Assembly (NCBI GenBank): GCA_004293915.1
Contig: RDZG01000073.1
Location: 1 to 64,000 of the forward strand
DNA length: 64,000 nt
Direction of reading: 5' to 3'
Source: Bacteroidota bacterium
GTDB lineage: Bacteria; Bacteroidota; Bacteroidia; Cytophagales; UBA9547
Every line of letters begins with the position of its first letter. Position 1 is the first letter of the stretch. Positions 1 through 64,000 of this stretch are shown one piece after another. The translations under genes were made by a program, and so were the position numbers. The notes beneath the pieces were generated by a model. It was given only the letters and a program-made list of their open reading frames with translations, did no database searches and was not told the DNA's origin.

Positions 1-87
1 CTGAAATTTAATGCGTTTATGACTGCATTCGAAAATGAAAATGAATTAGGAAAAACGCTCAGTAATTTAATTGTAAATATTTATTAG
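1..87 (+). CDS. C-terminal end of an unidentified protein (partial)
   Basis: An open frame runs from the first base to a TAG stop and encodes 28 residues ending in LSNLIVNIY. The body of the gene lies outside the window, so the family cannot be named. The plus-strand reading is supported only by the uninterrupted frame and by the untranslatable AT-rich DNA that follows. It could be a chance frame. Confidence 0.4.
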   Translation: MKFNAFMTAFENENELGKTLSNLIVNIY

Positions 88-245
88 ACTTTATATAAGC
101 AGTTTTTTTATACCTTATCAGAAATAAAAACGTTCGTATGTACTATTGCTCAAAATTTAAAAAATACAAAAGTAAAAAGTATTTGCGCATTCGAAAATAT
201 ATTTTTAGACAAATATTGGTCTGTAAAATAATTCAAATTGGTATT

Positions 246-410
246 ACTTTAAAGATAGGATAAAAATCATTCTTACTAAATTTTTGCCACGAATGCACGA
301 AAAAAACACTAGAAATTTGTAAATTCGTGGCAAAAAAATAATAGAATTAAATTTGGATTTGAACTTATATCTTAAAATCTAATAAGGAATTTAACAAATG
401 TTGTTTAATT
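246..410. repeat. Dispersed hairpin repeat, copy A
   Basis: This roughly 165-bp segment recurs in inverted orientation at 39121-39300. The core is an inverted repeat with 14-base arms (281-294 and 323-336) of the form TTTTTGCCACGAAT / ATTCGTGGCAAAAA. Similarity continues on both sides, including a shared AATAAGGAATTTAACAAA stretch near 390. No reading frame is present. It looks like a small non-coding interspersed element (MITE- or REP-like). The rest of the 88-428 interval shows nothing else. Confidence 0.8.
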
Positions 411-428
411 ATAATATAGACGAATATT

Positions 429-1028
429 TTATTTTTTTGGTCTTTTATGCCCACCATCCCATGTTTTGAACCATCCAGCTTCATAAGGGTTTTTAGAAAG
501 TTTTTTAAAATATTTATCCTTATCACTACAATTGATGCGAGACCAAATTATTGTTCCATTTTTTGTTCTATTGATATTTTTTAATTTTTTATCATTTTCT
601 TTAATTATTTTTTTCAAGACTTGGCGATTAAACTCATCAAATAGTACTATTTCGTCAGAATTATGTAGTAGTTCAAATCTTAATTTCAAATCATCGTTTT
701 CTAATTGAGCTATATCAAAATCAGCAATTCTGTGTGAAAAATAGGCATTTGTGTCGTGTAAAAAAACTAGATTAGTGTCTGTTAGTGTTTTAAAAGTTGT
801 ATCATTAGTAGATTTATTAATAATTCTTAACTGAGTAGGTTTCCAATTTATATTTGATGGATATTCAAAAACCACAAAAACACCCGATTTTTGCTTTGGG
901 TCTGTATTTAATGTTTTGCCTGTACAAAAATAAGAAGCACTTTCAAAATCCTCTTGTGCAGATGTAGTGGTAACAATACAAAAGTAGGTTACTAAAAAAA
1001 ATAGTTGTGTTTTAACTGATATTTTCAT
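429..1028 (-). CDS. Hypothetical secreted protein, 199 aa
   Basis: No family is recognised. The N-terminus (MKISVKTQLFFLVTYF...TTSAQ) is a typical Sec signal peptide with cleavage expected after about residue 24, so the mature protein should be periplasmic or exported. The rest is hydrophilic and rich in Asn, Lys and Asp, with one Cys near each end (about residues 35 and 167) that could pair after export. The C-terminus is Lys/Arg-rich. It is the last minus-strand gene before copy A of the hairpin repeat. It lies 153 bp downstream of the LuxR-type regulator gene, and an imperfect copy of the dyad seen at 4800 sits in that gap, so it may be a target of that regulator. This is inference. Confidence 0.65.
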   Translation of the reverse strand: MKISVKTQLFFLVTYFCIVTTTSAQEDFESASYFCTGKTLNTDPKQKSGVFVVFEYPSNINWKPTQLRIINKSTNDTTFKTLTDTNLVFLHDTNAYFSHRIADFDIAQLENDDLKLRFELLHNSDEIVLFDEFNRQVLKKIIKENDKKLKNINRTKNGTIIWSRINCSDKDKYFKKLSKNPYEAGWFKTWDGGHKRPKK

Positions 1029-1149
1029 GACAAGTATTATTTGATTTATTTACAACAACGATAGGCAATGAATTAATGTTTCAATATGCTTTATGTTTTT
1101 AATAGAACTAATCAATGATACAAAATAATACATAAAAAAATCAAAAAAA

Positions 1150-1172
1150 CATCCCCTAATTGCGGTATTTTT
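1150..1172. promoter_or_regulatory. Possible second regulator site (imperfect dyad)
   Basis: The stretch ATCCCCTAATTGCGGTA shares its left half, ATCCCCTAA, with the perfect dyad at 4800-4819, while the right half is degenerate. It lies between the LuxR regulator gene and the secreted 199-aa gene, upstream of the latter on the minus strand. It could be a weaker binding site of the same regulator. This rests only on the shared half-site. Confidence 0.3.
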
Positions 1173-1181
1173 TAAAAAATA

Positions 1182-1811
1182 TCACACTATCCAACCCAAT
1201 GTTTTAGCTTTTTCAATCATTTCGATAACAGAATGTGTTTTGGTTTTTTTAGCAATATTTTTTTTGTGTGTACGAATGGTTTCGGCACTGTTACCCATCA
1301 AAACAGCTATTTCGTTTACGTTTTTTCCAAATCGCAAAAAATTTAAAACCTCAATTTCTTTGCTAGAAAGTATGCATTGCGATGAATGAAGCAATGAAGT
1401 ATCATTTCTAAAAAAAACTTTTTTGCCTTCGTATATTTCTTTTAAATGTTTGATTAGCAACTGAATGGGAATGTTTTTTGGAAAATAACCAGAAAATCCT
1501 TTCAATTCGGCTGTTTTCATATAACTAATTTCGTTAAACATCGAAAGTATCACCACTTTTAGGTTTGGCTTGAGTTTTTGCAAAACAGGAAATAAATTAA
1601 GTCCATTGCCATCAGGTAAGTTAATATCTAGCAATAAAATATCAACTTCAATTTGTTTTAACCTATCTAATCCATCTTTTATGGTAGTTGCAATGGCACA
1701 AATTTCAAATTCGTTTGAATCTGCCAACAAGTTTTTTAAACCTTCGGAAAATAGCAAATGATCTTCGATGATGCAAAGTCGGATGGGTTTATAGGCTGTT
1801 GTTGTTTTCAT
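1182..1811 (-). CDS. NarL/LuxR-family response regulator
   Basis: A two-component response regulator of 209 aa. The receiver domain covers about residues 10-125, with the acidic pair E16/D17, phospho-acceptor D62 (in LLLDINLPDG), S90 and K112. A LuxR-type helix-turn-helix covers about 147-205 (LSSKEIEVLNFLR...NSAETIRTHKKNI). It starts 7 bp after the stop of the upstream 7TMR-DISM kinase gene, so the two form a cognate pair. The barrel-protein gene further upstream is the third member of the apparent operon. Dyad-symmetric GGGG/CCCC sites flank the operon (4800-4819 and 1150-1172) and are candidate operators. The inducing signal cannot be deduced. Confidence 0.93.
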   Translation of the reverse strand: MKTTTAYKPIRLCIIEDHLLFSEGLKNLLADSNEFEICAIATTIKDGLDRLKQIEVDILLLDINLPDGNGLNLFPVLQKLKPNLKVVILSMFNEISYMKTAELKGFSGYFPKNIPIQLLIKHLKEIYEGKKVFFRNDTSLLHSSQCILSSKEIEVLNFLRFGKNVNEIAVLMGNSAETIRTHKKNIAKKTKTHSVIEMIEKAKTLGWIV

Positions 1812-1818
1812 CTTGAGT

Positions 1819-3669
1819 TTAATTTAGTGAAATTATGATTTTAAAAATGGTTCCTTTGGGTTTATTGAATTTTATTTCCAATGTTCCTTTCAAAAAAGCC
1901 ACTCTACTTTGTATGTTTTTTAGACCAATACCTTTGTTTTTTAATTTGTTATTTATGCCAATTCCATTATCGGAAATGGTAATTAAAAGCCAGTTATTTG
2001 TTTTTTCAAATACAATGTTGCAAGTGTTGGCTTGGGCATGTTTTATGATATTATTTAGTGCTTCTGAAACTATTCTATATAATTGCAATCCAGTTTCGTT
2101 CGGAATAAAAATCTTATCATCAAAACTAAAATCAATTTCCAAATTATTACTTTCTTTTATTCGATGAATAACATTTTGCAAAGCTATTTTTAAACCCAAA
2201 GCCGACACCACACTAGGATGCAATTCGTGCGAAATATTACGAATTTTATCAATACTAAAATCAATTTGATTGAGTGCAAAAGCAATATCCATTTTTTTTG
2301 AATTGCTCAAAGCAAGTTTTACAAGTGCCAAAGTAGGACCTAAATCATCGTGCAAATCTGCAGAAATTTGGGTTCTCTCTCGTTCTTGAATTTCGATTTC
2401 GGCATTTAAAAGTTCTGATTGTAGCTGATTGCGTTCTCGTAAATATTGCTCTCTTTCTATCACAAAACGATAGAGTTGATAAGCCAAAGCCAAGCCCAAA
2501 CAAAGTACTTCCATGAAAGCCATGCAAGCAATAATATGTTCGGTAAAAAAATTAATTGGTAATGGTATCATTTCTCGAATAACCGCAATCAAAACTGTGC
2601 CAACAACCAAAAGATAAAACAAACCCATTAATAAAACTTCTTTTTTGCTTTTTTTGAATAAGCCCAAAAAAACTAAATATCCCATGTAAAGGATGGTTAT
2701 AAATAAAAATGGAAATAAAATATCCCAAAATAAAATGTTATATTTTATTGAATCTTGAAAAATCAATAATATAAAAATAATGAAAATCAAAACTATACAA
2801 GTAATAATAGTTATAGTTTTTATTGATTTATTCAAATTAATTCCAGCTAAAAAATCTTGAATAAAAAGTAAGAAAAAAATAATATATAAAACAGAGAAAA
2901 TGGTGGCACTTATAAAATGAAAACTTGGATAATTGCTCCATATAAGTTGATAACCTATGCCGTAATTTGATATTTGCCAACCAATAATACATAGCACATA
3001 AGCCATATAATAAAGATAAATTCTGCGTTTTTGAAAGCAAAATAGTGCAAATCCAAAAAGTGCCATAAATGCCAAAATGCCAATGCAAACCGAAATCAAA
3101 AACACAAATAAATTTTCGTTTTTATAAAAATTTGATACCGAATAAAGGTAAATAGGCAACGAAAGCGATTCGTTTATATGCCTTACTTTTAAGTAAAGTT
3201 CTGTTGTAGATTTTTTATTGGCTTGAAACACAAAATCGAAATTTCGGCTGGGCAAATTTCGTGCAGAAAATGGGTACTGATCACCCGTTTTCCCAACTAA
3301 TTTTATTGTATTCGTTTCAAATTCGTGTTTGTAAACTTCTATAGAGTCTATATTTGGATTCGCAAATTCAAAAACATAATCATGGTTTACTGTATCTTTA
3401 TTTTGTAACACTATTTTGAGCCACCAGGTATCTTTATATCTAAAACCTAAATGATTTTCGTACTCCGAAGGCTTAAATTGAGCAGAAAGTTTTAAAACCG
3501 AATCTATCGAAAGGGCATTTGTTGAGTCTGGCAAAACGGTATATAGATTTTTCAAAAACAAATCCAATTCGCTTGATTTTGAATCAATTACAATCGTTTT
3601 ATTGCCATTTGCAAAGATGTAAATAGATGTAAAAAAAATAAAAATAATACCTAATTTGAAATTTTTCAT
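1819..3669 (-). CDS. 7TMR-DISM sensor histidine kinase (HisKA_3 type)
   Basis: A membrane sensor kinase of about 616 aa. Order: signal peptide (residues 1-21), periplasmic 7TMR-DISM extracellular domain (about 30-180), seven transmembrane helices (about 185-390), a coiled-coil linker, a HisKA_3 dimerisation domain with phospho-acceptor H440 in DLHDDLG, and an HATPase_c domain with an N box (EALNNIIKHA) and G boxes (DNGIGI, GIGLKNI). The frame extends 17 codons further upstream, but that part overlaps the preceding gene. The ATG at 3669 gives a proper signal peptide and lies 1 bp after the upstream stop, so it is preferred. It should phosphorylate the LuxR regulator encoded directly downstream. 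The DISM domain is thought to bind small ligands, often carbohydrates; the ligand here is unknown. Confidence 0.93.
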   Translation of the reverse strand: MKNFKLGIIFIFFTSIYIFANGNKTIVIDSKSSELDLFLKNLYTVLPDSTNALSIDSVLKLSAQFKPSEYENHLGFRYKDTWWLKIVLQNKDTVNHDYVFEFANPNIDSIEVYKHEFETNTIKLVGKTGDQYPFSARNLPSRNFDFVFQANKKSTTELYLKVRHINESLSLPIYLYSVSNFYKNENLFVFLISVCIGILAFMALFGFALFCFQKRRIYLYYMAYVLCIIGWQISNYGIGYQLIWSNYPSFHFISATIFSVLYIIFFLLFIQDFLAGINLNKSIKTITIITCIVLIFIIFILLIFQDSIKYNILFWDILFPFLFITILYMGYLVFLGLFKKSKKEVLLMGLFYLLVVGTVLIAVIREMIPLPINFFTEHIIACMAFMEVLCLGLALAYQLYRFVIEREQYLRERNQLQSELLNAEIEIQERERTQISADLHDDLGPTLALVKLALSNSKKMDIAFALNQIDFSIDKIRNISHELHPSVVSALGLKIALQNVIHRIKESNNLEIDFSFDDKIFIPNETGLQLYRIVSEALNNIIKHAQANTCNIVFEKTNNWLLITISDNGIGINNKLKNKGIGLKNIQSRVAFLKGTLEIKFNKPKGTIFKIIISLN

Positions 3670-3670
3670 T

Positions 3671-4744
3671 TTAAAAAGCTTCTCCAAGATTGATATACAA
3701 ACCATCGGTATTATTACCAAATCCTTGATCTACTCTAATATTTACTCTGTCGGCACGATGTACCACAAACCGCAAACCAAAACCCAAAGTCCAACGAATT
3801 TCCGAAATCATAAATTGAGTTAAAGATGGCGAAACTTGCCCTGCAGCTGCAAAAACCACTCCTCTCAAACGCTTATAAATTGGAAAACGCAATTCGGATT
3901 GCAATGCCAAATAATGATTGGCACGGTATCTGCCCCAATAATATCCACGCAACATTTGGTCGCCACCCAACGGAGGCTGGTGGCGATAAGGTGCATCTCC
4001 AAAAGTAAATTGTGTAATGGCTTGGAAAGCTAAAATAACAGGCTTTTTCTTCGATAAATTTCTATAATACCTAAAATCGGTGCGGAATCGCCAAAAGTCA
4101 AAATTCCCACCTAATGCTTTATTAAAATAAGTAACAGAAACATCGCCAAACCAGCCTTTGTGGGCATCCATGACAAAATCTCGGCTGTCCCACATCCAAA
4201 GCGGTCCAATGCCTGTAACCACCGAACCGTTTGCTCCAACAGGCGGAGTTTGTTGAAAAATATCATTTCCTTCCGGTTTTACGTCCCATTGCGAAACCAT
4301 TTCGGCAATCCAACCCCAATATCCTAAATTATTAATTTTAAAACCTGTTTTATTTAAAAACCTAATCCATTTGAAACTTACTAATTGTTTGGTGTTTTCG
4401 GGTGTGTTATTTCCTAAGCCAAAATACAATTCAGGGAAATAAAAATATGCCAATTCGCCTTCGGTTCGCCATTTGTTTTGATTTCCAAAAACAGTGTAAG
4501 GAATATTTGTTAAAATTTGTTTGTTTAATGTATAAATAAAATACGGCTGAATATTAGATTTTGTGGTTTGAGCCGAATCAGATTTGGGCAATCTAAAAAC
4601 TACGGCTGCAGCAGCTCCAAGCCCAAACCGAGTTTCGGGAGCGTAATAGATTACTGGCAAAGGAGTTATTGAAATGCTTTTTTTGCTTTGTGAAAACAAA
4701 TCAAGTGCAATAAAAATAACAAAAAGCAATATGTTTTTTTTCAA
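3671..4744 (-). CDS. Outer-membrane beta-barrel of the Omp85/surface-antigen type
   Basis: A 357-aa protein with a signal peptide (MKKNILLFVIFIALDLFSQ). It resembles the C-terminal barrel of the bacterial surface antigen/Omp85 family: strands of alternating aromatic residues and the LGGDQMLRGYYWGRY signature near residue 265 that matches the lid-loop RGY motif of BamA/TamA-like barrels. It has no POTRA domains and is much shorter than BamA, so it is not the essential assembly factor. It is the first gene of a three-gene minus-strand unit with the sensor kinase and regulator, with 1-bp and 7-bp spacings, and may be a transport or sensing partner of that system. The dyad at 4800-4819 lies 56 bp upstream of its start. 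Confidence 0.8.
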   Translation of the reverse strand: MKKNILLFVIFIALDLFSQSKKSISITPLPVIYYAPETRFGLGAAAAVVFRLPKSDSAQTTKSNIQPYFIYTLNKQILTNIPYTVFGNQNKWRTEGELAYFYFPELYFGLGNNTPENTKQLVSFKWIRFLNKTGFKINNLGYWGWIAEMVSQWDVKPEGNDIFQQTPPVGANGSVVTGIGPLWMWDSRDFVMDAHKGWFGDVSVTYFNKALGGNFDFWRFRTDFRYYRNLSKKKPVILAFQAITQFTFGDAPYRHQPPLGGDQMLRGYYWGRYRANHYLALQSELRFPIYKRLRGVVFAAAGQVSPSLTQFMISEIRWTLGFGLRFVVHRADRVNIRVDQGFGNNTDGLYINLGEAF

Positions 4745-4799
4745 ATTTGAAACTTTAAAATAGTGATTTGCAATACTATGTATTAATTAAAGCATTGTC

Positions 4800-4819
4800 A
4801 ATCCCCTAAGTAGGGGATT
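4800..4819. promoter_or_regulatory. Perfect dyad, candidate operator of the two-component system
   Basis: AATCCCCTA and TAGGGGATT are 9-base arms separated by AG. The site is the only GC-rich element in the 4745-5058 intergenic region, which is otherwise AT-rich and lacks a clear frame. It sits 56 bp upstream of the barrel-kinase-regulator operon, and a half-site recurs at 1150-1172. A dimeric NarL-type regulator could bind it. The right arm is followed by five T residues, but no plus-strand gene precedes it, so a terminator is unlikely. Confidence 0.5.
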
Positions 4820-5058
4820 TTTAAATAATATGTTAATGAAATTTTCTTACTTATAAATAGTTTTTAAACAATAAATTTTGAAAATGATTATATCTAATTA
4901 TTTAATTTACAAGTAGTTATGTTTGTTTATTTGAAATTTACAGCTAAGTTCTCAAAATTAGTTTAAAAAATCTTAGTAAACAGTATTCCGAATAGAACCT
5001 AAATTTTCACGATTTTTTCACAAAAAAATCTATTTAATTTGCAAAATATTAAAATGGA

Positions 5059-5628
5059 ATGAAACAAGGCAAAGCCATCATATTTTCTGCACCTTCTGGA
5101 TCGGGCAAAACCACAATTGTGAAGCATTTGTTGAGCCAATTTCGAGTGTTGATTTTTTCGATTTCGGCTTGTTCGAGAGAAAAACGTGGAAAAGAAGAAA
5201 ATGGAAAAGATTATTATTTTTTAACTATCGAAGATTTTAAAAACAAAATTGCAAACCAAGAATTTGTAGAATGGGAAGAGGTATATACCAATAATTTTTA
5301 TGGTACACTAAAATCAGAAGTAGAACGTATTTGGAATGATGACAAGCATGTGATTTTCGATGTGGATGTGAAAGGTGGAATGAAACTGAAAAATTATTTT
5401 GGCAAAAATGCCCTTTCGGTTTTTGTAAAAATTCCAGATTTAGATATACTCGAACAGCGTTTGAGAGGCAGAGGAACCGATGCAGAAGACAAAATTCAGC
5501 AACGTTTAGCAAAAGCAAAAGATGAAATCAAAGAAATGAAAAATTTTGATGTCATTTTAGAAAATATTGATTTAGAAAACACATTAAAAAACGCAGAAAA
5601 ACTAATCTCAAATTTTATAAAATTGTAG
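5059..5628 (+). CDS. gmk: Guanylate kinase
   Basis: Catalyses ATP-dependent phosphorylation of GMP to GDP in the cytoplasm, an essential step of guanine nucleotide and (d)GTP supply. The 189-aa length is normal for the family. The P-loop SAPSGSGKTT is at residues 10-19, followed by the GMP-binding segment (SACSREKRGKEENGKDYYF) with the typical Arg and Tyr residues, the VEWEEVYTNNFYGT motif, and the lid arginines near RLRGRGTD. The start at 5059 is required because the ATG at 5054 is immediately followed by an in-frame TGA. It is a single-gene unit ending in a hairpin terminator that overlaps its last codons. Confidence 0.97.
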   Translation: MKQGKAIIFSAPSGSGKTTIVKHLLSQFRVLIFSISACSREKRGKEENGKDYYFLTIEDFKNKIANQEFVEWEEVYTNNFYGTLKSEVERIWNDDKHVIFDVDVKGGMKLKNYFGKNALSVFVKIPDLDILEQRLRGRGTDAEDKIQQRLAKAKDEIKEMKNFDVILENIDLENTLKNAEKLISNFIKL

Positions 5629-5639
5629 ATTAGTTTTTT
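5597..5639 (+). terminator. Rho-independent terminator of gmk
   Basis: A 12-bp stem (AAAAACTAATCT at 5597-5608 with AGATTAGTTTTT at 5627-5638) is followed by a T run. The left arm lies inside the last gmk codons and the stop codon borders the right arm. Confidence 0.7.
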
Positions 5640-5655
5640 CTGATAAAGATATTTT

Positions 5656-6372
5656 TTATTCTCCCAAAACAGCTAATCTTCTGACTCTTTTTAGTTTGAA
5701 TTTTTGTATCGAATGTTTGCAAATATGGTTTACAGCTTCTGTAATGTCATCTGTAACTAGCAGTAAATCAGTGTCTTCTGGCGATATTGTTTTTTCATCA
5801 CGCATTTTGTAAATAAACTGCATTAATGGTTCATAATATTCTTTGCCCATCAGCACAACGGGAAAATCTTGTATTTTTTTAGTTTGAATCAATGTTAAAG
5901 CTTCAAAAAGTTCGTCAAGCGTTCCAAAACCACCTGGCATTGCCACAAAGCCATAAGAATATTTTAAGAGAAATACTTTTCTAACAAAAAAGTATTTTAT
6001 ATTAACCCATTTATCTAAATATGGATTTTCTTTTTGCTCAAATGGCAACACAATATTGCAACCAACAGAGTTTCCGCCAGCCTCTCTAGCACCTCGGTTT
6101 GCAGCTTCCATTATGCCTGGTCCGCCACCTGTCATAATCGTAAAACCTTGATTACTAAGCCCTTTTCCTAGTTCAACTGTCATTTTGTAATAGGGGTGGC
6201 TTTCATTAAATCGGGCCGAACCAAAAACTGTAACCGAAGGACCAATAAAATGCAAGGCTCTAAAACCACGAATAAATTCGATAAATACATTAAAAGCCAT
6301 TTTGAGTTCTTTGAAACGCGAAAGTGGACCCGATAAAAAATCTTGTTCCCTCACTAAATCTGCATTTGTCAT
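5656..6372 (-). CDS. LOG-family protein (TIGR00730, lysine-decarboxylase-like fold)
   Basis: A 238-aa member of the LOG family, whose characterised members hydrolyse nucleoside 5'-monophosphates (cytokinin riboside 5'-monophosphate phosphoribohydrolase, or AMP/pyrimidine nucleosidase activity in bacteria). Visible motifs are GSARF near residue 51, TGGGPGIMEAANRGA at 81-95 and the signature PGGFGTLDE at 146-154, containing the catalytic Glu. Length and motif spacing are normal. It converges with gmk and is separated from the divergent ugd by about 110 bp. The precise substrate cannot be read from sequence. The older name lysine decarboxylase is misleading. Confidence 0.9.
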   Translation of the reverse strand: MTNADLVREQDFLSGPLSRFKELKMAFNVFIEFIRGFRALHFIGPSVTVFGSARFNESHPYYKMTVELGKGLSNQGFTIMTGGGPGIMEAANRGAREAGGNSVGCNIVLPFEQKENPYLDKWVNIKYFFVRKVFLLKYSYGFVAMPGGFGTLDELFEALTLIQTKKIQDFPVVLMGKEYYEPLMQFIYKMRDEKTISPEDTDLLLVTDDITEAVNHICKHSIQKFKLKRVRRLAVLGE

Positions 6373-6480
6373 ATAAAAATTGTATAAATATTGAAAAACT
6401 TTTAATTATTGTATTGCTACGTAATAATATTGTTACAGTTTATATATAATATTGCATGTTGAAAAATAATTTATTTTAAA

Positions 6481-7797
6481 ATGAAAATTGCAGTCGTAGG
6501 CACTGGTTATGTAGGTTTGGTATCTGGTACATGCTTTGCCGAAACTGGTATTGACGTAACCTGTGTTGATATTGATACTAAAAAAATAGAAAATCTTAAA
6601 AAAGGAATTTTGCCAATTTATGAGCCTGGACTAGAGGAATTAGTTGAACGAAATAGTAAAAAAAATAGGCTTCATTTTTCAACTTCGCTTAAAGAAAGCA
6701 TACAAGGTTGCGAAGTTGTTTTTATCGCTGTAGGCACACCGCCTGGAGAAAATGGAAGTGCAGATTTGAAATACGTTTTAGGCGTGGCAACTGAAATAGG
6801 TAAGTATATGAATCAATATACAGTTATTGTAACCAAAAGCACAGTTCCTGTTGGCACATCAATAAAAGTTAAAAAAGCGGTAAACGATGCTTTGTTGGCT
6901 AGAAACGAAAAGATAGCATTTGATATTGCTTCAAACCCTGAGTTTTTGAAAGAAGGAGCTGCTATAGACGATTTTTTAAAGCCCGATAGAATTGTGGTTG
7001 GCACAGAATCAGAAAAAGCTGCCGAAACCATGAATAAACTTTATAAACCATTTTTATTGAATGGACATCCCATTTATTTTATGGATATTCCATCGGCTGA
7101 AATGACCAAATATGCTGCAAATGCCATGTTGGCTACCAAAATCAGTTTTATGAACGATGTGGCAAATCTTTGTGATATCATGGGTGCTGATGTAAACATG
7201 GTTAGAAAAGGAATTGGCTCCGATGCAAGAATTGGTACAAAATTTATTTATCCTGGCATTGGCTATGGCGGTTCGTGTTTTCCAAAAGATGTAAAAGCAT
7301 TAATAAAAACTGCAGCGGAAAATGGCTACACAATGCGCATTTTAAATGCTGTTGAAGATGTGAATGAAGCACAAAAATCAGTAATGTTTGATAAAATAAC
7401 GAAACATTTTGGTGGAAATTTAAAAGGCAAAAAATTTGGAATGTGGGGATTGTCTTTTAAGCCAAAAACAGACGATATGCGTGAAGCTCCATCGCTTGTA
7501 TTGATTGAAAAAATAAAAAATGCAGGTGGAGAAATAATTGCCTACGACCCCGTTGCTGCTGAAGAAGCACATAAAATTGTAAAAGACACAATTGCTTATG
7601 CCTCAGATGAATACAATGCCATCGATGGTGTTGATGCTTTGATTTTGGTTACAGAATGGCCCGAATTTAGAAGTCCAGATTTTGAAATTTTAACACAAAA
7701 AATGAAACAAAAAATTATTTTTGATGGCAGAAATATTTTTGATGCTAAAGAATTACGAAAATTAGGATTTACATATTACGGAATAGGAGTAAAATAA
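6481..7797 (+). CDS. ugd: UDP-glucose 6-dehydrogenase
   Basis: A 438-aa NAD-dependent enzyme that oxidises UDP-glucose twice to UDP-glucuronate, a precursor for exopolysaccharide and surface glycans. The N-terminal Rossmann motif GTGYVG (residues 7-12), the KSTVPVGTS segment, the NPEFLKEGAAIDDFLKPDR motif and the catalytic C266 in GYGGSCFPKD are all present, followed by the C-terminal UDP-binding domain (GLSFKPKTDDMREAPS). Two genes follow with 3- and 6-bp spacing and probably share its transcript. The product could feed the glycan cassette at 16-20 kb, but no glucuronosyltransferase is evident next to it. Confidence 0.96.
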   Translation: MKIAVVGTGYVGLVSGTCFAETGIDVTCVDIDTKKIENLKKGILPIYEPGLEELVERNSKKNRLHFSTSLKESIQGCEVVFIAVGTPPGENGSADLKYVLGVATEIGKYMNQYTVIVTKSTVPVGTSIKVKKAVNDALLARNEKIAFDIASNPEFLKEGAAIDDFLKPDRIVVGTESEKAAETMNKLYKPFLLNGHPIYFMDIPSAEMTKYAANAMLATKISFMNDVANLCDIMGADVNMVRKGIGSDARIGTKFIYPGIGYGGSCFPKDVKALIKTAAENGYTMRILNAVEDVNEAQKSVMFDKITKHFGGNLKGKKFGMWGLSFKPKTDDMREAPSLVLIEKIKNAGGEIIAYDPVAAEEAHKIVKDTIAYASDEYNAIDGVDALILVTEWPEFRSPDFEILTQKMKQKIIFDGRNIFDAKELRKLGFTYYGIGVK

Positions 7798-7800
7798 AAA

Positions 7801-8532
7801 ATGAGAAAACAAAAAAATAGTTTTGAAAAAATAAAAAAAACAATATTTATATTGTTTTCATTGTCATTTATGAGTGTTTCGGCACAAAAAAATGCAATTA
7901 TGATTCGTCCATTTAATGCCATAGAATCTATCTTAAGCCTTTCGTACGAAAGACAAGTTTATAAAAACTTTTCGATAGTAGTTGCACTCGAAGGTTTTAG
8001 TGGACCCCGATTATTTTCTTCCGTATTTCAAAAAGCTATTCAAGATGGAATGGGTTTGTCTCGCGAACCTACTTTTAAATTTACAGGTGTGGGAGTTGTT
8101 CCAGAAATTCGCTATTATTTTAAAGAAATTGATACTAAAGAAGTAGATAAAGTATATATTAATGATAAAAAAATAATGGGCTGGTTTGTAGGTGGTTATA
8201 TTCCTATTCGTTATTATAATTATATGCGTTTGGATGTATTGAGTGCAGAATTATATGCTAATGCCATACAGCAAGATAGAGGCTATGCCGAATTTTTTCA
8301 AAAAACATCAGTAGGATTTGGATTAACAGGAGGTAGACATTGGGTTTGGCAAAATTTTTCGTTTGAAATCTTAATTGGGTTTGCCGTTTCTTCGGGAGTT
8401 GGACAAACAAAAGATTTTAATTTTAATCGACCTGGAGTAGGGGATTATACTATTTCAAAAGATTTAGGCTATTTTGGTAATTTTTTACAAATAAATCCTA
8501 GAATTGGAATGAACCTTGGAGTAGCATTTTAA
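7801..8532 (+). CDS. Hypothetical outer-membrane protein, 243 aa
   Basis: The N-terminus carries many Lys residues, then a hydrophobic core and the cleavage-like VSAQ (about residue 29), so it is exported. The mature part shows alternating aromatic/hydrophobic strands (SFEILIGFAV, FLQINPRIGMNLGVAF) and ends in Phe, as outer-membrane barrels commonly do. It follows ugd by 3 bp and precedes a small cytoplasmic-looking gene by 6 bp. No specific family is recognised; DUF3575-like barrels are one possibility. A role linked to polysaccharide is suggested only by the neighbour ugd. Confidence 0.72.
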   Translation: MRKQKNSFEKIKKTIFILFSLSFMSVSAQKNAIMIRPFNAIESILSLSYERQVYKNFSIVVALEGFSGPRLFSSVFQKAIQDGMGLSREPTFKFTGVGVVPEIRYYFKEIDTKEVDKVYINDKKIMGWFVGGYIPIRYYNYMRLDVLSAELYANAIQQDRGYAEFFQKTSVGFGLTGGRHWVWQNFSFEILIGFAVSSGVGQTKDFNFNRPGVGDYTISKDLGYFGNFLQINPRIGMNLGVAF

Positions 8533-8538
8533 AAAAAC

Positions 8539-8901
8539 ATGAGATTTAACGAAATTTACGACCGAATTTTACCACTTTGGGGAAATAATATCAATTTTTC
8601 TGATGCAGAAATCACAGATACAAACACAGTTTTTACTGATGATAATTTTTTTTCTAAAAAAATGGAAAAAAAATGGGATCAAGTACAAGAAATTGTTGGA
8701 GAAGATGACACCTATGGCGATTTGATGGTCTGGACAATGTATCAGGTTTTTCAATCGCATGCAGCAAAACTTTGTAATCAAAAAATAGATTATTTTAAAA
8801 CTTCAACTATAAATCCTTCCGAAGTGGAGGAATTATATTTCGATAATTTACATCACGAAAGTTGGGAAGAAGAATTGGCTGGATACGAAAGAAATAAATA
8901 A
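8539..8901 (+). CDS. Hypothetical protein, 120 aa
   Basis: A soluble acidic protein with no signal peptide or membrane segment and no recognised family. It is rich in Asp, Glu, Trp and Tyr (for example DTYGDLMVWTMYQVFQSHA and HHESWEEELAGYERNK) and predicted to be mainly helical. It lies 6 bp after the outer-membrane protein gene, ends just before a strong terminator, and is therefore probably the last gene of the ugd transcript. Confidence 0.65.
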   Translation: MRFNEIYDRILPLWGNNINFSDAEITDTNTVFTDDNFFSKKMEKKWDQVQEIVGEDDTYGDLMVWTMYQVFQSHAAKLCNQKIDYFKTSTINPSEVEELYFDNLHHESWEEELAGYERNK

Positions 8902-8902
8902 T

Positions 8903-8935
8903 AAAAAAGCCTCAAATTTATTTTGAGGCTTTTTT
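8903..8935. terminator. Bidirectional Rho-independent terminator
   Basis: AAAAAAGCCTCAAA pairs with TTTTGAGGCTTTTTT around a short TTTA loop. A-runs and T-runs on both sides allow it to serve the plus-strand ugd operon and the convergent minus-strand gene ending at 8937. Confidence 0.85.
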
Positions 8936-8936
8936 A

Positions 8937-9929
8937 TTAAAACAACCAATTTAGTGGATCTCGATAAACTACATTTTGTGGTTGATTTGTTCCATAAGCT
9001 ACTCCAACTTCACGATAAGCTTCGATTCTGCGTTTTTCCAAATCAATATTTGCATCAAATTGACGTAATTTAAAGTCCCACTCGCGTTGGTCTAATTTCA
9101 GCATTCTTGCACTAATCGTTTTTGTAAGTTCTTCGGCTTCTTTGTAACAAGCCGCTTCTGGATCTATTTTGCCTAAGAATTCTGCTGCTTTATCTGCACC
9201 TTTTTGATTTGGACTCGCATTCCAAGCATTTCGAGCATTCATCAGATTTATTTTGCATTCTCTATCAATAAATTTCTTAAATATTGGACCAGCAGCAGCT
9301 AAAGATTGTGTGTAGCAATCTTTACAAACTTCAGGAACACTTATTAAAGTAGCTATGGCTAGATCAAATTTTCGTTGTTGGCTCAATGCATTTGCCTGTT
9401 GAATAATAAAATCGCAACGTGTATTGTAATACTCCAAAATTTTAGTTTTGCTTTCAGCCAAAAACTGTTGCAATTCAGCATTTTTAGGATTTATATTTCG
9501 CAACGCACTTATATATGCTTTCATTTCGGTTTGTCCAACGCCTTTTGCTGTAAAATTAAATGTACCCAAATTTGTTTTGGTCTGAAAATCAGCTACATAA
9601 AAAGTTACATCTAAGTCAATTGCCGACATAGTCGGAGCCGAAGAGATTACGTTTTTATCGTTTTCTATAACATTTGCCGTAATTATAAATCGAGGATCAG
9701 CAGTTGAGCCACCAAGTCCATTTTGAGTTGCTATTTGTCCCAATTTATTTTTCATAATATTGCCACAACCTTCGGGTAAATTGCTACTTACTCTATCAGG
9801 CAATACACTTGTTAGCACTATTCGACCAGCATCATCGAGTTTTTTTGAAGTGTTTTGAGCATTTGTACTTGTAAAAAAGCTTATCAAAGAGGTTGAAAGC
9901 AATAATTTTAATCCAAATTTCCTGTTCAT
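8937..9929 (-). CDS. Hypothetical secreted protein, 330 aa
   Basis: The N-terminal signal peptide (LKLLLSTSLISFFTSTNAQ) predicts export. Residues 30-150 (GRIVLTSVLPDR...LDVTFYVADFQTKTNLGTFNFTAKGVG) read like a periplasmic domain that evaluates a small-molecule or partner-response function, loosely recalling CsgG- or LPP20-type domains. The C-terminal half is helical and contains repeated Cys residues (CKDCY, RECK, EAACYKE) and a charged coiled-coil segment near residues 285-310. No firm family is recognised. It is transcribed alone, divergently from the PhoD-like gene, and shares the terminator at 8903-8935. Confidence 0.65.
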   Translation of the reverse strand: MNRKFGLKLLLSTSLISFFTSTNAQNTSKKLDDAGRIVLTSVLPDRVSSNLPEGCGNIMKNKLGQIATQNGLGGSTADPRFIITANVIENDKNVISSAPTMSAIDLDVTFYVADFQTKTNLGTFNFTAKGVGQTEMKAYISALRNINPKNAELQQFLAESKTKILEYYNTRCDFIIQQANALSQQRKFDLAIATLISVPEVCKDCYTQSLAAAGPIFKKFIDRECKINLMNARNAWNASPNQKGADKAAEFLGKIDPEAACYKEAEELTKTISARMLKLDQREWDFKLRQFDANIDLEKRRIEAYREVGVAYGTNQPQNVVYRDPLNWLF

Positions 9930-9979
9930 TTCTAATTGTTTATGTAATTTTATAACGTTTTAACCTATTAAATTATTAT

Positions 9980-11308
9980 ATGAAAAATATTAAAACATTA
10001 TTCTATACGTTAATGGCAATAATAGTTTCGTTTTCTGATATATATTCCCAAAATATTCAATCTGGACCTATGCTTGGCTATTCAGAAATGCGAGAGGTTT
10101 TAATTTGGATTCAAACCAAAAGTGAATCAAAAGTTAAAATAAAATATTGGATAAAAACAGCAGTTGGCGAAAGCTTTTTTACGGATGAGTATGTTACAAA
10201 AAAAGAAAATGGCTTTGTTGCAAAGTGCGTTGCCGACAAAGTTTTGCCTAGTAATATATATGATTATCAAGTATTTATAAATGAAAAGCAAGAGAAAATA
10301 GCTTATTCACTATCGTTTCAGTCTAAAGCACTTTGGCAATACCGTACAGATGCTCCCGATTTTAAATTCACATTTGGAAGTTGTGCATTTATAAATGAAG
10401 AACGATTCGATAGACCTGGAAATCCTTATGGAGGTGAATATGAAATATACAATACTATTTATGAAAAGAAACCAGATTTTATGCTTTGGACTGGTGATAA
10501 TTTATATTTGAGAGAACCAGATTGGGACACAAGAACTGGAATTTTGCACCGCTACACACACGCTCGCTCGCTCAAAGAATTGCAGCCGCTTTTAGGCTCA
10601 ACACACAATTATGCCATTTGGGATGATCATGATTTTGGTCCAAACGACTCAGATAGAGGATTTTATAATAAAGAAACTACAACTGAAATTTTTAAGCTTT
10701 TTTGGGGAAATAATACGTATGGTGCAGCTGGATTAAAAGGCACAACTTCGCAATTTGCTTGGAGCGATTGTGAGTTTTTTTTATTGGATGATAGATATTA
10801 TCGGTCGCCAAACAACAGAAAATCAACACCGTGTACCATTTTAGGCGAAGACCAAAAACAATGGTTGATTGATGCTTTGAGTTTTAGTAAAGCCACTTTT
10901 AAATTTGTGGTTGTAGGAAGTCAGTTTTTAACTTCGGCTGCCACAAAAGAAAATTTTATAAATTGCACCACAGAGCGTGATTTTATTCTCAAAACCATTG
11001 CAGATGAACGCATTACAGGCGTAGTTTTTATTACTGGCGACAGACATCATACCGAAGTTTCTAAATTAGACAGACCTCAATATCCATTGTATGATTTTAC
11101 TGTTTCGCCACTTGGTTCTTCGCCAAACAAAGGAGCTGGTAAAGAAATCAACTTTTATCGAATTCCAGAATCGTTAGTTATGGAGCGTAATTTTGGACAG
11201 ATCGAAGTTTCAGGAAAAAAAGAAGATCGAAAACTGAAATTATCCATTTTTAATGTGAAAGGCGAAGAAAAATATAGTTTAACCATTCAAGCTAAAGATT
11301 TAAAATAA
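9980..11308 (+). CDS. PhoD-like alkaline phosphatase family protein
   Basis: A 442-aa exported metallophosphoesterase; PhoD enzymes hydrolyse phosphate mono- and diesters outside the cytoplasm using Ca2+ and Fe3+. A signal peptide (about residues 1-24) precedes a PhoD_N-like beta domain (about 30-115) and the catalytic domain. Metal-ligand motifs visible are FGSCAF, WTGDNLYLREPDWD, WDDHDFGPNDSD, VGSQF and FITGDRHHTEVS. It is the first gene of an apparent three-gene unit with a small secreted protein and crtD: the next gene starts directly after its stop codon. The substrate is unknown. No Pho box was identified. Confidence 0.9.
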   Translation: MKNIKTLFYTLMAIIVSFSDIYSQNIQSGPMLGYSEMREVLIWIQTKSESKVKIKYWIKTAVGESFFTDEYVTKKENGFVAKCVADKVLPSNIYDYQVFINEKQEKIAYSLSFQSKALWQYRTDAPDFKFTFGSCAFINEERFDRPGNPYGGEYEIYNTIYEKKPDFMLWTGDNLYLREPDWDTRTGILHRYTHARSLKELQPLLGSTHNYAIWDDHDFGPNDSDRGFYNKETTTEIFKLFWGNNTYGAAGLKGTTSQFAWSDCEFFLLDDRYYRSPNNRKSTPCTILGEDQKQWLIDALSFSKATFKFVVVGSQFLTSAATKENFINCTTERDFILKTIADERITGVVFITGDRHHTEVSKLDRPQYPLYDFTVSPLGSSPNKGAGKEINFYRIPESLVMERNFGQIEVSGKKEDRKLKLSIFNVKGEEKYSLTIQAKDLK

Positions 11309-11662
11309 TTGAAAAAGTATGTTCTTTTTTTTATACTTTTTACTGTTCAATATATTCATTCACAAGGTTTTGAGAAAAAGTATTGTTATGTAGAAGTCAA
11401 TTTTAATTTGACAAATATACAATTATTTACACAAAAAATAACGTGTATAACTCAAGAATCTAATTTTTACGAATCAATAAATGTACAAGCCAATCCGATT
11501 GATTCTGTATTTAATTTTACACATTATTTCAAAATCGGAAAAAAACGAAAACTAAAAAAGTTTAATTCGGTTCATATTATGCTCCAGTTTTATGACAAAA
11601 ACGAAACTTTGCTCGAAACTATAAATGGAGAAATTCTAAAATCAGATTGGGAGTGCAAATGA
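11309..11662 (+). CDS. Hypothetical small secreted protein with a TTG start
   Basis: A 117-aa protein that begins with TTG in the base directly after the stop of the phosphatase gene and ends in an ATGA overlap with crtD. That points to translational coupling. The first 18 residues form a clear signal peptide (KKYVLFFILFTVQYIHSQ), which supports the TTG start. The mature part is a predicted beta-rich domain with no recognised family. Neither neighbour reveals its function. Confidence 0.68.
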   Translation: MKKYVLFFILFTVQYIHSQGFEKKYCYVEVNFNLTNIQLFTQKITCITQESNFYESINVQANPIDSVFNFTHYFKIGKKRKLKKFNSVHIMLQFYDKNETLLETINGEILKSDWECK

Positions 11663-13146
11663 ACAATAAAACAGAAAAAAAAGCCATAATTATAGGTGCA
11701 GGCATTGCAGGAATTGCTGCCGCATTACGACTAAAAAAACAAGGATTTGAGGTAACTGTTTTTGAATCAGCCGCTACTTTTGGTGGTAAAATAAAAGAAT
11801 ATTGTTGGCAAAATTTTAGATTTGATACTGGTCCAAGTTTGTTTACTTTGCCTCATTTGGTTGATGAACTTTTTGAATTGTTTGATAAAAATCCTCGCAA
11901 GTATTTCACATACAGTCAATTGCCATTGGTAACAAAATATTTTTATACAGATGATTTGGTAATTGAATCTTTTTCTGATGCCAAAAAATTTGCTATCGAA
12001 GCAGAAACTAAAACTAAAGTAAAAGCTAAAACTGTTTTGCGGTTTTTAGAAATGCAAAAGAAAACATACAATCTTTTAGCACCCATTTTTTTAGAAAATC
12101 CGATTCATATATTTTCAAGATTGTTAAAATGGAAAAATGTCCCGGCATTAATTCATGTTTCAAATCCTCGATTTTTATTTTCGCTACATCGTGTAAATCA
12201 GCGATTTTTTAAAAACGATTATTTGGTAAAATTATTTAATCGATATGGCACGTATAATGGTTCAAATCCATATAAAATGCCATCACTTTTTAATATTATT
12301 TCGCATTTGGAACATAATGTTGGAGCCTATTTGCCTGAAAATGGCATTTTCACAATTCCTAAAAGTTTGTATCAATTGGCACAAGAACAAGGAATAAACT
12401 TTAGATTTGATAGTTTTGTAGATGAGATTATTGTTGAAAATAATAGTGCAAAAGGCATAAAATCTTGTGGAGAAAGTTATTTTGCCGATGTGGTTTTGAG
12501 TAATATGGATGCGAATTTTACTTATCAAAAACTTTTGAAAACTAAAAAACCGCCAAAAATATATCTCGAAAACGAAAAAAGCACTTCTGCACTCATTTTT
12601 CATTGGGCAATAAAAGGCAATTTTGAGCAACTTGATGTGCATAATATTCTTTTTGCCGCAGATTATAAAGCAGAATTTGAGCATTTATTTGGTAAAAAAA
12701 TAACTTTTTCTGATCCTACAATTTATATTTATGTTAGTTCAAAAACTGTGCCAACCGATGCTCCTTCAGGATACGAAAATTGGTTTGTGATGATAAATAT
12801 GCCAAATTTATCATCCACTCAAAATCAAGAAAATCTCATTGAAAATACAAAAAATATAATTCTTAAAAAAATAAATAAGTTTTTAAAAACCGACATTGAA
12901 AAACATATTATTCATGAAAATATTACTACACCTATTGATTTACAAAATACCACACATTCTTACTTAGGAAGTTTATATGGAGGCAGCAGCAATAGTATAC
13001 TTTCTGCTTTTTTTAGACATCCAAATTTTAGTAAAATAGAGAATTTATACTTTTGTGGCGGCACTGTGCATCCAGGAGGAGGAATACCTTTATGTCTTTT
13101 ATCAGCAAAGATTGCAACTGATTTAGTAAAACAAAAAACGCCTTAA
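11659..13146 (+). CDS. crtD: CrtD-type carotenoid desaturase (1-hydroxycarotenoid 3,4-desaturase)
   Basis: An FAD-dependent desaturase of the CrtI family, 495 aa. CrtD enzymes introduce the 3,4 double bond in 1-hydroxycarotenoids on the route to saproxanthin- or myxol-like pigments of Bacteroidota. The N-terminal dinucleotide motif GAGIAGIAAALRL starts at about residue 13, followed by the FDTGPSLFTLPHLVDELFEL segment characteristic of CrtD rather than phytoene desaturase. The C-terminal FAD segment reads YFCGGTVHPGGGIPL. The frame continues four codons upstream, but the ATG at 11659 forms an ATGA overlap with the preceding gene and gives the conserved start. No other carotenoid gene is in the window. 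Assignment versus CrtI rests on recollection of family sequences. Confidence 0.82.
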   Translation: MNNKTEKKAIIIGAGIAGIAAALRLKKQGFEVTVFESAATFGGKIKEYCWQNFRFDTGPSLFTLPHLVDELFELFDKNPRKYFTYSQLPLVTKYFYTDDLVIESFSDAKKFAIEAETKTKVKAKTVLRFLEMQKKTYNLLAPIFLENPIHIFSRLLKWKNVPALIHVSNPRFLFSLHRVNQRFFKNDYLVKLFNRYGTYNGSNPYKMPSLFNIISHLEHNVGAYLPENGIFTIPKSLYQLAQEQGINFRFDSFVDEIIVENNSAKGIKSCGESYFADVVLSNMDANFTYQKLLKTKKPPKIYLENEKSTSALIFHWAIKGNFEQLDVHNILFAADYKAEFEHLFGKKITFSDPTIYIYVSSKTVPTDAPSGYENWFVMINMPNLSSTQNQENLIENTKNIILKKINKFLKTDIEKHIIHENITTPIDLQNTTHSYLGSLYGGSSNSILSAFFRHPNFSKIENLYFCGGTVHPGGGIPLCLLSAKIATDLVKQKTP

Positions 13147-13168
13147 TTTTTATATTAAGGCGTTTTTT
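13133..13168. terminator. Bidirectional terminator overlapping the crtD stop codon
   Basis: AAAAAACGCCTTAA pairs with TTAAGGCGTTTTTT around a short AT loop. The left arm contains the crtD stop codon, and the convergent lipoprotein gene ends 4 bp further on. Confidence 0.85.
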
Positions 13169-13171
13169 TGA

Positions 13172-13387
13172 TTAATCCATTTTAGAACCTTCTAGTTTAT
13201 CTTCTATTTTTACTTCTGCATTAATCGCATCTTTAATTAAAGTATTGTGATCTTGACGAAGTTGTTCATGGTCTTTGCGAAGTTGCTCATGATCTTCTCT
13301 AAGTTTTTTCAAATCTTCTTGAACTTTTGGGTTGCTACATGCGAAAACAGCAATTGAAATTGCAACAGAATAAAGTATCTTTTTCAT
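13172..13387 (-). CDS. Small coiled-coil lipoprotein, 71 aa
   Basis: A lipoprotein signal peptide ends in the lipobox VFAC (Cys at about residue 17). The rest is one helix with a near-perfect heptad repeat (LREDHEQ, LRKDHEQ, LRQDHNT) and a charged tail ending in KMD. By architecture it resembles Lpp-like murein lipoproteins: an acylated N-terminus, a coiled-coil stalk and a C-terminal Lys. No homology to Lpp is claimed. It converges on crtD with a shared terminator and appears monocistronic. Gene length and codon structure are clean. Confidence 0.75.
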   Translation of the reverse strand: MKKILYSVAISIAVFACSNPKVQEDLKKLREDHEQLRKDHEQLRQDHNTLIKDAINAEVKIEDKLEGSKMD

Positions 13388-13522
13388 ATAATTTGTTTTT
13401 TAATTTATCAAATTTATCCATTACAAGTCCTATTGCAAAATTTAACGTCTTAAATTCTAATTAAAAAAAACCTTTTTGATGATTTTCGGATTATCAACTA
13501 GTTTTATGGCAAAATAAAATAA

Positions 13523-14107
13523 ATGAAACTGCGATTAGATATTTCAGAACCCACTCCAAAAGCTTGGATAGAAGCTGTTTTGGCTGATTTTCCAACATTT
13601 TTGCAAGATCATGCCAATAATGAACGTAAAGTTTCGAGTGTAGCAATGAGTTTTGTGGCAAAATATCCAGATAGAGTCGAAATTATAGATGAACTAATCG
13701 AAACCGCTATCGAAGAGCTAGAGCATTTTAGAGAAGCTTATCAATTAATGCACAAAAGAGGCATAAAATTGACACACGAAATCGAAGAAGATTTATATAT
13801 GAAAGAACTAATAGCTTTGGCTCGAAACGGCAGAGATGAACGTTTTTTAGACCGATTAATCATTGCTTCACTTGTAGAATGTCGTGGTGCTGAGCGTTTT
13901 AAGTTAGTTTATGAACACATTGAAGATACCGAATTTAAAACTTTTTATCATAAACTTTGGGCAAGCGAAGCCAAACATAGCGAAGTATATGTGAAATTAG
14001 CGTTGAACTATTTTTCAGAATCAATAGTTTATCAAAGACTTAAAGAATTGACAGATGCTGAAGCAAAAATCATGCTCAAACAGCCTTTTACCGCAAAAAT
14101 GCACTAA
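13523..14107 (+). CDS. miaE: tRNA-(ms2io6A)-hydroxylase
   Basis: A 194-aa diiron monooxygenase that hydroxylates the isopentenyl group of ms2i6A37 in tRNAs reading UNN codons. The ferritin-like four-helix core shows the ligand pairs: E65 and H68 region in AIEELEHFREAY, E119/E124 region in LVECRGAERF, and E149/H152 in SEAKHSEVY. Length and spacing match MiaE. It begins a run of tightly spaced plus-strand genes (2 bp to the next). Only the final step of the pathway is here; miaA and miaB are not in the window. Confidence 0.93.
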   Translation: MKLRLDISEPTPKAWIEAVLADFPTFLQDHANNERKVSSVAMSFVAKYPDRVEIIDELIETAIEELEHFREAYQLMHKRGIKLTHEIEEDLYMKELIALARNGRDERFLDRLIIASLVECRGAERFKLVYEHIEDTEFKTFYHKLWASEAKHSEVYVKLALNYFSESIVYQRLKELTDAEAKIMLKQPFTAKMH

Positions 14108-14109
14108 AA

Positions 14110-15303
14110 ATGAAAAAACAAAACATTAAAAAATATCAGTCTGAATTTGAATTATTTGATAGAAAATTAAAATGTATTTTTTCACAAGAATTTGCTTTTT
14201 TTGATACTTATAAATCTTCTGAAGTTGTTCAAAATAACAAAAAATGGATAGATGAAATCAAACTAACTAGCACTTTTCAGGAAACTTATTTCATTGTAAT
14301 TGAAGAAAAAAACGCTCCTATACTTTTTTCGTCTTTTCATGTTGTGAAATTAAATGCTAAGAATCTGAGTAAAAACGAACAATCAAGTGTTACAAATATT
14401 GTTTCGAGCCTTTTTTTTATGCTTAATAAACCCAATTTATTAATTTTAGGAAATATTTTTAGAACAGAATCGCCACAGTTTATTTGCTCAAATGAACATC
14501 ATACAATAGCATTTGAAATAGTGCTGAAAGCCAGTGTTTTATTTTCTAAAAAAATCAATCCTACACTTTTGGTTTTGAAAGAAATTCCAAAAAATGAACA
14601 TACATTTTTTGCAATCAAAAACAATGATTTTTCGAGCAAAATTGCCGACCCAACTATGGAACTCAATATTTTGCCCGAATGGCAAACTTTATTTGATTAT
14701 GAACAGGCTATAACTCGAAAATATGCCGCTCGCATGCAAAAAATACTTGCTCAAAGAGAAAATTTCGATTGCATCGAGCTTAATTTTGAACAAATAATCG
14801 AACTGACATCTGAAACTCATGCACTATATAAATCCACTTTGCAAGACCAAGAAATTGTTTTGAACGAAGTAAATCCGAATTATTGGGCAGGGTTAAAAAA
14901 TATTCATCAACACGATTTTAAACTTTTTGGCATTTTTATAAAATCAAAGTTGGTGGCTTTTTATACCACTTTTGAAGATGCCGAATCACTAGAATTATAT
15001 TATGTAGGCTTTGATAATTTGGCAAATCAAAAACATCAACTCTATTTTAATATATTGTTTTATGGAATTGAAATGGCTATTTCGAGCCATAAAAAAACAT
15101 TAAAACTTGGCAGAACCGCTTGGGACGCAAAATACAGTTTGGGTGCTGTAGCCAAGCCAAACGAAATTCATTTAAAAGCTATCTGCCTGAAAGGCAAAAT
15201 GTTAGATGGCATAATTTCGTGTAGCAAACATCTTGCAAAACCTCAAATTATCAATCGAAATCCTTTTAGAAAAAACACAACGTTACAATATTCGGATATT
15301 TAA
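14110..15303 (+). CDS. FemAB/BioF2-type GNAT-like protein, 397 aa
   Basis: Probably an acyltransferase with the double-GNAT fold of the peptidoglycan-bridge/BioF2 group (Acetyltransf_6-like). The N-terminal half is poorly conserved. The C-terminal half contains an acyl-CoA-type segment (LFGIFIKSKLVAFYTTF, ELYYVGFD) and the motif LKLGRTAWDAKYSLGAVAKP near residue 340, which matches the conserved R-T-x-x-x-K-x-x-L-G pattern of this group. There is no signal peptide, so it is cytoplasmic. It starts 2 bp after miaE and is followed by a PASTA protein, a context compatible with envelope synthesis. The substrate is unknown. Confidence 0.62.
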   Translation: MKKQNIKKYQSEFELFDRKLKCIFSQEFAFFDTYKSSEVVQNNKKWIDEIKLTSTFQETYFIVIEEKNAPILFSSFHVVKLNAKNLSKNEQSSVTNIVSSLFFMLNKPNLLILGNIFRTESPQFICSNEHHTIAFEIVLKASVLFSKKINPTLLVLKEIPKNEHTFFAIKNNDFSSKIADPTMELNILPEWQTLFDYEQAITRKYAARMQKILAQRENFDCIELNFEQIIELTSETHALYKSTLQDQEIVLNEVNPNYWAGLKNIHQHDFKLFGIFIKSKLVAFYTTFEDAESLELYYVGFDNLANQKHQLYFNILFYGIEMAISSHKKTLKLGRTAWDAKYSLGAVAKPNEIHLKAICLKGKMLDGIISCSKHLAKPQIINRNPFRKNTTLQYSDI

Positions 15304-15343
15304 AAAAAAAGTACGTATTTCGTGATAAATAAAAACGTGTGCT

Positions 15344-16114
15344 GTGCCATCCACAAAAACTTTTAAAGATTTTCTTATTCATATTTCCATAATTACAATT
15401 GTTTTTTTGTTTTTAGGGTACTTATTTTTTTATATTTATTTGCCCAGTGTTACACATCATGACGAAGCCATTTTAGTTCCTGATTTAAAAGGGCAAACCA
15501 TTGAAAAATCTATAGAATTTATAGAAAAACAAGACTTGCAATATAAAATTTTTGATAGCACATATGTACCAGGCTCACGCTCATCAACAGTTATCAATCA
15601 GTTTCCAAAAGCTGGCGAAAAAGTAAAATCTAATCGAACAATATACCTCACAATCAACACTATAAATCCGCCAGAAATTAATATGCCAAACTTAATTGGT
15701 GTATCGTATAAATCAGCAGAAATGACAATTAAAAGTTTTGGGCTTGTTTTAGGCGAAGTAAAATACAAAGCTGGCTCAAGCCAAGGTGCTGTTTTGGGTC
15801 AGTTTAATTCTGATAATACAAACTTAGAAAATGGCAAAGTAATAAAAAAAGGTACAGTAATTAACTTGCTGGTTAGCAGTGGATTAGGTGCAGAAGAAAT
15901 TACTTTACCCAACGTTACAGGCTATAGCTTATCGGAAGCTCAACGGATAATTCAAAATTTAGGTTTAGAAGTTGGCAGTGTGGTTTATGACGACAATTCT
16001 GGGCAAAATATTGGTATGGTTTTCAAACAAAAACCTTCAAATTTGAGCATTGATAGTACAGTAAAAGTAAAATCAGGCGAAATTATTGACTTATGGATTT
16101 CTGGTTCAAAATAA
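15344..16114 (+). CDS. Membrane-anchored PASTA-domain protein
   Basis: A 256-aa protein starting with GTG. A short cytoplasmic N-terminus precedes one transmembrane helix (about residues 12-32), followed by three PASTA domains (about 42-108, 110-182 and 185-254). Each PASTA begins with a V/M-P-x-L/V-x-G-x-(S) motif: VPDLKGQTIEKS, MPNLIGVSYKSA and LPNVTGYSLSEA. PASTA domains bind muropeptides or beta-lactams in other proteins, and there is no kinase or transpeptidase domain here. In relatives a similar gene usually precedes an rluD-like gene; here a glycosyltransferase frame begins inside its last 29 bp, which suggests a rearranged junction. Confidence 0.88.
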   Translation: MPSTKTFKDFLIHISIITIVFLFLGYLFFYIYLPSVTHHDEAILVPDLKGQTIEKSIEFIEKQDLQYKIFDSTYVPGSRSSTVINQFPKAGEKVKSNRTIYLTINTINPPEINMPNLIGVSYKSAEMTIKSFGLVLGEVKYKAGSSQGAVLGQFNSDNTNLENGKVIKKGTVINLLVSSGLGAEEITLPNVTGYSLSEAQRIIQNLGLEVGSVVYDDNSGQNIGMVFKQKPSNLSIDSTVKVKSGEIIDLWISGSK

Positions 16115-17129
16115 TTTTGGATTTCATTCAAACCAACTAGGAATTAGAGGAACAGAAGTTGCACTTTATGATTATGCAAAATATAATATTGAATTACTTC
16201 AAAATGAATCAATAATTTTTTCTCCTCAAAATAATAATCACGATTTTGAAATTATTGATAAGTTTAAAAAAAAATTTAAAGTAGTTTTTTATGAAGGACT
16301 TTCTGACTTAGAAAAAAAATTAACAGATGAAAAAATTACTATTTTTTATGCTATTAAATCTGGACATAATGATTATTTGTTGCCCAATAATGTAAGAAAT
16401 TGTGTACACGCAGTTTTTAAATCTAAAGAAATTCATGGAGATAGGTTTGCATATATATCGGAATGGCTATCAAATGAGATGAGTAGTGGATTGACACCTT
16501 TTGTGCCACATATTGTAGAACTTGGTTTTACAGAAAATAATTTAAAGTCGAAATTCAATATTAAAGAAAATGACATAGTTATTGGCAGACATGGTGGTTA
16601 TGATACTTTTGATATATACTTTGCAAAAAAAAACGTGTATGAAATAGCTAAACAATATTCAAACATACATTTTTTGTTTTTAAATACTGAAAATTTCTTA
16701 CTTTCAAAAAGTTACTATAAAAGCAAAATTGTTAATAAATTATTAGGTTCCATTTTATTTCCTGAAAACGTATTACCTAATATTCATTTTCTCGATAAAA
16801 CATCAGATTTGGATTTTAAAACAATGTTTATAAATAGTTGTGATGCTATGCTTCATGCAAGAATGCAAGGAGAAACGTTTGGAATTAGTTGTGGAGAATT
16901 TTCTGTAAAAAACAAACCAGTAATTACTTGTAATGCGGATTTTATTTCTGATAGATGTCATATTTCTATTTTAGGAAGTAAAGGAATATATTATAATGAC
17001 TCGCATTCACTTAAAAAAGCAATTTTATCAATTAATAAAAATACCACTCAAAATAATTATGATGCATACTCTCATTGTTTTAATAAAGTAGTAGTAATGA
17101 AAAAATTTAAAGAAATATTTTTAGACTAA
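16086..17129 (+). CDS. GT-B type glycosyltransferase without a canonical start codon
   Basis: A 347-aa (maximum) protein resembling GT-B (family 4-like) transferases: the N-terminal GFHSNQLGIRGTEVALYDYAKYN segment (GTEV loop binds donor), a central IGRHGGYDTFDIYFA linker and a C-terminal donor-site segment (MLHARMQGETFGISCGEF, with the E-x7-E-like pattern). The conserved start of such proteins falls at about 16113, but no ATG or GTG is available in frame there. The first usable codons are TTG at 16086 or CTG at 16101, both inside the PASTA gene. It is 13 bp upstream of an ABC exporter and forms a surface-glycan cassette with it. Start codon and intactness of the N-terminus are uncertain. Confidence 0.75.
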   Translation: MTYGFLVQNNFGFHSNQLGIRGTEVALYDYAKYNIELLQNESIIFSPQNNNHDFEIIDKFKKKFKVVFYEGLSDLEKKLTDEKITIFYAIKSGHNDYLLPNNVRNCVHAVFKSKEIHGDRFAYISEWLSNEMSSGLTPFVPHIVELGFTENNLKSKFNIKENDIVIGRHGGYDTFDIYFAKKNVYEIAKQYSNIHFLFLNTENFLLSKSYYKSKIVNKLLGSILFPENVLPNIHFLDKTSDLDFKTMFINSCDAMLHARMQGETFGISCGEFSVKNKPVITCNADFISDRCHISILGSKGIYYNDSHSLKKAILSINKNTTQNNYDAYSHCFNKVVVMKKFKEIFLD

Positions 17130-17142
17130 ATTATTATATAAA

Positions 17143-18990
17143 ATGAAAAAATACAGTAAGATAATTGCGTATTGTAAACCATATTCAGGGTATATTATCC
17201 CTTATTTTTTTTATACAATTTTTTATTCAATTTTCGGAGTGTTTAACTACGCAATGCTTATTCCGTTATTAAATACACTTTTTGGAAAAACTAATACCAC
17301 GTTAAAACCGATTTTAACATTACCTAACTTTGAAATAAGTGTTAATTATATTAAATTGTACTTTCAATATCTTATTGAAAAGTTAACCTTTCAAAATAGT
17401 CCTCAAACAGCGCTAATGATTATGTGTAGTGTTATTGTGTTTTCTGTTTTGATGTCCAATATTTTTAAATACTTATCAATATTAAATGTAAATTTTTTTA
17501 AAGCCCACTTGGTAAAATCACTTAGAAACAAGCTTTTTGAAAAATATAATAGTTTAGATATGGGGTATTTTTCAGATAAACGTAAAGGTGATTTAATGAC
17601 TAAATCAATGTCCGATATTGTGGAAGTAGAAAATGCATTATCACAGTTACTAAGTGCTTTTTTTTCAAATCCGATAATCCTAATTATGTACTTTGGAGCA
17701 TTATTCACAATTTCTTCAAGCCTTACATTTTTCACATTAATAATTATACCAGTTTCGGGTGGAATAATCGCAATTTTAGTTAAAAAAATTAAGAAAAAAT
17801 CAGCCGAATTACTCGATGAACTCGGCACGTTGAATAGTATTTTAGAAGAAGGAATTTCGTATGTAAAAATCACCAATGCATTTAATGCTCAAAAATATTT
17901 GGTTTCAAAATTTGTTACACAAAATGAAAAATACAATAAAATGTATGAAAAAATGATTGCAAGAAATGAATTAAGCTCACCATTTTCTGAATTTTCTGGA
18001 ATTTTAATTATTTGTTTTATCATTTTATATGGAGGGAGTTTGGTATTAGGTAAAGATTCTTCACTTACTGCAAGTGCGTTTATTGCATATATTACGATAT
18101 TTTCACAAATTATTAAACCTGCAAAAGAAATTTCAAATACATTTATAAGTTCGCAGCGCAGTTTGGCTGCTGCCGAACGAATTTTAGAAATCTTAGAAAC
18201 AAAATCAAAAATTGCAGACATTCCAAATCCGAAAATCCTTACAGAATTTCAATCCGAAATCGAATTTAGAAATTTATCTTTTGCATATGAGCGAAAAAAT
18301 GTACTCAAAAAAATCAATTTTACGATTAAAAAAGGTCAAACTTTTGCACTTGTAGGCACTTCTGGAGGTGGAAAATCTACTTTAGCCGATTTAATCCCTC
18401 GTTTTTATGATCCAACCGATGGCGAAATACGAATTGATGGTATAAATTTAAAAGACATTTCGGTTTTTAGTTTGCGCAATCAAATTGGAATTGTAACCCA
18501 AGAAGCATTGCTTTTCAACGATTCTATTTATAATAATATTGTTTTTGGGATGGAAAATGTATCAAAAACTGATGTTGAAAACGCTGCAAAAGTGGCTAAT
18601 GCTTTTGATTTTATTTCAAAAACCGAAAATGGGTTTGATACCTTTATTGGCGACCGTGGCGTAAAACTATCGGGTGGACAAAAACAACGAATAAGTATTG
18701 CTAGAGCAATTTTGCGAAATCCTGCTATTTTAATTTTAGACGAAGCCACATCTGCACTCGATACCGAATCCGAAAAATTGGTGCAAGATGCTTTAGAAAA
18801 TTTGATGAAACATCGTACTTGCATAGTAATTGCACATCGACTAAGCACAATTAAAAATGCGGATACCATTTTAGTAATCAAAGATGGACAGATTATAGAA
18901 CAAGGAACACACCGAGAACTTAGTTTAATTAAAGATGGAATTTACCAAAAACTGAGTCAAATGCAAAACACAAAATCGTTAGAAATATGA
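17143..18990 (+). CDS. MsbA-like ABC exporter (lipid/oligosaccharide flippase type)
   Basis: A 615-aa half-transporter with fused domains. Six transmembrane helices (about residues 15-320) are followed by an ABC ATPase domain (about 365-600) with Walker A GTSGGGKST near 405, signature LSGGQKQR near 508, Walker B LILDEATSALD near 530 and the H-loop AHRLST. Exporters of this class flip lipid A core or lipid-linked glycans across the inner membrane. Its position between a glycosyltransferase and an O-antigen ligase-like gene suggests a glycolipid substrate. It overlaps the next gene by 4 bp (ATGA). Confidence 0.9.
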   Translation: MKKYSKIIAYCKPYSGYIIPYFFYTIFYSIFGVFNYAMLIPLLNTLFGKTNTTLKPILTLPNFEISVNYIKLYFQYLIEKLTFQNSPQTALMIMCSVIVFSVLMSNIFKYLSILNVNFFKAHLVKSLRNKLFEKYNSLDMGYFSDKRKGDLMTKSMSDIVEVENALSQLLSAFFSNPIILIMYFGALFTISSSLTFFTLIIIPVSGGIIAILVKKIKKKSAELLDELGTLNSILEEGISYVKITNAFNAQKYLVSKFVTQNEKYNKMYEKMIARNELSSPFSEFSGILIICFIILYGGSLVLGKDSSLTASAFIAYITIFSQIIKPAKEISNTFISSQRSLAAAERILEILETKSKIADIPNPKILTEFQSEIEFRNLSFAYERKNVLKKINFTIKKGQTFALVGTSGGGKSTLADLIPRFYDPTDGEIRIDGINLKDISVFSLRNQIGIVTQEALLFNDSIYNNIVFGMENVSKTDVENAAKVANAFDFISKTENGFDTFIGDRGVKLSGGQKQRISIARAILRNPAILILDEATSALDTESEKLVQDALENLMKHRTCIVIAHRLSTIKNADTILVIKDGQIIEQGTHRELSLIKDGIYQKLSQMQNTKSLEI

Positions 18991-20267
18991 AAAAACTATT
19001 GTCTCAATTGCCTGATTACAAAACAAATAGAGGGAAATGGGACTTTTTATACGCTTTGCTTTTGCCTTTAGGATTGATGAATTTAGTAGTGGCAATTTTT
19101 CTAATTGACGACCATATTGCCATTCACAGCATTACTTTTTCTGTCATTTTAGCACTTTTGGTAATTCAAGCAATTATTACTAAAAATATTCCTTCCGGGA
19201 TTCCATTAGCATTACTTATTGTAATCATTTTAGGTTATGTTTTTTTTGCAATCGGAGCTTCTAATTCTACAGGTTTAACATCCGATTCTATTTATTTAAT
19301 TCGTAGATGGAAAATATTTGCCATTTATGCTCTCATGTTTTATCTTTTACCAATTCAAAAAAAAGAACTTTATTTTATATTGCTTCTCGTTTTTTTATTT
19401 TCAGTAACATTTTTAAACTCGTATGTTTTAGTAAAATATTACGATTTGATTATAATTAATAAAGGTAAAACACTTCCTGATGCATCTTGGATAAATTTTA
19501 TGGATTTAATGAAACCTTATATTTTACCGCTCGATTTTTATCATCATACATTATCTCTTTTCAATACCTTAAGTCTTGCTTTTGTGGTTTTTTTATGGAA
19601 CAAAACCACAAAAATCAAGCTGCTTTTTGTGTTTTTAGTTCCTTTTTTTATTTTTATGATACATTTTTATGGCTCCCGAACAGGAATTGCTGTATTTTAT
19701 ATTTTGTTTTTTATTTATACTTTGTTGTATTTCAAAAATCAAAAAAATGCCTTTATCAAGATTCTGTCAGCTTTTTTGGTAGCCATTTCAAGCATACTAA
19801 TTTCATATTTTTATATTCCAACACTAAAATTAAAAGCGGATAAATTTATAGAAGAAATTAATTTTTATTCCCATTCAAGTTATGACGAAATTTTACATGG
19901 ACCTGATTATCGTTTACCAAGCTATTTTAAAGCTTTTGAGCTTATCAAAAATGCACCAATTACAGGAATTGGATTTCATGAAATAGACTTGAAATTTAAA
20001 AACACTTCTAAACCGCTTAATAATTATGTTTTTTTAACTTTAGTTTTAGGAATTCCAATTGGGTTTATCTTATTTATTTCTCATTTTGTTCATCTTTTTT
20101 GGATTAAAAACTTAAAAGGAATTAATTTGGTAATTGTTTCTTTTTTTATTTTACACTTAGTTTATAGTATTTCTGATGCTGCTTTGTTTTATATCGACTA
20201 TTTTTATTTTTTTGGGTTTTGGAGTGTGGCATTGATTCATTTCAAAAAAGCTTTTGACACATTATAA
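18987..20267 (+). CDS. O-antigen ligase/polymerase family protein
   Basis: A 426-aa polytopic membrane protein with about 10-12 hydrophobic helices and the large periplasmic loop between later helices (residues 285-330, GPDYRLPSYFKAFELIKNAPITGIGFHEID) typical of the Wzy_C/WaaL superfamily. The GSRTG motif at about 228-232 is a hallmark of these proteins, and PITGIGFHE is the G-x-G segment after it. It is translationally coupled to the ABC exporter. It could ligate glycan to lipid A core, or polymerise repeat units. These functions cannot be separated by sequence alone. It converges with radC with a 6-bp overlap. Confidence 0.82.
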   Translation: MKKLLSQLPDYKTNRGKWDFLYALLLPLGLMNLVVAIFLIDDHIAIHSITFSVILALLVIQAIITKNIPSGIPLALLIVIILGYVFFAIGASNSTGLTSDSIYLIRRWKIFAIYALMFYLLPIQKKELYFILLLVFLFSVTFLNSYVLVKYYDLIIINKGKTLPDASWINFMDLMKPYILPLDFYHHTLSLFNTLSLAFVVFLWNKTTKIKLLFVFLVPFFIFMIHFYGSRTGIAVFYILFFIYTLLYFKNQKNAFIKILSAFLVAISSILISYFYIPTLKLKADKFIEEINFYSHSSYDEILHGPDYRLPSYFKAFELIKNAPITGIGFHEIDLKFKNTSKPLNNYVFLTLVLGIPIGFILFISHFVHLFWIKNLKGINLVIVSFFILHLVYSISDAALFYIDYFYFFGFWSVALIHFKKAFDTL

Positions 20268-20960
20268 TTCGCCTGCATCGTTAAAACTATAAAATCCATT
20301 GTTGGTAAAAATAAGGTGATCTGCCAATATTATATCTAATAATGCAGCTCCATTTTTGATTTTTTGCGTTACAGCTTTGTCGCTTGTGCTTGGGTTTAAG
20401 CCACCCGATGGATGGTTATGAACCAAAACAATGAAATTTGCCAAATTTTCTAATGCGTGTCTAAAAACAATTTTTGGGTCGATTACAGTTATGCTAGTTC
20501 CTCCAATACCAATCCGAATGGTCTTTATTTCTTTTAAAGTTCTATCGAGCAAAATTATCCACGATTCTTCGTGTTGCAAATCGTATAAATGTGGTTTTAT
20601 GTGGTTATAAATCAATTTTGCTGTAATCATTGGCACTTTTTCGGTAGCAACAATTTCTTTTCTTCGTTTACCGAGTTCTAATGCAGCAGCAATTGTTATG
20701 GCTTTTGCTTCGCCAACTCCTTTGGTTTTCATCAAATCTTTTATGCTTAATTTGGCTAATTTTTGTAATTCATTATCAGCATTTTTTAAAATTAATTTTG
20801 CCAAATCAACAGCGCTCATCGTGCGAGAACCTGTGCCAATCAAAATTGCTAAAAGTTCGGCATCGCTAAGCGAATCTGCACCTTTGAGAATAAACTTTTC
20901 TCTTGGTCGGTCCTCAGCTGCCCAAGATTTAATAGTTTGTAATTTATGTTCAGTTTCCAT
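20262..20960 (-). CDS. radC: RadC family JAB-domain protein
   Basis: A 232-aa protein of the UPF0758/RadC family. An N-terminal helix-hairpin-helix-like region (SDAELLAILIGTGS, MKTKGVGEAKAITIAAALELGKR) is followed by a JAMM metalloprotease-like domain with H-x-H-x7-S-x2-D in HNHPSGGLNPSTSD (about residues 180-193). The historical radC repair phenotype is not supported by later work, so the function is open. It is the last gene of a cysC-eamA-radC unit: its start overlaps the end of eamA by 11 bp. Confidence 0.93.
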   Translation of the reverse strand: METEHKLQTIKSWAAEDRPREKFILKGADSLSDAELLAILIGTGSRTMSAVDLAKLILKNADNELQKLAKLSIKDLMKTKGVGEAKAITIAAALELGKRRKEIVATEKVPMITAKLIYNHIKPHLYDLQHEESWIILLDRTLKEIKTIRIGIGGTSITVIDPKIVFRHALENLANFIVLVHNHPSGGLNPSTSDKAVTQKIKNGAALLDIILADHLIFTNNGFYSFNDAGEL

Positions 20961-21864
20961 TTTCTTTTATTCCTTTTTGTCTGCCCAATTGAGCAATATA
21001 AATGCCTGAAATAATTAAAATTCCACAGCCAAATTTAGTAAATGTTAGTGAATCTGCACCCAAAAATAGTGCAACAACAGTTGCCACAAAAGGTTGAAGA
21101 TATGTATAAATACCTATAATATAAGGACTTGTGATACTAGGTAAATAATTATTCATGAAATACACGAATAAAGTTGTTAATAATACAATATATGCCAAAG
21201 CAGCCCAATTATTAAATGTAAAAACTTGAAAATTAGTAGCCATTAAATCCGAAAATCCAACGGGAAAAAACATTATAAATGCAAAAATAAACATCCATTT
21301 TGCGATGGTAATGGCTTTATATTTTTGAGTGATTGTAGAAACTAAAACCACATAAATACCAAACGAAATGGCATTAAGCATCATAAAAATATCTCCCCAA
21401 AATGTAGAATCAGAAACTTTAAAATGTGTAAAATCTAGCAACAATACTGCACCAGTTATTGCTAAAATAAATCCAAAAACAGAAAGTTTGTGCATTTTAG
21501 CATTTAGAAAAAAATAAGAACCTATAATAATTGTAATTGGATTGATTAAATTCATAATCGAGCCGTTGATAGGCGTGGTTATTTTCATACCTTGATAGAA
21601 AAAAAACTGATTGATAACACAACCTGTAATAGCACAAAAAAACAGTTTTATAAAATCTTTTCTATCAGGTTGATTTGCAGTTGGATACAGTATTTTTTCG
21701 GCAAAATAAAACACAAGAGCAGCCGTTGCAATTCGAATTAAAACGACTGCATTTGGCGTAATTACACTTGGCACAATTGTTTTTACGAACACATAATTTG
21801 CACCTGCTATCAACGTAACACATGCTAGCCAAAAATGAACCGAAATCGGTTTTAGGTTAAACAA
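20950..21864 (-). CDS. EamA/DMT-family transporter with a TTG start
   Basis: A 304-aa protein with ten predicted transmembrane helices in two EamA repeats (about residues 10-145 and 155-290), the drug/metabolite transporter layout. Substrates vary widely (amino acids, nucleotide sugars, drugs) and cannot be inferred. The start is TTG at 21864: the same frame meets the cysC stop two codons upstream and there is no ATG before the first helix. It follows cysC by 3 bp and overlaps radC by 11 bp. Confidence 0.87.
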   Translation of the reverse strand: MFNLKPISVHFWLACVTLIAGANYVFVKTIVPSVITPNAVVLIRIATAALVFYFAEKILYPTANQPDRKDFIKLFFCAITGCVINQFFFYQGMKITTPINGSIMNLINPITIIIGSYFFLNAKMHKLSVFGFILAITGAVLLLDFTHFKVSDSTFWGDIFMMLNAISFGIYVVLVSTITQKYKAITIAKWMFIFAFIMFFPVGFSDLMATNFQVFTFNNWAALAYIVLLTTLFVYFMNNYLPSITSPYIIGIYTYLQPFVATVVALFLGADSLTFTKFGCGILIISGIYIAQLGRQKGIKENGN

Positions 21865-21867
21865 ATT

Positions 21868-22458
21868 TTATTCTATTTTGGGTAAAAGTGCTTCGACCAA
21901 AAAATCTTTGCATTGCTCCAAACTAAAAACATCGGTTTTTAGTTCGATTGATGGGTTTTTGGGAGCTTCAAATGGGCTATCTAAACCTGTAAAACCTTTA
22001 ATTTCGCCTGCTCTGGCTTTTTTATACAAGCCTTTTACATCTCTTTTTTCGCAAACTTCAAATGGAGCATTGATATAAACTTCAAAATAGTGTTCGCTAC
22101 CAACAATATTTTTGGCGATAGCTCTAATTTCTTCTGTAGGACTTATAAATGAGCAAATAGTAATGACTCCACAATTCAAAAAAATCTTTGCCACTTCGGC
22201 AGCCCTTCTTATGTTTTCGAGCCTATCTGCTTCTGAAAATCCTAAATTATTATTGATTCCCGCACGCAAATTGTCGCCATCGAGCAATTGAGTCAAAAAA
22301 CCTAAGCTATGTAACTCAGCTTCAACCGATTTTGCAATTGTGCTTTTGCCAGAACCCGAAAGCCCAACCATCCAAATCACTATTCCTGTTTGGTTTAAAA
22401 GCGATTCTTTGTCTTCTTTTTTTAATATTTTATCAAAAATTGGATGAATGTTATCCAT
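21868..22458 (-). CDS. cysC: Adenylylsulfate (APS) kinase
   Basis: Phosphorylates adenosine 5'-phosphosulfate to PAPS using ATP, in sulfate activation for sulfation or assimilation. About 196 aa from the preferred ATG at 22458; an 11-codon upstream extension would begin with TTG. The P-loop GLSGSGKST is at about residues 32-40, followed by DGDNLR and the FISPTEEIR and CEKRDVKGLYKKAR segments typical of CysC. No cysD or cysN is adjacent, so it is uncoupled from ATP sulfurylase here; PAPS for sulfated surface glycans is possible. It leads the eamA-radC unit. Confidence 0.92.
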   Translation of the reverse strand: MDNIHPIFDKILKKEDKESLLNQTGIVIWMVGLSGSGKSTIAKSVEAELHSLGFLTQLLDGDNLRAGINNNLGFSEADRLENIRRAAEVAKIFLNCGVITICSFISPTEEIRAIAKNIVGSEHYFEVYINAPFEVCEKRDVKGLYKKARAGEIKGFTGLDSPFEAPKNPSIELKTDVFSLEQCKDFLVEALLPKIE

Positions 22459-22541
22459 GTATTTAGTGTTTGGACTGTAAAATTTGTGCAAAAATACATA
22501 CTAAAAATGAGTAATAGCAATTAGAAAATAAAAATCTAAAT

Positions 22542-23600
22542 TTATTTGAATTGATATGCACATTCGAGAGGAAAATGGTCGGAGTTTTTGATTTTTTTAT
22601 TCACTTTTGCAAAAACTGGTTTTAAATCTTTGCTACAAAACTGGTTATCAATTCTCAAAAATGGGATTAATCCATTAAAAGTAAATCCAAAACCATTTCC
22701 TGCCGATACGAAGGTGTTTTTGTATTCCGAAGCAACTTTTTGATACGTATAAGAATAGGGCAAATCATTAAAATCGCCAGCAATAATACAATTTCCTTCA
22801 AAATCTGATGCATGTTTCAATACTGCATCAATTTGAAATGCTCTAGTTTGCATGCCAGTTTTTACTTTTTTGATAGCATAAAAAATATTTTTTCCTGATG
22901 ATTTATTGATTTTTGATTCGGCAAGTTGCTCTGTATCAATGTGCATCGATTGTAAATGCAAATTATAGATTCGTGTTTTTTTATTTTTTACTTCAATATC
23001 TATGTAAGAAACTTTGTTTTTAGATTTTTCTGAAAAAGAAACTTCTCCATGGTTTTTGATTTTGAATTTACTAAAAATTACAACACCAAATTGAGCACCA
23101 TATCTATTTCTAACATCGTTACTAAAATAATAATAGGGATATTTTTCTGCTATTTTTTTTATGGTGCAAAAACTTTCGGAGTTTTTGTCGTTATAAAATT
23201 CTTGCAAACAAAGAATATCCGCATTTGAGTTTTTTAAATATTTTAAGGTTTCTTCAACTGATTTTGGCAGATTAGTTTTTGAATAATAATTAAAAATTTT
23301 GACATTATAATTTATCACTTTTAAATCATAATTGGTTGAAAAACCAAAAGAAAAAGTAAGGCTTGCTAACAAAAATTTATATCCAAAAATCAAAGTAATT
23401 GTCGAAATCAGAGCAAAAAGTGGTTCTGCAAAAAGCCAAATCAAAACAAAAACGAGATTAAAAACCAAAAAAAATGGAATCAAAAAAGTACATAATCCTG
23501 CAAAACTATTTTCTGATGGCGAAACCGCTGGACAAAAATAAAGTCCAAAAGAAAGTACTGAAACCGAAAAATTAATATATAACCAAGTGTTTTTATTCAA
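22542..23600 (-). CDS. Endonuclease/exonuclease/phosphatase-fold membrane protein
   Basis: A 352-aa protein with about three N-terminal transmembrane helices (residues 8-95) and a C-terminal EEP domain. Visible motifs are NYNVKIFN near 95, LCLQEFYNDK near 133, DFNDLPYSYTYQ near 275 (the D-x-N site) and SDHFPLECAYQF at the C-terminus (the S-D-H motif). EEP enzymes cleave phosphodiesters in DNA, RNA, lipids or inositol phosphates; the membrane anchor makes DNA repair unlikely. The start codon is TTG, since no ATG precedes the first helix. It appears to be a single gene. Confidence 0.85.
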   Translation of the reverse strand: MNKNTWLYINFSVSVLSFGLYFCPAVSPSENSFAGLCTFLIPFFLVFNLVFVLIWLFAEPLFALISTITLIFGYKFLLASLTFSFGFSTNYDLKVINYNVKIFNYYSKTNLPKSVEETLKYLKNSNADILCLQEFYNDKNSESFCTIKKIAEKYPYYYFSNDVRNRYGAQFGVVIFSKFKIKNHGEVSFSEKSKNKVSYIDIEVKNKKTRIYNLHLQSMHIDTEQLAESKINKSSGKNIFYAIKKVKTGMQTRAFQIDAVLKHASDFEGNCIIAGDFNDLPYSYTYQKVASEYKNTFVSAGNGFGFTFNGLIPFLRIDNQFCSKDLKPVFAKVNKKIKNSDHFPLECAYQFK

Positions 23601-23703
23601 TTAATGTAGTAATAGTTTTACAAATTAATAAAACAAGTTGAAAAGTTTATAAAATTGTTTGATTTCTAAATAAGTTTTTTGAAATTTTTCAAATGAAATT
23701 AAT

Positions 23704-24216
23704 TCAATTAGCTGGAATTGCACCTCTCTTTCCAAGCTCAATTAATTTAAGATTTTCAAGTTTTTTGTTGTTTATTTCAAATGTCATAATGGTTTTTACG
23801 ATATGAAATCCCTCGTTTCCTGCAGCACCTGGATTGATGCAAATGAGGTTATTAAATTGTGGTAAAGTTCGGATTTTTACAATGTGAGAATGTCCGCAAA
23901 TAAACAGATTTGGTTGTTCATTTTTAATGGTTTCGCTTATTTTTCTAGAGAATTTTTCAAAATTCCCACCTATATGAGTGATATAAACTTTAAAACCATT
24001 TACATCAAAAATCAAATGTTCGGGCAAGGCTTTTTGCATTGTCAAATCGTCAATATTTCCAAACACGGCACGGGTTGGTTTTAGCGTTTTTAGCTGTTCT
24101 AACACCATTTTGTTGCCAATGTCGCCAGCATGCCAAATCTCATCTACAACATCAAAATATTTAGTAATTTTAGGGTCAAAAAAAGAGTGTGTATCTGATA
24201 TTAAGCCGATTTTCAT
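23704..24216 (-). CDS. YfcE/MJ0936-type metallophosphoesterase
   Basis: A 170-aa member of the calcineurin-like phosphodiesterase family of small single-domain bacterial enzymes (YfcE). Motifs: ISDTHSF (residues 5-11), WHAGDIGN (about 29-36), VFGNIDD (about 51-57), CGHSHIVK (near 109) and INPGAAG. These provide the two-metal site. Physiological substrates are unknown; relatives hydrolyse bis-pNPP or cyclic nucleotides in vitro. It is divergent from the PorE-like gene starting at 24330 and has no operon partner. Confidence 0.92.
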   Translation of the reverse strand: MKIGLISDTHSFFDPKITKYFDVVDEIWHAGDIGNKMVLEQLKTLKPTRAVFGNIDDLTMQKALPEHLIFDVNGFKVYITHIGGNFEKFSRKISETIKNEQPNLFICGHSHIVKIRTLPQFNNLICINPGAAGNEGFHIVKTIMTFEINNKKLENLKLIELGKRGAIPAN

Positions 24217-24329
24217 TTCATTTTTATTAACAAGTTATCCACAAGTTGTAAACATATTTTTACAATGACAGATTTTTTTATTTAATTTACATAATTTAAT
24301 ATACTTATATTCCTATTCTTTATACAAAA

Positions 24330-27300
24330 ATGGTCCATAAAATTATTCTCGCAATAGCAATTTCGATTACATTTTGCATACAATCATTTTCGCAAAGCAA
24401 ACTTAGTGTAACTGATCAAAAATATAATGAACATAAAGAAGCTGGTGATAAATATTATGACGATGAAGAATATTATTTGGCTGCACAAGAGTATCATAAA
24501 GCCGAAAAATTAAAGCCTACCGACCATTATATTTTGTGGAGGCTGGCAGAAAGCTATCGCCAATATCAAGATTATGATGATGCCGAAGTTTGGTATAGAA
24601 AACTTTGCTCAACTCCTGATAATAAATATCCATTAGCACTTTTTCAGTTAGGATTGATGGAAAAAATCAATAGCAAATACATCGAAGCAGAAGGAACATT
24701 GAGTTTATTTATAAAAAATTTCAAGCCTGTAACCGAAGAAGATAAACTTGAACTAAAAGAAGCAGAATTTGAATATAAAGGTTGTGTGTATGCACTTGAA
24801 CTTTTAAGAAAGCCAGTTAAACAAAATAATTTTAAGCTATTGCCAGCTCCAGTAAATTCAAAAGCTGTTGATTATGCTCCTATGATTTTCTTTCACGATT
24901 CTTCGATTGTAATTACTTCTCAACGTTCTGATTCTAAAGGCTCTGAACTTAATTTGGCAACAGGAGAGGCTAGAAGCGATAACTTTAGATTTGAAAAAAA
25001 TGGTGCCAAATGGGTTCGTCATCATAACGATGATAATTTTGATATCGTAAATACGCCTAAAGACGATGGTGCAGGTGAATTAACACACGACCACAATAAA
25101 TATTATTATACCATTTGCGACCCAGAGTGTGATATTTTTGTGTCAAAAAAAGTTGCGGGTAAGTTTACAAAACCGCTAAAACTTAATAAAAACATCAACA
25201 TTCCTAATTATTGGAATGCTCAACCTACTGTTTCTCCAACGGCTGATACCATGTTTTTTGTTTCTAAAAGACCAAACGGTAAATCTCCAAATGCTAAAAA
25301 AGAATATGATCACGATATTTGGATGAGTATCAATAAAGACAAAACAGGTGCTACTGAAGATTGGGGAACGGCTATAAATCTAACCAATATTAACACTCCT
25401 TATATAGAAATTGCTCCATTTTGGGATGATCATACCAATACCATTTATTTTGCATCAAACGGGCATGTAGGCTTTGGTGGTTGGGATATTTATCAAGCCA
25501 AAGGCAAAAATAGGGATTCTATTATAAATTTGGGGATGCCTTTTAATTCGGCTCGAGATGATTTTTACTTTACATTGGGAAAAGATAAAGGCTATTTGGT
25601 ATCTAACCGTGAGGGTGGAATTGGTAAAGATGACATTTATACATTTGATATAAAAGTTAAAGAATCTACCATTGGCGATGTACCTCGCGATTCGTTTGTT
25701 GATGCACAAAGTATCTCTTCTGTGGGTAGAATTATATTAAACGATACCCAAAAACCTGTTGCCGATTTGCCCGTTTTCTTAAAAGATGAGGCGGGAAATA
25801 CCATTAGCGAAGGTCGCACAAATGCAAATGGAGAATTTCGTTTCGAGAATTTGCCTCCAGATAAAAACTTTAAAATTACTATTAATGAAAATGACCCACG
25901 TCTGAAAACAAGTTTGAATTATGAAGTGGCTAAAAAAGTTCCGTTGATTCCAAATGTAGACGCAACAGGTGTGTTGGTAGATAAAGTAACCAAAAAACCT
26001 TTAGCAAATGTACCTGTGGAAATAAAAGATGCTTCGGGAAAAGTGGTTCAAACAACAAAAACAGATGCAGCTGGAAAATATATAGTAAAAGATTTGGTTG
26101 GTGGTGTGCAATATAAAGCTGCAGTGCCAAGCACTTCGCCTTTGGCAGCAAAAGCAAGTGTAGCATCTAAATTTACTCCACAAACAAATTCTGCATTAAA
26201 TCAAACACAAATTGCAGCTGGTACCACAAATGCTAATTCTAACACTGCAAGTGCCAAAACTGACGTTGCAAGTGGCAACCTTAACGTTGAAAGTGGCAAA
26301 CTGAACGTTACAAGTGGCACCCTTAACGCTGAAAGTGGCAATCTTAACGCTGAAAGTGGCAAAACTAACGTTGCAAGTGGCAACCTTAACGCTGAAAGTG
26401 GCAAACTTAACGCTGAAAGTGGCAAACTTAACGCTGAAAGTGGCAAACTTAACGCTGAAAGTGGCAAACTTAACGTTGCAAATGGCACCCTTAACGCTGA
26501 AAGTGTAAATTTACCATCGTCAAATACTATCAATAGCACTACGCCTAAAACTTCTAATACAATTTCAGAGGCGGTATCAACTCAAAACTCAAAGGCGACA
26601 AATGCAGTAAATAATACTACATCAACTGCCACAACAAATGTGGATGGTGTTGCCCAAACAAATACTACTCCAGTAGTATCTGCTACAAATTCGGTATCGA
26701 CACCTACAAATAGTTTGAATAATACAAGTGCAAAAGTAGGCGATGCAGCAGCAAGTTCTACTACAACACAAGGTTCGAGTGCAACAAATACAGCAACTAA
26801 AGTAGATGGAGTTTCAACAAGTGGAACTACAAATTCGGTATCTACACCTACAAATAGTTTGAATAATACAAGTGCAAAAGTAGGCGATGTAGCAGCAAGT
26901 TCTACCACAACACAAGGTTCAAGCACAACAAATACAGCAACTAAAGTAGATGGAGTTTCAGCAAGTGGAACTACAAACTCAGTATCGACACCCACAAATG
27001 CTTTGAACAGTACAGCCCCAAAAGTAGGTAATACAACATCAACTATCAATACTCAAAATGTAAATTCGAATGCTAAAGTTGATGCTACTACGCAAACAAA
27101 TTTTACAAGTCCAATTGCAACTGCTACAATTCCAGTTTCTACAGGTACAAATGCAGTAAATAATGCTGTTTCAAATACTTCTACGGTTGCAACTACCCCA
27201 AATGTGGACACAAATTTGCCTGCAATTTCTAGTTCTACCACAATCAATAATGCAGCTTCTAACACATCTACTAATAACAAAATAAGTTCAACTCCTGTTG

Positions 27301-28136
27301 AATCCACAACTACAACGTCAGAAAAAACAGAGATTGATAATCAAAATATTGCATCAAATGTAGCTGCATCTGATGCTGTAAGATCTACTAAAAAACCTAC
27401 CAAAGTTGCTAGAGAATATGTAGAAAAAACAAATACAGAACCAGATTATAGTAATTCGGTTTCGAGCGGAACAAAATCGAGAGTTACAATAGATAATTTT
27501 AAAATATCGAGTTCGGCTACAAAACCAACAAAAATATTTTTCGAGAATGTTTATTTTGATTTTAATAGTGCCGAACTCACAGCCATATCTAAGAAAGCAA
27601 TGGATCAAATGGTTTCATATTATGGCGATCACAAAGAAATTCAAATCGAAATAAAAGCTTATTCTGATGGATTTGGAAATGCTGATTACAACAAACAACT
27701 TGCCGAACAAAGAGGAAGAGCTTGTTATGATTATTTTTTGGGTAGAGGTATAGACCAAACAGCTTTATTGATTACACCTGCTGGCGAAAACAATCCTGTT
27801 GCAAGCAATAATTCTTTTGCTGGACGCCAACTAAATCGCAGGGTTGAGTTTTCTATTGTTGGTAGCAAAGCCCCTTTCCAACCCGAAGCTATGGCTCATG
27901 TGCTTGAACCACGTATGACATTGTTTTCAGTTGCCAAAAAATATGGCATGACTATGGCAGAATTAAAAGAATGGAACGGAGGAATAAATGCAGAAGACAT
28001 TAAAGCCTATTCTGTTTTGAGAGTAAAACGTCCATCAACAGCATCAAATATTGCTCCCGCTTCAGTTAATTATGTAAACTCTGGTACCGAAGAAATGCGA
28101 TTTGAAAATGGACAGTTTGTACCTAATATTAAATAG
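24330..28136 (+). CDS. PorE-like envelope protein: TPR, PD40, Cna-B-like, repeat linker, OmpA, LysM
   Basis: A 1268-aa exported protein. A signal peptide (residues 1-22) is followed by TPR-like helices (about 30-165), a PD40/WD40 beta-propeller (about 185-440, with the motifs DDGAGELTHD and SRDDFYFTLG-like blades), two Cna-B/CarboxypepD_reg-type domains (about 465-540 and 548-600), a Ser/Thr/Asn-rich linker of some 450 residues with repeats, an OmpA domain (about 1068-1175, NVYFDFNSAEL...LAEQRGRA, Asp and Arg for diaminopimelate binding kept) and a C-terminal LysM-like domain (1187-1235). The order matches PorE, the peptidoglycan-anchoring component of T9SS. A near paralogue lies at 53396-55888. 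The linker is the main difference. No PorP-like gene neighbours it. Confidence 0.85.
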   Translation: MVHKIILAIAISITFCIQSFSQSKLSVTDQKYNEHKEAGDKYYDDEEYYLAAQEYHKAEKLKPTDHYILWRLAESYRQYQDYDDAEVWYRKLCSTPDNKYPLALFQLGLMEKINSKYIEAEGTLSLFIKNFKPVTEEDKLELKEAEFEYKGCVYALELLRKPVKQNNFKLLPAPVNSKAVDYAPMIFFHDSSIVITSQRSDSKGSELNLATGEARSDNFRFEKNGAKWVRHHNDDNFDIVNTPKDDGAGELTHDHNKYYYTICDPECDIFVSKKVAGKFTKPLKLNKNINIPNYWNAQPTVSPTADTMFFVSKRPNGKSPNAKKEYDHDIWMSINKDKTGATEDWGTAINLTNINTPYIEIAPFWDDHTNTIYFASNGHVGFGGWDIYQAKGKNRDSIINLGMPFNSARDDFYFTLGKDKGYLVSNREGGIGKDDIYTFDIKVKESTIGDVPRDSFVDAQSISSVGRIILNDTQKPVADLPVFLKDEAGNTISEGRTNANGEFRFENLPPDKNFKITINENDPRLKTSLNYEVAKKVPLIPNVDATGVLVDKVTKKPLANVPVEIKDASGKVVQTTKTDAAGKYIVKDLVGGVQYKAAVPSTSPLAAKASVASKFTPQTNSALNQTQIAAGTTNANSNTASAKTDVASGNLNVESGKLNVTSGTLNAESGNLNAESGKTNVASGNLNAESGKLNAESGKLNAESGKLNAESGKLNVANGTLNAESVNLPSSNTINSTTPKTSNTISEAVSTQNSKATNAVNNTTSTATTNVDGVAQTNTTPVVSATNSVSTPTNSLNNTSAKVGDAAASSTTTQGSSATNTATKVDGVSTSGTTNSVSTPTNSLNNTSAKVGDVAASSTTTQGSSTTNTATKVDGVSASGTTNSVSTPTNALNSTAPKVGNTTSTINTQNVNSNAKVDATTQTNFTSPIATATIPVSTGTNAVNNAVSNTSTVATTPNVDTNLPAISSSTTINNAASNTSTNNKISSTPVESTTTTSEKTEIDNQNIASNVAASDAVRSTKKPTKVAREYVEKTNTEPDYSNSVSSGTKSRVTIDNFKISSSATKPTKIFFENVYFDFNSAELTAISKKAMDQMVSYYGDHKEIQIEIKAYSDGFGNADYNKQLAEQRGRACYDYFLGRGIDQTALLITPAGENNPVASNNSFAGRQLNRRVEFSIVGSKAPFQPEAMAHVLEPRMTLFSVAKKYGMTMAELKEWNGGINAEDIKAYSVLRVKRPSTASNIAPASVNYVNSGTEEMRFENGQFVPNIK
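26265..26516 (+). repeat. 21-bp tandem repeats in the PorE-like linker
   Basis: About twelve in-frame 21-bp units encode seven-residue repeats of the form A/V-E-S-G-K-L-N. The central four units are nearly identical. Since 21 is a multiple of 3, copy-number change would alter linker length without disrupting the frame. Confidence 0.9.
26684..27010 (+). repeat. 144-bp tandem repeat in the PorE-like linker
   Basis: A 144-bp unit (48 aa, starting TNSVSTPTNSLN) occurs twice in full (starts 26684 and 26828) and once in part (26972). The copies differ by only a few bases, which points to recent duplication. Confidence 0.88.
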
Positions 28137-28241
28137 TAAAAGCGTTTAAACCAACTACAATTTGTTTTTTCAAAACTATTATACTATATATGTTGCAAAT
28201 ATGTAGCATAATGTGTTTTAACAAAATGATACAATAAACAG

Positions 28242-29690
28242 ATGAGTAGCAAAACGGTTAATTACTTATTATTGTTTTCAATCGTTATCACGATTGTATA
28301 TTCCGTTTTATTGTTTTTAAATACCCAAAACAAAGAAAGAAACGTAAAACTTGTTGCTCATACCTACGAAGTAATTCAAAAATCCACCGAATTGCTATCA
28401 ACCATGAAAGATGCCGAAACCGGACAAAGAGGCTATTTATTAACAGGCAAAGACATTTATTTAGCTCCCTATCACAAAGCTGTTTCTAAAATCCAAACCG
28501 AACTAACTGATCTTCAAAAAATCACTTCGTACAATACCATTCAAAAGCAAAACCTAAATGAACTCAATATTTTGGTCGAAAACAAAATTAGAGAGTTAGA
28601 AAACACGGTAGAACTATATAAAAGTGGCTCTGAGAAAGCAGCATTTAAAATCATTGAAGCCGATTCAAACGAAATTTCTATTGATAAAATCAGAAACACA
28701 ATTGACAAAATGTTGATTGAAGAAAATAGGCTTCTAGAACTTCGTACAGCAAAACTCGAACATAATTTTTTTAGAAGTGATTTGATTACACTTATTGGTT
28801 TGCTTTTTATCGCAACCATTTCTGTTTTAGCCATATTTTTTATTTCCAAAAAGAATACCGAAAACAATGTTTTGCTAAATGGAGCCAATCTTGAACTCAA
28901 TATTATGAATGATAAATTAAATCAATATAATGAAAAGCTTGAAGATAAAATAAAACTTAGAACCAAAGAAATAGAACAAACCAATCGCAAATTAATAGAG
29001 GCAAATATTGAAAAAAATAATTTTTTGGGAATGGCTGCACACGATTTGAAATCGCCACTAAACCACATCAAAGGATTAATAAATATCATTTTAATGGATA
29101 TAAATGCCTTTTCTGAAGAGCAAAAAATGCTGCTTCAAAACGTATACGCAGCCTCCAATAAAATGACAGATTTGATAAAAAACTTATTAGATATTAATAA
29201 AATTGAGCAAGGAATGACCAATGCACAATTTGAAGAAGTAAATGTGCATGATTTGATAAATATGTCGGTTTATAGTTTCAAAGAACTTGCAAAACACAAA
29301 AACATCAAACTCGTTTTTAAAAGTACTGCAAAAGCAGACGTTGTAAAAACTGATAAACAATATTTGAATCAAATACTCGAAAACTTGGTTTCAAATGCAA
29401 TTAAATTTACTTTTCCTGATAAAAATATTTTTATAACGCTTACAAAACTAGATACAAAAATCCGTATCGAAATTCAAGACGAAGGACAAGGGATTTTAGA
29501 ATCGGAGTTACCATTTTTATTTGAAAAGTTTAAAAAACTAAGCTCAAAACCCACTGGAGGAGAAAACTCTACTGGCTTAGGTCTTTCGATTGTGAAACAA
29601 TTAGTTGAAAAACTGCAAGGAGAAATCACTTGCAAAAGCATACATGGTGTAGGCACAACTTTTATTGTTGATTTGCCAGTTATTTCGTAA
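28242..29690 (+). CDS. CHASE3-domain sensor histidine kinase (orphan)
   Basis: A 482-aa membrane kinase. TM1 (about residues 7-25) and TM2 (about 182-203) flank a periplasmic CHASE3 domain with the signature MKDAETGQRGYLLTGKDIY near 53. A coiled coil (about 215-255) leads to a HisKA domain with phospho-acceptor H267 in MAAHDLKSPLNH, and an HATPase_c domain with NLVSNAIKFT, DEGQGI and STGLGLSIVK boxes. No response regulator gene is adjacent, so its partner must be elsewhere. CHASE3 ligands are not known. It follows the PorE-like gene by about 105 bp and seems separately transcribed. Confidence 0.93.
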   Translation: MSSKTVNYLLLFSIVITIVYSVLLFLNTQNKERNVKLVAHTYEVIQKSTELLSTMKDAETGQRGYLLTGKDIYLAPYHKAVSKIQTELTDLQKITSYNTIQKQNLNELNILVENKIRELENTVELYKSGSEKAAFKIIEADSNEISIDKIRNTIDKMLIEENRLLELRTAKLEHNFFRSDLITLIGLLFIATISVLAIFFISKKNTENNVLLNGANLELNIMNDKLNQYNEKLEDKIKLRTKEIEQTNRKLIEANIEKNNFLGMAAHDLKSPLNHIKGLINIILMDINAFSEEQKMLLQNVYAASNKMTDLIKNLLDINKIEQGMTNAQFEEVNVHDLINMSVYSFKELAKHKNIKLVFKSTAKADVVKTDKQYLNQILENLVSNAIKFTFPDKNIFITLTKLDTKIRIEIQDEGQGILESELPFLFEKFKKLSSKPTGGENSTGLGLSIVKQLVEKLQGEITCKSIHGVGTTFIVDLPVIS

Positions 29691-29739
29691 GAGAGTAATA
29701 GAAATTCAAAAAAGCTATTATCTTTCAAGACACTCGGTT

Positions 29740-30504
29740 TTAATTTTCTATTTCTTTTGCGTTTTTTGGAAAATTAAATAGATAAGAAGTTACAAGCGGT
29801 ACAAAAAAGAATGCTGCTGTAACAAGCGAAAATACCAAATCAGTTTTGTGTCCATTTACAATTTCTCTAACATCTGATGGAGCAAAATAATCTACACCAG
29901 CTGAAATTACAAGTTTTAATCCCAAGATTCCAATTACCATAAAAGCCATGTTTTCTAAAAATGGATAAGTTTCCATTAATTGCACAAAACTTTGAGCCAC
30001 AAATCGCATAGCCAAAATACCAACAAAAACACCAATGCAAATCAAATAAAGATTATCGGTGATTGCGACTGCAGCAAAAATATTATCAATCGAAAAGGCT
30101 AAATCCATAACTTCAACCAAAATTACGGTTGACCAAAAAATACCAATTGCACCTTTTGTAAGTTTAAAAACCCAGTTTTCTCGGTTTGCCACTTTTTCTT
30201 CAACCTCTGACGAATCTCCAGAGCTTGATTTTGCAAAATGCGAATAGGTAATAAAAATCAAATAAATTCCTCCTAAAGCTTTGAGCCACAAAATTTGTAC
30301 TAAATAACTCGCAAAAAACAAACACAGACCTCTAAATAAATACGCACCCAAAATGCCATATTGAAGGGCTTTGTTTCGTAGTTTTTTTGGCAAATCCATA
30401 ACCATTGTTGCCAAAACTGCTGCATTATCTACCGAAAGCAAACTTTCTATTAAAACTAAATCAAGAATTATAAATATTGCTTCGGTTGTATCTACTCCAA
30501 ACAT
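29740..30504 (-). CDS. TerC-family integral membrane protein
   Basis: A 254-aa protein with about seven transmembrane helices. The TerC signature ESLLSVDNAAVLATMV (residues 18-33) and the later AFSIDNIFAAVAITDN repeat contain the paired S-V/I-D-N motifs that are the family hallmark. TerC proteins are linked to metal (manganese) export at the secretion machinery and to tellurite resistance. A charged cytoplasmic loop (SSGDSSEVEEKVANRE) lies in the middle. It appears as a single gene converging on the CHASE3 kinase. Confidence 0.92.
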   Translation of the reverse strand: MFGVDTTEAIFIILDLVLIESLLSVDNAAVLATMVMDLPKKLRNKALQYGILGAYLFRGLCLFFASYLVQILWLKALGGIYLIFITYSHFAKSSSGDSSEVEEKVANRENWVFKLTKGAIGIFWSTVILVEVMDLAFSIDNIFAAVAITDNLYLICIGVFVGILAMRFVAQSFVQLMETYPFLENMAFMVIGILGLKLVISAGVDYFAPSDVREIVNGHKTDLVFSLVTAAFFFVPLVTSYLFNFPKNAKEIEN

Positions 30505-30844
30505 TGAAAATCAGGTTAAATTATTACGCAATTATATCAATATAAATCATTTATCCAATACTTCGCGATTAAACTATAAAATATTATATATAATAATGGA
30601 ATAATTTTATTTTTAAAAGTACAAAATCCTAAAGATTAAGTGTATGTAAAGTGATTATGGTTGCATTATAAAAAAGCTAAGTATTTTTTTATGAATCTAT
30701 TTTTCTATAATTTGAATTTCTATATGAAAAGAATTGGGGCTTCGTTATTTTACAATATTTCACTTTAAACACAAAAATCAAGCTGAAATATAATTTATGG
30801 ATAGATTTTGTTTATCTTTGTGAGGCTTTAAAATAACTTTAAAA
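30505..30844. other. AT-rich intergenic region upstream of the DUF433 gene
   Basis: No RNA gene, repeat or convincing frame was found between the TerC and DUF433 genes. The only recognisable element is the -7 box at 30814-30821, reported separately. Confidence 0.5.
30814..30821 (+). promoter_or_regulatory. Bacteroidota-type -7 box of the DUF433/DUF5615 pair
   Basis: TATCTTTG matches the TAnnTTTG consensus exactly and lies 23 bp before the DUF433 start codon. No clear -33 TTG is present at the usual spacing, so it is a partial promoter match. Confidence 0.5.
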
Positions 30845-31078
30845 ATGGATAATTTGTTGATTCGAATTACAAGTAATGCAAGTGTTTGTAAAGGCAAACC
30901 AACTATTCGTAATATGCGTTTTACTGTAGTTCAACTCTTGGAATTATTGGCTAGTGGTATGAGTTTTAAAGATATTTTAAACGATTATCCTTATTTGGAG
31001 CAGGCTGATATCGAAGCATGTTTGTTATATGCATCCAAAATAGCCGATACCAAAAACGTAATTGCATTGTCTGCTTAA
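30845..31078 (+). CDS. DUF433 antitoxin-like protein
   Basis: A 77-aa protein of the DUF433 family: ITSNASVCKGKPTIRNMRFTV, then LLELLASGMSFKDILNDYPYLEQADIEACLLYA, the typical HTH-like region (about residues 20-60). DUF433 proteins pair with DUF5615 PIN-like proteins in predicted type II toxin-antitoxin modules. The downstream gene begins 4 bp after its stop. The expected function is DNA binding and neutralisation of the downstream nuclease. Confidence 0.87.
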   Translation: MDNLLIRITSNASVCKGKPTIRNMRFTVVQLLELLASGMSFKDILNDYPYLEQADIEACLLYASKIADTKNVIALSA

Positions 31079-31082
31079 TTAG

Positions 31083-31439
31083 ATGCTTCGTTTTATTATA
31101 GACACACAACTGCCACCATTATTGGCAAAATATTTTAAAGAAAAAGGCTTTGATGTTTTGCACACAACTTATTTTCCAGATGGGCATTTATTGTCTGATA
31201 GTCAAATTATAGAAATTGCTGTGATTCATAATCGTATCATTGTTACAAAAGATAGTGATTTTTTAGACTATTTTTTACTAAATGGTGCACCGCCAAAAGT
31301 TTTATTAATTCAATTTGGCAACATTTCAAACAAAGAATTATTAGCAAATATTCAATTGTATTTTAATGATATTCATTCTGAATTTAAAAACGGTTCAAAT
31401 TTGATTTCAGTAAATAAGACAACAATTATTTCTTATTAA
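31083..31439 (+). CDS. DUF5615 PIN-like toxin
   Basis: A 118-aa predicted RNase of the DUF5615 PIN-like family. The acidic residues D7 (in FIIDTQLPPLLA) and D57/D59 (in VTKDSDFLDYF) form the expected metal site. The Gly/Pro-rich LLNGAPPKVLLIQFGNIS segment is typical for the family. It begins 4 bp after the DUF433 gene, so the two form a two-gene operon. Unlike VapC toxins, DUF5615 proteins have rarely been tested, so the toxin label is inference. Confidence 0.87.
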   Translation: MLRFIIDTQLPPLLAKYFKEKGFDVLHTTYFPDGHLLSDSQIIEIAVIHNRIIVTKDSDFLDYFLLNGAPPKVLLIQFGNISNKELLANIQLYFNDIHSEFKNGSNLISVNKTTIISY

Positions 31440-31513
31440 GTTCACAAAAAACAAAAATAGGTAAGAAATAATTATTGATTTTATCCACTTCTATTTTTGA
31501 TTGATATTTTTTG

Positions 31514-31521
31514 TATATTTG
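31514..31521 (+). promoter_or_regulatory. -7 box of the hemerythrin-ruvX-ruvB operon
   Basis: TATATTTG matches TAnnTTTG exactly and lies 21 bp before the start codon at 31543. A TTTTTG stretch at 31494-31499 is closer than the usual 19-20 bp spacing, so the -33 element is doubtful. Confidence 0.5.
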
Positions 31522-31542
31522 ATTTAATAAAACAAATCTATT

Positions 31543-32292
31543 ATGTCTCAAAAGCAACTCGGATTTAATAAAACACTTGAGCAATTGATAAATGAAAACC
31601 ATCATTTAGCGGCTGCTTTGCATTTTTTAGGCATTCAATTCGAACATTACACCGAATTTACGTTGTCTGAAATTTGCCAAAAAAAAGGGATTGCACTCGA
31701 TTTTGTGGAGCAAAAAATTAAAGATTTTTTAACTTCAAATTATAATGAAGTTAAATTCGATTCGCTTAGTGTCGATTTAATTATAGAATATTTAAAACAC
31801 GCACATTATATTTTTATTAAACAACGATTGCCTTTTATTGTAGATATTGTTAAAAAATTTGATGGCGATTTTCCAGAAATCAAAAATGAATTAAAACTTG
31901 TATTTCCGCTTTTTGTAGAAGATTTTGTGTCGCATATATATGAAGAAGAAGATACGCTTTTTAACTATATACAGTTGATGCACAAGTCGTTAGAAGATGT
32001 ATCGCTCATTAATAAAGTACAAGCCAAGATGATGGAAAATTCGATAAAACAATTTCAATCTGAACACGAAATACATGACGATCATTTGAAAGGTTTACGA
32101 AATTTGACAAACGAATTTGAAATCAAACCCGCATATGATTTGGGTACAAAAGTGGTTTTGGCAGAGCTCAAAAAATTAGATGAAGAATTGCGTTATCATG
32201 CCAAAATAGAAAACAATATTTTGTTTCCTCGTGCTTTGGAGTTGGAGCGAAGTGTGTTGGCTCGTGTACGTTCAAAAATTGCGTTAAACTAA
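31543..32292 (+). CDS. RIC/ScdA-like hemerythrin protein lacking the N-terminal Cys pair
   Basis: A 249-aa protein built like the iron-sulfur repair proteins YtfE/ScdA. An N-terminal ScdA_N-like domain (about residues 11-62) precedes a four-helix hemerythrin-like domain. Candidate di-iron ligands are present: H86/H88, H131 and E135 (in SHIYEEE), H175/H178/H181 and H219/E223 (in YHAKIENN). The ScdA_N cysteine motif (usually DFCCGG) reads IQFEHYTE at 31-38, so both cysteines are gone. YtfE-type proteins mobilise iron after nitrosative damage; loss of the Cys pair suggests a changed role. It is followed directly by ruvX (GTG start at the next base) and ruvB. Confidence 0.83.
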   Translation: MSQKQLGFNKTLEQLINENHHLAAALHFLGIQFEHYTEFTLSEICQKKGIALDFVEQKIKDFLTSNYNEVKFDSLSVDLIIEYLKHAHYIFIKQRLPFIVDIVKKFDGDFPEIKNELKLVFPLFVEDFVSHIYEEEDTLFNYIQLMHKSLEDVSLINKVQAKMMENSIKQFQSEHEIHDDHLKGLRNLTNEFEIKPAYDLGTKVVLAELKKLDEELRYHAKIENNILFPRALELERSVLARVRSKIALN

Positions 32293-32712
32293 GTGGCACG
32301 TATTTTAGCATTAGATTATGGCAAAAAACGAACAGGAATTGCTGTTACAGATTCGTTGCAAATTATTGCCAATTCGCTCACAACCATAGAAACTATTGAA
32401 TTGCTTGACTTTCTGAAAAAATATATTGCAAAAGAAGATGTAGAAGCAATAGTTTTGGGTTTGCCAGTGGATTTACAAAACAAAAAAACTGATGCCACAC
32501 AATCGGTTCGGACATTTGCAAAAAAACTTGAGGTAGCTTTTCCCGATAAAAAACTTCATTTTTATGACGAACGTTTTACATCAAAAATGGCTTTACAAAC
32601 TTTAGTTGATGCTGGTACAACCAAAAAATATAGAAAAGACAAAGGAAATATTGATAAAATAAGTGCAACTATTATATTGCAGGATTGGATGGAAAGAAAT
32701 TCAAAAAAATAG
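32293..32712 (+). CDS. ruvX: Holliday junction resolvase RuvX (YqgF family)
   Basis: A 139-aa RNase H-like nuclease with D8 in LALDYGKKRTGIAVTD, VLGLPVDLQNK (about residues 56-66) and the DERFTSKMA motif near 96. It starts with GTG in the base immediately after the hemerythrin stop codon, so it is translationally coupled. In several bacteria YqgF is also implicated in 16S rRNA 5'-end processing. It lies 21 bp upstream of ruvB. Confidence 0.93.
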   Translation: MARILALDYGKKRTGIAVTDSLQIIANSLTTIETIELLDFLKKYIAKEDVEAIVLGLPVDLQNKKTDATQSVRTFAKKLEVAFPDKKLHFYDERFTSKMALQTLVDAGTTKKYRKDKGNIDKISATIILQDWMERNSKK

Positions 32713-32733
32713 TATCAAAAAGAAGTTACACTC

Positions 32734-33762
32734 GTGCGTGAAGATTATTTAAAACCTAATACAGAAACTTTAACAACAACAGATAAAGACATAGAAAGGG
32801 CTTTGCGTCCGCTTTCTTTTGCCGATTTTGCTGGTCAAGATGCAATTTTAGATAATTTAAAAGTATTTGTAGAAGCTGCCAAACGGAGAGAAGAACCGCT
32901 AGATCATGTGCTTTTGCATGGTCCACCAGGTTTGGGAAAAACTACGCTTTCAAACATAATTGCAAACGAATTAGGAGCCGAAATTAGGATTACATCTGGT
33001 CCTGTTTTGGAAAAACCTGGCGATTTGGCTGGAATTTTAACAAATTTAAACAAACACGATGTGTTGTTTATAGATGAAATTCATCGCTTAAATCCTGTTG
33101 TGGAAGAGTATTTGTATTCTGCCATGGAAGACTATCGCATAGATATTATGCTTGATTCAGGTCCAAATGCTCGTTCGATACAAATAAATTTGAGTCCTTT
33201 TACACTTATTGGAGCAACTACACGCTCGGGATTATTGACAGCACCACTTCGTGCCAGATTCGGAATCAACTCACGCTTAGAGTATTACGATGCCAAATTA
33301 TTAACTCAAATAGTAAAACGTTCTGCCGAGTTGCTACAAACCCCAACCGAAGAAGAAGGTGCATTTGAAATTGCTCGCAGAAGCAGAGGCACTCCACGTA
33401 TAGCCAATAATTTGCTCCGCAGAACACGTGATTTTGCACAAATCAAAGGTAATGGCACAATAACAGTTGAGATTGCTAAAATGGCACTTTTAGCATTAAA
33501 TGTAGATTTGAATGGGCTTGACGAAATGGACAACCGTATCTTGAGTTGCATTATCAATAAATTTAAAGGTGGTCCAGTTGGGCTAAACACAATTGCTACA
33601 GCAGTAAGTGAAGAAGCCGAAACAATAGAAGAAGTTTATGAACCCTTTTTGATTCAGGAAGGCTATATTAAACGTACTTCGAGAGGCAGAGAAGCCACCG
33701 AATTAGCTTATAAGCACTTAAAAATAGTACCTCCAGCAGTTGTTGGAAGGCTTTTTGATTAA
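32734..33762 (+). CDS. ruvB: Holliday junction branch-migration ATPase RuvB
   Basis: A 342-aa AAA+ motor that drives branch migration with RuvA. Walker A GPPGLGKT (residues 63-70), Walker [10 protein letters not shown] (about 109-117), sensor 1 GATTRSG (about 160) and the C-terminal winged helix ([26 protein letters not shown]) are all present. The start is GTG. It shares a transcript with ruvX and the hemerythrin gene. ruvA and ruvC are not in the window. Confidence 0.97.
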
Positions 33763-33830
33763 TATGATTTATTTATAAATTCTTTTCAACAAAACTTAAT
33801 ATTATATATACTTCTGAATGGTTGAACGAC

Positions 33831-34196
33831 ATGAAATCCACAAAAATGTGGCGTTTCTTAAGACCTTCTGGAAAATTAGAACAAGCTGTTTTGCCATTTT
33901 GGAGCAAAAACGAAAAGCTAAAAGTTGTGTTACGTAGGTACGAAAAACAAAAAGCTTGGGGATTGTTAATTACCAATACTTCGTCACAAAAAGCTCGTAA
34001 ATCATTTACAATCAATGATTTAATAAATAAAAATTCAATTTCTGTTTTTGAATGGAACGAAAATGGTTCGGCTCCTTTAGGCTCTAAAACACAGATTGCT
34101 ATCAATTTAGGAATACACGAAAGTGCTTTATTTTATCTTTCAGAAACAAATCAATCACCAAGTCCAATTATGACATTAGGTGGATGGGAAGGATAG
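33831..34196 (+). CDS. Hypothetical basic protein, 121 aa
   Basis: A cytoplasmic protein with no recognised family and no signal peptide. The N-terminal half is Lys/Arg-rich (MKSTKMWRFLRPSGKLEQAVLPFWSKNEKLK...RRYEKQKAWG). The C-terminal half ends with the aromatic/Gly-rich MTLGGWEG. ATG at 33831 is preferred over a TTG three codons upstream. It follows ruvB by 68 bp. A minus-strand frame of similar length overlaps it, but lacks a sensible upstream context, so the plus reading is preferred with moderate confidence. Confidence 0.5.
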   Translation: MKSTKMWRFLRPSGKLEQAVLPFWSKNEKLKVVLRRYEKQKAWGLLITNTSSQKARKSFTINDLINKNSISVFEWNENGSAPLGSKTQIAINLGIHESALFYLSETNQSPSPIMTLGGWEG

Positions 34197-34514
34197 TTAT
34201 ATTTTATGAAAAGGTTTGCCTTGCAAGGCTTGAATAAGTGTAAATAGTGCTAATAATCCATAAGCTTTTCATATGTATTGGAGTTAAAATTCAAAAATTG
34301 ACGTATTTTGAAAAAAAGAAATAAATTATTAAATGTGCTTAAAGTTTACAATAATAATTCCAGAAAACTATAAACAAAACGAGCTAAATTTTTCAAAACC
34401 TCCTGCTTGAAAGTGCAAATCCCCATAGGTCTGTAAAACTAATAAAGGGATCAACGACAAAAAAAGCCACAATCCGAGTAGTAAATTCTGGCTTTTTTTT
34501 AATGTTTTTTTTCG
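34197..34514. other. Intergenic region with a palindrome and a terminator-like hairpin
   Basis: This stretch separates the ruvB-linked gene from the frameshifted remnant. It contains the 12-bp palindrome GCCTTGCAAGGC at 34218-34229 and a terminator-like hairpin at 34461-34499 (separate entry). No frame or tRNA was recognised. The moderately GC-rich stretch at about 34399-34460 could be a small RNA. Confidence 0.45.
34461..34499 (+). terminator. Terminator-like hairpin with no obvious upstream gene
   Basis: AAAAAAAGCCA pairs with TGGCTTTTTTTT across a loop of about 20 bases, followed by a T run on the plus strand. The closest plus-strand gene ends 265 bp upstream, so it may end a small RNA. 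Confidence 0.55.
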
Positions 34515-34935
34515 CTAGACGGATAATTTTTCGCAGTTAGTAGTTTTATTTGCCATTTTAAGTTCATATATTGAAAGTAATATTACCACCAAAACCTCAC
34601 CCGCAAAGTAAAGTGTCCGTACAGTGTTAAGTTTTTAAAACATAGAAATACATGAAAGACTATAAGTAAACAATAACAAATATTGAGTGTCGCAATAATT
34701 TTTAGATATATTCTCACTTTAAAGGATTAACAAGGTAAATTATGGAAGAATAGAAGAAAAACACTGATGCTATGCCAATAAATATTGAGAGAATTTTCTT
34801 AGGCATGCCGAAGTATTCTTCAAATACAAATAGAATGGACAACATAAATATTGATACAAAAGCTCCAAAGGCATCAAGTTGGAATATTTTTGAATCGTTA
34901 TATTTACTGATTATATTTTTTATTTTTAAACTATT
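34515..34935 (-). pseudogene. Frameshifted small integral-membrane protein gene
   Basis: Three minus-strand frames joined end to end encode a four-helix membrane protein of about 130 residues. Segment 1 (34935-34714) reads NDSKIFQLDAFGAFVS...FGMPKKILSIFIG...IIYLVNPLK and stops. Segment 2 (about 34719-34615) continues as RIYLKIIATLNICYCLL...LTLYG. Segment 3 (to 34515) continues as TLYFAGEVLVVILLSIYELKMANK. Inserting one base near 34722 and one near 34616 restores a single frame. The pattern LDxxGAxxS...FGMP followed by LTLYGxLYF..E matches a small membrane-protein family I recall from Bacteroidota. There is no ATG at the 5' end either. It lies directly downstream of the DUF4386 gene in the same frame. 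Confidence 0.65.
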
Positions 34936-35619
34936 TTAAAATCTAAATCCTTTCACTATGAGCCAAACTGCAAACGTCATTTCAAAAAATGCTATTGGTA
35001 CAGCTAATAAAATCCCCCAAATAGAAATCTGTTCAATGACTCCAAACATTTCTAAAAGAGCTGCAAACATGATTATCAAAGCTGCGAAAATCCCCCAAAT
35101 ATTCAGATATTTGGGCAATATCTTATCTTTTAAAAAGGCATAATTATAAATGAATGTGTTAATCGCCAGCATAAAATTTGGACCAATAATAAAACACCAT
35201 TTATGTATTTCTTTAAATGAGTATCCGACCACTTGTAATGTACCCAAATCTTGAAATAAACCATTTGAATAGGCAATACTAAAAGACAATATAGCTAAAA
35301 CTGCAATAAGACCTATAGATACAAAAAGAGATTCGAATGCCCTGAAAATAATATAAGCTATACCTAAATTGCTTTTGTCTTTATTCAAATAAGGAAACAT
35401 AAAAACAGCAGAGCCTAACATGCTCACAATCAAAATCAATTCACAGAGTACTCCAAATACTATTTGACCTTTGTATAAATGAGCTATTTCTATATAATTG
35501 GTTTCAGTCAAAATAGGGTCATACATTTTGAGACCCATTATTGAAAATACAGCCGCTGATATAAAACAAATACCAATTAATAAAGAATCCGATTTTATTT
35601 GCCTGATAGTTTTGTGCAT
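34936..35619 (-). CDS. DUF4386-type integral membrane protein
   Basis: A 227-aa protein with about six transmembrane helices. Its order of helices and motifs (YKGQIVFGVLCELILIVSML, AYIIFRAFESLFVSIGLIAVL, GPNFMLAINTFIYNYAFLKDKILPKYLNIWGIFAA) matches DUF4386 proteins. The function is unknown. It follows the TonB-dependent receptor on the same strand after a 75-bp gap, and its stop codon adjoins the frameshifted gene. These genes form an accessory block. Confidence 0.82.
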   Translation of the reverse strand: MHKTIRQIKSDSLLIGICFISAAVFSIMGLKMYDPILTETNYIEIAHLYKGQIVFGVLCELILIVSMLGSAVFMFPYLNKDKSNLGIAYIIFRAFESLFVSIGLIAVLAILSFSIAYSNGLFQDLGTLQVVGYSFKEIHKWCFIIGPNFMLAINTFIYNYAFLKDKILPKYLNIWGIFAALIIMFAALLEMFGVIEQISIWGILLAVPIAFFEMTFAVWLIVKGFRF

Positions 35620-35694
35620 TATATTAAATTTAAATTATGATTTATATTTACCTAGTTGTTAATAATTAGCCTATTATATAGAAATTGTTCACAG

Positions 35695-38034
35695 CTAAAA
35701 AAATACCTTGTAGCTTAAATTAGGCAAGAGAATTGTTTCGACATCTTTATCTATTCCACCTGTTCTAAAATTGTACTGGTAGCCAAAAAAATCTGGTTGT
35801 TGGGTTAGATTTACGACTTTAAAAGCTATTTCCCTTGAGCTTTTTAATTTATTTTTTCTATATGCAACAGTTAAATGCACATTTGTAATTGGATTTGTTT
35901 GGACAGAGAATGCTCGGGTTTCATCATATACAATCGCTTTTCTTGCTTGTGTTGCTCCCTCATCAATAGGCGAAAATCTGTCTCCCCCTTGAAATGTAAT
36001 TCGACCATTGATGTTAATTGCGTTCTGCTTATTTTTACCAACTTTCCACTCTTTACCTACTAGTAAATTAACTACATAGTTTCTGTTAAACCTTGTGTCT
36101 CTCCAAACTCCATCGCCTCCTTTATATTTTGATTCAAAAAATGAGGTAGTAGCCATATAATAAAATCCATTAGACATATACTTTTCCAAGGTTATTTCCA
36201 CCCCATAATTTCTTCCTTCGCCTTCGTTGATGAGTTTTTCTGCAAAAAACCAATCTGACTGAAAATTGATAGCAGAGAACGATGTACCATTCATTACTGG
36301 GACATTGTATAATTGTTGGAAATAAGGCTCTACTTTTAGGTGAAACAACTCCGAAAGGTTCCAATCATAACTTAGCACTATGTGATGTGCTTTAGTAAAA
36401 TCGAGATTTTTGTTTACGGCTCTTTCTCCTGTTGTTAATGAATTATTATAGTACATATATAATCGCTCAATTCTACTATGTAATCCATAGGCTAATCCTA
36501 AAATATGTTTTTGTCCAAAATTATGACTTAAAGCAATTCTAGGTTCTATTGAATAATTGTTATTAAGTGAAAAATGTTGGGTTGAAATACCTGCATTTAA
36601 CTTTAATTTTGAAGTTAAGAATATAGACGAGTTGGTATAAGCAGATGACAACATGCTACTTCCTTCTGCATTTACAATTTCTAAAGGATTTTCTCCTGCA
36701 CTACTTGCGCGGTTTAGTTGTAGGTCATAGTTCAACAATCTTACCTTTACACCCGTTCTATTTGTGTGTCTACTACCGAACTTTTTATTTACAAATGTAG
36801 ATAGAGTATATTCCCAATTAGTATTAGAAATATTACTAAAAGGTACTAGTTGCTGTGTCCTGTCTATAGTCTTTGTGTGCCAATCGGTTTCATTGGCTGT
36901 TGCAGAAATTACAGTTTGAATATAGGCATTGTTTCTTAGAAAAATCTTATGATTTATCCCAAAGGCACCAGTTCTCATTCTTATTCTATCTTCCTGACTA
37001 TCATCATAATATTTCCTTTCAGTGCTATCTTTTTTAGGGTTATTTTGTGCACTATTTAAAAGCCCTAAACCCCAAATAGAAAAGACACCAGCTTTTTTTG
37101 TCGGAAAATTGAGTTTAAACGACAGGTCTTGATACATAATAGAAGAAGCTCCATCAGGCAATACAGGTGCTAATAAACCTAAAGTAGAGGCTCTATAATT
37201 GTATACATAAGATGATTTCCGACCCTTTTTGAAAGGGCCCTCTTGTGAAGACTCCAATCCTATTAGACCTAGTTGAATGGTTCTTTCTGTTTTTTCTGTA
37301 TTTCCCTTTTTTAGATTTATATCAAAAACCCCAGAAAGAGCATTGCTGTATTCTGCTGGAAAAGCACCTGTTAAAAAGTCAGAGTTTGCCAACATCTGAG
37401 CACTAAGTGCAGTAAAAATACCACCTCCAAAAGAGCGTAAATCATTAAAGTGATTTGGACTTGGTATCTCTACGCCTTCCATACGCCACTGTAAATATTG
37501 GGGTGCATTTCCTCTTACAACTATACCATTATTACTGTTGTTGGAAGCAACACCCGCAAAAGCTGATGCTAACCGTGCAGGGTCATCAAATCCTCCTGCA
37601 TATCTTGATGCTTCTTCAACACTTAGCATACGAGTACTAACTAATGCATTCGAATTAAGCGGTTTTTGTTTTTCCAATGTAGGTCCCACAGTTACATCAT
37701 TCAACTGGGTTATATTTTCTTCAAGTATTATATTTAATTTCGTTTGCTTTCCAGAAATAACAACTACTTCTCGCATGATTGTTTTGTGGTAGCCTATAAA
37801 TGTTATTTCTATATCATATCTACCAGTGGGAATATTAGACAGCGAAAATACACCTAAACTGTCTGTTACCGACCCTATAAATGGCTTGTAGTTTAAGATT
37901 GAAACCTGGGCAAATGGTATTGGTAATGAAGTGAGTTTGTCAGTAACTAAACCACTTATAACTTGGCTTGATTGTGCTATTACAATTTGAACGCTCATTA
38001 TTATGAGCAATGGGCAGAAAGCTTTTCGTATCAT
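35695..38034 (-). CDS. TonB-dependent receptor with CarboxypepD_reg-like domain
   Basis: A 779-aa outer-membrane active transporter. Order: signal peptide (residues 1-20), an N-terminal carboxypeptidase-regulatory-like beta-sandwich (about 24-105, ISGLVTDKLTSLPIPFAQV, then GRYDIEITFIGY), a plug (about 115-235, VSTRMLSVEEASRYAGGFDDPARLA...VVRGNAPQYLQWRMEGVEIPSPNHF) and a 22-strand barrel ending in LLPNLSYKVFF. No SusD homologue follows, so a glycan-import pair is unlikely; a metal chelate, peptide or other ligand is possible. A 20-bp palindrome separates it from the upstream PAS-LuxR gene on the same strand. Confidence 0.92.
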   Translation of the reverse strand: MIRKAFCPLLIIMSVQIVIAQSSQVISGLVTDKLTSLPIPFAQVSILNYKPFIGSVTDSLGVFSLSNIPTGRYDIEITFIGYHKTIMREVVVISGKQTKLNIILEENITQLNDVTVGPTLEKQKPLNSNALVSTRMLSVEEASRYAGGFDDPARLASAFAGVASNNSNNGIVVRGNAPQYLQWRMEGVEIPSPNHFNDLRSFGGGIFTALSAQMLANSDFLTGAFPAEYSNALSGVFDINLKKGNTEKTERTIQLGLIGLESSQEGPFKKGRKSSYVYNYRASTLGLLAPVLPDGASSIMYQDLSFKLNFPTKKAGVFSIWGLGLLNSAQNNPKKDSTERKYYDDSQEDRIRMRTGAFGINHKIFLRNNAYIQTVISATANETDWHTKTIDRTQQLVPFSNISNTNWEYTLSTFVNKKFGSRHTNRTGVKVRLLNYDLQLNRASSAGENPLEIVNAEGSSMLSSAYTNSSIFLTSKLKLNAGISTQHFSLNNNYSIEPRIALSHNFGQKHILGLAYGLHSRIERLYMYYNNSLTTGERAVNKNLDFTKAHHIVLSYDWNLSELFHLKVEPYFQQLYNVPVMNGTSFSAINFQSDWFFAEKLINEGEGRNYGVEITLEKYMSNGFYYMATTSFFESKYKGGDGVWRDTRFNRNYVVNLLVGKEWKVGKNKQNAININGRITFQGGDRFSPIDEGATQARKAIVYDETRAFSVQTNPITNVHLTVAYRKNKLKSSREIAFKVVNLTQQPDFFGYQYNFRTGGIDKDVETILLPNLSYKVFF

Positions 38035-38084
38035 TTTAATTAATTTTTAATGATGCAAAACTATCTGCTTATAAGACATGATTC

Positions 38085-38104
38085 AATACTGATTAATCAG
38101 TATT
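38085..38104. promoter_or_regulatory. 20-bp perfect palindrome, candidate LuxR operator
   Basis: AATACTGATTAATCAGTATT is its own reverse complement. It sits between the PAS-LuxR regulator gene and the TonB-dependent receptor start (50 bp upstream of the latter). Size and symmetry fit a dimeric HTH regulator site. Read on the minus strand it lacks a downstream T run, so it is not a typical terminator. Confidence 0.55.
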
Positions 38105-38108
38105 TTTA

Positions 38109-38894
38109 TTATATGAGCCCATACTTTGTAGCAAAGATGATGGCTTCTATTGTATTGTTAGCACCTAGTTTTTCTAAAAATCGTTGTCTGTGGGTATTCA
38201 CTGTATGTACACTAATATATAGTCTATCAGAAATTTCCTTACTAAGCAACCCTTGTTTTACAAGTGTAAGTATTTCTAGTTCACGTTTTGTGAGCTCTAA
38301 ACTTAGTTTATTTTCTACGCTTGCTGGAATTATTTTACCTGTTCTGAAGTTAAGAATTTGACATTTAACCTGAGATTCCACATCTTGATTTGGTGATAAA
38401 TCTATAGTACTCATCATTAGCCAAATCTGACCAGTTGCATCCAATTCTAATATTTGATATTGATCAATAACCCGAACATATTTTCCAATAGAATTAAGCA
38501 TTCTAAATTCATATACTACTTTATGATTTAGTTTATCGTCATTAGATAATTCTTTAAATAATTTGAGAGAGGATAATCCAAACATTGCCAAATCATACTT
38601 ATCTTCTGGATGGATTTTAACTTCAAAAAAGGCATAATTGAAAGCCTCAAATTCATGTCTGTCATAGCCCAAAATATGAGCATAGTTTTTAGAGAAAAAG
38701 GCAATTTTATTTTCTTTTAAATCAAATATCTGAATTGAAGAATTACTCAATCCTGCTAAATTTTCAACTATAAGTTTGTGCTTTTCGAGCTTCTGATAAT
38801 CAATATTTTGAGATTCAAATTGTAAGTTGGCCATATATTTCATTACTATTTCATATATGGCATTTCTAGGGTCAATATTTTTGTTTTTTGCCAT
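38109..38894 (-). CDS. PAS-domain LuxR-type transcriptional regulator
   Basis: A 261-aa protein with an N-terminal helical segment, a PAS domain (about residues 48-170, ILGYDRHEFEAFNYAFFEVKIHPEDK being the PAS core) and a C-terminal LuxR HTH (about 195-258, LTKRELEILTLVKQGLLSKEISDRLYISVHTVNTHRQRFLEKLGA). It has no receiver domain, so it probably senses a ligand or redox state through PAS rather than a histidine kinase. It lies upstream of, and in the same direction as, the TonB-dependent receptor and may control it through the palindrome at 38085-38104. Confidence 0.88.
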   Translation of the reverse strand: MAKNKNIDPRNAIYEIVMKYMANLQFESQNIDYQKLEKHKLIVENLAGLSNSSIQIFDLKENKIAFFSKNYAHILGYDRHEFEAFNYAFFEVKIHPEDKYDLAMFGLSSLKLFKELSNDDKLNHKVVYEFRMLNSIGKYVRVIDQYQILELDATGQIWLMMSTIDLSPNQDVESQVKCQILNFRTGKIIPASVENKLSLELTKRELEILTLVKQGLLSKEISDRLYISVHTVNTHRQRFLEKLGANNTIEAIIFATKYGLI

Positions 38895-39120
38895 TTATAT
38901 TATTACAAAATATTTATTTTATTTTATTTTATTTTGGGTTGTCCTTATTTCTAACTAACGTTTTTTAACCCTCATAATCTATTAGTTACAAAACCTACAT
39001 CTTCGGGTTCAAGGTCAAATTTAGAGACATTTTTTTCATTCTTTACACTATTTTTGTTTTCTGATCTAAAAATAAGCATTCGATAGGTGGATTGTAAATT
39101 GTTTTATTGGGCTATATTCC

Positions 39121-39300
39121 AAATTAAACAAATTTTGTTAAATTCCTTATTGGATTTGAAGATACAACTTCAACTCCAAATTTATTTCTATTATTTTTTT
39201 TGCCACGAATTCACTAATTTTTAGTGTTTTTTTCGTGCATTCGTGGCAAATATTAAGTTAGAATGATTTGCATCCTGTGATTATTGCAATATTTTAAAGT
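39121..39300. repeat. Dispersed hairpin repeat, copy B
   Basis: An inverted copy of the segment at 246-410, about 180 bp, with the same core hairpin (TTTGCCACGAAT near 39199-39210 and ATTCGTGGCAAA at 39239-39250) and shared flanks (AATTCCTTATT at 39140, TTTAAAGT at 39293). It has an extra stretch of about 15 bp relative to copy A. Non-coding. Confidence 0.8.
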
Positions 39301-39377
39301 CATATTTTGTTTTAAATTTCAAAACATAGCCAAACCTTTTAATCCTGTTTTAGGATTAGCCAAATGCTTAAATTTGC

Positions 39378-39385
39378 TATATTTG
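39378..39385 (+). promoter_or_regulatory. -7 box of the radical SAM gene
   Basis: TATATTTG matches TAnnTTTG exactly and lies 20 bp before the ATG at 39406. Its position inside a longer possible frame starting at 39364 argues that translation begins at 39406. Confidence 0.55.
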
Positions 39386-39405
39386 TAAAAATATTTCAAG
39401 GAAAA

Positions 39406-41049
39406 ATGAAAGTTTTATTGACCACATTAAACGCAAAATATATCCATATCAATTTGGCTATTAGACTTTTGTATGCGTTAAATAAAACTTTCAAAGGATT
39501 GGAAATGAAAGAATTTACCATCAAAGAACCCAAAGATGGAATTGCCAACTTTTGTGCTGATTTTGAGGTGATTGCTTTTAGTTGCTATATCTGGAATATT
39601 ACCCAAACTTTGGAGGTTTGTAGGTTGATAAAACAAAAAAATCCATCGGCTAAGATTTTGCTTGGCGGACCAGAAGTGAGTTATGATTATGAAGATGTAA
39701 TTTGCAGAGATGAAGTTGATTATATTATAGTAGGGGAGGGTGAAAATCCTTTCAGAGAGTTTTTAGAACATTATCCAAATGTTGAAAAAGTATCAAATTT
39801 GGTAAGAAAAGAAAACGAAAAAGTGCTTTTTTTACCCAAATCTGCGAATTTTGATTTGAAATTGTATGCAGGCATAAATCCATATCAGAACGATACTCCC
39901 GAAGAATTGCACAACAAAGTTTGTTATGTAGAAACTTCTCGTGGTTGTCCCTATAAGTGCGAATTTTGTTTGGCAAGTTTGGATAATCAAGTACGATATT
40001 TACCAATGGACGACATCAAATCGAATCTTTTGTATTTGATGCAACATGGTAGAGTTATCAAGTTTTTGGATCGTACATTCAATATCAAAAAAGTGTTTAC
40101 GATAGAAATTTTTGATTTTATAGTCAAAAATCATAAGCCTCAAAATGTGTTTCAATTTGAAATTACAGCTGATATTTTGCATCCCGATATCATTCAATAT
40201 ATCCACGATTTTGTTCCAAAAGGGCTTTTTAGGTTTGAAATTGGAATTCAAACAGTAAACCAAAAAGCAAATTTGGAGGTTCAACGTAAGCAAAGCTTTG
40301 ATAAAACAAAAAATATTATCAAGATATTGGATTATAAAGTTGAAATGCACCTCGATTTAATAGTTGGCATGGCTTTGGATTATTGGGAAGATATTAAATT
40401 TAGTTTTGAAGAAGTTTTTAAGCTCTATGCACCTGAGTTGCAGTTAGGATTTTTGAAATTTCTAAAAGGCACGCCAGTTCGACACAAAGCCGAACAACAT
40501 GGTTTTATTTACGATCCCAATCCTCCATATCAGATTATTGAAAGTAAGTATTTGTCAAAAAATGAGTTGTTTCAAATTACACTTTTAGAAGAAGCACAGG
40601 AAATTTATTGGAACAAAAAACGAGCTGTTCATACTTTAAAATATATTACTGAAAACGAATCTATATTTGATTTTTTGTTGGGGTTAGGAACATATTTTGC
40701 ATCAAAAAAAGATTTTCATAAGCATTCTTTGGTTGATGTTTACGAAATTTTGAACGAATATATTTTTATACATTATGCTGATAATCAAGTATTAAAACAA
40801 TTAGTTGCGATAGATTATTACCAACATTTTAAAGTTAAACCGCAAGTTTTGTTTCTTGATGAAGTGGATCGGAAATTAAAATCAAAAATCATAGAAACTC
40901 AAAAACTTAATCACCATAAATTCAGACATATTGTGTTGCCATTAGATTTTAATTTTCAAAAATATCTTACCGAAAACATAATCGAAAAAGAAGAAAAACA
41001 CCTTGTTTTTCAATACGATGGTGTTGAAAAAGCAGAGATGATATTTTAA
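39406..41049 (+). CDS. B12-binding radical SAM protein (DUF4080 group)
   Basis: A protein of about 547 aa. The N-terminal cobalamin-binding-like domain (about residues 1-125, KVLLTTLNAKYIHINLAIRLL, LGGPEVSYDYED) precedes a radical SAM core with the cluster motif C181-x3-C185-x2-C188 in RGCPYKCEFC, and a C-terminal DUF4080 domain (about 330-540). The chosen ATG is 14 codons into the frame; it begins the conserved MKVLLTTLN and the -7 box at 39378 would lie inside a longer version. The reaction is unknown; B12 radical SAM enzymes often methylate or rearrange substrates. It appears monocistronic. Confidence 0.9.
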   Translation: MKVLLTTLNAKYIHINLAIRLLYALNKTFKGLEMKEFTIKEPKDGIANFCADFEVIAFSCYIWNITQTLEVCRLIKQKNPSAKILLGGPEVSYDYEDVICRDEVDYIIVGEGENPFREFLEHYPNVEKVSNLVRKENEKVLFLPKSANFDLKLYAGINPYQNDTPEELHNKVCYVETSRGCPYKCEFCLASLDNQVRYLPMDDIKSNLLYLMQHGRVIKFLDRTFNIKKVFTIEIFDFIVKNHKPQNVFQFEITADILHPDIIQYIHDFVPKGLFRFEIGIQTVNQKANLEVQRKQSFDKTKNIIKILDYKVEMHLDLIVGMALDYWEDIKFSFEEVFKLYAPELQLGFLKFLKGTPVRHKAEQHGFIYDPNPPYQIIESKYLSKNELFQITLLEEAQEIYWNKKRAVHTLKYITENESIFDFLLGLGTYFASKKDFHKHSLVDVYEILNEYIFIHYADNQVLKQLVAIDYYQHFKVKPQVLFLDEVDRKLKSKIIETQKLNHHKFRHIVLPLDFNFQKYLTENIIEKEEKHLVFQYDGVEKAEMIF

Positions 41050-41071
41050 ACTCAACGCTGCTTTTTTATAT

Positions 41072-42808
41072 TTATGACCTCCCTACAATTGGTTCTATAA
41101 AAGCAACTTCAGCATCTGTTTTAGGTCTCAAAAACTTGAAATCGCAGCCTTCGTTTGCTTGCAATACTTCTCTGATATATAAACTTGGATAGCCTCTTTT
41201 GTGAATGATTTCAGGTAATTTCCATTGTTTTTTTCTGGCTTCTAATTCAGTTTCTGATATTAAAAGTTCAATTTTTTGGTTTTCTACATCTAACGAAATC
41301 AAATCTCCGTTTTGGATTAAAGCTATTGCTCCACCAATGGCTGCTTCGGGAGAAATATGTAAAATTACAGTACCAAAACTAGTGCCACTCATGCGAGAGT
41401 CGCTGATACGAACCATGTCTTTTATACCAAGTTTTTGCAATTTTGTTGGCACAGGAATCATTCCCCATTCGGGCATACCTGGCACACCCACAGGTCCAGC
41501 ATGTTTCAAAACCAAAACAGAATTAGCATCAACATCTAAATTTGGGTCGTCAATACGGTCGAGCATATCGTCATAGTTCTCAAAAACCACAGCTTTACCC
41601 GTGTGTTTTAAAAGATGCTTTGATGCAGCTGAAACTTTTAATATTGCCCCTTTCTCGGCAATATTTCCATGCAAAACAGCTAAAGTTGGTGGTTGGCAAA
41701 GGGCTTCGGTAAGCGGTTTTATAATTGATTCGTCAATTTTTATGTTTTGATTTAGCAACTCACTTAGTTTTTTTCCTGTGTAGGTTATTACATTGGTATC
41801 TAAATGTTTTTCAATTCGTTTCATCACCGCAGGTATTCCTCCAGCTTCGTTAAATTCGTCAATCAGTTTACTTCCAGACGGTTGCACATCAACCACACAA
41901 GGAATTTTTGATCCCAAATCATTAAAAATTTCAGGGAAAATATTTATGTTCAAACGTCCAGCAATGGCTGTTAAATGTATCACAGCATTTGTAGAACCAC
42001 CCAAAGCTAAAAGCATCGAAATGGCATTTTTAAATGCACCAATGGTTAAAATATCTGATGGTTTTACATCATCATACACCATTTGAACAATGCGTTTACC
42101 CGCTTCTATCGAGCATTTTGTGCGTTCTTCGCTGTATACAGGCAATGTGCTTGAGCCAAGTGGCATCATACCCAATGCTTCCACAATTCCGTTCATGGTA
42201 GATGCCGTACCCATTGTGTTGCAAGCACCAAAACCACAACTGAGGGCTTTGCCAATCTCTTGCCATTCGGATTCAGATATTTTTCCAACACGAAGCTCGT
42301 CCCAATATTTCCATAAATCGGTACCGCTTCCTAGTCGTTGGTTTTTAAATACACCCACTTTTTTTGGTCCTGCATTGAGTTGGATTGTTGGGAAATTGGC
42401 ACTCACAGCACCCATTAATAAGCCTGGCACAGTTTTATCACAGTTCCCTAAAATCACAACGCCATCAATAGGATAAGCTCTCAAATTTTCTTCTACATCA
42501 ATCGAAAGCAAATTGCGGTATAGCATTGCCGAAGGTTTCATAAGTTCTTCGCCAAGCGAAATCACAGGAAATTCGAGTGGAATTCCTCCTGCTTCTACTA
42601 TTCCTTTTTTTACATCTTGTGCAACATCTCGCAAACTCATGTTGCAATTATTGAGCTGCGACCAGGTGTTTGCAATGCCAATTACAGGTTGCCCATGGTA
42701 ATCATCCATATTAATTCCCGCTGCACGCAATGCACCTTGGTGCAAAAGTCCTGTTTCGTTTTTTCCCCAAAACCATTGCTGACTTCTTAGTTTTTTGTTC
42801 ATTTGCAA
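41072..42808 (-). CDS. IlvD/Edd-family dehydratase, probably for a sugar acid
   Basis: A 578-aa iron-sulfur dehydratase. The IlvD/Edd motifs GNCDKTVPG (near residue 121), ACNTMGTASTM (near 195) and the C-terminal HISPEAA...GGAIALIQNGD region are present. The N-terminus (KKLRSQQWFWGKNETGLLHQ...PVIGIANTWSQLNNCN) resembles pentonate and hexonate dehydratases (arabinonate, xylonate or related) more than dihydroxy-acid dehydratase, which lacks the RSQQWF opening. It is divergent from an SDR gene with a 77-bp intergenic gap. Together they suggest sugar oxidation and then sugar-acid dehydration. No transporter or aldolase is next to them. Confidence 0.82.
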   Translation of the reverse strand: MQMNKKLRSQQWFWGKNETGLLHQGALRAAGINMDDYHGQPVIGIANTWSQLNNCNMSLRDVAQDVKKGIVEAGGIPLEFPVISLGEELMKPSAMLYRNLLSIDVEENLRAYPIDGVVILGNCDKTVPGLLMGAVSANFPTIQLNAGPKKVGVFKNQRLGSGTDLWKYWDELRVGKISESEWQEIGKALSCGFGACNTMGTASTMNGIVEALGMMPLGSSTLPVYSEERTKCSIEAGKRIVQMVYDDVKPSDILTIGAFKNAISMLLALGGSTNAVIHLTAIAGRLNINIFPEIFNDLGSKIPCVVDVQPSGSKLIDEFNEAGGIPAVMKRIEKHLDTNVITYTGKKLSELLNQNIKIDESIIKPLTEALCQPPTLAVLHGNIAEKGAILKVSAASKHLLKHTGKAVVFENYDDMLDRIDDPNLDVDANSVLVLKHAGPVGVPGMPEWGMIPVPTKLQKLGIKDMVRISDSRMSGTSFGTVILHISPEAAIGGAIALIQNGDLISLDVENQKIELLISETELEARKKQWKLPEIIHKRGYPSLYIREVLQANEGCDFKFLRPKTDAEVAFIEPIVGRS

Positions 42809-42885
42809 TAAATAGTATATTTTGGTGCCAAATTATAAAAAAAGAAAACGCTAACAATTATAAATTACTTATAAAATAAAAAAAA

Positions 42886-43653
42886 ATGAAAAATAGATTT
42901 GAAAATAAGCATGTTGTAATTACTGGTGGAGCTCGTGGCATAGGTTTTGAAACCGCCAAACAATTTGCACAAGAAGGTGCTTATGTATCCATTTTGGATA
43001 TGAATCCAGAAAGTTTAGCAACGGCAAAATCTGCATTAGCATCTGTTTCAAAAACTATTTTTGTGTACGAAGCTGATATCACAAACCGAAGCCAAATTTC
43101 GGATTTGGTTGATAAATTAGAAACTCAAAAACCAATTGATGTATTAATAAACAACGCTGGAATTGCCGAAGAAACACCTTTTTTAGAAATTGAAGAAAAA
43201 AACTGGAAAAAAATTATAGATGTAAATCTTACTGGATATTTTCATATTTCACAATTTGTTTGTAGGTATATGGCAAAACGCAAACAAGGTGTGGTTGTAA
43301 ATATGGCAAGCAAAAATGGTCTCGATGGCGAGTTTGGCTATGCACATTATAATGCCTCTAAAGGTGCAATAATCATGCTTACCAAAACGATGGCATTGGA
43401 GTTGGCACACCTTAATATACGTGTAAATGCTGTTTGTCCAGGCTATATTCAAACGCCAATGTCGATGGAAATAGATTCGCCAGAATTTACAAAAAACTTT
43501 GTAGATAGATATATTCCGCTTAACAGACCAGGCAAAGTGGAAGAAATTGCTCCTTTATTTTTGTTTTTAGCTAGCACAGAAAGTAGTTTTATGACTGGTC
43601 AGGTAATGATTGCCGATGGGGGACAACTGGCAGGACAAAAACCAAGTATTTAA
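42886..43653 (+). CDS. Short-chain dehydrogenase/reductase
   Basis: A 255-aa SDR. The NAD(P)-binding motif TGGARGIG is at residues 13-20, NNAG at about 88-91, a Ser in NMASKNG near 142 and the catalytic pair Y155 and K159 in YAHYNASKGA. The C-terminal substrate-loop (YIQTPMSM) and dimer-forming tail are normal. Context with the divergent sugar-acid dehydratase suggests oxidation of a sugar or aldonic acid; this is inference and the substrate is not readable. Confidence 0.9.
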   Translation: MKNRFENKHVVITGGARGIGFETAKQFAQEGAYVSILDMNPESLATAKSALASVSKTIFVYEADITNRSQISDLVDKLETQKPIDVLINNAGIAEETPFLEIEEKNWKKIIDVNLTGYFHISQFVCRYMAKRKQGVVVNMASKNGLDGEFGYAHYNASKGAIIMLTKTMALELAHLNIRVNAVCPGYIQTPMSMEIDSPEFTKNFVDRYIPLNRPGKVEEIAPLFLFLASTESSFMTGQVMIADGGQLAGQKPSI

Positions 43654-44041
43654 AAGATTCGTTTTTTTGATGCATTTAATTTATTCATTTTGTTTTTTGT
43701 AAACCTCAAAAGTGCTTAATTAAATCAATTTACAACTATATTCTCCTAAAAAAGTGAGACGCTTAATTTTAATTGGTATAAGTGGACGCTTTCACTAATA
43801 GGATTCGTTTATAACTATTTTCCAACAATCAGAATCTACTTTAATGATAATAGTAAGTGTGTTTGGTTGTTTTGAATTTGTAAAACACGCATACCAAGTA
43901 GCAATTGAATAAAAAACAGCTTCTTAACTTAGGGAGATGCGATGTTAATTATTTAGTTGGGTTAAAATATTCATAAAAAAAACTATCAGTTTTTCCTGAT
44001 AGCTTTTTTTTATGAATAAAAGTTTAAGGTATATAATTATG
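43654..44041. other. Gene-free stretch, possible eroded element
   Basis: 388 bp with no convincing open frame. Two similar short motifs, GTGAGACGCTT at 43755 and GTGGACGCTTT near 43791, occur as imperfect direct repeats. The frames around 43800-43950 contain scattered stops and no identifiable transposase. The stretch ends with the terminator at 43975-44011. Confidence 0.4.
43975..44011. terminator. Rho-independent terminator between the SDR region and the outer-membrane protein gene
   Basis: AAAAAACTATCAG pairs with CTGATAGCTTTTTT around a TTTTTC loop, with A and T runs on each side. It can serve the minus-strand gene ending at 44042. Confidence 0.75.
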
Positions 44042-44947
44042 TTACTCCTTTTTAGAAATTATGTATGAAACACCAACAGTTAATGTAGTTGCAATATTTT
44101 TACTAGAATTGTATGCTTCAGAACCATAATAATTTATGTTATTGATATTAGTAAACCCAAATTGGTAACGAGCATCTAAAAATAATAATGCTTTTTCAGA
44201 AAGGTTATAACTAAATGAAGCACCTAATATCAAACCCATATCTGCATTAAATATTTTGTCTTTCAAAAATGGAAAATCCCCATAATAATGAACTGTACTA
44301 GTTCCATTTTTTATTAAACCATTAGTAATATCAGGTTTATTTTCTTCAATTTTTTCAAAAGTATTGGTATTAATACCATTAACTAACGCTGAAAAATAAG
44401 GACCTACAACTCCATGAATTGAAAAATTATCTTTTTGAACTCCTATTTTAAACAATATAGGTAATTGTATATAATGTAAAAGTAGTTTCTGAGATAATTT
44501 TGTATTTGCGTTAATATCGTTTATTACTAATGTTGAGCCAATTTGTGAATAATTAAGTTCAATTGCATAACCAAAGTTTTTGTGAAAATGATTAGTAACA
44601 TTTAATCCAAAAGTGTAATTAAAAGTAGCATTATTTCTATTTGTTGAAATGTTTGGTACAATTTCTTTCGTAGATGCAACAGGATAATCTAGACCATTTT
44701 CAGGTGATACAATATTTAATAATGCAAAATTACCATTTCCTAAATCTTGTTTAATGTTGGAAAAGCCAATAACATTTTGTGGATTTGAAATCCCACTTAA
44801 TCCGTAACCAACTTTTACTCCAATTGACACTTGTGCAAAGCTTGTAATCGACACGAAAAATAAAAAAATTATATTGGTAAATTTGTTTTGATATTTTGAT
44901 ATTTTGATATTTTGATATTTTGATATTTTGATATTTTGATATTTCAT
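44042..44947 (-). CDS. Outer-membrane beta-barrel protein with an 8-bp repeat after the start codon
   Basis: A protein of about 301 aa. From the ATG at 44947 the first 20 residues are a KYQNIKIS repeat, then a hydrophobic signal segment (FTNIIFLFFVSITSFAQ) and a PorT-like/OMP_b-brl_2 barrel (VSIGVKVGYGLSG...TLTVGVSYIISKKE). Alternating strands and a final aromatic/charged strand fit an eight- to ten-stranded barrel. The frame stays open to another ATG at 45034, but the signal peptide context favours 44947. The octanucleotide tract 44886-44941 means gain or loss of a unit would shift the frame. Confidence 0.75.
   Translation of the reverse strand: MKYQNIKISKYQNIKISKYQNKFTNIIFLFFVSITSFAQVSIGVKVGYGLSGISNPQNVIGFSNIKQDLGNGNFALLNIVSPENGLDYPVASTKEIVPNISTNRNNATFNYTFGLNVTNHFHKNFGYAIELNYSQIGSTLVINDINANTKLSQKLLLHYIQLPILFKIGVQKDNFSIHGVVGPYFSALVNGINTNTFEKIEENKPDITNGLIKNGTSTVHYYGDFPFLKDKIFNADMGLILGASFSYNLSEKALLFLDARYQFGFTNINNINYYGSEAYNSSKNIATTLTVGVSYIISKKE
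44886..44941 (-). repeat. Octanucleotide tandem repeat TTTTGATA x7
   Basis: Seven perfect 8-bp units plus a partial TTT lie directly downstream of the start codon of the outer-membrane protein. 8 is not a multiple of 3, so each unit gained or lost changes the reading frame. Perfect conservation between units suggests recent slippage. Confidence 0.95.
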
Positions 44948-45060
44948 AGTTTTATATAATTTAAACGTGTGCAATTTATATTGAATATTTAAAATATTAT
45001 AAAAAAATATTAGATTTTTTATATAATTCGACAAGATGTGCCTAGTCCATACTTAGTAAA

Positions 45061-45106
45061 ACAAAAAACGCAAGCTATTTTTATTTGATTGCGTTTTTTG
45101 TTTTTA
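45061..45106 (-). terminator. Terminator of the OmpA/PD40 gene
   Basis: ACAAAAAACGCAA (45061-45073) pairs with TTGCGTTTTTTGT (45089-45101), a 13-bp stem. On the minus strand it is followed by T-rich DNA and lies just after the stop at 45115. Confidence 0.8.
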
Positions 45107-45114
45107 AAATATTT

Positions 45115-47202
45115 TTACTTAGATTTTTTAAACCTCGAATTTTTCTTTGTTGTTTTGGGAGCTGCCAAAAAAGCGTTTTTTTCTAAAACTTTAAATTCTA
45201 CCCTTCTATTTTGAGTTCTGCCTACTTCTGTATCGTTAGTAGCGATTGGCATAGATTTTCCATAGCCTTTAAATTTAAGTCTTTTTGATTCTATACCTTT
45301 TGAAATTAAATAGTTTACTACTGCTTGAGCACGTTCTAATGATAGCTTTTGATTAAATTCATCCGATGCAACATTGTCGGTATGCCCTGCAATTTCAAAA
45401 ATCGATTTTGATTGCTGTTTCATCATATCAGCAATCACATCTAAGCTAGTATAAGATGACTCTAAAATTTTTGAAACTTTATATTCAAACAATAAATTTT
45501 CCATTTTTACAACCACTCCCGTATCCATAAATGCATTGAATTCAATATTTAATTGCATTTCCAGAACCTCCATTTTGCCAGTTAAATCTAAAAGTTGTTG
45601 TTTTTTAAAAAATTCTAATGCTTCGCCATTTACTGTGTATTTTTTCCCATAAGGTACCGACATCACATATTCTCCAGTTTTTGGATTTGAAGTACAGAAA
45701 GAAATGGCGTCCTCACTGTTTTCTTTAATTGTAATTGTAGCTCTAACAGGTTCTTTAGTTTTAGCATTTGTACAAACTCCTTTTAGTAATATGCGAGGAA
45801 TTTGATGCAGAATTTTTGGTAAATCAACACGATAAATATCCATATGATGCAAATCGGAATTAAAACCTGCAGAATTAAAATATGCATGATCTCCCTCACT
45901 TGCAATACTAAAACCTTTATCGTCTGATTTTGAGTTTACAAAAGGTCCTAAATTTTTTGGTTTTGACCAGTTTTTCCACGTATCATCCAGACGTGTACTC
46001 ATATAAATGTCATGTCCACCATATCCAATTTGCCCTTTTGAACTAAAATAAAGTGTTTTCCCATCAATAGCCAAGTAAGGATAATCTTCTGCATAAATGC
46101 TATTAATTGTGTTGCCCAAATTGAGTGGAGCCGACCATTTCTTACTCATTTTGTCAAATTTAGAAACATATAAATCGAGTTCTCCAATAGAATTTTTGTC
46201 TTCAATAGCCATTATTAACACATCAGAATCTCCATTCAAATAAAAATTAGAGTGGTCGTTTTTGTTTGCATATTCAGGAATATCTAATGTTTCAGGATTT
46301 CCCCAAGTTCCATCCGATTTTTTATGCGAAATCGAAACTCCATCGCCAGCTTCTTCGCCATCAGCTGTGTAGCGATTTCCAACTATAAGTGTTTGCCCAT
46401 CAGGACTTATTGAAGCCACAAAATTATGCCCTTTGTTGTTCAATGGCATTCCTATATTTTTTGCTTCCTTCCATTTTCCTAAACTGTCTTTTTCGGTATA
46501 CCAAATATCTTGATCTGGAACATTTTCACACTCTTTCACAAAATACATTGTTTTGCCATCAGGTGCAATTTTTGGACTAAATTCAAAACAATCCTTACTG
46601 TTTATGTTTTCTCCAATAACTTCTTTTGTATGTGTATGAGTAGTGTCTTCTATCAAAAAAGGTTCGATTTTAAACTGTTTTTCTGCATTGGTAATTCCAA
46701 TCCCTTTTATTAAATTCCATTGATTAATCTTACTATGATCTAAAACAATTTTCACTCCATAAATGGTTGAATATGTACACATTACAGAAAAAGACTTAAA
46801 CTTAGTTTTGCTTTGTTCTTTGGTTTGTGTGTAAACCACTTTAGGTGTATTATTTTTGTCAATTATTGAAATCGATTTAATTGTGCCAATATTAAAAATT
46901 CCGCCAATAATTACTTGTCGAGCGTTCATCGGTTTTGAAAAACCTACTTTTATTACATTTTCTCTCTTAGTGTCTTCATAATGAACAATATAACCCTCAG
47001 TATATGGATCATGCGGGTCGTTGATATCCGAATTGGGATATACCGAAGCTGGTCCTAAAACAAGTTCTGTAAAATTATTTTCGAGTTGAAATCTATCAGT
47101 ATATTCTAAAACTTGATCAGCCCAAATTACTTGTTGGGCATTAGAAATTTGTGATAAAAAAAGTAATAAAAATGGAACTAAAAACTTATTTATTGTTTTC
47201 AT
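45115..47202 (-). CDS. OmpA-domain protein with F5/8-like domain and PD40 propeller
   Basis: A 695-aa exported protein. Signal peptide (about residues 1-22); a discoidin/galactose-binding-like N-terminal domain (about 24-180, WADQVLEYTDRFQ...NLIKGIGITNAEK); a PD40 propeller (about 195-470, SPDGQTLIVGNR, DGKTLYFSSKGQIGYGGHDIYMSTR); a Cna-B-like domain (about 475-560); and a C-terminal OmpA domain (about 570-680) with the intact peptidoglycan contacts in GHTDNVASDEFNQKLSLERA and NRRVEFKV. It would link the outer envelope to the cell wall. Its paralogue at 55926 shares the same order but has a decayed OmpA domain. Separate from menE by 125 bp. Confidence 0.85.
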   Translation of the reverse strand: MKTINKFLVPFLLLFLSQISNAQQVIWADQVLEYTDRFQLENNFTELVLGPASVYPNSDINDPHDPYTEGYIVHYEDTKRENVIKVGFSKPMNARQVIIGGIFNIGTIKSISIIDKNNTPKVVYTQTKEQSKTKFKSFSVMCTYSTIYGVKIVLDHSKINQWNLIKGIGITNAEKQFKIEPFLIEDTTHTHTKEVIGENINSKDCFEFSPKIAPDGKTMYFVKECENVPDQDIWYTEKDSLGKWKEAKNIGMPLNNKGHNFVASISPDGQTLIVGNRYTADGEEAGDGVSISHKKSDGTWGNPETLDIPEYANKNDHSNFYLNGDSDVLIMAIEDKNSIGELDLYVSKFDKMSKKWSAPLNLGNTINSIYAEDYPYLAIDGKTLYFSSKGQIGYGGHDIYMSTRLDDTWKNWSKPKNLGPFVNSKSDDKGFSIASEGDHAYFNSAGFNSDLHHMDIYRVDLPKILHQIPRILLKGVCTNAKTKEPVRATITIKENSEDAISFCTSNPKTGEYVMSVPYGKKYTVNGEALEFFKKQQLLDLTGKMEVLEMQLNIEFNAFMDTGVVVKMENLLFEYKVSKILESSYTSLDVIADMMKQQSKSIFEIAGHTDNVASDEFNQKLSLERAQAVVNYLISKGIESKRLKFKGYGKSMPIATNDTEVGRTQNRRVEFKVLEKNAFLAAPKTTKKNSRFKKSK

Positions 47203-47327
47203 ATTTATATTTAAAGGATTGGTTTTTAAAAATTTATAAAGTTACTTTATATTTTAAACTATAAATATAGTATTTTTAATAAATATTTTAATTTTTCAGA
47301 TTAAATATTTATCTACATTACCAAAAA

Positions 47328-48350
47328 ATGAAGTTATTCATTGAAATACTTGACAAAAATTACGAATTTATAATTCTAGATTTTTTAGAGAAATATAAAA
47401 ATGATACCAATTTTATATTACAAACATCTGGTTCTACTGGGCAAAAAAAAGAAATTTGTGTTTCAAAAAAACAGTTGCAACAATCAGCAATTGCAACAAT
47501 TGAAGCATTAAATTTAAAAAAATCTGATACTGCCCTTCTTTGTTTACATTTCGATTTTATTGCAAGCAAAATGATGCTAATTAGAGCTTTTGAAGCCGAC
47601 ATGAATCTTGTCATTTCAAAACCAAATGCAGATTTAGGGGCTTTAATTGAACAATACCAAATTAGTTTTGCAGCATTTGTTCCTTTGCAAATCGAAAAAA
47701 TTATTGCCTCAAATGGTATCGATATGCTAAATAAAATTCAAACAATTTTGATTGGCGGTACTACTATTTCTCAAAATCTTGTTGCAAAATTGCAATCATG
47801 TAACTCAACTATTTATCAAACATTTGGCATGACTGAAACGGTTTCGCACATAGCGTTACGAAAAATTAGTGGAAATAATCCACCAAAACACTATACTATC
47901 TTGCCAAATATTGATATAAAAACCAATGAGGAAAATTGCTTATGTATTAAAGGTGATGTAACAAATAACGTTTGGATTGAAACTACCGATGTAATACATC
48001 TGATTGATAATCAGAATTTTGAGTGGATTGGAAGAAAAGATTTTGTGATAAATTCTGGCGGAATTAAAATCCATCCAGAAGAGTTAGAAACTAAAATTGC
48101 GGAAGTTTTAAAGCTCAATTTTGTTATTTCAAGCTTAGAAGACGAAAAACTGGGGCAAAAAATAGTTTTAGTTTTAGAACAAAAAAACAAAATCATTGAT
48201 GAAGAAAAATTACTACTTAAAATCAAAAATAAAGTTCCGACTTACGAAGTTCCCAAATCAATAGTTTATTTACTCAGTTTTCCCTTTTTAGAAAATGGAA
48301 AAATTAATCGCTTGGCAATCAAAAACTTGGTTGCACAACAATATTTATAG
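47328..48350 (+). CDS. menE: MenE-like acyl-CoA ligase (AMP-binding family)
   Basis: A 340-aa short AMP-forming ligase, probably O-succinylbenzoate-CoA ligase for menaquinone synthesis, as in other Bacteroidota whose MenE is of similar length. The A3 motif TSGSTGQKKE (residues 33-42), the A5-like YQTFGMTETVSHIALR (near 165), and the A7/A8 GRKDFVINSGGIKIHPEEL (near 237) are present. The canonical Lys in the C-terminus may be the one in VPKSIVY or NGKINR. No other men gene is adjacent. Its 3' end overlaps that of comEC by 32 bp. Confidence 0.85.
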   Translation: MKLFIEILDKNYEFIILDFLEKYKNDTNFILQTSGSTGQKKEICVSKKQLQQSAIATIEALNLKKSDTALLCLHFDFIASKMMLIRAFEADMNLVISKPNADLGALIEQYQISFAAFVPLQIEKIIASNGIDMLNKIQTILIGGTTISQNLVAKLQSCNSTIYQTFGMTETVSHIALRKISGNNPPKHYTILPNIDIKTNEENCLCIKGDVTNNVWIETTDVIHLIDNQNFEWIGRKDFVINSGGIKIHPEELETKIAEVLKLNFVISSLEDEKLGQKIVLVLEQKNKIIDEEKLLLKIKNKVPTYEVPKSIVYLLSFPFLENGKINRLAIKNLVAQQYL

Positions 48351-50481
48351 CTCCAGATTGCATCAAATTTTTGCATGTTGTCTTTTTAGATTCAGGAATC
48401 GTTTTTAAAAATCGCTCAATATACCATTTTGAGTTTGTACCATCTAGCACAAGTTCTTGATAATCAAAATATTCTGATATGTTTTCAAAACTCCAAACTG
48501 AATTATTTTGTATGATTAAGTAATCGATTTTTATGCTTTTTTTGAACTTATTTTTTGGAATTTTTTGATCAATAATTGCAAATTTTAAGCCATTTCTGGT
48601 AAAAAAACGAATTCCATTTTTATCTTTCAATTCAATATTTTCATACTCAGCATCTAATCCTTTACTCCAGCGATTATTTAAAATATGAAATTGCAAGCGA
48701 GATGGATTTTCTAAAACCTTTTTATCAATATAAGATGCCAAGTTGTTGCTTTCAATAAAATCGAATCCAAATCCTTTTGGAATGGCATAAATTGTAAATG
48801 CTTTTTGTTGTTTTAGTTCAATTATTTTTAAACATGTTTTGATTGAAAAAATAAAAATCAACAAGAAAAACGTAAGAAAATATAAAAATTGTTTCTTGTA
48901 TAAAAACACAAAAAATAAAATTAAAATCAAATAAATATGCCAAGTATCGAGTATTGTAATTGAAATACCTCGAACAACAGAAAATGGCAAATCTTCTAAA
49001 TACATAATAAACCAATTAAGTTTTTCGACAGAAAACTGAATCAAAAAACCTGTAAATTTTGCCCAAAACTCAAAGAATGAGAAAAGCACAAAACTCAAAC
49101 CAACATACATTATTGCTAATGCTGCTGGAATTACGGCTAAGTTTGAAACCAAAAAATAATTCGGAAATTGGTGAAAATACAAAATCCCAAGTGGGAAAGT
49201 TGTCAATTGTGCAGCTACTGAAACACAAGAAATCATCCAAATCCAATCTAAAATCCAATAAAAAGCATTTGATAAATAGCGTTTTACTTTAATTAATATA
49301 GTGTTTTTTTGCGAAAAATCAGCAACTAAAATGTACTCTTTAATTTCTAAAAGTTTGTACAATTTTGGCTGAATATATACAATTCCTAAAACTGCTAAGT
49401 AAGAAAGTTGAAATCCTACTTCCATTATCATATAGGGATTTATGCACAATAAAAATAAACAAGAAGCGGCTAATGTGTTGTAAATGTTAGACTTACGATT
49501 AGTTGCTTCTGCAATAATAATAAAAGTAAACATGGAAACCGATCGCAAAACAGATGGACTTAAGCCTGTAATCAAGGCATAAAACCATAATAATAAAAGC
49601 AAAAAACCTGCTTTGTACCAATTGCCGTTTTTGATTTTTTTTGACCAAAAACAGAGTAAAACCAAAATTTTATAAATAATTCCGACATGCAAACCCGAAA
49701 CCGCCAACACATGCATGGTGCCTGTGGAAGCATAAGCCTGCATGATTTCCCAATCGAGCGAACCTTTTATTCCTAAAATAAGTGCAGAAGCGATTTTTTG
49801 TTCTCGTTCGGTAGAAATGTAGGTTTTGAAAAGTTTTTCTGCCCAAGCTCTAATTTCGTAAGATAATTTAACTAGCTTATTTTCAGGCTTATAATCATAA
49901 ATTGTATAATCATTTTGGGATACAAAATCGCGATGATGGATTTGTAAAAATCCATAAAATCGTTTAAAATCAAACTCTTTTGGATTTAAGGGATTCGAAA
50001 TGGTATCTGCCGAACCATTTACAATTAAACAATCGCCATATTTGGGTTTTATTTTTACATCTTTTTTGAAAATATATAAAAATATTTTCCCTTGCTTTCT
50101 TACCCATTTTTGATTAGTTTTTATGGCATTTACTTTCAAAATGGTTTTGTAAGTATTTTCTTTTTCTTCTGTTTCTGAGACAATTACACCTGAATAAGCG
50201 GTATAATTTTCTTGAAAATTATACAAATGTGCCAAGTTGCGTTTTTCGGTTTTTAACAATACACACAAAACTCCACAGACATAAAAAAACGGAAATATTA
50301 AATACCGAACAGAAAATATTTTTTTGTTTAAAAAAATATAAATAATTACTAAAATTAATTGAAATAAAATTATATATGAAATTGGAATTGGACTAAAAAA
50401 ATCGTTAGCATAAACAACTGATAGCAACCCCAAAATAAAGAACAATAAATATCTAAAATAGGGTATTGCTCTAAAAAACAT
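48319..50481 (-). CDS. comEC: ComEC/Rec2-family DNA uptake protein without a typical MBL motif
   Basis: A 720-aa polytopic protein. N-terminal transmembrane helices and an OB-like DUF4131 domain (about residues 1-190) lead to the Competence domain (about 225-500: GTMHVLAVSGLHVGIIYKIL, LSPSVLRSVSMFTFIIIAE), followed by further helices. The C-terminal region (about 540-720) corresponds to the usual metallo-beta-lactamase domain, but no HxHxDH motif is visible; fragments such as FAIIDQKIP and YLIIQN remain. The gene starts 3 bp after the M43 protease gene ends and converges with menE. Confidence 0.87.
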   Translation of the reverse strand: MFFRAIPYFRYLLFFILGLLSVVYANDFFSPIPISYIILFQLILVIIYIFLNKKIFSVRYLIFPFFYVCGVLCVLLKTEKRNLAHLYNFQENYTAYSGVIVSETEEKENTYKTILKVNAIKTNQKWVRKQGKIFLYIFKKDVKIKPKYGDCLIVNGSADTISNPLNPKEFDFKRFYGFLQIHHRDFVSQNDYTIYDYKPENKLVKLSYEIRAWAEKLFKTYISTEREQKIASALILGIKGSLDWEIMQAYASTGTMHVLAVSGLHVGIIYKILVLLCFWSKKIKNGNWYKAGFLLLLLWFYALITGLSPSVLRSVSMFTFIIIAEATNRKSNIYNTLAASCLFLLCINPYMIMEVGFQLSYLAVLGIVYIQPKLYKLLEIKEYILVADFSQKNTILIKVKRYLSNAFYWILDWIWMISCVSVAAQLTTFPLGILYFHQFPNYFLVSNLAVIPAALAIMYVGLSFVLFSFFEFWAKFTGFLIQFSVEKLNWFIMYLEDLPFSVVRGISITILDTWHIYLILILFFVFLYKKQFLYFLTFFLLIFIFSIKTCLKIIELKQQKAFTIYAIPKGFGFDFIESNNLASYIDKKVLENPSRLQFHILNNRWSKGLDAEYENIELKDKNGIRFFTRNGLKFAIIDQKIPKNKFKKSIKIDYLIIQNNSVWSFENISEYFDYQELVLDGTNSKWYIERFLKTIPESKKTTCKNLMQSGAINIVVQPSF

Positions 50482-50483
50482 AC

Positions 50484-52271
50484 TTAATTGCTAATAATAA
50501 AGCGATTAGAAATACTTGAATTTGCTGTATAAATTCGCAAAAAATACATTCCTTTTTCTAAATTCAAATTTGGCAGCTCATACTCACCCAAATAGTTAAA
50601 TAATTGGGTGTATTCTGCATATTTTTTGCCTAAAATATCAATAATTTCAAATCTTATATTGGCAGAATCTGTGGCATAAACTAGAACTTTTTGAGGATTT
50701 AGTGAAGCATCGTAAAGGATTTTAGCATCTAGTTTTGTAGAACCTGTAAATGGTTTATTTATTTTTATATTATCAACTCTCAAATCTGCTTTTCCTTTCG
50801 AACGGTTTTCGAATTGAAGTTTTAAAAAATCTAAATTTACTGGTAATTTTGGAATTGTAATAATATGATTTTTTGGCAAATTATTACTTCTTAAATCTGC
50901 TTCTGTGATAGTTTTAATGATAATTGGCGGAGTTTTGCAACCTGTATAAATCGAAATAATCAAACTGTCTGTATCTGAAACTTCAGGATAGGTAACATCC
51001 ATATCAATAACTGCCAGATTGTTTCCAGTTGTTGTTGGCAAATCATAGAAAATAGTTTGTAAAATACTTTTATTCCCAATGGTTGAACTATTATTTTCTA
51101 CTAAAAGATTTTTTTGATTTGTGCCAGTAGTTTCTAACTTCCAGCCCGTTATAGAAGGTATAGACGAGCTTTGCGTCCAATTTATTTCTGAAATTGTATT
51201 TATTGAATTAAAATTTTGTAGAGGGAAATCGGTAGAAATAATTTGTTGCGTATGTCCTGGTGAAGATACCAAAGCAGCACGTTCTGGCGAATTTGTAAGT
51301 GCAGTTCGCATTCTCGATTTTTGATCTTGAGTAAAAATATTCATACATTTATCTTCCGAATAGTCCATGTAATTTTCAATCATAACTCTCACTGGACCAT
51401 TATTAGTGCAATTTGAAAACTTATCAGCACAATTGTTTTTAGTTTGATTTCCGCCATCACTTTCTGGCGTATCATCACAATAGTCTGTATCGCAACCTAT
51501 ACCAGAACCCCAAGGGTGGAACAAACCTAACCAATGCCCAATTTCGTGCGTAGCAGTACGTCCATAAGCATAAGAATCGCTTCCTACGGCACTTGAACCA
51601 ATTCTATTTCCAACTGTTTTATGATTTATAATTGGTCCATTTAATTCTGGTTGAACTTCAAAATCATTTAACCCACTTAAGCTTGTATTATTTGGAAATG
51701 GAGAAATACCCAAAAAACCAGCCGTAAGCGATGTAACCCAAATATTCAAATATTTATCGCTAGACCAATAGCCAAAAGATTTTATTAAAATCTCGTCATT
51801 ACTTGGGTCGAAAACGGCTTTTGGTTGGTAATAATGTCTAGTTATAGCTTTGGTTGCCATGCAGTTGTCATCTGTTGTTGCTAAAAAAAACTCAATTTCG
51901 GTATCAGCACCAACAGGATCAGAATTAAAGCCTCTTGTGCCTGATTTTCTACCATAATCTTGATTTAAAACCTCTATTTGAGATTTGATTTGAGCATCTG
52001 AAATGTTAGCACCAACACCAATTTCTCCATTTGCATTATTATGAATAACATGAAAAACTACAGGTATTCTAACTATGCTTTCGGTTCTTTTAGCGTTTTT
52101 ATTTTGTGTTTTTTCAGGATATTTTTGAGAAAATAATGCTTTTAATGAATCAATTTGTGTTTTTGTGAAAATTCTATGATTATACTTCCCACATCTATTT
52201 TCAATTGCCTCATTTTGTCCGAATAATGTAAAAAATCCTAATATAGAAATAATAATTCCTGTTTTTTTCAT
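50484..52271 (-). CDS. Secreted M43 (pappalysin-type) metalloprotease with T9SS sorting domain
   Basis: A 595-aa exported zinc protease. Signal peptide (MKKTGIIISILGFFTLFGQ); a propeptide region (about 20-60); the catalytic domain with HEIGHWLGLFH (H242, E243, H246, H252) and a downstream MDYSEDKCMNIFTQDQ Met-turn, as in cytophagalysins; a central beta-sandwich (about 350-510); and a C-terminal sorting domain of type A (about 520-595, VRFEIIDILGKK-like, NLEKGMYFLRIY) that marks it for type IX secretion. Extracellular protein degradation is expected. Transcribed toward comEC with a 2-bp gap. Confidence 0.92.
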   Translation of the reverse strand: MKKTGIIISILGFFTLFGQNEAIENRCGKYNHRIFTKTQIDSLKALFSQKYPEKTQNKNAKRTESIVRIPVVFHVIHNNANGEIGVGANISDAQIKSQIEVLNQDYGRKSGTRGFNSDPVGADTEIEFFLATTDDNCMATKAITRHYYQPKAVFDPSNDEILIKSFGYWSSDKYLNIWVTSLTAGFLGISPFPNNTSLSGLNDFEVQPELNGPIINHKTVGNRIGSSAVGSDSYAYGRTATHEIGHWLGLFHPWGSGIGCDTDYCDDTPESDGGNQTKNNCADKFSNCTNNGPVRVMIENYMDYSEDKCMNIFTQDQKSRMRTALTNSPERAALVSSPGHTQQIISTDFPLQNFNSINTISEINWTQSSSIPSITGWKLETTGTNQKNLLVENNSSTIGNKSILQTIFYDLPTTTGNNLAVIDMDVTYPEVSDTDSLIISIYTGCKTPPIIIKTITEADLRSNNLPKNHIITIPKLPVNLDFLKLQFENRSKGKADLRVDNIKINKPFTGSTKLDAKILYDASLNPQKVLVYATDSANIRFEIIDILGKKYAEYTQLFNYLGEYELPNLNLEKGMYFLRIYTANSSISNRFIISN

Positions 52272-52306
52272 GTTATAAAAGTATGAAAAAAGTTTAATAT
52301 AAAAAA

Positions 52307-52340
52307 AGCTCGTCCTAAATATTAGGAACGAGCTTTTATC
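52307..52340 (-). terminator. Terminator of the small basic-protein gene
   Basis: A hairpin with the arms AAAAGCTCGT-CCTAA and TTAGGAACGAGCTTTT (one bulge) is followed by seven T residues on the minus strand, 35 bp after the stop at 52374. Confidence 0.75.
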
Positions 52341-52373
52341 AATATTATTGTATAAATTAATATAAAAAAATAA

Positions 52374-52577
52374 CTATTCTGCTACTGGTGCAGACTCAAC
52401 AGCCACTTCTACTTTTTTCTTAGATACTTTTGGAGCTTCAGCAACAGTAGTAAATTGTTTTTTCAACTCTTCGATATCAACATTTTTTATTACAGGTTGA
52501 CGGCTATATTTTTTAAGCGTAGTATTGTATTTATCCCACGCTTTAAGTCTATTTAATTTTCTTTGTGTGAATGCCAT
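52374..52577 (-). CDS. Small Lys-rich protein, 67 aa
   Basis: A soluble, strongly basic protein (MAFTQRKLNRLKAWDKYNTTLKKYSRQP...) with a C-terminal Ala/Glu/Val/Lys stretch. No family is assigned. The basic, RNA-binding-like N-terminus and a gene unit of its own with a strong terminator suggest an abundant nucleoid- or ribosome-associated protein; this is inference from composition only. The gene is divergent from the GNAT gene with a 184-bp gap. Confidence 0.6.
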   Translation of the reverse strand: MAFTQRKLNRLKAWDKYNTTLKKYSRQPVIKNVDIEELKKQFTTVAEAPKVSKKKVEVAVESAPVAE

Positions 52578-52761
52578 GATTGCAATGCCTTTTAAAATTG
52601 GACTGCGAAATTAATACTTTTATTTTTGAGTGCAAAAATATTTATGAAATAAATTTAACATTTTACAATTGTTTAATAAAATTCTTTGGAACTATTTATA
52701 TTTTTTCATTTGTTTTGCATATTGATTTTATGAACACAAATAAAATCAGCGATTATAAACG

Positions 52762-53325
52762 ATGACACTTGATGATTTCATCATTGAGGTAGCCACTCCT
52801 GATCATGCAACGTTTGCAGAAACCATTACAAACGAAATGGAAGAAAGTGCTAAAGCTAGAGGCACAGGTATTGCCAAACGTTCGCCTGAATATATTTTAA
52901 AAAAAATAGATGAAGGAAAAGCAGTAATTGCATTTCATAAAAACGGTACTTGGGCTGGCTTTTGTTATATTGAAACTTGGGGACATGGAAATTTTGTGGC
53001 TAATTCTGGATTGATTGTAAACCCAGAATTTAGAAAAGTTGGTTTAGCAAAAGCCATCAAATACAAAGTTTTTGAGCTATCGAGAACAAAATATCCAAAC
53101 TCAAAAATTTTTGGTCTTACAACAGGAAGTGCTGTGATGAAAATAAATTCGGAATTGGGCTATGAGCCAGTGGTTTACAGCGATTTAACCGATGATGAAG
53201 AATTTTGGAAAGGATGCCAAAGCTGCGTTAATTATCCCATTTTAATGATGAAAGAACGCAAAAATTGCATGTGTACTGCCATGCTTTATGACCCAGCTGA
53301 AAAAGCTAAGAAAAACGAAAAATAA
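52762..53325 (+). CDS. GNAT-family N-acetyltransferase with a C-terminal Cys cluster
   Basis: A 187-aa acetyltransferase. The GNAT core is residues about 5-150, with the acyl-CoA segment NSGLIVNPEFRKVGLAKAIK near 88-107 and a LTTGSAVMKINSELGYEPV beta-alpha unit. A C-terminal tail carries CQSCVNY and CMCTAM, unusual for GNATs. I recall that homologues often sit beside argG in Bacteroidota and may relate to arginine synthesis, but no arg gene is in this window. The substrate is undetermined. Confidence 0.8.
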   Translation: MTLDDFIIEVATPDHATFAETITNEMEESAKARGTGIAKRSPEYILKKIDEGKAVIAFHKNGTWAGFCYIETWGHGNFVANSGLIVNPEFRKVGLAKAIKYKVFELSRTKYPNSKIFGLTTGSAVMKINSELGYEPVVYSDLTDDEEFWKGCQSCVNYPILMMKERKNCMCTAMLYDPAEKAKKNEK

Positions 53326-53349
53326 TGTTTTAGTTTTTTTAGTTTTTTT

Positions 53350-53406
53350 ATGGTTTTTAAATTTGGTTTTTCATTTTGAAAACGAAAAACCAAATTTAAA
53401 AACCAT
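53350..53406. terminator. Long perfect hairpin between convergent genes
   Basis: Arms of 23 bp (53350-53372 and 53384-53406) are perfect reverse complements around an 11-base loop. The right arm overlaps the last codons of the PorE-like gene that ends at 53396. The loop and arms are AT-rich, with T-rich flanks on the plus strand. Likely a bidirectional terminator, but longer and more perfect than the others in the window. Confidence 0.7.
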
Positions 53407-55888
53407 TTCCTTGAGCAGATTTTAAAGGTATAAATTTCGAATCTTGATATTTATATTCTGTTTTAGATTCTTTTAAGTTTAAAAACGTCATCGGTGCTAT
53501 AATATCGCTTGATTCTCCTTTTACTCTGATTGTAGAATATGCTTTCAAGTCATTTGTTTTTAGCCCATTCATAGCAACTATTTCATCTAAAGACATTTTA
53601 AATTTTTGTGCTATTGTATATAAAGTTTCTTTTGGTTCAACAACATAAGCCATTGCATGATGCGAAAAAATGCCTTTTGTGCCTTTTAAAATAAATTCTA
53701 CACGTCTATTTAACTGTCTGCCACGCAACGAATGATTACTTGCAATTGGATTATCGGCACCAACAGAAGTAACTACCAAAGCCATTTCATCAACTCCAGC
53801 CTCACGAAGGTAATCATGACATACTTTTGATCTTTGTTCTGCCAATGTTTTGTTGTATTCAAAATCGCCATAGGAATCGGTATAGGCTTTGATTTCTATT
53901 TTTGCTACATCATGAGCTTTATAAAACTTAGCTAAACTATCCATCACAATTTTTCCTGCAGAGGTTAATTCAAAACTATTGTATTCGAAGTAAACATTTT
54001 CAAACGCACCTTTTTTGTATTTTTTTGTGATTGCTTGTTTAGTAGTATGATCTATATCTATCGCAATTGAATCTAGTTTTGCTTCGTCATGCAAAATTAT
54101 TTTTTCGTTTTCTTCAACAGTTTTGTCTAATACAGATTCTGAAGTTATTGATGCACCAGCAGCTTTTTGTCTAGACATTTTTTTTACTGTTTTAAAAAAC
54201 TCATCCTCTGCATCAGTGTTTATAAAGCTTTTGTTTTGAGCTAGTTCTATATTTTTGCTAATTGCATTTTTACTTGGTTTTGCCAAAGATTGCCCATCAC
54301 CCATAAAATCAACAGTTGAAGAAAAACGTGGGTCGTTTCCTTCAAGTGTAATTTGATAATCTACTCCAGGTTTCATGCCATAAAAGCGAAACTCTCCACT
54401 GGCATCGGTAGTAGTTTGTTCGATAATATTCCCATTTGAATTTTTTAAAAATACGATTGCTCCTTCCAAAGATTCACCAACATCCGAATAAAAAACTCTA
54501 CCTTTTGCTTCAATTTGCTTATAAGAAAACGTTTCTGATTTTGTGATTTTAGCAATTACAGCCTCTTTTGGTGTACGGTTGAAGGTATAAATATCTGTCA
54601 ATCCAATTCCACCTTTTCGATTAGAAACCAAATAACCCTTTTCATGTCCCAAAATAAAGTATATATCATCACGGCTAGAGTTAAATGGCAATCCAATATT
54701 TTCCAGCTTTTCTCTTTTTCTGCCAGAAGTTCGATAAACATCTAATCCGCCAAAACCAATATGCCCATTTGAAGAAATATATACTTGATTAGTAATATCA
54801 TCCCAATATGGTGCAATTTCTATACCAGGAGAGTTTAAAGTTTTTACATTTATGGCTGGTCCCCAATTTTCTTCAATCCCTTTTTTATCAGCATTTACGC
54901 ACATCCAAATATCATGCAAGCCTTTGCCACCAGATCGTTTTGAAACAAAAAGCATGGTATCTGCACGTGGCGATAAAGTTGGTTGAGCATTCCAAATTAA
55001 ATCGTGATGAACATCAAATTTTGGATTAATATTTTCGTTCAATCTGATTGATGGCGTAAATTTCCCATTTACAACTTTTGAAACATAAATGGCACAATTG
55101 GGATCGCAAATGGTGTAATAATATTTTTTTCTGTCTCTTGTAAGTTCGCCTGCTCCATCATCTTTTGTTGTATTTACAATATCGAAATTGTCTTCGTTGT
55201 GATATCGTTCCCATCTTTCACCTTGTTTTTCAAATCTAAAATTATCACTTTTAGCTTCTCCAGAAGTTATATTTAGTTCTTTACCTTTAGCATCGGCACG
55301 AGCCGATGTAATAACAATACATGAATCATGCGAAAAAATCATTGGTGCATAATCTGAGTTTCTTGAATTTACAGGTGGTGTTAATACACGCAAATCAACA
55401 TCTTTGATAGGTTTTTTATAACTTTCAATAGCCATCAAACATCCTTTGTGTTCAAAACTAGCTTCTCGCACTCTGGCTTTGCCATCTGCGTCAATTGGTT
55501 TATATGTTTTAATAAAAGTTGCCAAAGAGTTTTCTGCATCATAATATTTACCATTGGTTTTTTGCATCACACCCAACCAATATTTTGCTAATAAATTTTG
55601 TTTTCCGTATTTTCTTACAATTTTATCATAATAAAACTCAGCATCGTCATAATCGCCATTTAATCGACAGCTTTCCGCTAATTGAAAATCTAAATATGGA
55701 TCATCTTGACGCATTTTACTGGCTTTGAAATAATCCTGAATGGCTTGGTAATATTTTTCATGAAAAAAATATTTATCTCCAGATGAAATTAATGATTTGT
55801 ATTTATGTACATTCATTTCGTCATCTTGTGGTTCGTTGTTTTGTCCAAACAACAAAAAAGGTAAAAAAAGTATCAGGTATTTATACAT
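53396..55888 (-). CDS. PorE-like envelope protein, 830 aa (TPR, PD40, Cna-B, OmpA, LysM)
   Basis: Paralogue of the protein at 24330. Signal peptide (MYKYLILFLPFLLFGQ), TPR-like helices (about 25-150), a PD40 propeller (about 165-430, DDGAGELTRDRKKYYYT, SNGHIGFGGLDVYRTSGRK), a Cna-B/CarboxypepD_reg domain (about 455-525), a short linker (about 540-635), an OmpA domain (about 640-745, NVYFEYNSFELT...LAEQRSKVC; both peptidoglycan-contact residues kept) and a LysM-like C-terminus (about 755-800). It matches PorE of T9SS. It lacks the long repeat linker of its paralogue. Confidence 0.85.
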   Translation of the reverse strand: MYKYLILFLPFLLFGQNNEPQDDEMNVHKYKSLISSGDKYFFHEKYYQAIQDYFKASKMRQDDPYLDFQLAESCRLNGDYDDAEFYYDKIVRKYGKQNLLAKYWLGVMQKTNGKYYDAENSLATFIKTYKPIDADGKARVREASFEHKGCLMAIESYKKPIKDVDLRVLTPPVNSRNSDYAPMIFSHDSCIVITSARADAKGKELNITSGEAKSDNFRFEKQGERWERYHNEDNFDIVNTTKDDGAGELTRDRKKYYYTICDPNCAIYVSKVVNGKFTPSIRLNENINPKFDVHHDLIWNAQPTLSPRADTMLFVSKRSGGKGLHDIWMCVNADKKGIEENWGPAINVKTLNSPGIEIAPYWDDITNQVYISSNGHIGFGGLDVYRTSGRKREKLENIGLPFNSSRDDIYFILGHEKGYLVSNRKGGIGLTDIYTFNRTPKEAVIAKITKSETFSYKQIEAKGRVFYSDVGESLEGAIVFLKNSNGNIIEQTTTDASGEFRFYGMKPGVDYQITLEGNDPRFSSTVDFMGDGQSLAKPSKNAISKNIELAQNKSFINTDAEDEFFKTVKKMSRQKAAGASITSESVLDKTVEENEKIILHDEAKLDSIAIDIDHTTKQAITKKYKKGAFENVYFEYNSFELTSAGKIVMDSLAKFYKAHDVAKIEIKAYTDSYGDFEYNKTLAEQRSKVCHDYLREAGVDEMALVVTSVGADNPIASNHSLRGRQLNRRVEFILKGTKGIFSHHAMAYVVEPKETLYTIAQKFKMSLDEIVAMNGLKTNDLKAYSTIRVKGESSDIIAPMTFLNLKESKTEYKYQDSKFIPLKSAQGNGF

Positions 55889-55925
55889 TTTTGATGTATT
55901 TGTTTAAATTTTTATAGTACATAAG

Positions 55926-57956
55926 TTAATTACGAATATACTCATTATCAGTATTAGTCTTTTTTAATTTTGATGTATAAATAAGACTATACTTTGTTTT
56001 GGATTTTGTACTCAACAAATTAGTATACGTAAGTTTATCTGCAGGTATTCCTTTTGATACTAAATAATCAAAAATAGCTTTTGCTTGCATTTGAGCTGTT
56101 TTCGTATTTTTAGATTTATCTCCTATTTCAGATATTTCTACATGAATATCAATTTTACATCCATTTTGTTTTTTTATTTTATTTACTAAACTATCTACTT
56201 TCAATCCCAACAAAGATAGTACAACTGTATTTTGCGGATTAAATGTTACTTTAGGAAGTTTGCAAATTGTTCCAGAGTCAGCATAAGGAACAAGTTTTGC
56301 ATTTTGTAATACTTTTAAATCTTTTGTGCTATCCGCAAAGTCGAGCAAATAATCTTCTCTAAAATGATTTTCGAGTTCTAAACTCAATTTATACATCTTA
56401 CCAACAGGAACAACTAATGTAAAAAACTCATCATGAGCATGAATTTCTGTTGATGCAACTGTTTCTCCTTTTACATTTATTATTTTTGCAGTGCCAATAT
56501 TTTTTAGTGTATCAATGGCGGATTTTACATGTCCAGAGATAATTGCTTTAGCTTCTTGACGAAGCATTTTAGGAATATTAACTCTAAAAATATCCATACG
56601 TTTTGTGGAATCGTTTCGCACACTTGGCGTATGATAAAATGCATGATTACCATTTGCAAAAAGCGAAAATCCGCAATCATCAACTTTTGAGTTTACTAAT
56701 GGTCCCAAATTCATTGGTTTCGACCAATTTTGCCAAGTATCATCTAATCGGGTAGTTATATATATGTCATGTCCACCAAAACCAACATAGCCATTTGAAC
56801 TAAAATATAAAGTTTTATTATCTACAGACAAAAAAGGATAGTCTTCTAAAAACTCGGTATTTATGGTTTTGCCTAAATTTATTGGTTCTGACCATTTTGC
56901 TGTTTCTTTGTTTTTTAAACTTGCATATAAATCTAATTCGCCAACAGAAAGACTATCTTCTATAGCCATTAAAAGTACCGATTCGTCACTACTCATAAAA
57001 AAATTAGCGTGATCGTTAATGTTTTTAAGTTTAGGAATTTCAATTGTTTGCGGAATTCCCCATGTACCATCTTTTTGAATATGCGATATCGAAACACCAT
57101 CACCAGCATGCGTGCCATCTTTATTATATGCATTTCCTAAAATCAAAAATTTTCCATTAGTTCCAACTGACGCAACAAAATTGTGAGCATCGTTATTAAG
57201 TGGAGCAGGAGCCATTTTAGATTCTGACCAAGAGCCAAACTCGCTAAGTTCGGAATACCATATATCTTGATGATCTTTTCCATCGCATTCTTTTACAAAA
57301 TATATTTTTTTTTCATCGTGCGAAAGTTTTGGACTAAAAGAAATACATTTTTCTTTAGGGTCTGCATAAATAATAAATTCTTCTTTTCCATGAAACTCAT
57401 CATCAGTGTATACATCGGGTTGCAAATCAATTAAATTATTTGAATTAATTAATCCAATCCCTTTTATAATATTCCAATTATTTACTTTTTGGTGATCAAC
57501 TGTAATTTGAATAGCAGAAACTTCTCTAGGTTCAAAATATACATTAAAATTATGAAACTTAGATACTGAGCCTTTCAGCATTTGATAAATTTCTTGTTTT
57601 TTGCCATCAGGAGTAATTACATGAATAGACCTAATGGTTCCCATATTCATTACACCGCCAATTACAAGTTGTTCGGCAATCATTGTTTTAGAAAATCCAA
57701 GAGTAATTATGTTTTTTTTACCCGTAGAATTATTATAAAGTATATAACCTTCCGAATATGGGTCAATATTCCCGTTCATCACTCCCTGATAAATACTAGG
57801 CATTCCCAACATATGGGTAACATTGTTTTCTTCGTTTTCAAATTTTTCTGTTGTGTGTAAAATGGCATTTGCCCATGTCATTTTTTGTGCATTTACACCA
57901 ATTATTAATAATAAAAATAGAGTAATAATTGTTTCTTTCTTTTTCATATATAGCAT
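55926..57956 (-). CDS. PD40-propeller protein with a decayed OmpA domain, 676 aa
   Basis: Paralogue of the protein at 45115. Signal peptide (KKKETIITLFLLLIIGVNAQ, an internal Met at 57947 is equally plausible as start), discoidin-like domain (about 25-180, NIIKGIGLINSNN), PD40 propeller (about 205-470, TRLDDTWQNWSKPMNLGP), Cna-B-like domain (about 480-560), and a C-terminal region (about 590-665) where an OmpA domain is expected. There the Asp of the HTDN site is replaced by DIHVEISEIG and the Arg of LSxxRA by TAQMQAKA, and the NRRVE motif is gone. Peptidoglycan binding is therefore probably lost. It is the gene upstream of the giant adhesin, on the opposite strand. Confidence 0.8.
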   Translation of the reverse strand: MLYMKKKETIITLFLLLIIGVNAQKMTWANAILHTTEKFENEENNVTHMLGMPSIYQGVMNGNIDPYSEGYILYNNSTGKKNIITLGFSKTMIAEQLVIGGVMNMGTIRSIHVITPDGKKQEIYQMLKGSVSKFHNFNVYFEPREVSAIQITVDHQKVNNWNIIKGIGLINSNNLIDLQPDVYTDDEFHGKEEFIIYADPKEKCISFSPKLSHDEKKIYFVKECDGKDHQDIWYSELSEFGSWSESKMAPAPLNNDAHNFVASVGTNGKFLILGNAYNKDGTHAGDGVSISHIQKDGTWGIPQTIEIPKLKNINDHANFFMSSDESVLLMAIEDSLSVGELDLYASLKNKETAKWSEPINLGKTINTEFLEDYPFLSVDNKTLYFSSNGYVGFGGHDIYITTRLDDTWQNWSKPMNLGPLVNSKVDDCGFSLFANGNHAFYHTPSVRNDSTKRMDIFRVNIPKMLRQEAKAIISGHVKSAIDTLKNIGTAKIINVKGETVASTEIHAHDEFFTLVVPVGKMYKLSLELENHFREDYLLDFADSTKDLKVLQNAKLVPYADSGTICKLPKVTFNPQNTVVLSLLGLKVDSLVNKIKKQNGCKIDIHVEISEIGDKSKNTKTAQMQAKAIFDYLVSKGIPADKLTYTNLLSTKSKTKYSLIYTSKLKKTNTDNEYIRN

Positions 57957-58280
57957 TTAACTATTTGTACAGTAGTGGCTTAAAGTTCAGCCAATTTTAA
58001 ATATTATCGCAATATATAAAAAAAATATAAATTCAACTCTAAAATTATTGGCAAAATTTATATGTATGAAAGTTTTGTAAATATTAACAAAAGAATACGA
58101 CATAAACATACTTCATTATCAGCATTTTAGTTCAATAACTAAAGTAGTGTATTAAAATAATTAAATTTTTTACTTGTATATTAATATTATAGCATTTATA
58201 TTTGTGGCATAATCTGTAAATTAGGCTCAAATACTAATTTCATATTAATTATTTTAACAAAAACTTTACTACTTACAAAG
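57957..58280. other. Divergent intergenic region upstream of the giant protein gene
   Basis: AT-rich, with no gene. The promoter at 58174-58204 is the only element recognised. Confidence 0.5.
58174..58204 (+). promoter_or_regulatory. Complete Bacteroidota promoter of the giant protein gene
   Basis: A -33 TTG (58174-58176), a 20-bp spacer and a -7 box TATATTTG (58197-58204) match the Bacteroidota sigma consensus (TTG / N19-20 / TAnnTTTG). The expected leader is about 70 nt to the ATG at 58281. Confidence 0.7.
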
Positions 58281-61200
58281 ATGAATAAAACTATCCTCAA
58301 AATCAGGAGCCATGTTGCACGTGTAGGTTTGTTTTTAGCAGTTTGTGCTGCTGGAATTGCAAATGCTCAAAATGGCTATTTTCAAAACTTTACTGCTCCA
58401 GGTGTTCCAAGTGCTTTTACATGGGAGACATCTTATGCTGTTTCGGTTCAAAACCAAGCTTTGGAGGTTATTGTAAACAAAGCAAATAACTTTCATGGTG
58501 TAACAGTTACATTTCCAACAGCATTAAATTTATCTGCAAGTGCTAGAAGAAAAGTTAGTTTTAGAATAAAGACTGATACTACCACACGTAAACTTCCTTA
58601 TGAAATTGGTTTGGCTTTTTTTAACGCAGGAGCAACCAATCAAAATGGAGGCAGAAGAACAAATAAAATTATTTATCCAACTGGGAAATGGCAAACAATT
58701 TCTTTTGATTTTAATGATCCTGCCTTTACAACGGGTGCTAATTCGTTAAATTTTTCTGCTGTAACTCAATTAAACATTACTTTTCAGCCTATGGGCTATA
58801 TGCAAGGTAATACAAAAGTACAAATTGATGATTTAGCTGTTGGTAATAACGGAGTTGTAGGACAAGCTGCAATTGTTTCTCCTTACTTTACGGGAATTGA
58901 TAATCAAGAAATTTCGATTAATACTACAACATCTGTTTCAATTAGAAATGCTGTTGATTCAGACAATTTGAATAGCAATGTAACTTTTACTGCGGCAAGT
59001 TCAAATACATCTATTTTGCCTAATCCTACTTTTCAAACTTCTCCTATATTAAGTAATAGTTATTTTTCATTTACTTCTGGTAATGGAAGTACTGGTGATT
59101 TGCAAACCAATAGAGTTATAAAAATGCTTATGACTCCAAACACAAATCAATCTGGAATGGTTACTGTAACCATAACAGCAACTGCGGCTAGTCAGGTTGG
59201 AGCAACTTCTGTTCCGTATCGTTATATAATTAATGTAAATGTAAAACCAAATATAGCACCTACTATTGGAACTATTCCAACATCATTAACAATTGGTTCG
59301 GATAGAAAAACTGACATATTTTTAGATAATATTGTAAGTGGAAATGGAGAAGTTACACAAATATTATCCATTAGTGGGTTAAGTTCTGACCAAACAATTC
59401 TTCAAAATTCACAAATTGTAGCATCCTATAATGGAATTTCTCTTTCTGGTAAATTATCCATTACTCCAATTCAATTTTCATCACCTGCATCAAAGATTTT
59501 TAATTTAACAGTTACAGTAAGTGATAATGGAGGAATTGTGGCTGGTGGTAGCGATCGAACCAGCTATGTTATACCTATTACTGTATTACCTACATTTTAT
59601 AACGCTCCAACAATAGGTGTAATTCCAAATCAAATTGATAATATTATTACACAGGGTCCAAGAACAATACGCATTGAACCTATTACTGATGGGAACGGAG
59701 GCTCTCGAATTGCTTCTGTTACAGCTGTAAGTGGAAATACTGGAATTTTAGCTAACCCAACTGTAAGCTACACTACAGGAAATAACTTTGCTTTGCTCAC
59801 TTATAATTCTTTACTAGTAGGAACAACAGATATTTCTGTAACTGCAACAAATTTTGGAGCTCCTGCGAATAGTAACGGAAACTCTTCTTTTACTCGTTCG
59901 TTTGTAATGAAAGCTTTGAATCCACCTCAGGCTGGATATATCGAACCAATGACTGTTCAAACAATTGTTGGAGCACCTTTAAATCCAGGAACACAAGCAG
60001 ATGGTAGATTTTCGACAGTTGCAGGTACATGGTTTGTCGAAAATCAAGGTACGCAACAAACGGTAACTATTAATACTACCACCGGTGTTATGAGTATTTC
60101 AATGAATAAAGATGGAACAGCCCCTGGCTATTTTTCAGGTGTATGGTACAAACCTTATGGCGGTGGCGAATTATTTGACTTTGCTACTTCACCCTATATT
60201 AGTGTAAAACTGAGTGCAACTAACCCTGCAAACCTTCCAAATTTAGGAGTTGCCATCGATTTGTGGGATGTAAATGGTTATAGATATGGACTTGAAGCCA
60301 ATGTTCAAGTAACACCTACTGCTACAACTTACACTTTTTGTTACACGGGTTCACCTTGTGCTTTTGATGGTCAACCATGGAGCAATTGTGGAGGAAATGG
60401 AAGACCTGAATTTAATTTTTCCAAAATCAAAACAATCTTATTTAATTTTGGTCAAACGGTATCAGCCATTGGAACTGGTACATTTACTCCTTATTCTGGT
60501 ACAATAACGATGAGCGATTTACGTTTAGGTAGCGATGCGGTTGGAAGCGGAAGTTGTACATTACCAGTCCCAAATGTAGTTTTTGGAGAGACTCCAAATC
60601 CATTTCATTTAACAACGCAAACAGGACCCAAAACAGTAACAATAACAGGTATTAATGCTGGTTCTACACCAATTACTGGCAAAAACAATAATCCAGTTAA
60701 TCTATCAGCGGCAGGGGCTTTTTCTCCAAGTGTTTTATCATTTAATACAACTACTGGGGTAGCTATAATTCAATACAATACAGGTGGTGCGGCTTCGGGA
60801 GTAATTACTTTAACAGGTGTTGCTAGTGGTTCTAACACAAAAACAAAAACATTTACAGTAACCGTTCAAGCTCCTCCTGCTTCACAAAATGTAATAGTAA
60901 CAAACGACCTTAATGCAAACTTTGCTGATGGATTTAAAGGACAAACGATTGATGGTAGTCCTTTTGGTGTTTGCGAAATATTTGGAGATGATGGTGGAAC
61001 TGGCTTACCTGATTCCTATTATGAAAATTTGAAAGACGTAGGTATAAAATCTATGCGAGTAGGAATATGGGATTTTGAACCCAAAAATGATAATAATGAT
61101 CCGTTTGTATTAGATAAGACAAAATTGGATTATACCGCAATGGGAGTAGATTTCTTTAAAAAAGCAAAAGATGCAGGAGTAGAAAGATTTTTGGTTACTT

Positions 61201-64000
61201 TCTTTTCCCCACCAAGTTTTGTGAAATATAATAATTCGTATGGTGTTCCTAATGCTCCATTTGAATTTGCACCTGGTTTTGTTGTTACCAATACGGTAGA
61301 TTCAACTTATTATGAAGAATATGCTGAATATGCAGTTGCTTTTGTACAGGGTTTAAGAGAAAAATCAGGTGTTGAAGTGTGGGGTTTAAGTATTGGAAAT
61401 GAAATACAGTTTAATCAAACTTATCAATCTGTAGTTTACACCACTTCTCAATACGTAGAAATCGTAAGAAGAGTGGGTAGGAGATTAGCAGCAGCAGGAC
61501 TGAAAACTTTTATTTGGGGTGCAGAAACACTTCAAGGACAAGATTCTGGAAATGATTATTTAAAAGCCTGTCAAGCGGATCCAGAAGTTAGGAATTATTT
61601 TGCTGGATATGCTATACATGCTTATGCAGCAAACGGAGTAGGTCAAGCTGCTCCAAGTTGGGGGAATGTTGTAATTGATTCAAGAGATACAAGATCAAAT
61701 GGTGGTTTAGCTTTAATGCGCCAAAGTGTTATTGCAACTGTTGGACCTGGAGGTGAACCGCATAATGGAAATGGCGGTCCTGGTATTCCAATTTATCAAA
61801 CAGAAACTTCTCAAGGTGGCGTTGCCAATTTTGAAGGATGGGACAACGCAATGGGTATTTTTGCAGGTGTGTCAACTTCTTTAAGTGTGGGTAAAAATTC
61901 TGGATGGTATTACATTGGAATAGGTAAAAGTGCTAAAATGTATTATACCTACAAACACATGGATAAATTTGTTTTTGGAGGTGCAAGGCACATTCCTGTA
62001 ACACAACCAGTAGGCACAAATGTAAATGCGTTTAGAAACCCTGATGGTTCGGTGTGTGTTATGTTAGCAAATGATAATACAGGAATGCGTACTTTTTCAT
62101 TTGGTGGTGTAAATATGCCAACTGCTAATAGAGCTTATTTATCTGTTGATAATTTATTTTGGAAAGATTTGGGTACAATTACAGGAAATATAAGTGTACC
62201 ACCCAATGCTATGCTTACACTTTGGGGTGGAGGAAATGCCTTAGTTGCTGCAAGTGGAGTTACTGTGTCTGGTGCAAATTCAACAAATGTAGCTGGAGGT
62301 TTAATTCAATTTAATGAAACTGTTTTGCCTGCTATTTTAGTTGACAAATCTGTTACTTGGTCAGTAATCACACTAACAGGAAATGCCATCATTAATCAAT
62401 CTGGTTTAATGACTGCTGTATCAAATGGCACAGTAAGAATAAGAGCAACATCTGTGGCTACTCCTACCGTATTTGGAGAGTTAGTTGTTACAATTTCAGG
62501 ACAATATGTTCCAGTAACTTCAATTACAGTTGATGGCTTAGGTGGAGTTCGCTCAGTAGCACCCTCAGCAACATTGCAAATGACTGTAACTGGTGTATTA
62601 CCTTTGATTGCACCTGTAAGAGATGCTAGTTGGACATTAAATCCAGCATCTGGTATTGCTTCTATCAATAGTAATGGATTATTAACAGGAATTTCTGCAG
62701 GTAGAGTAACAGTAATAGGTACTTCTTTGGATAATTTAACTGTAACAAGTCGAGTTGTTGTAACCGTAACCAGTTCAAGTGTAGCAATTACATCTGCAAC
62801 GGTAACTGGAGGCACTAATCAAATAACTACAGGAGGCGGAACGCTTGCAATGACATCTACTTTTAGTCCTGCAAATGCAACTAGTACAACTGTTGGTTGG
62901 TCTATTTCTGGTTCAATTGCAAGTATTAATCCAACCACTGGTTTAGTTACAGCATTGAATAGTGGAAATGGAGTAGTAACAGTAACATCTACTTATGCAG
63001 CTTGGGGAATTTCTGCAACAAGAGTAATAACAATTTCAGGACAGACTTCACTTATAACTTCTGCTACAATTAATGGAATGGGAGGTTCATCTGTGATTAA
63101 TACAGCTAATGGAACATTACAAATGGTAGTTGTAGGATTTTTACCAATAGATGCAACAAATACAACTCCAACTTGGTCTTTATTAGCACCAAATTTGGGT
63201 AACAGCATAAATTCATCAGGATTATTATCTGCAACTACTAATAGTAATGGAGTAATCACTGTACAAGCAGCTTTTGGATCTGTTTTAGCTAGAAGAATAA
63301 TTACAGTTTCTGGACAAAATATACCAGTTACTGCTGCCGTTATTAATGGTCTTGGTAATGTTTCAGTAATTAATACAGCAAATGGAACCTTGCAAATGAC
63401 CACAACTGGAATTACTCCTATTAATGCAAATCAAAATATTATTCCGACTTGGTCTTTACTAACACCAAATTTGGGTAATAGTATAAATGCATCAGGATTA
63501 TTATCTGCTACTACTAATAGTAATGGAGTAATTACTGTGCAAGCAGCTTTTGGGTCAGTTTTAGCTACAAGAATAATTACAGTTTCGGGTCAAAATATTC
63601 CTGTTACATCTGCTGTTGTAAATGGTATTGGTGGTATTTCAGTAATCAATACTGCTAACGGAACTTTACAAATGACCACAACTGGAATTACTCCTGTTAA
63701 TGCAAATCAAAATATTGTTCCGACTTGGTCTTTATTATTACCAAATTTGGGTAATAATATAAATTCATCTGGATTATTATCTGCAACTACTAATAGTAAT
63801 GGAGTAATCACAGTTCAAGCTGCATTTGGTTCAGTTTTAGCTACTAGAGTAATTACAGTATCTAATCAAAATGTTCCGCTTACAGCTGCTACAATCAACG
63901 GTGTTGGTGGAGTTTCGGTTATCAATACGGCAAATGGCACGTTACAAATGACTGTTTCAGGTATTGCTCCTTCAGGTGCAAATACGAATCTTACCCCAAC
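58281..64000 (+). CDS. Giant secreted protein with a GH30-like glycosidase domain and Ig-like repeats (3' end outside the window)
   Basis: The frame stays open from ATG 58281 to the window end, over 1900 codons. Residues 1-30 are a signal peptide. About 31-190 looks like a carbohydrate-binding beta-sandwich, and 190-870 has Ig/cadherin-like domains. Residues about 875-1330 resemble clan GH-A, family 30 type: FFSPPSFVK, acid/base E1041 in SIGNEIQF, nucleophile E1175 in YQTETSQGG, and a C-terminal beta-domain (GGARHIP, FRNPDGSVCVM). From about 1340 on are BIG_2-type Ig-like domains, the last being 91-92 aa repeats. A T9SS C-terminal domain would be expected past the window. It probably attacks a plant or algal polysaccharide, but the substrate is not readable. 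Confidence 0.85.
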   Translation, partial: MNKTILKIRSHVARVGLFLAVCAAGIANAQNGYFQNFTAPGVPSAFTWETSYAVSVQNQALEVIVNKANNFHGVTVTFPTALNLSASARRKVSFRIKTDTTTRKLPYEIGLAFFNAGATNQNGGRRTNKIIYPTGKWQTISFDFNDPAFTTGANSLNFSAVTQLNITFQPMGYMQGNTKVQIDDLAVGNNGVVGQAAIVSPYFTGIDNQEISINTTTSVSIRNAVDSDNLNSNVTFTAASSNTSILPNPTFQTSPILSNSYFSFTSGNGSTGDLQTNRVIKMLMTPNTNQSGMVTVTITATAASQVGATSVPYRYIINVNVKPNIAPTIGTIPTSLTIGSDRKTDIFLDNIVSGNGEVTQILSISGLSSDQTILQNSQIVASYNGISLSGKLSITPIQFSSPASKIFNLTVTVSDNGGIVAGGSDRTSYVIPITVLPTFYNAPTIGVIPNQIDNIITQGPRTIRIEPITDGNGGSRIASVTAVSGNTGILANPTVSYTTGNNFALLTYNSLLVGTTDISVTATNFGAPANSNGNSSFTRSFVMKALNPPQAGYIEPMTVQTIVGAPLNPGTQADGRFSTVAGTWFVENQGTQQTVTINTTTGVMSISMNKDGTAPGYFSGVWYKPYGGGELFDFATSPYISVKLSATNPANLPNLGVAIDLWDVNGYRYGLEANVQVTPTATTYTFCYTGSPCAFDGQPWSNCGGNGRPEFNFSKIKTILFNFGQTVSAIGTGTFTPYSGTITMSDLRLGSDAVGSGSCTLPVPNVVFGETPNPFHLTTQTGPKTVTITGINAGSTPITGKNNNPVNLSAAGAFSPSVLSFNTTTGVAIIQYNTGGAASGVITLTGVASGSNTKTKTFTVTVQAPPASQNVIVTNDLNANFADGFKGQTIDGSPFGVCEIFGDDGGTGLPDSYYENLKDVGIKSMRVGIWDFEPKNDNNDPFVLDKTKLDYTAMGVDFFKKAKDAGVERFLVTFFSPPSFVKYNNSYGVPNAPFEFAPGFVVTNTVDSTYYEEYAEYAVAFVQGLREKSGVEVWGLSIGNEIQFNQTYQSVVYTTSQYVEIVRRVGRRLAAAGLKTFIWGAETLQGQDSGNDYLKACQADPEVRNYFAGYAIHAYAANGVGQAAPSWGNVVIDSRDTRSNGGLALMRQSVIATVGPGGEPHNGNGGPGIPIYQTETSQGGVANFEGWDNAMGIFAGVSTSLSVGKNSGWYYIGIGKSAKMYYTYKHMDKFVFGGARHIPVTQPVGTNVNAFRNPDGSVCVMLANDNTGMRTFSFGGVNMPTANRAYLSVDNLFWKDLGTITGNISVPPNAMLTLWGGGNALVAASGVTVSGANSTNVAGGLIQFNETVLPAILVDKSVTWSVITLTGNAIINQSGLMTAVSNGTVRIRATSVATPTVFGELVVTISGQYVPVTSITVDGLGGVRSVAPSATLQMTVTGVLPLIAPVRDASWTLNPASGIASINSNGLLTGISAGRVTVIGTSLDNLTVTSRVVVTVTSSSVAITSATVTGGTNQITTGGGTLAMTSTFSPANATSTTVGWSISGSIASINPTTGLVTALNSGNGVVTVTSTYAAWGISATRVITISGQTSLITSATINGMGGSSVINTANGTLQMVVVGFLPIDATNTTPTWSLLAPNLGNSINSSGLLSATTNSNGVITVQAAFGSVLARRIITVSGQNIPVTAAVINGLGNVSVINTANGTLQMTTTGITPINANQNIIPTWSLLTPNLGNSINASGLLSATTNSNGVITVQAAFGSVLATRIITVSGQNIPVTSAVVNGIGGISVINTANGTLQMTTTGITPVNANQNIVPTWSLLLPNLGNNINSSGLLSATTNSNGVITVQAAFGSVLATRVITVSNQNVPLTAATINGVGGVSVINTANGTLQMTVSGIAPSGANTNLTP
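63028..64000 (+). repeat. Tandem 276-bp repeats encoding Ig-like (BIG_2) domains
   Basis: Units begin at 63028 (273 bp), 63301 (276 bp), 63577 (276 bp) and 63853 (continuing past the end). Each encodes a TWSLLxPNLGNxINxSGLLS-type domain. The two central units are nearly identical. Confidence 0.9.

Follow-up and report, generated by a model that had tools for sequence, protein, structure and literature searches.

The window, which is the whole 64,000-nucleotide stretch of DNA that was analysed, carries on its minus strand an outer-membrane beta-barrel gene in which a perfect octanucleotide tract separates the start codon from the signal peptide. This locus, known from one assembly, probably undergoes translational ON/OFF phase variation in the manner of autA/autB/opa, given the arrangement of its sequence, and a frame switch is the most likely function of the tract. 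The features that make up the locus are as follows.

44042 to 44947, minus strand: OMP_b-brl_2 (PF13568) outer-membrane beta-barrel gene, 301 aa, in frame (ON) at 7 units
44945 to 44947, minus strand: ATG start codon directly 5' of the tract (complement of CAT at 44945-44947)
44886 to 44944, minus strand: octanucleotide tract of 7.38 copies, coding strand AAATATCA/TATCAAAA, plus strand TTTTGATA
44831 to 44885, minus strand: signal-peptide hydrophobic core and cleavage region (IIFLFFVSITSFAQ) directly 3' of the tract, placed by sequence, alignment and model

TRF and a direct scan both gave the tract as (TTTTGATA)7.4, 59 bp long with 7.38 copies and 100% matches. The original prediction of an octamer tract directly after the start codon was thus confirmed, its interval of 44886-44947 being the perfect tract at 44886-44944 plus the ATG. 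The tract begins at the second codon, 3 nt after the A of the ATG, and ends just before the hydrophobic core. It encodes the same octapeptide, KYQNIKIS, in all three coding-strand frames with no stops, and the in-frame N-terminus (MKYQNIKISKYQNIKISKYQNKFTN-IIFLFFVSITSFAQ) holds this octapeptide 2.5 times ahead of the signal-peptide core, in agreement with the repeated KYQNIKIS that had been predicted. Uninterrupted and with a unit that is not a multiple of three, the tract is also longer than chance: among perfect tracts with units of 4 nt or more, the maximum over 30 simulated first-order Markov sequences (64 kb each) was 21 bp, compared with 59 bp in the real window.

Three consecutive copies of the octamer were found at no other site in the 3.85-Mb genome, where 44886-44944 is the sole copy, and none of 290 further genomes from the order contains them. 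Among the roughly 85,000 species genomes of GTDB r220 there are 27 such stretches, mostly intergenic; one lies mid-gene in a radA-like ORF and another directly 5' of a threonine-synthase-like start in Flavobacterium. Longer arrays of 8.1 and 9.0 units occur outside called genes in Stenoxybacter and a Thiotrichales bacterium. The layout of start codon, octamer and signal peptide was seen in none of the 27.

The earlier assignment of the product to the outer membrane also held. Its sole Pfam match is PF13568 (OMP_b-brl_2) at 62.9 bits against a gathering threshold of 27 (E 5e-17), and an AlphaFold2 model built on an 18-sequence alignment (pTM 0.72, strands at pLDDT >90) has a helix at residues 17-37. 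The best solved relatives of the model by fold in Foldseek are OmpA, OmpX, Ail, NspA and OmpW. The 301-aa product is, on this model, a predicted outer-membrane beta-barrel with an OmpA/OmpX/NspA-like fold, and together with the signal peptide this gives the tract-bearing gene a surface or envelope function. In the alignment, 17 homologues have a short n-region, and the tract-encoded residues form a clean insertion after the first Met-Lys. With just one octamer unit the N-terminus would read MKYQNKFTN-IIFLFF, as in a typical signal peptide, and we infer that the gene may be an ordinary barrel gene that gained six extra units. Paralogues in the same genome (25-35% identity) have ordinary short N-termini, and no match to the gene was obtained in two congeners at E<=1e-3.

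The surroundings of the gene bear on its transcription and its history, and three further features are needed here.

44948 to 45062, minus strand: 5' region of the barrel gene, with its own promoter inferred
45063 to 45099, no strand assigned: perfect 11-bp inverted repeat, AAAAAACGCAA-15 nt-TTGCGTTTTTT, with a T run, read from the sequence
45115 to 47202, minus strand: upstream neighbour, a PD40/OmpA-family protein gene of 695 aa, kept in both congeners at 67-69% identity

The inverted repeat is the probable terminator of the upstream OmpA-family gene, although a stricter terminator scan did not list it. A terminator at this position suggests that the barrel gene is probably transcribed separately, from its own promoter; in the 5' region no match to sigma-70 or Bacteroidetes-type promoter consensus scored better than shuffles. 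No Rfam family matched at the locus. The gene content, with CHU_0125/PorE-like OmpA proteins and PF13568 barrels, and the base composition point to Bacteroidota. In both congeners the ComEC / AMP-synthetase / OmpA block is conserved and is then followed by other genes, the barrel gene being missing there, which marks it as a lineage-specific accessory gene. Elsewhere in the window, a 21-nt repeat of 12.7 copies (26240-26505) lies in a 1268-aa ORF (24330-28136), and a 276-nt repeat of 2.8 copies (63167-63952) lies near the window end.

The tract lies inside the coding region, and the number of its copies determines in which frame the gene is read. In silico, the frame stays open to the end at 4, 7 and 10 units (301 aa at 7 and 309 aa at 10), and with 5, 6, 8 and 9 units translation from the ATG stops after 20, 62, 28 and 70 aa, respectively. 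A gain or loss of one unit therefore destroys the frame in both directions, as had been expected of every 8-bp change. Since the tract itself is free of stops in all frames, it never ends translation, and it is the flank that throws the switch. Under the proposed mechanism, replication slippage would make the tract that lies behind the ATG and ahead of the barrel's signal peptide longer or shorter by 8-bp units. At n = 1 mod 3 (4, 7, 10) the ribosome would translate the KYQNIKIS repeats as a harmless, extended, lysine-rich n-region and continue into the signal peptide and barrel, whereas any other unit number would end translation after 20-70 residues, with no barrel exported. The sequenced genome has 7 units and the gene is ON, a state that a neutral tract would show by chance in one case out of three. 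Seven octamer units is a modest number for a switching tract. The tract presumably slips at a useful rate, the switch is presumably kept by selection, and the barrel is presumably surface-exposed and recognised by phage, predators or hosts.

The significance of the tract has to be weighed against the repeat content of the genus. In a census that sampled 1.23 Mb of the same genome, 0.42 Mb of one congener and 0.28 Mb of another, tracts of at least 3 units numbered 28 per Mb in the genome and 96 and 25 per Mb in the congeners, with period 7 dominating. Of the sampled non-triplet tracts in the genome, 28 of 34 fall outside called genes, in a sample that is 82% coding. Repeats of the slippage type, chiefly heptamers in intergenic DNA, are thus a general feature of the genus, which weakens the argument that a repeat denotes a contingency locus; the presence of a repeat alone is no evidence of a selected switch. 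It also supplies a rival explanation, namely that a background of replication or repair keeps making 7-8-nt repeats, and that one of them expanded by chance in a tolerant n-region, varies rarely and is not kept for switching. The octamer tract could be such a passenger, given the many tracts of the genus that have no obvious switching role; similar heptamers are even found in the middle of a fatty-acid-hydroxylase gene, a glycosyltransferase-like ORF and a 4971-aa ORF, in which a switch would have little point. Against this, a frame-breaking tract under no selection would be expected to disappear from a useful gene or to pick up point mutations that interrupt it, yet the octamer tract is perfect over 59 bp. 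In addition, non-triplet tracts avoid genes, yet two of the nine sampled tracts with at least 7 units separate the start codon of an envelope gene from its signal peptide, in one gene ON and in the other OFF, a count that was noticed post hoc and in which one of the two is the octamer finding itself. On balance, a passenger origin is considered unlikely.

The other member of that pair was found by a scan for tracts followed by open frames, in the same genome at G000:C30:110179-110930 on the plus strand (L133:10179-10930), where an ATG and 11 nt precede (CACAAGC)12, followed by IFCFKGLIFLGTIFFLTGC and 217 open codons.

C30:110193-110276, plus strand: (CACAAGC)12 heptamer tract between the ATG and the lipobox signal sequence

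IFCFKGLIFLGTIFFLTGC is a lipoprotein-type signal sequence with a lipobox. The 12 units present put the gene out of frame, giving 39 aa (OFF), and 10 or 13 units would put it in frame. A TAA that stands directly 5' of the tract closes the lipoprotein frame, and there is no start between the tract and the signal sequence. The lipoprotein belongs to no Pfam family, and a search of nine further genomes from the family gave no relative; the two congeners have no orthologue of the locus. It is possibly a decayed gene. At face value, its sequence makes it a candidate OFF-state phase-variable lipoprotein and the counterpart of the ON barrel.

Two weaker cases were recognised. An SDR gene on the plus strand (G000:C143:51948-52802, L122:11948-12802) carries (ATTCTCC)4.4 at 19 nt after its ATG and lies in a NeuB/cytidylyltransferase/aminotransferase cluster, that is, a NeuB-type sugar cluster. 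The 60 nt 5' of this gene resemble a tandem copy of its start plus tract. The second case is a MORN_2 protein gene (L130:10503-11135, plus strand) with (TTTTA)4.6 inside the signal-peptide hydrophobic core, an opa-like position; this tract is short and may be plain composition.

Several further observations concern the heptamers. In G000:C143:40001-60000 (L122), many (AATGGAG)n/(ATTCTCC)n tracts recur between genes together with a hairpin, ATTCTGC-N9-GCAGAAT, and the combination looks like a dispersed composite repeat element. The AATGGAG/ATTCTCC heptamer was also found on contigs C22, C66, C99 and C151 of the same genome and not in the congeners. Four tracts (L151:9638-9702, L151:11844-11888, L122:12801-12850 and L149:6346-6427) start at or a few bases from a stop codon, as though repeated tandem duplication had acted on the stop region. 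In all three species, several contigs end inside long heptamer tracts (L083:1-99, L139:10459-10557, L175:1-119 and L200:1-99), so that the repeats coincide with breaks in the assembly and true tract lengths are underestimated. In one congener (G001), in-frame heptamer tracts of 30-32 bp lie, as if inserted, in the 4971-aa ORF (twice) and in the glycosyltransferase-like ORF.

L173:5703-5734, congener G001: in-ORF heptamer tract
L173:9224-9253, congener G001: in-ORF heptamer tract
L164:19559-19590, congener G001: in-ORF heptamer tract

The frame switch at the barrel locus further depends on where translation can begin. A start elsewhere, or a tract that merely modulates expression as part of the leader, would make the product independent of the tract. 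The frame is open 5' of the ATG, with in-frame TTG codons at -27 and -87, and there is a precedent in the RNase H gene of L122, in which a tract-bearing N-terminus is an annotation effect and the real start (MVEIFTDG) lies after the tract. The two TTG codons likewise precede the barrel tract and share the frame of the ATG, so that initiation there would be switched as well: the full length is reached only from the ATG at position 0 or from in-frame upstream TTG codons, and solely when n = 1 mod 3. No upstream ATG, GTG or TTG in another frame rescues the barrel at 5, 6, 8 or 9 units. After the tract, the barrel frame holds just two GTG codons as possible starts, one inside and one behind the signal-peptide core, so that starts there lose the signal peptide. 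No exported product can therefore come from a translation start downstream of the tract, which the original prediction had named as one of two findings that would overturn it. The sequence around the tract shows no RNA structure beyond that of shuffles (z 0.53). Translation that bypasses the tract is very improbable on these grounds. As no usable alternative start exists, an exported product needs read-through in the correct copy-number register, and the predicted dependence of the exported barrel on copy number is, at the level of the reading frame, certain. Likewise, the tract can hardly serve to tune export by lengthening the signal-peptide n-region in three-unit steps: 4, 7 and 10 units are all in frame and 8 residues apart there, but single-unit steps, which abolish the product, are expected to be commoner, and cleavage of the signal peptide takes the variable part away, which would leave the mature protein constant.

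Repeat-driven on/off switching is well known from Neisseria and Haemophilus. In autA/autB of both genera the copy number of AAGC sets the frame, and in Neisseria autB the repeats follow immediately after the start codon, in signal-sequence DNA, with the switch proven (PMC5118866). The barrel tract has the same layout, lying right after the ATG and ahead of the hydrophobic core. The differences are that autA/autB carry a tetranucleotide of 2-40 copies with proven variation between isolates, whereas the barrel locus has an octamer and is represented by one assembly, and that their product is an autotransporter of Proteobacteria, whereas here it is a small barrel in an AT-rich (31% GC) Bacteroidota-type genome. 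The 301-aa PF13568 barrel has no passenger domain and is not an autotransporter. By analogy, the gene would work like autB; it is not an autB homologue.

Neisseria opa provides a second parallel, as it encodes an outer-membrane barrel that is frame-switched by CTCTT pentamers in the leader, and the present gene likewise combines such a barrel with frame-shifting repeats in the signal-peptide coding region (PMC3960869). The opa pentamer lies inside the leader in a multicopy family with a measured switching of about 1e-3, whereas the octamer here precedes the hydrophobic core. Homology to the Opa family was not found; OMP_b-brl_2 being the only Pfam match, the likeness to small barrels is at the fold level.

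Repeats of similar unit size have been described in other contexts. Octanucleotide SSRs of Haemophilus influenzae (GCATCATC and ATTATTTG) were proposed as mediators of phase variation (PMC2651432); they share the 8-nt unit size but lie upstream of or between genes and not directly after a start codon. LSSR heptamers such as TAACTGA occur in Beggiatoaceae, Cyanobacteria and some Bacteroidetes, with long arrays in Bacteroidetes (PMC4679880). They belong to the same class of 7-8-nt repeats, a similar kind of which is abundant in this genus; being mostly intergenic, they have been discussed as sites of translational regulation or rearrangement, whereas the barrel tract lies in coding sequence as a putative frame switch.

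Known switches in Bacteroidota are mostly invertible promoters and other DNA inversions. No report of an SSR frame switch in this phylum was found in the literature searched, the coverage of which was limited. The organism, the octamer in a position directly after the ATG and the heptamer partner locus are new.

A wider proposal is made tentatively and is held to be somewhat doubtful as a whole: the genus may run a phasome of 7-8-nt repeats, in which lineage-specific envelope genes (a barrel, a lipoprotein and a nonulosonate-type sugar gene) would have taken up stop-free heptamer or octamer tracts, close to the start or in the stretch that joins the ATG to the signal peptide, from a genome-wide supply generated by slippage. 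If true, it would represent SSR-based phase variation in a phylum known mainly for DNA-inversion switching. The ON barrel and the OFF lipoprotein, occurring in one genome, form a ready natural test pair, and both loci would connect the heptamer repeats that abound in such genomes with a concrete function. If the octamer tract slips, individual cells would switch a surface barrel between on and off, which is relevant to the escape of Bacteroidota-type bacteria from phage and predators.
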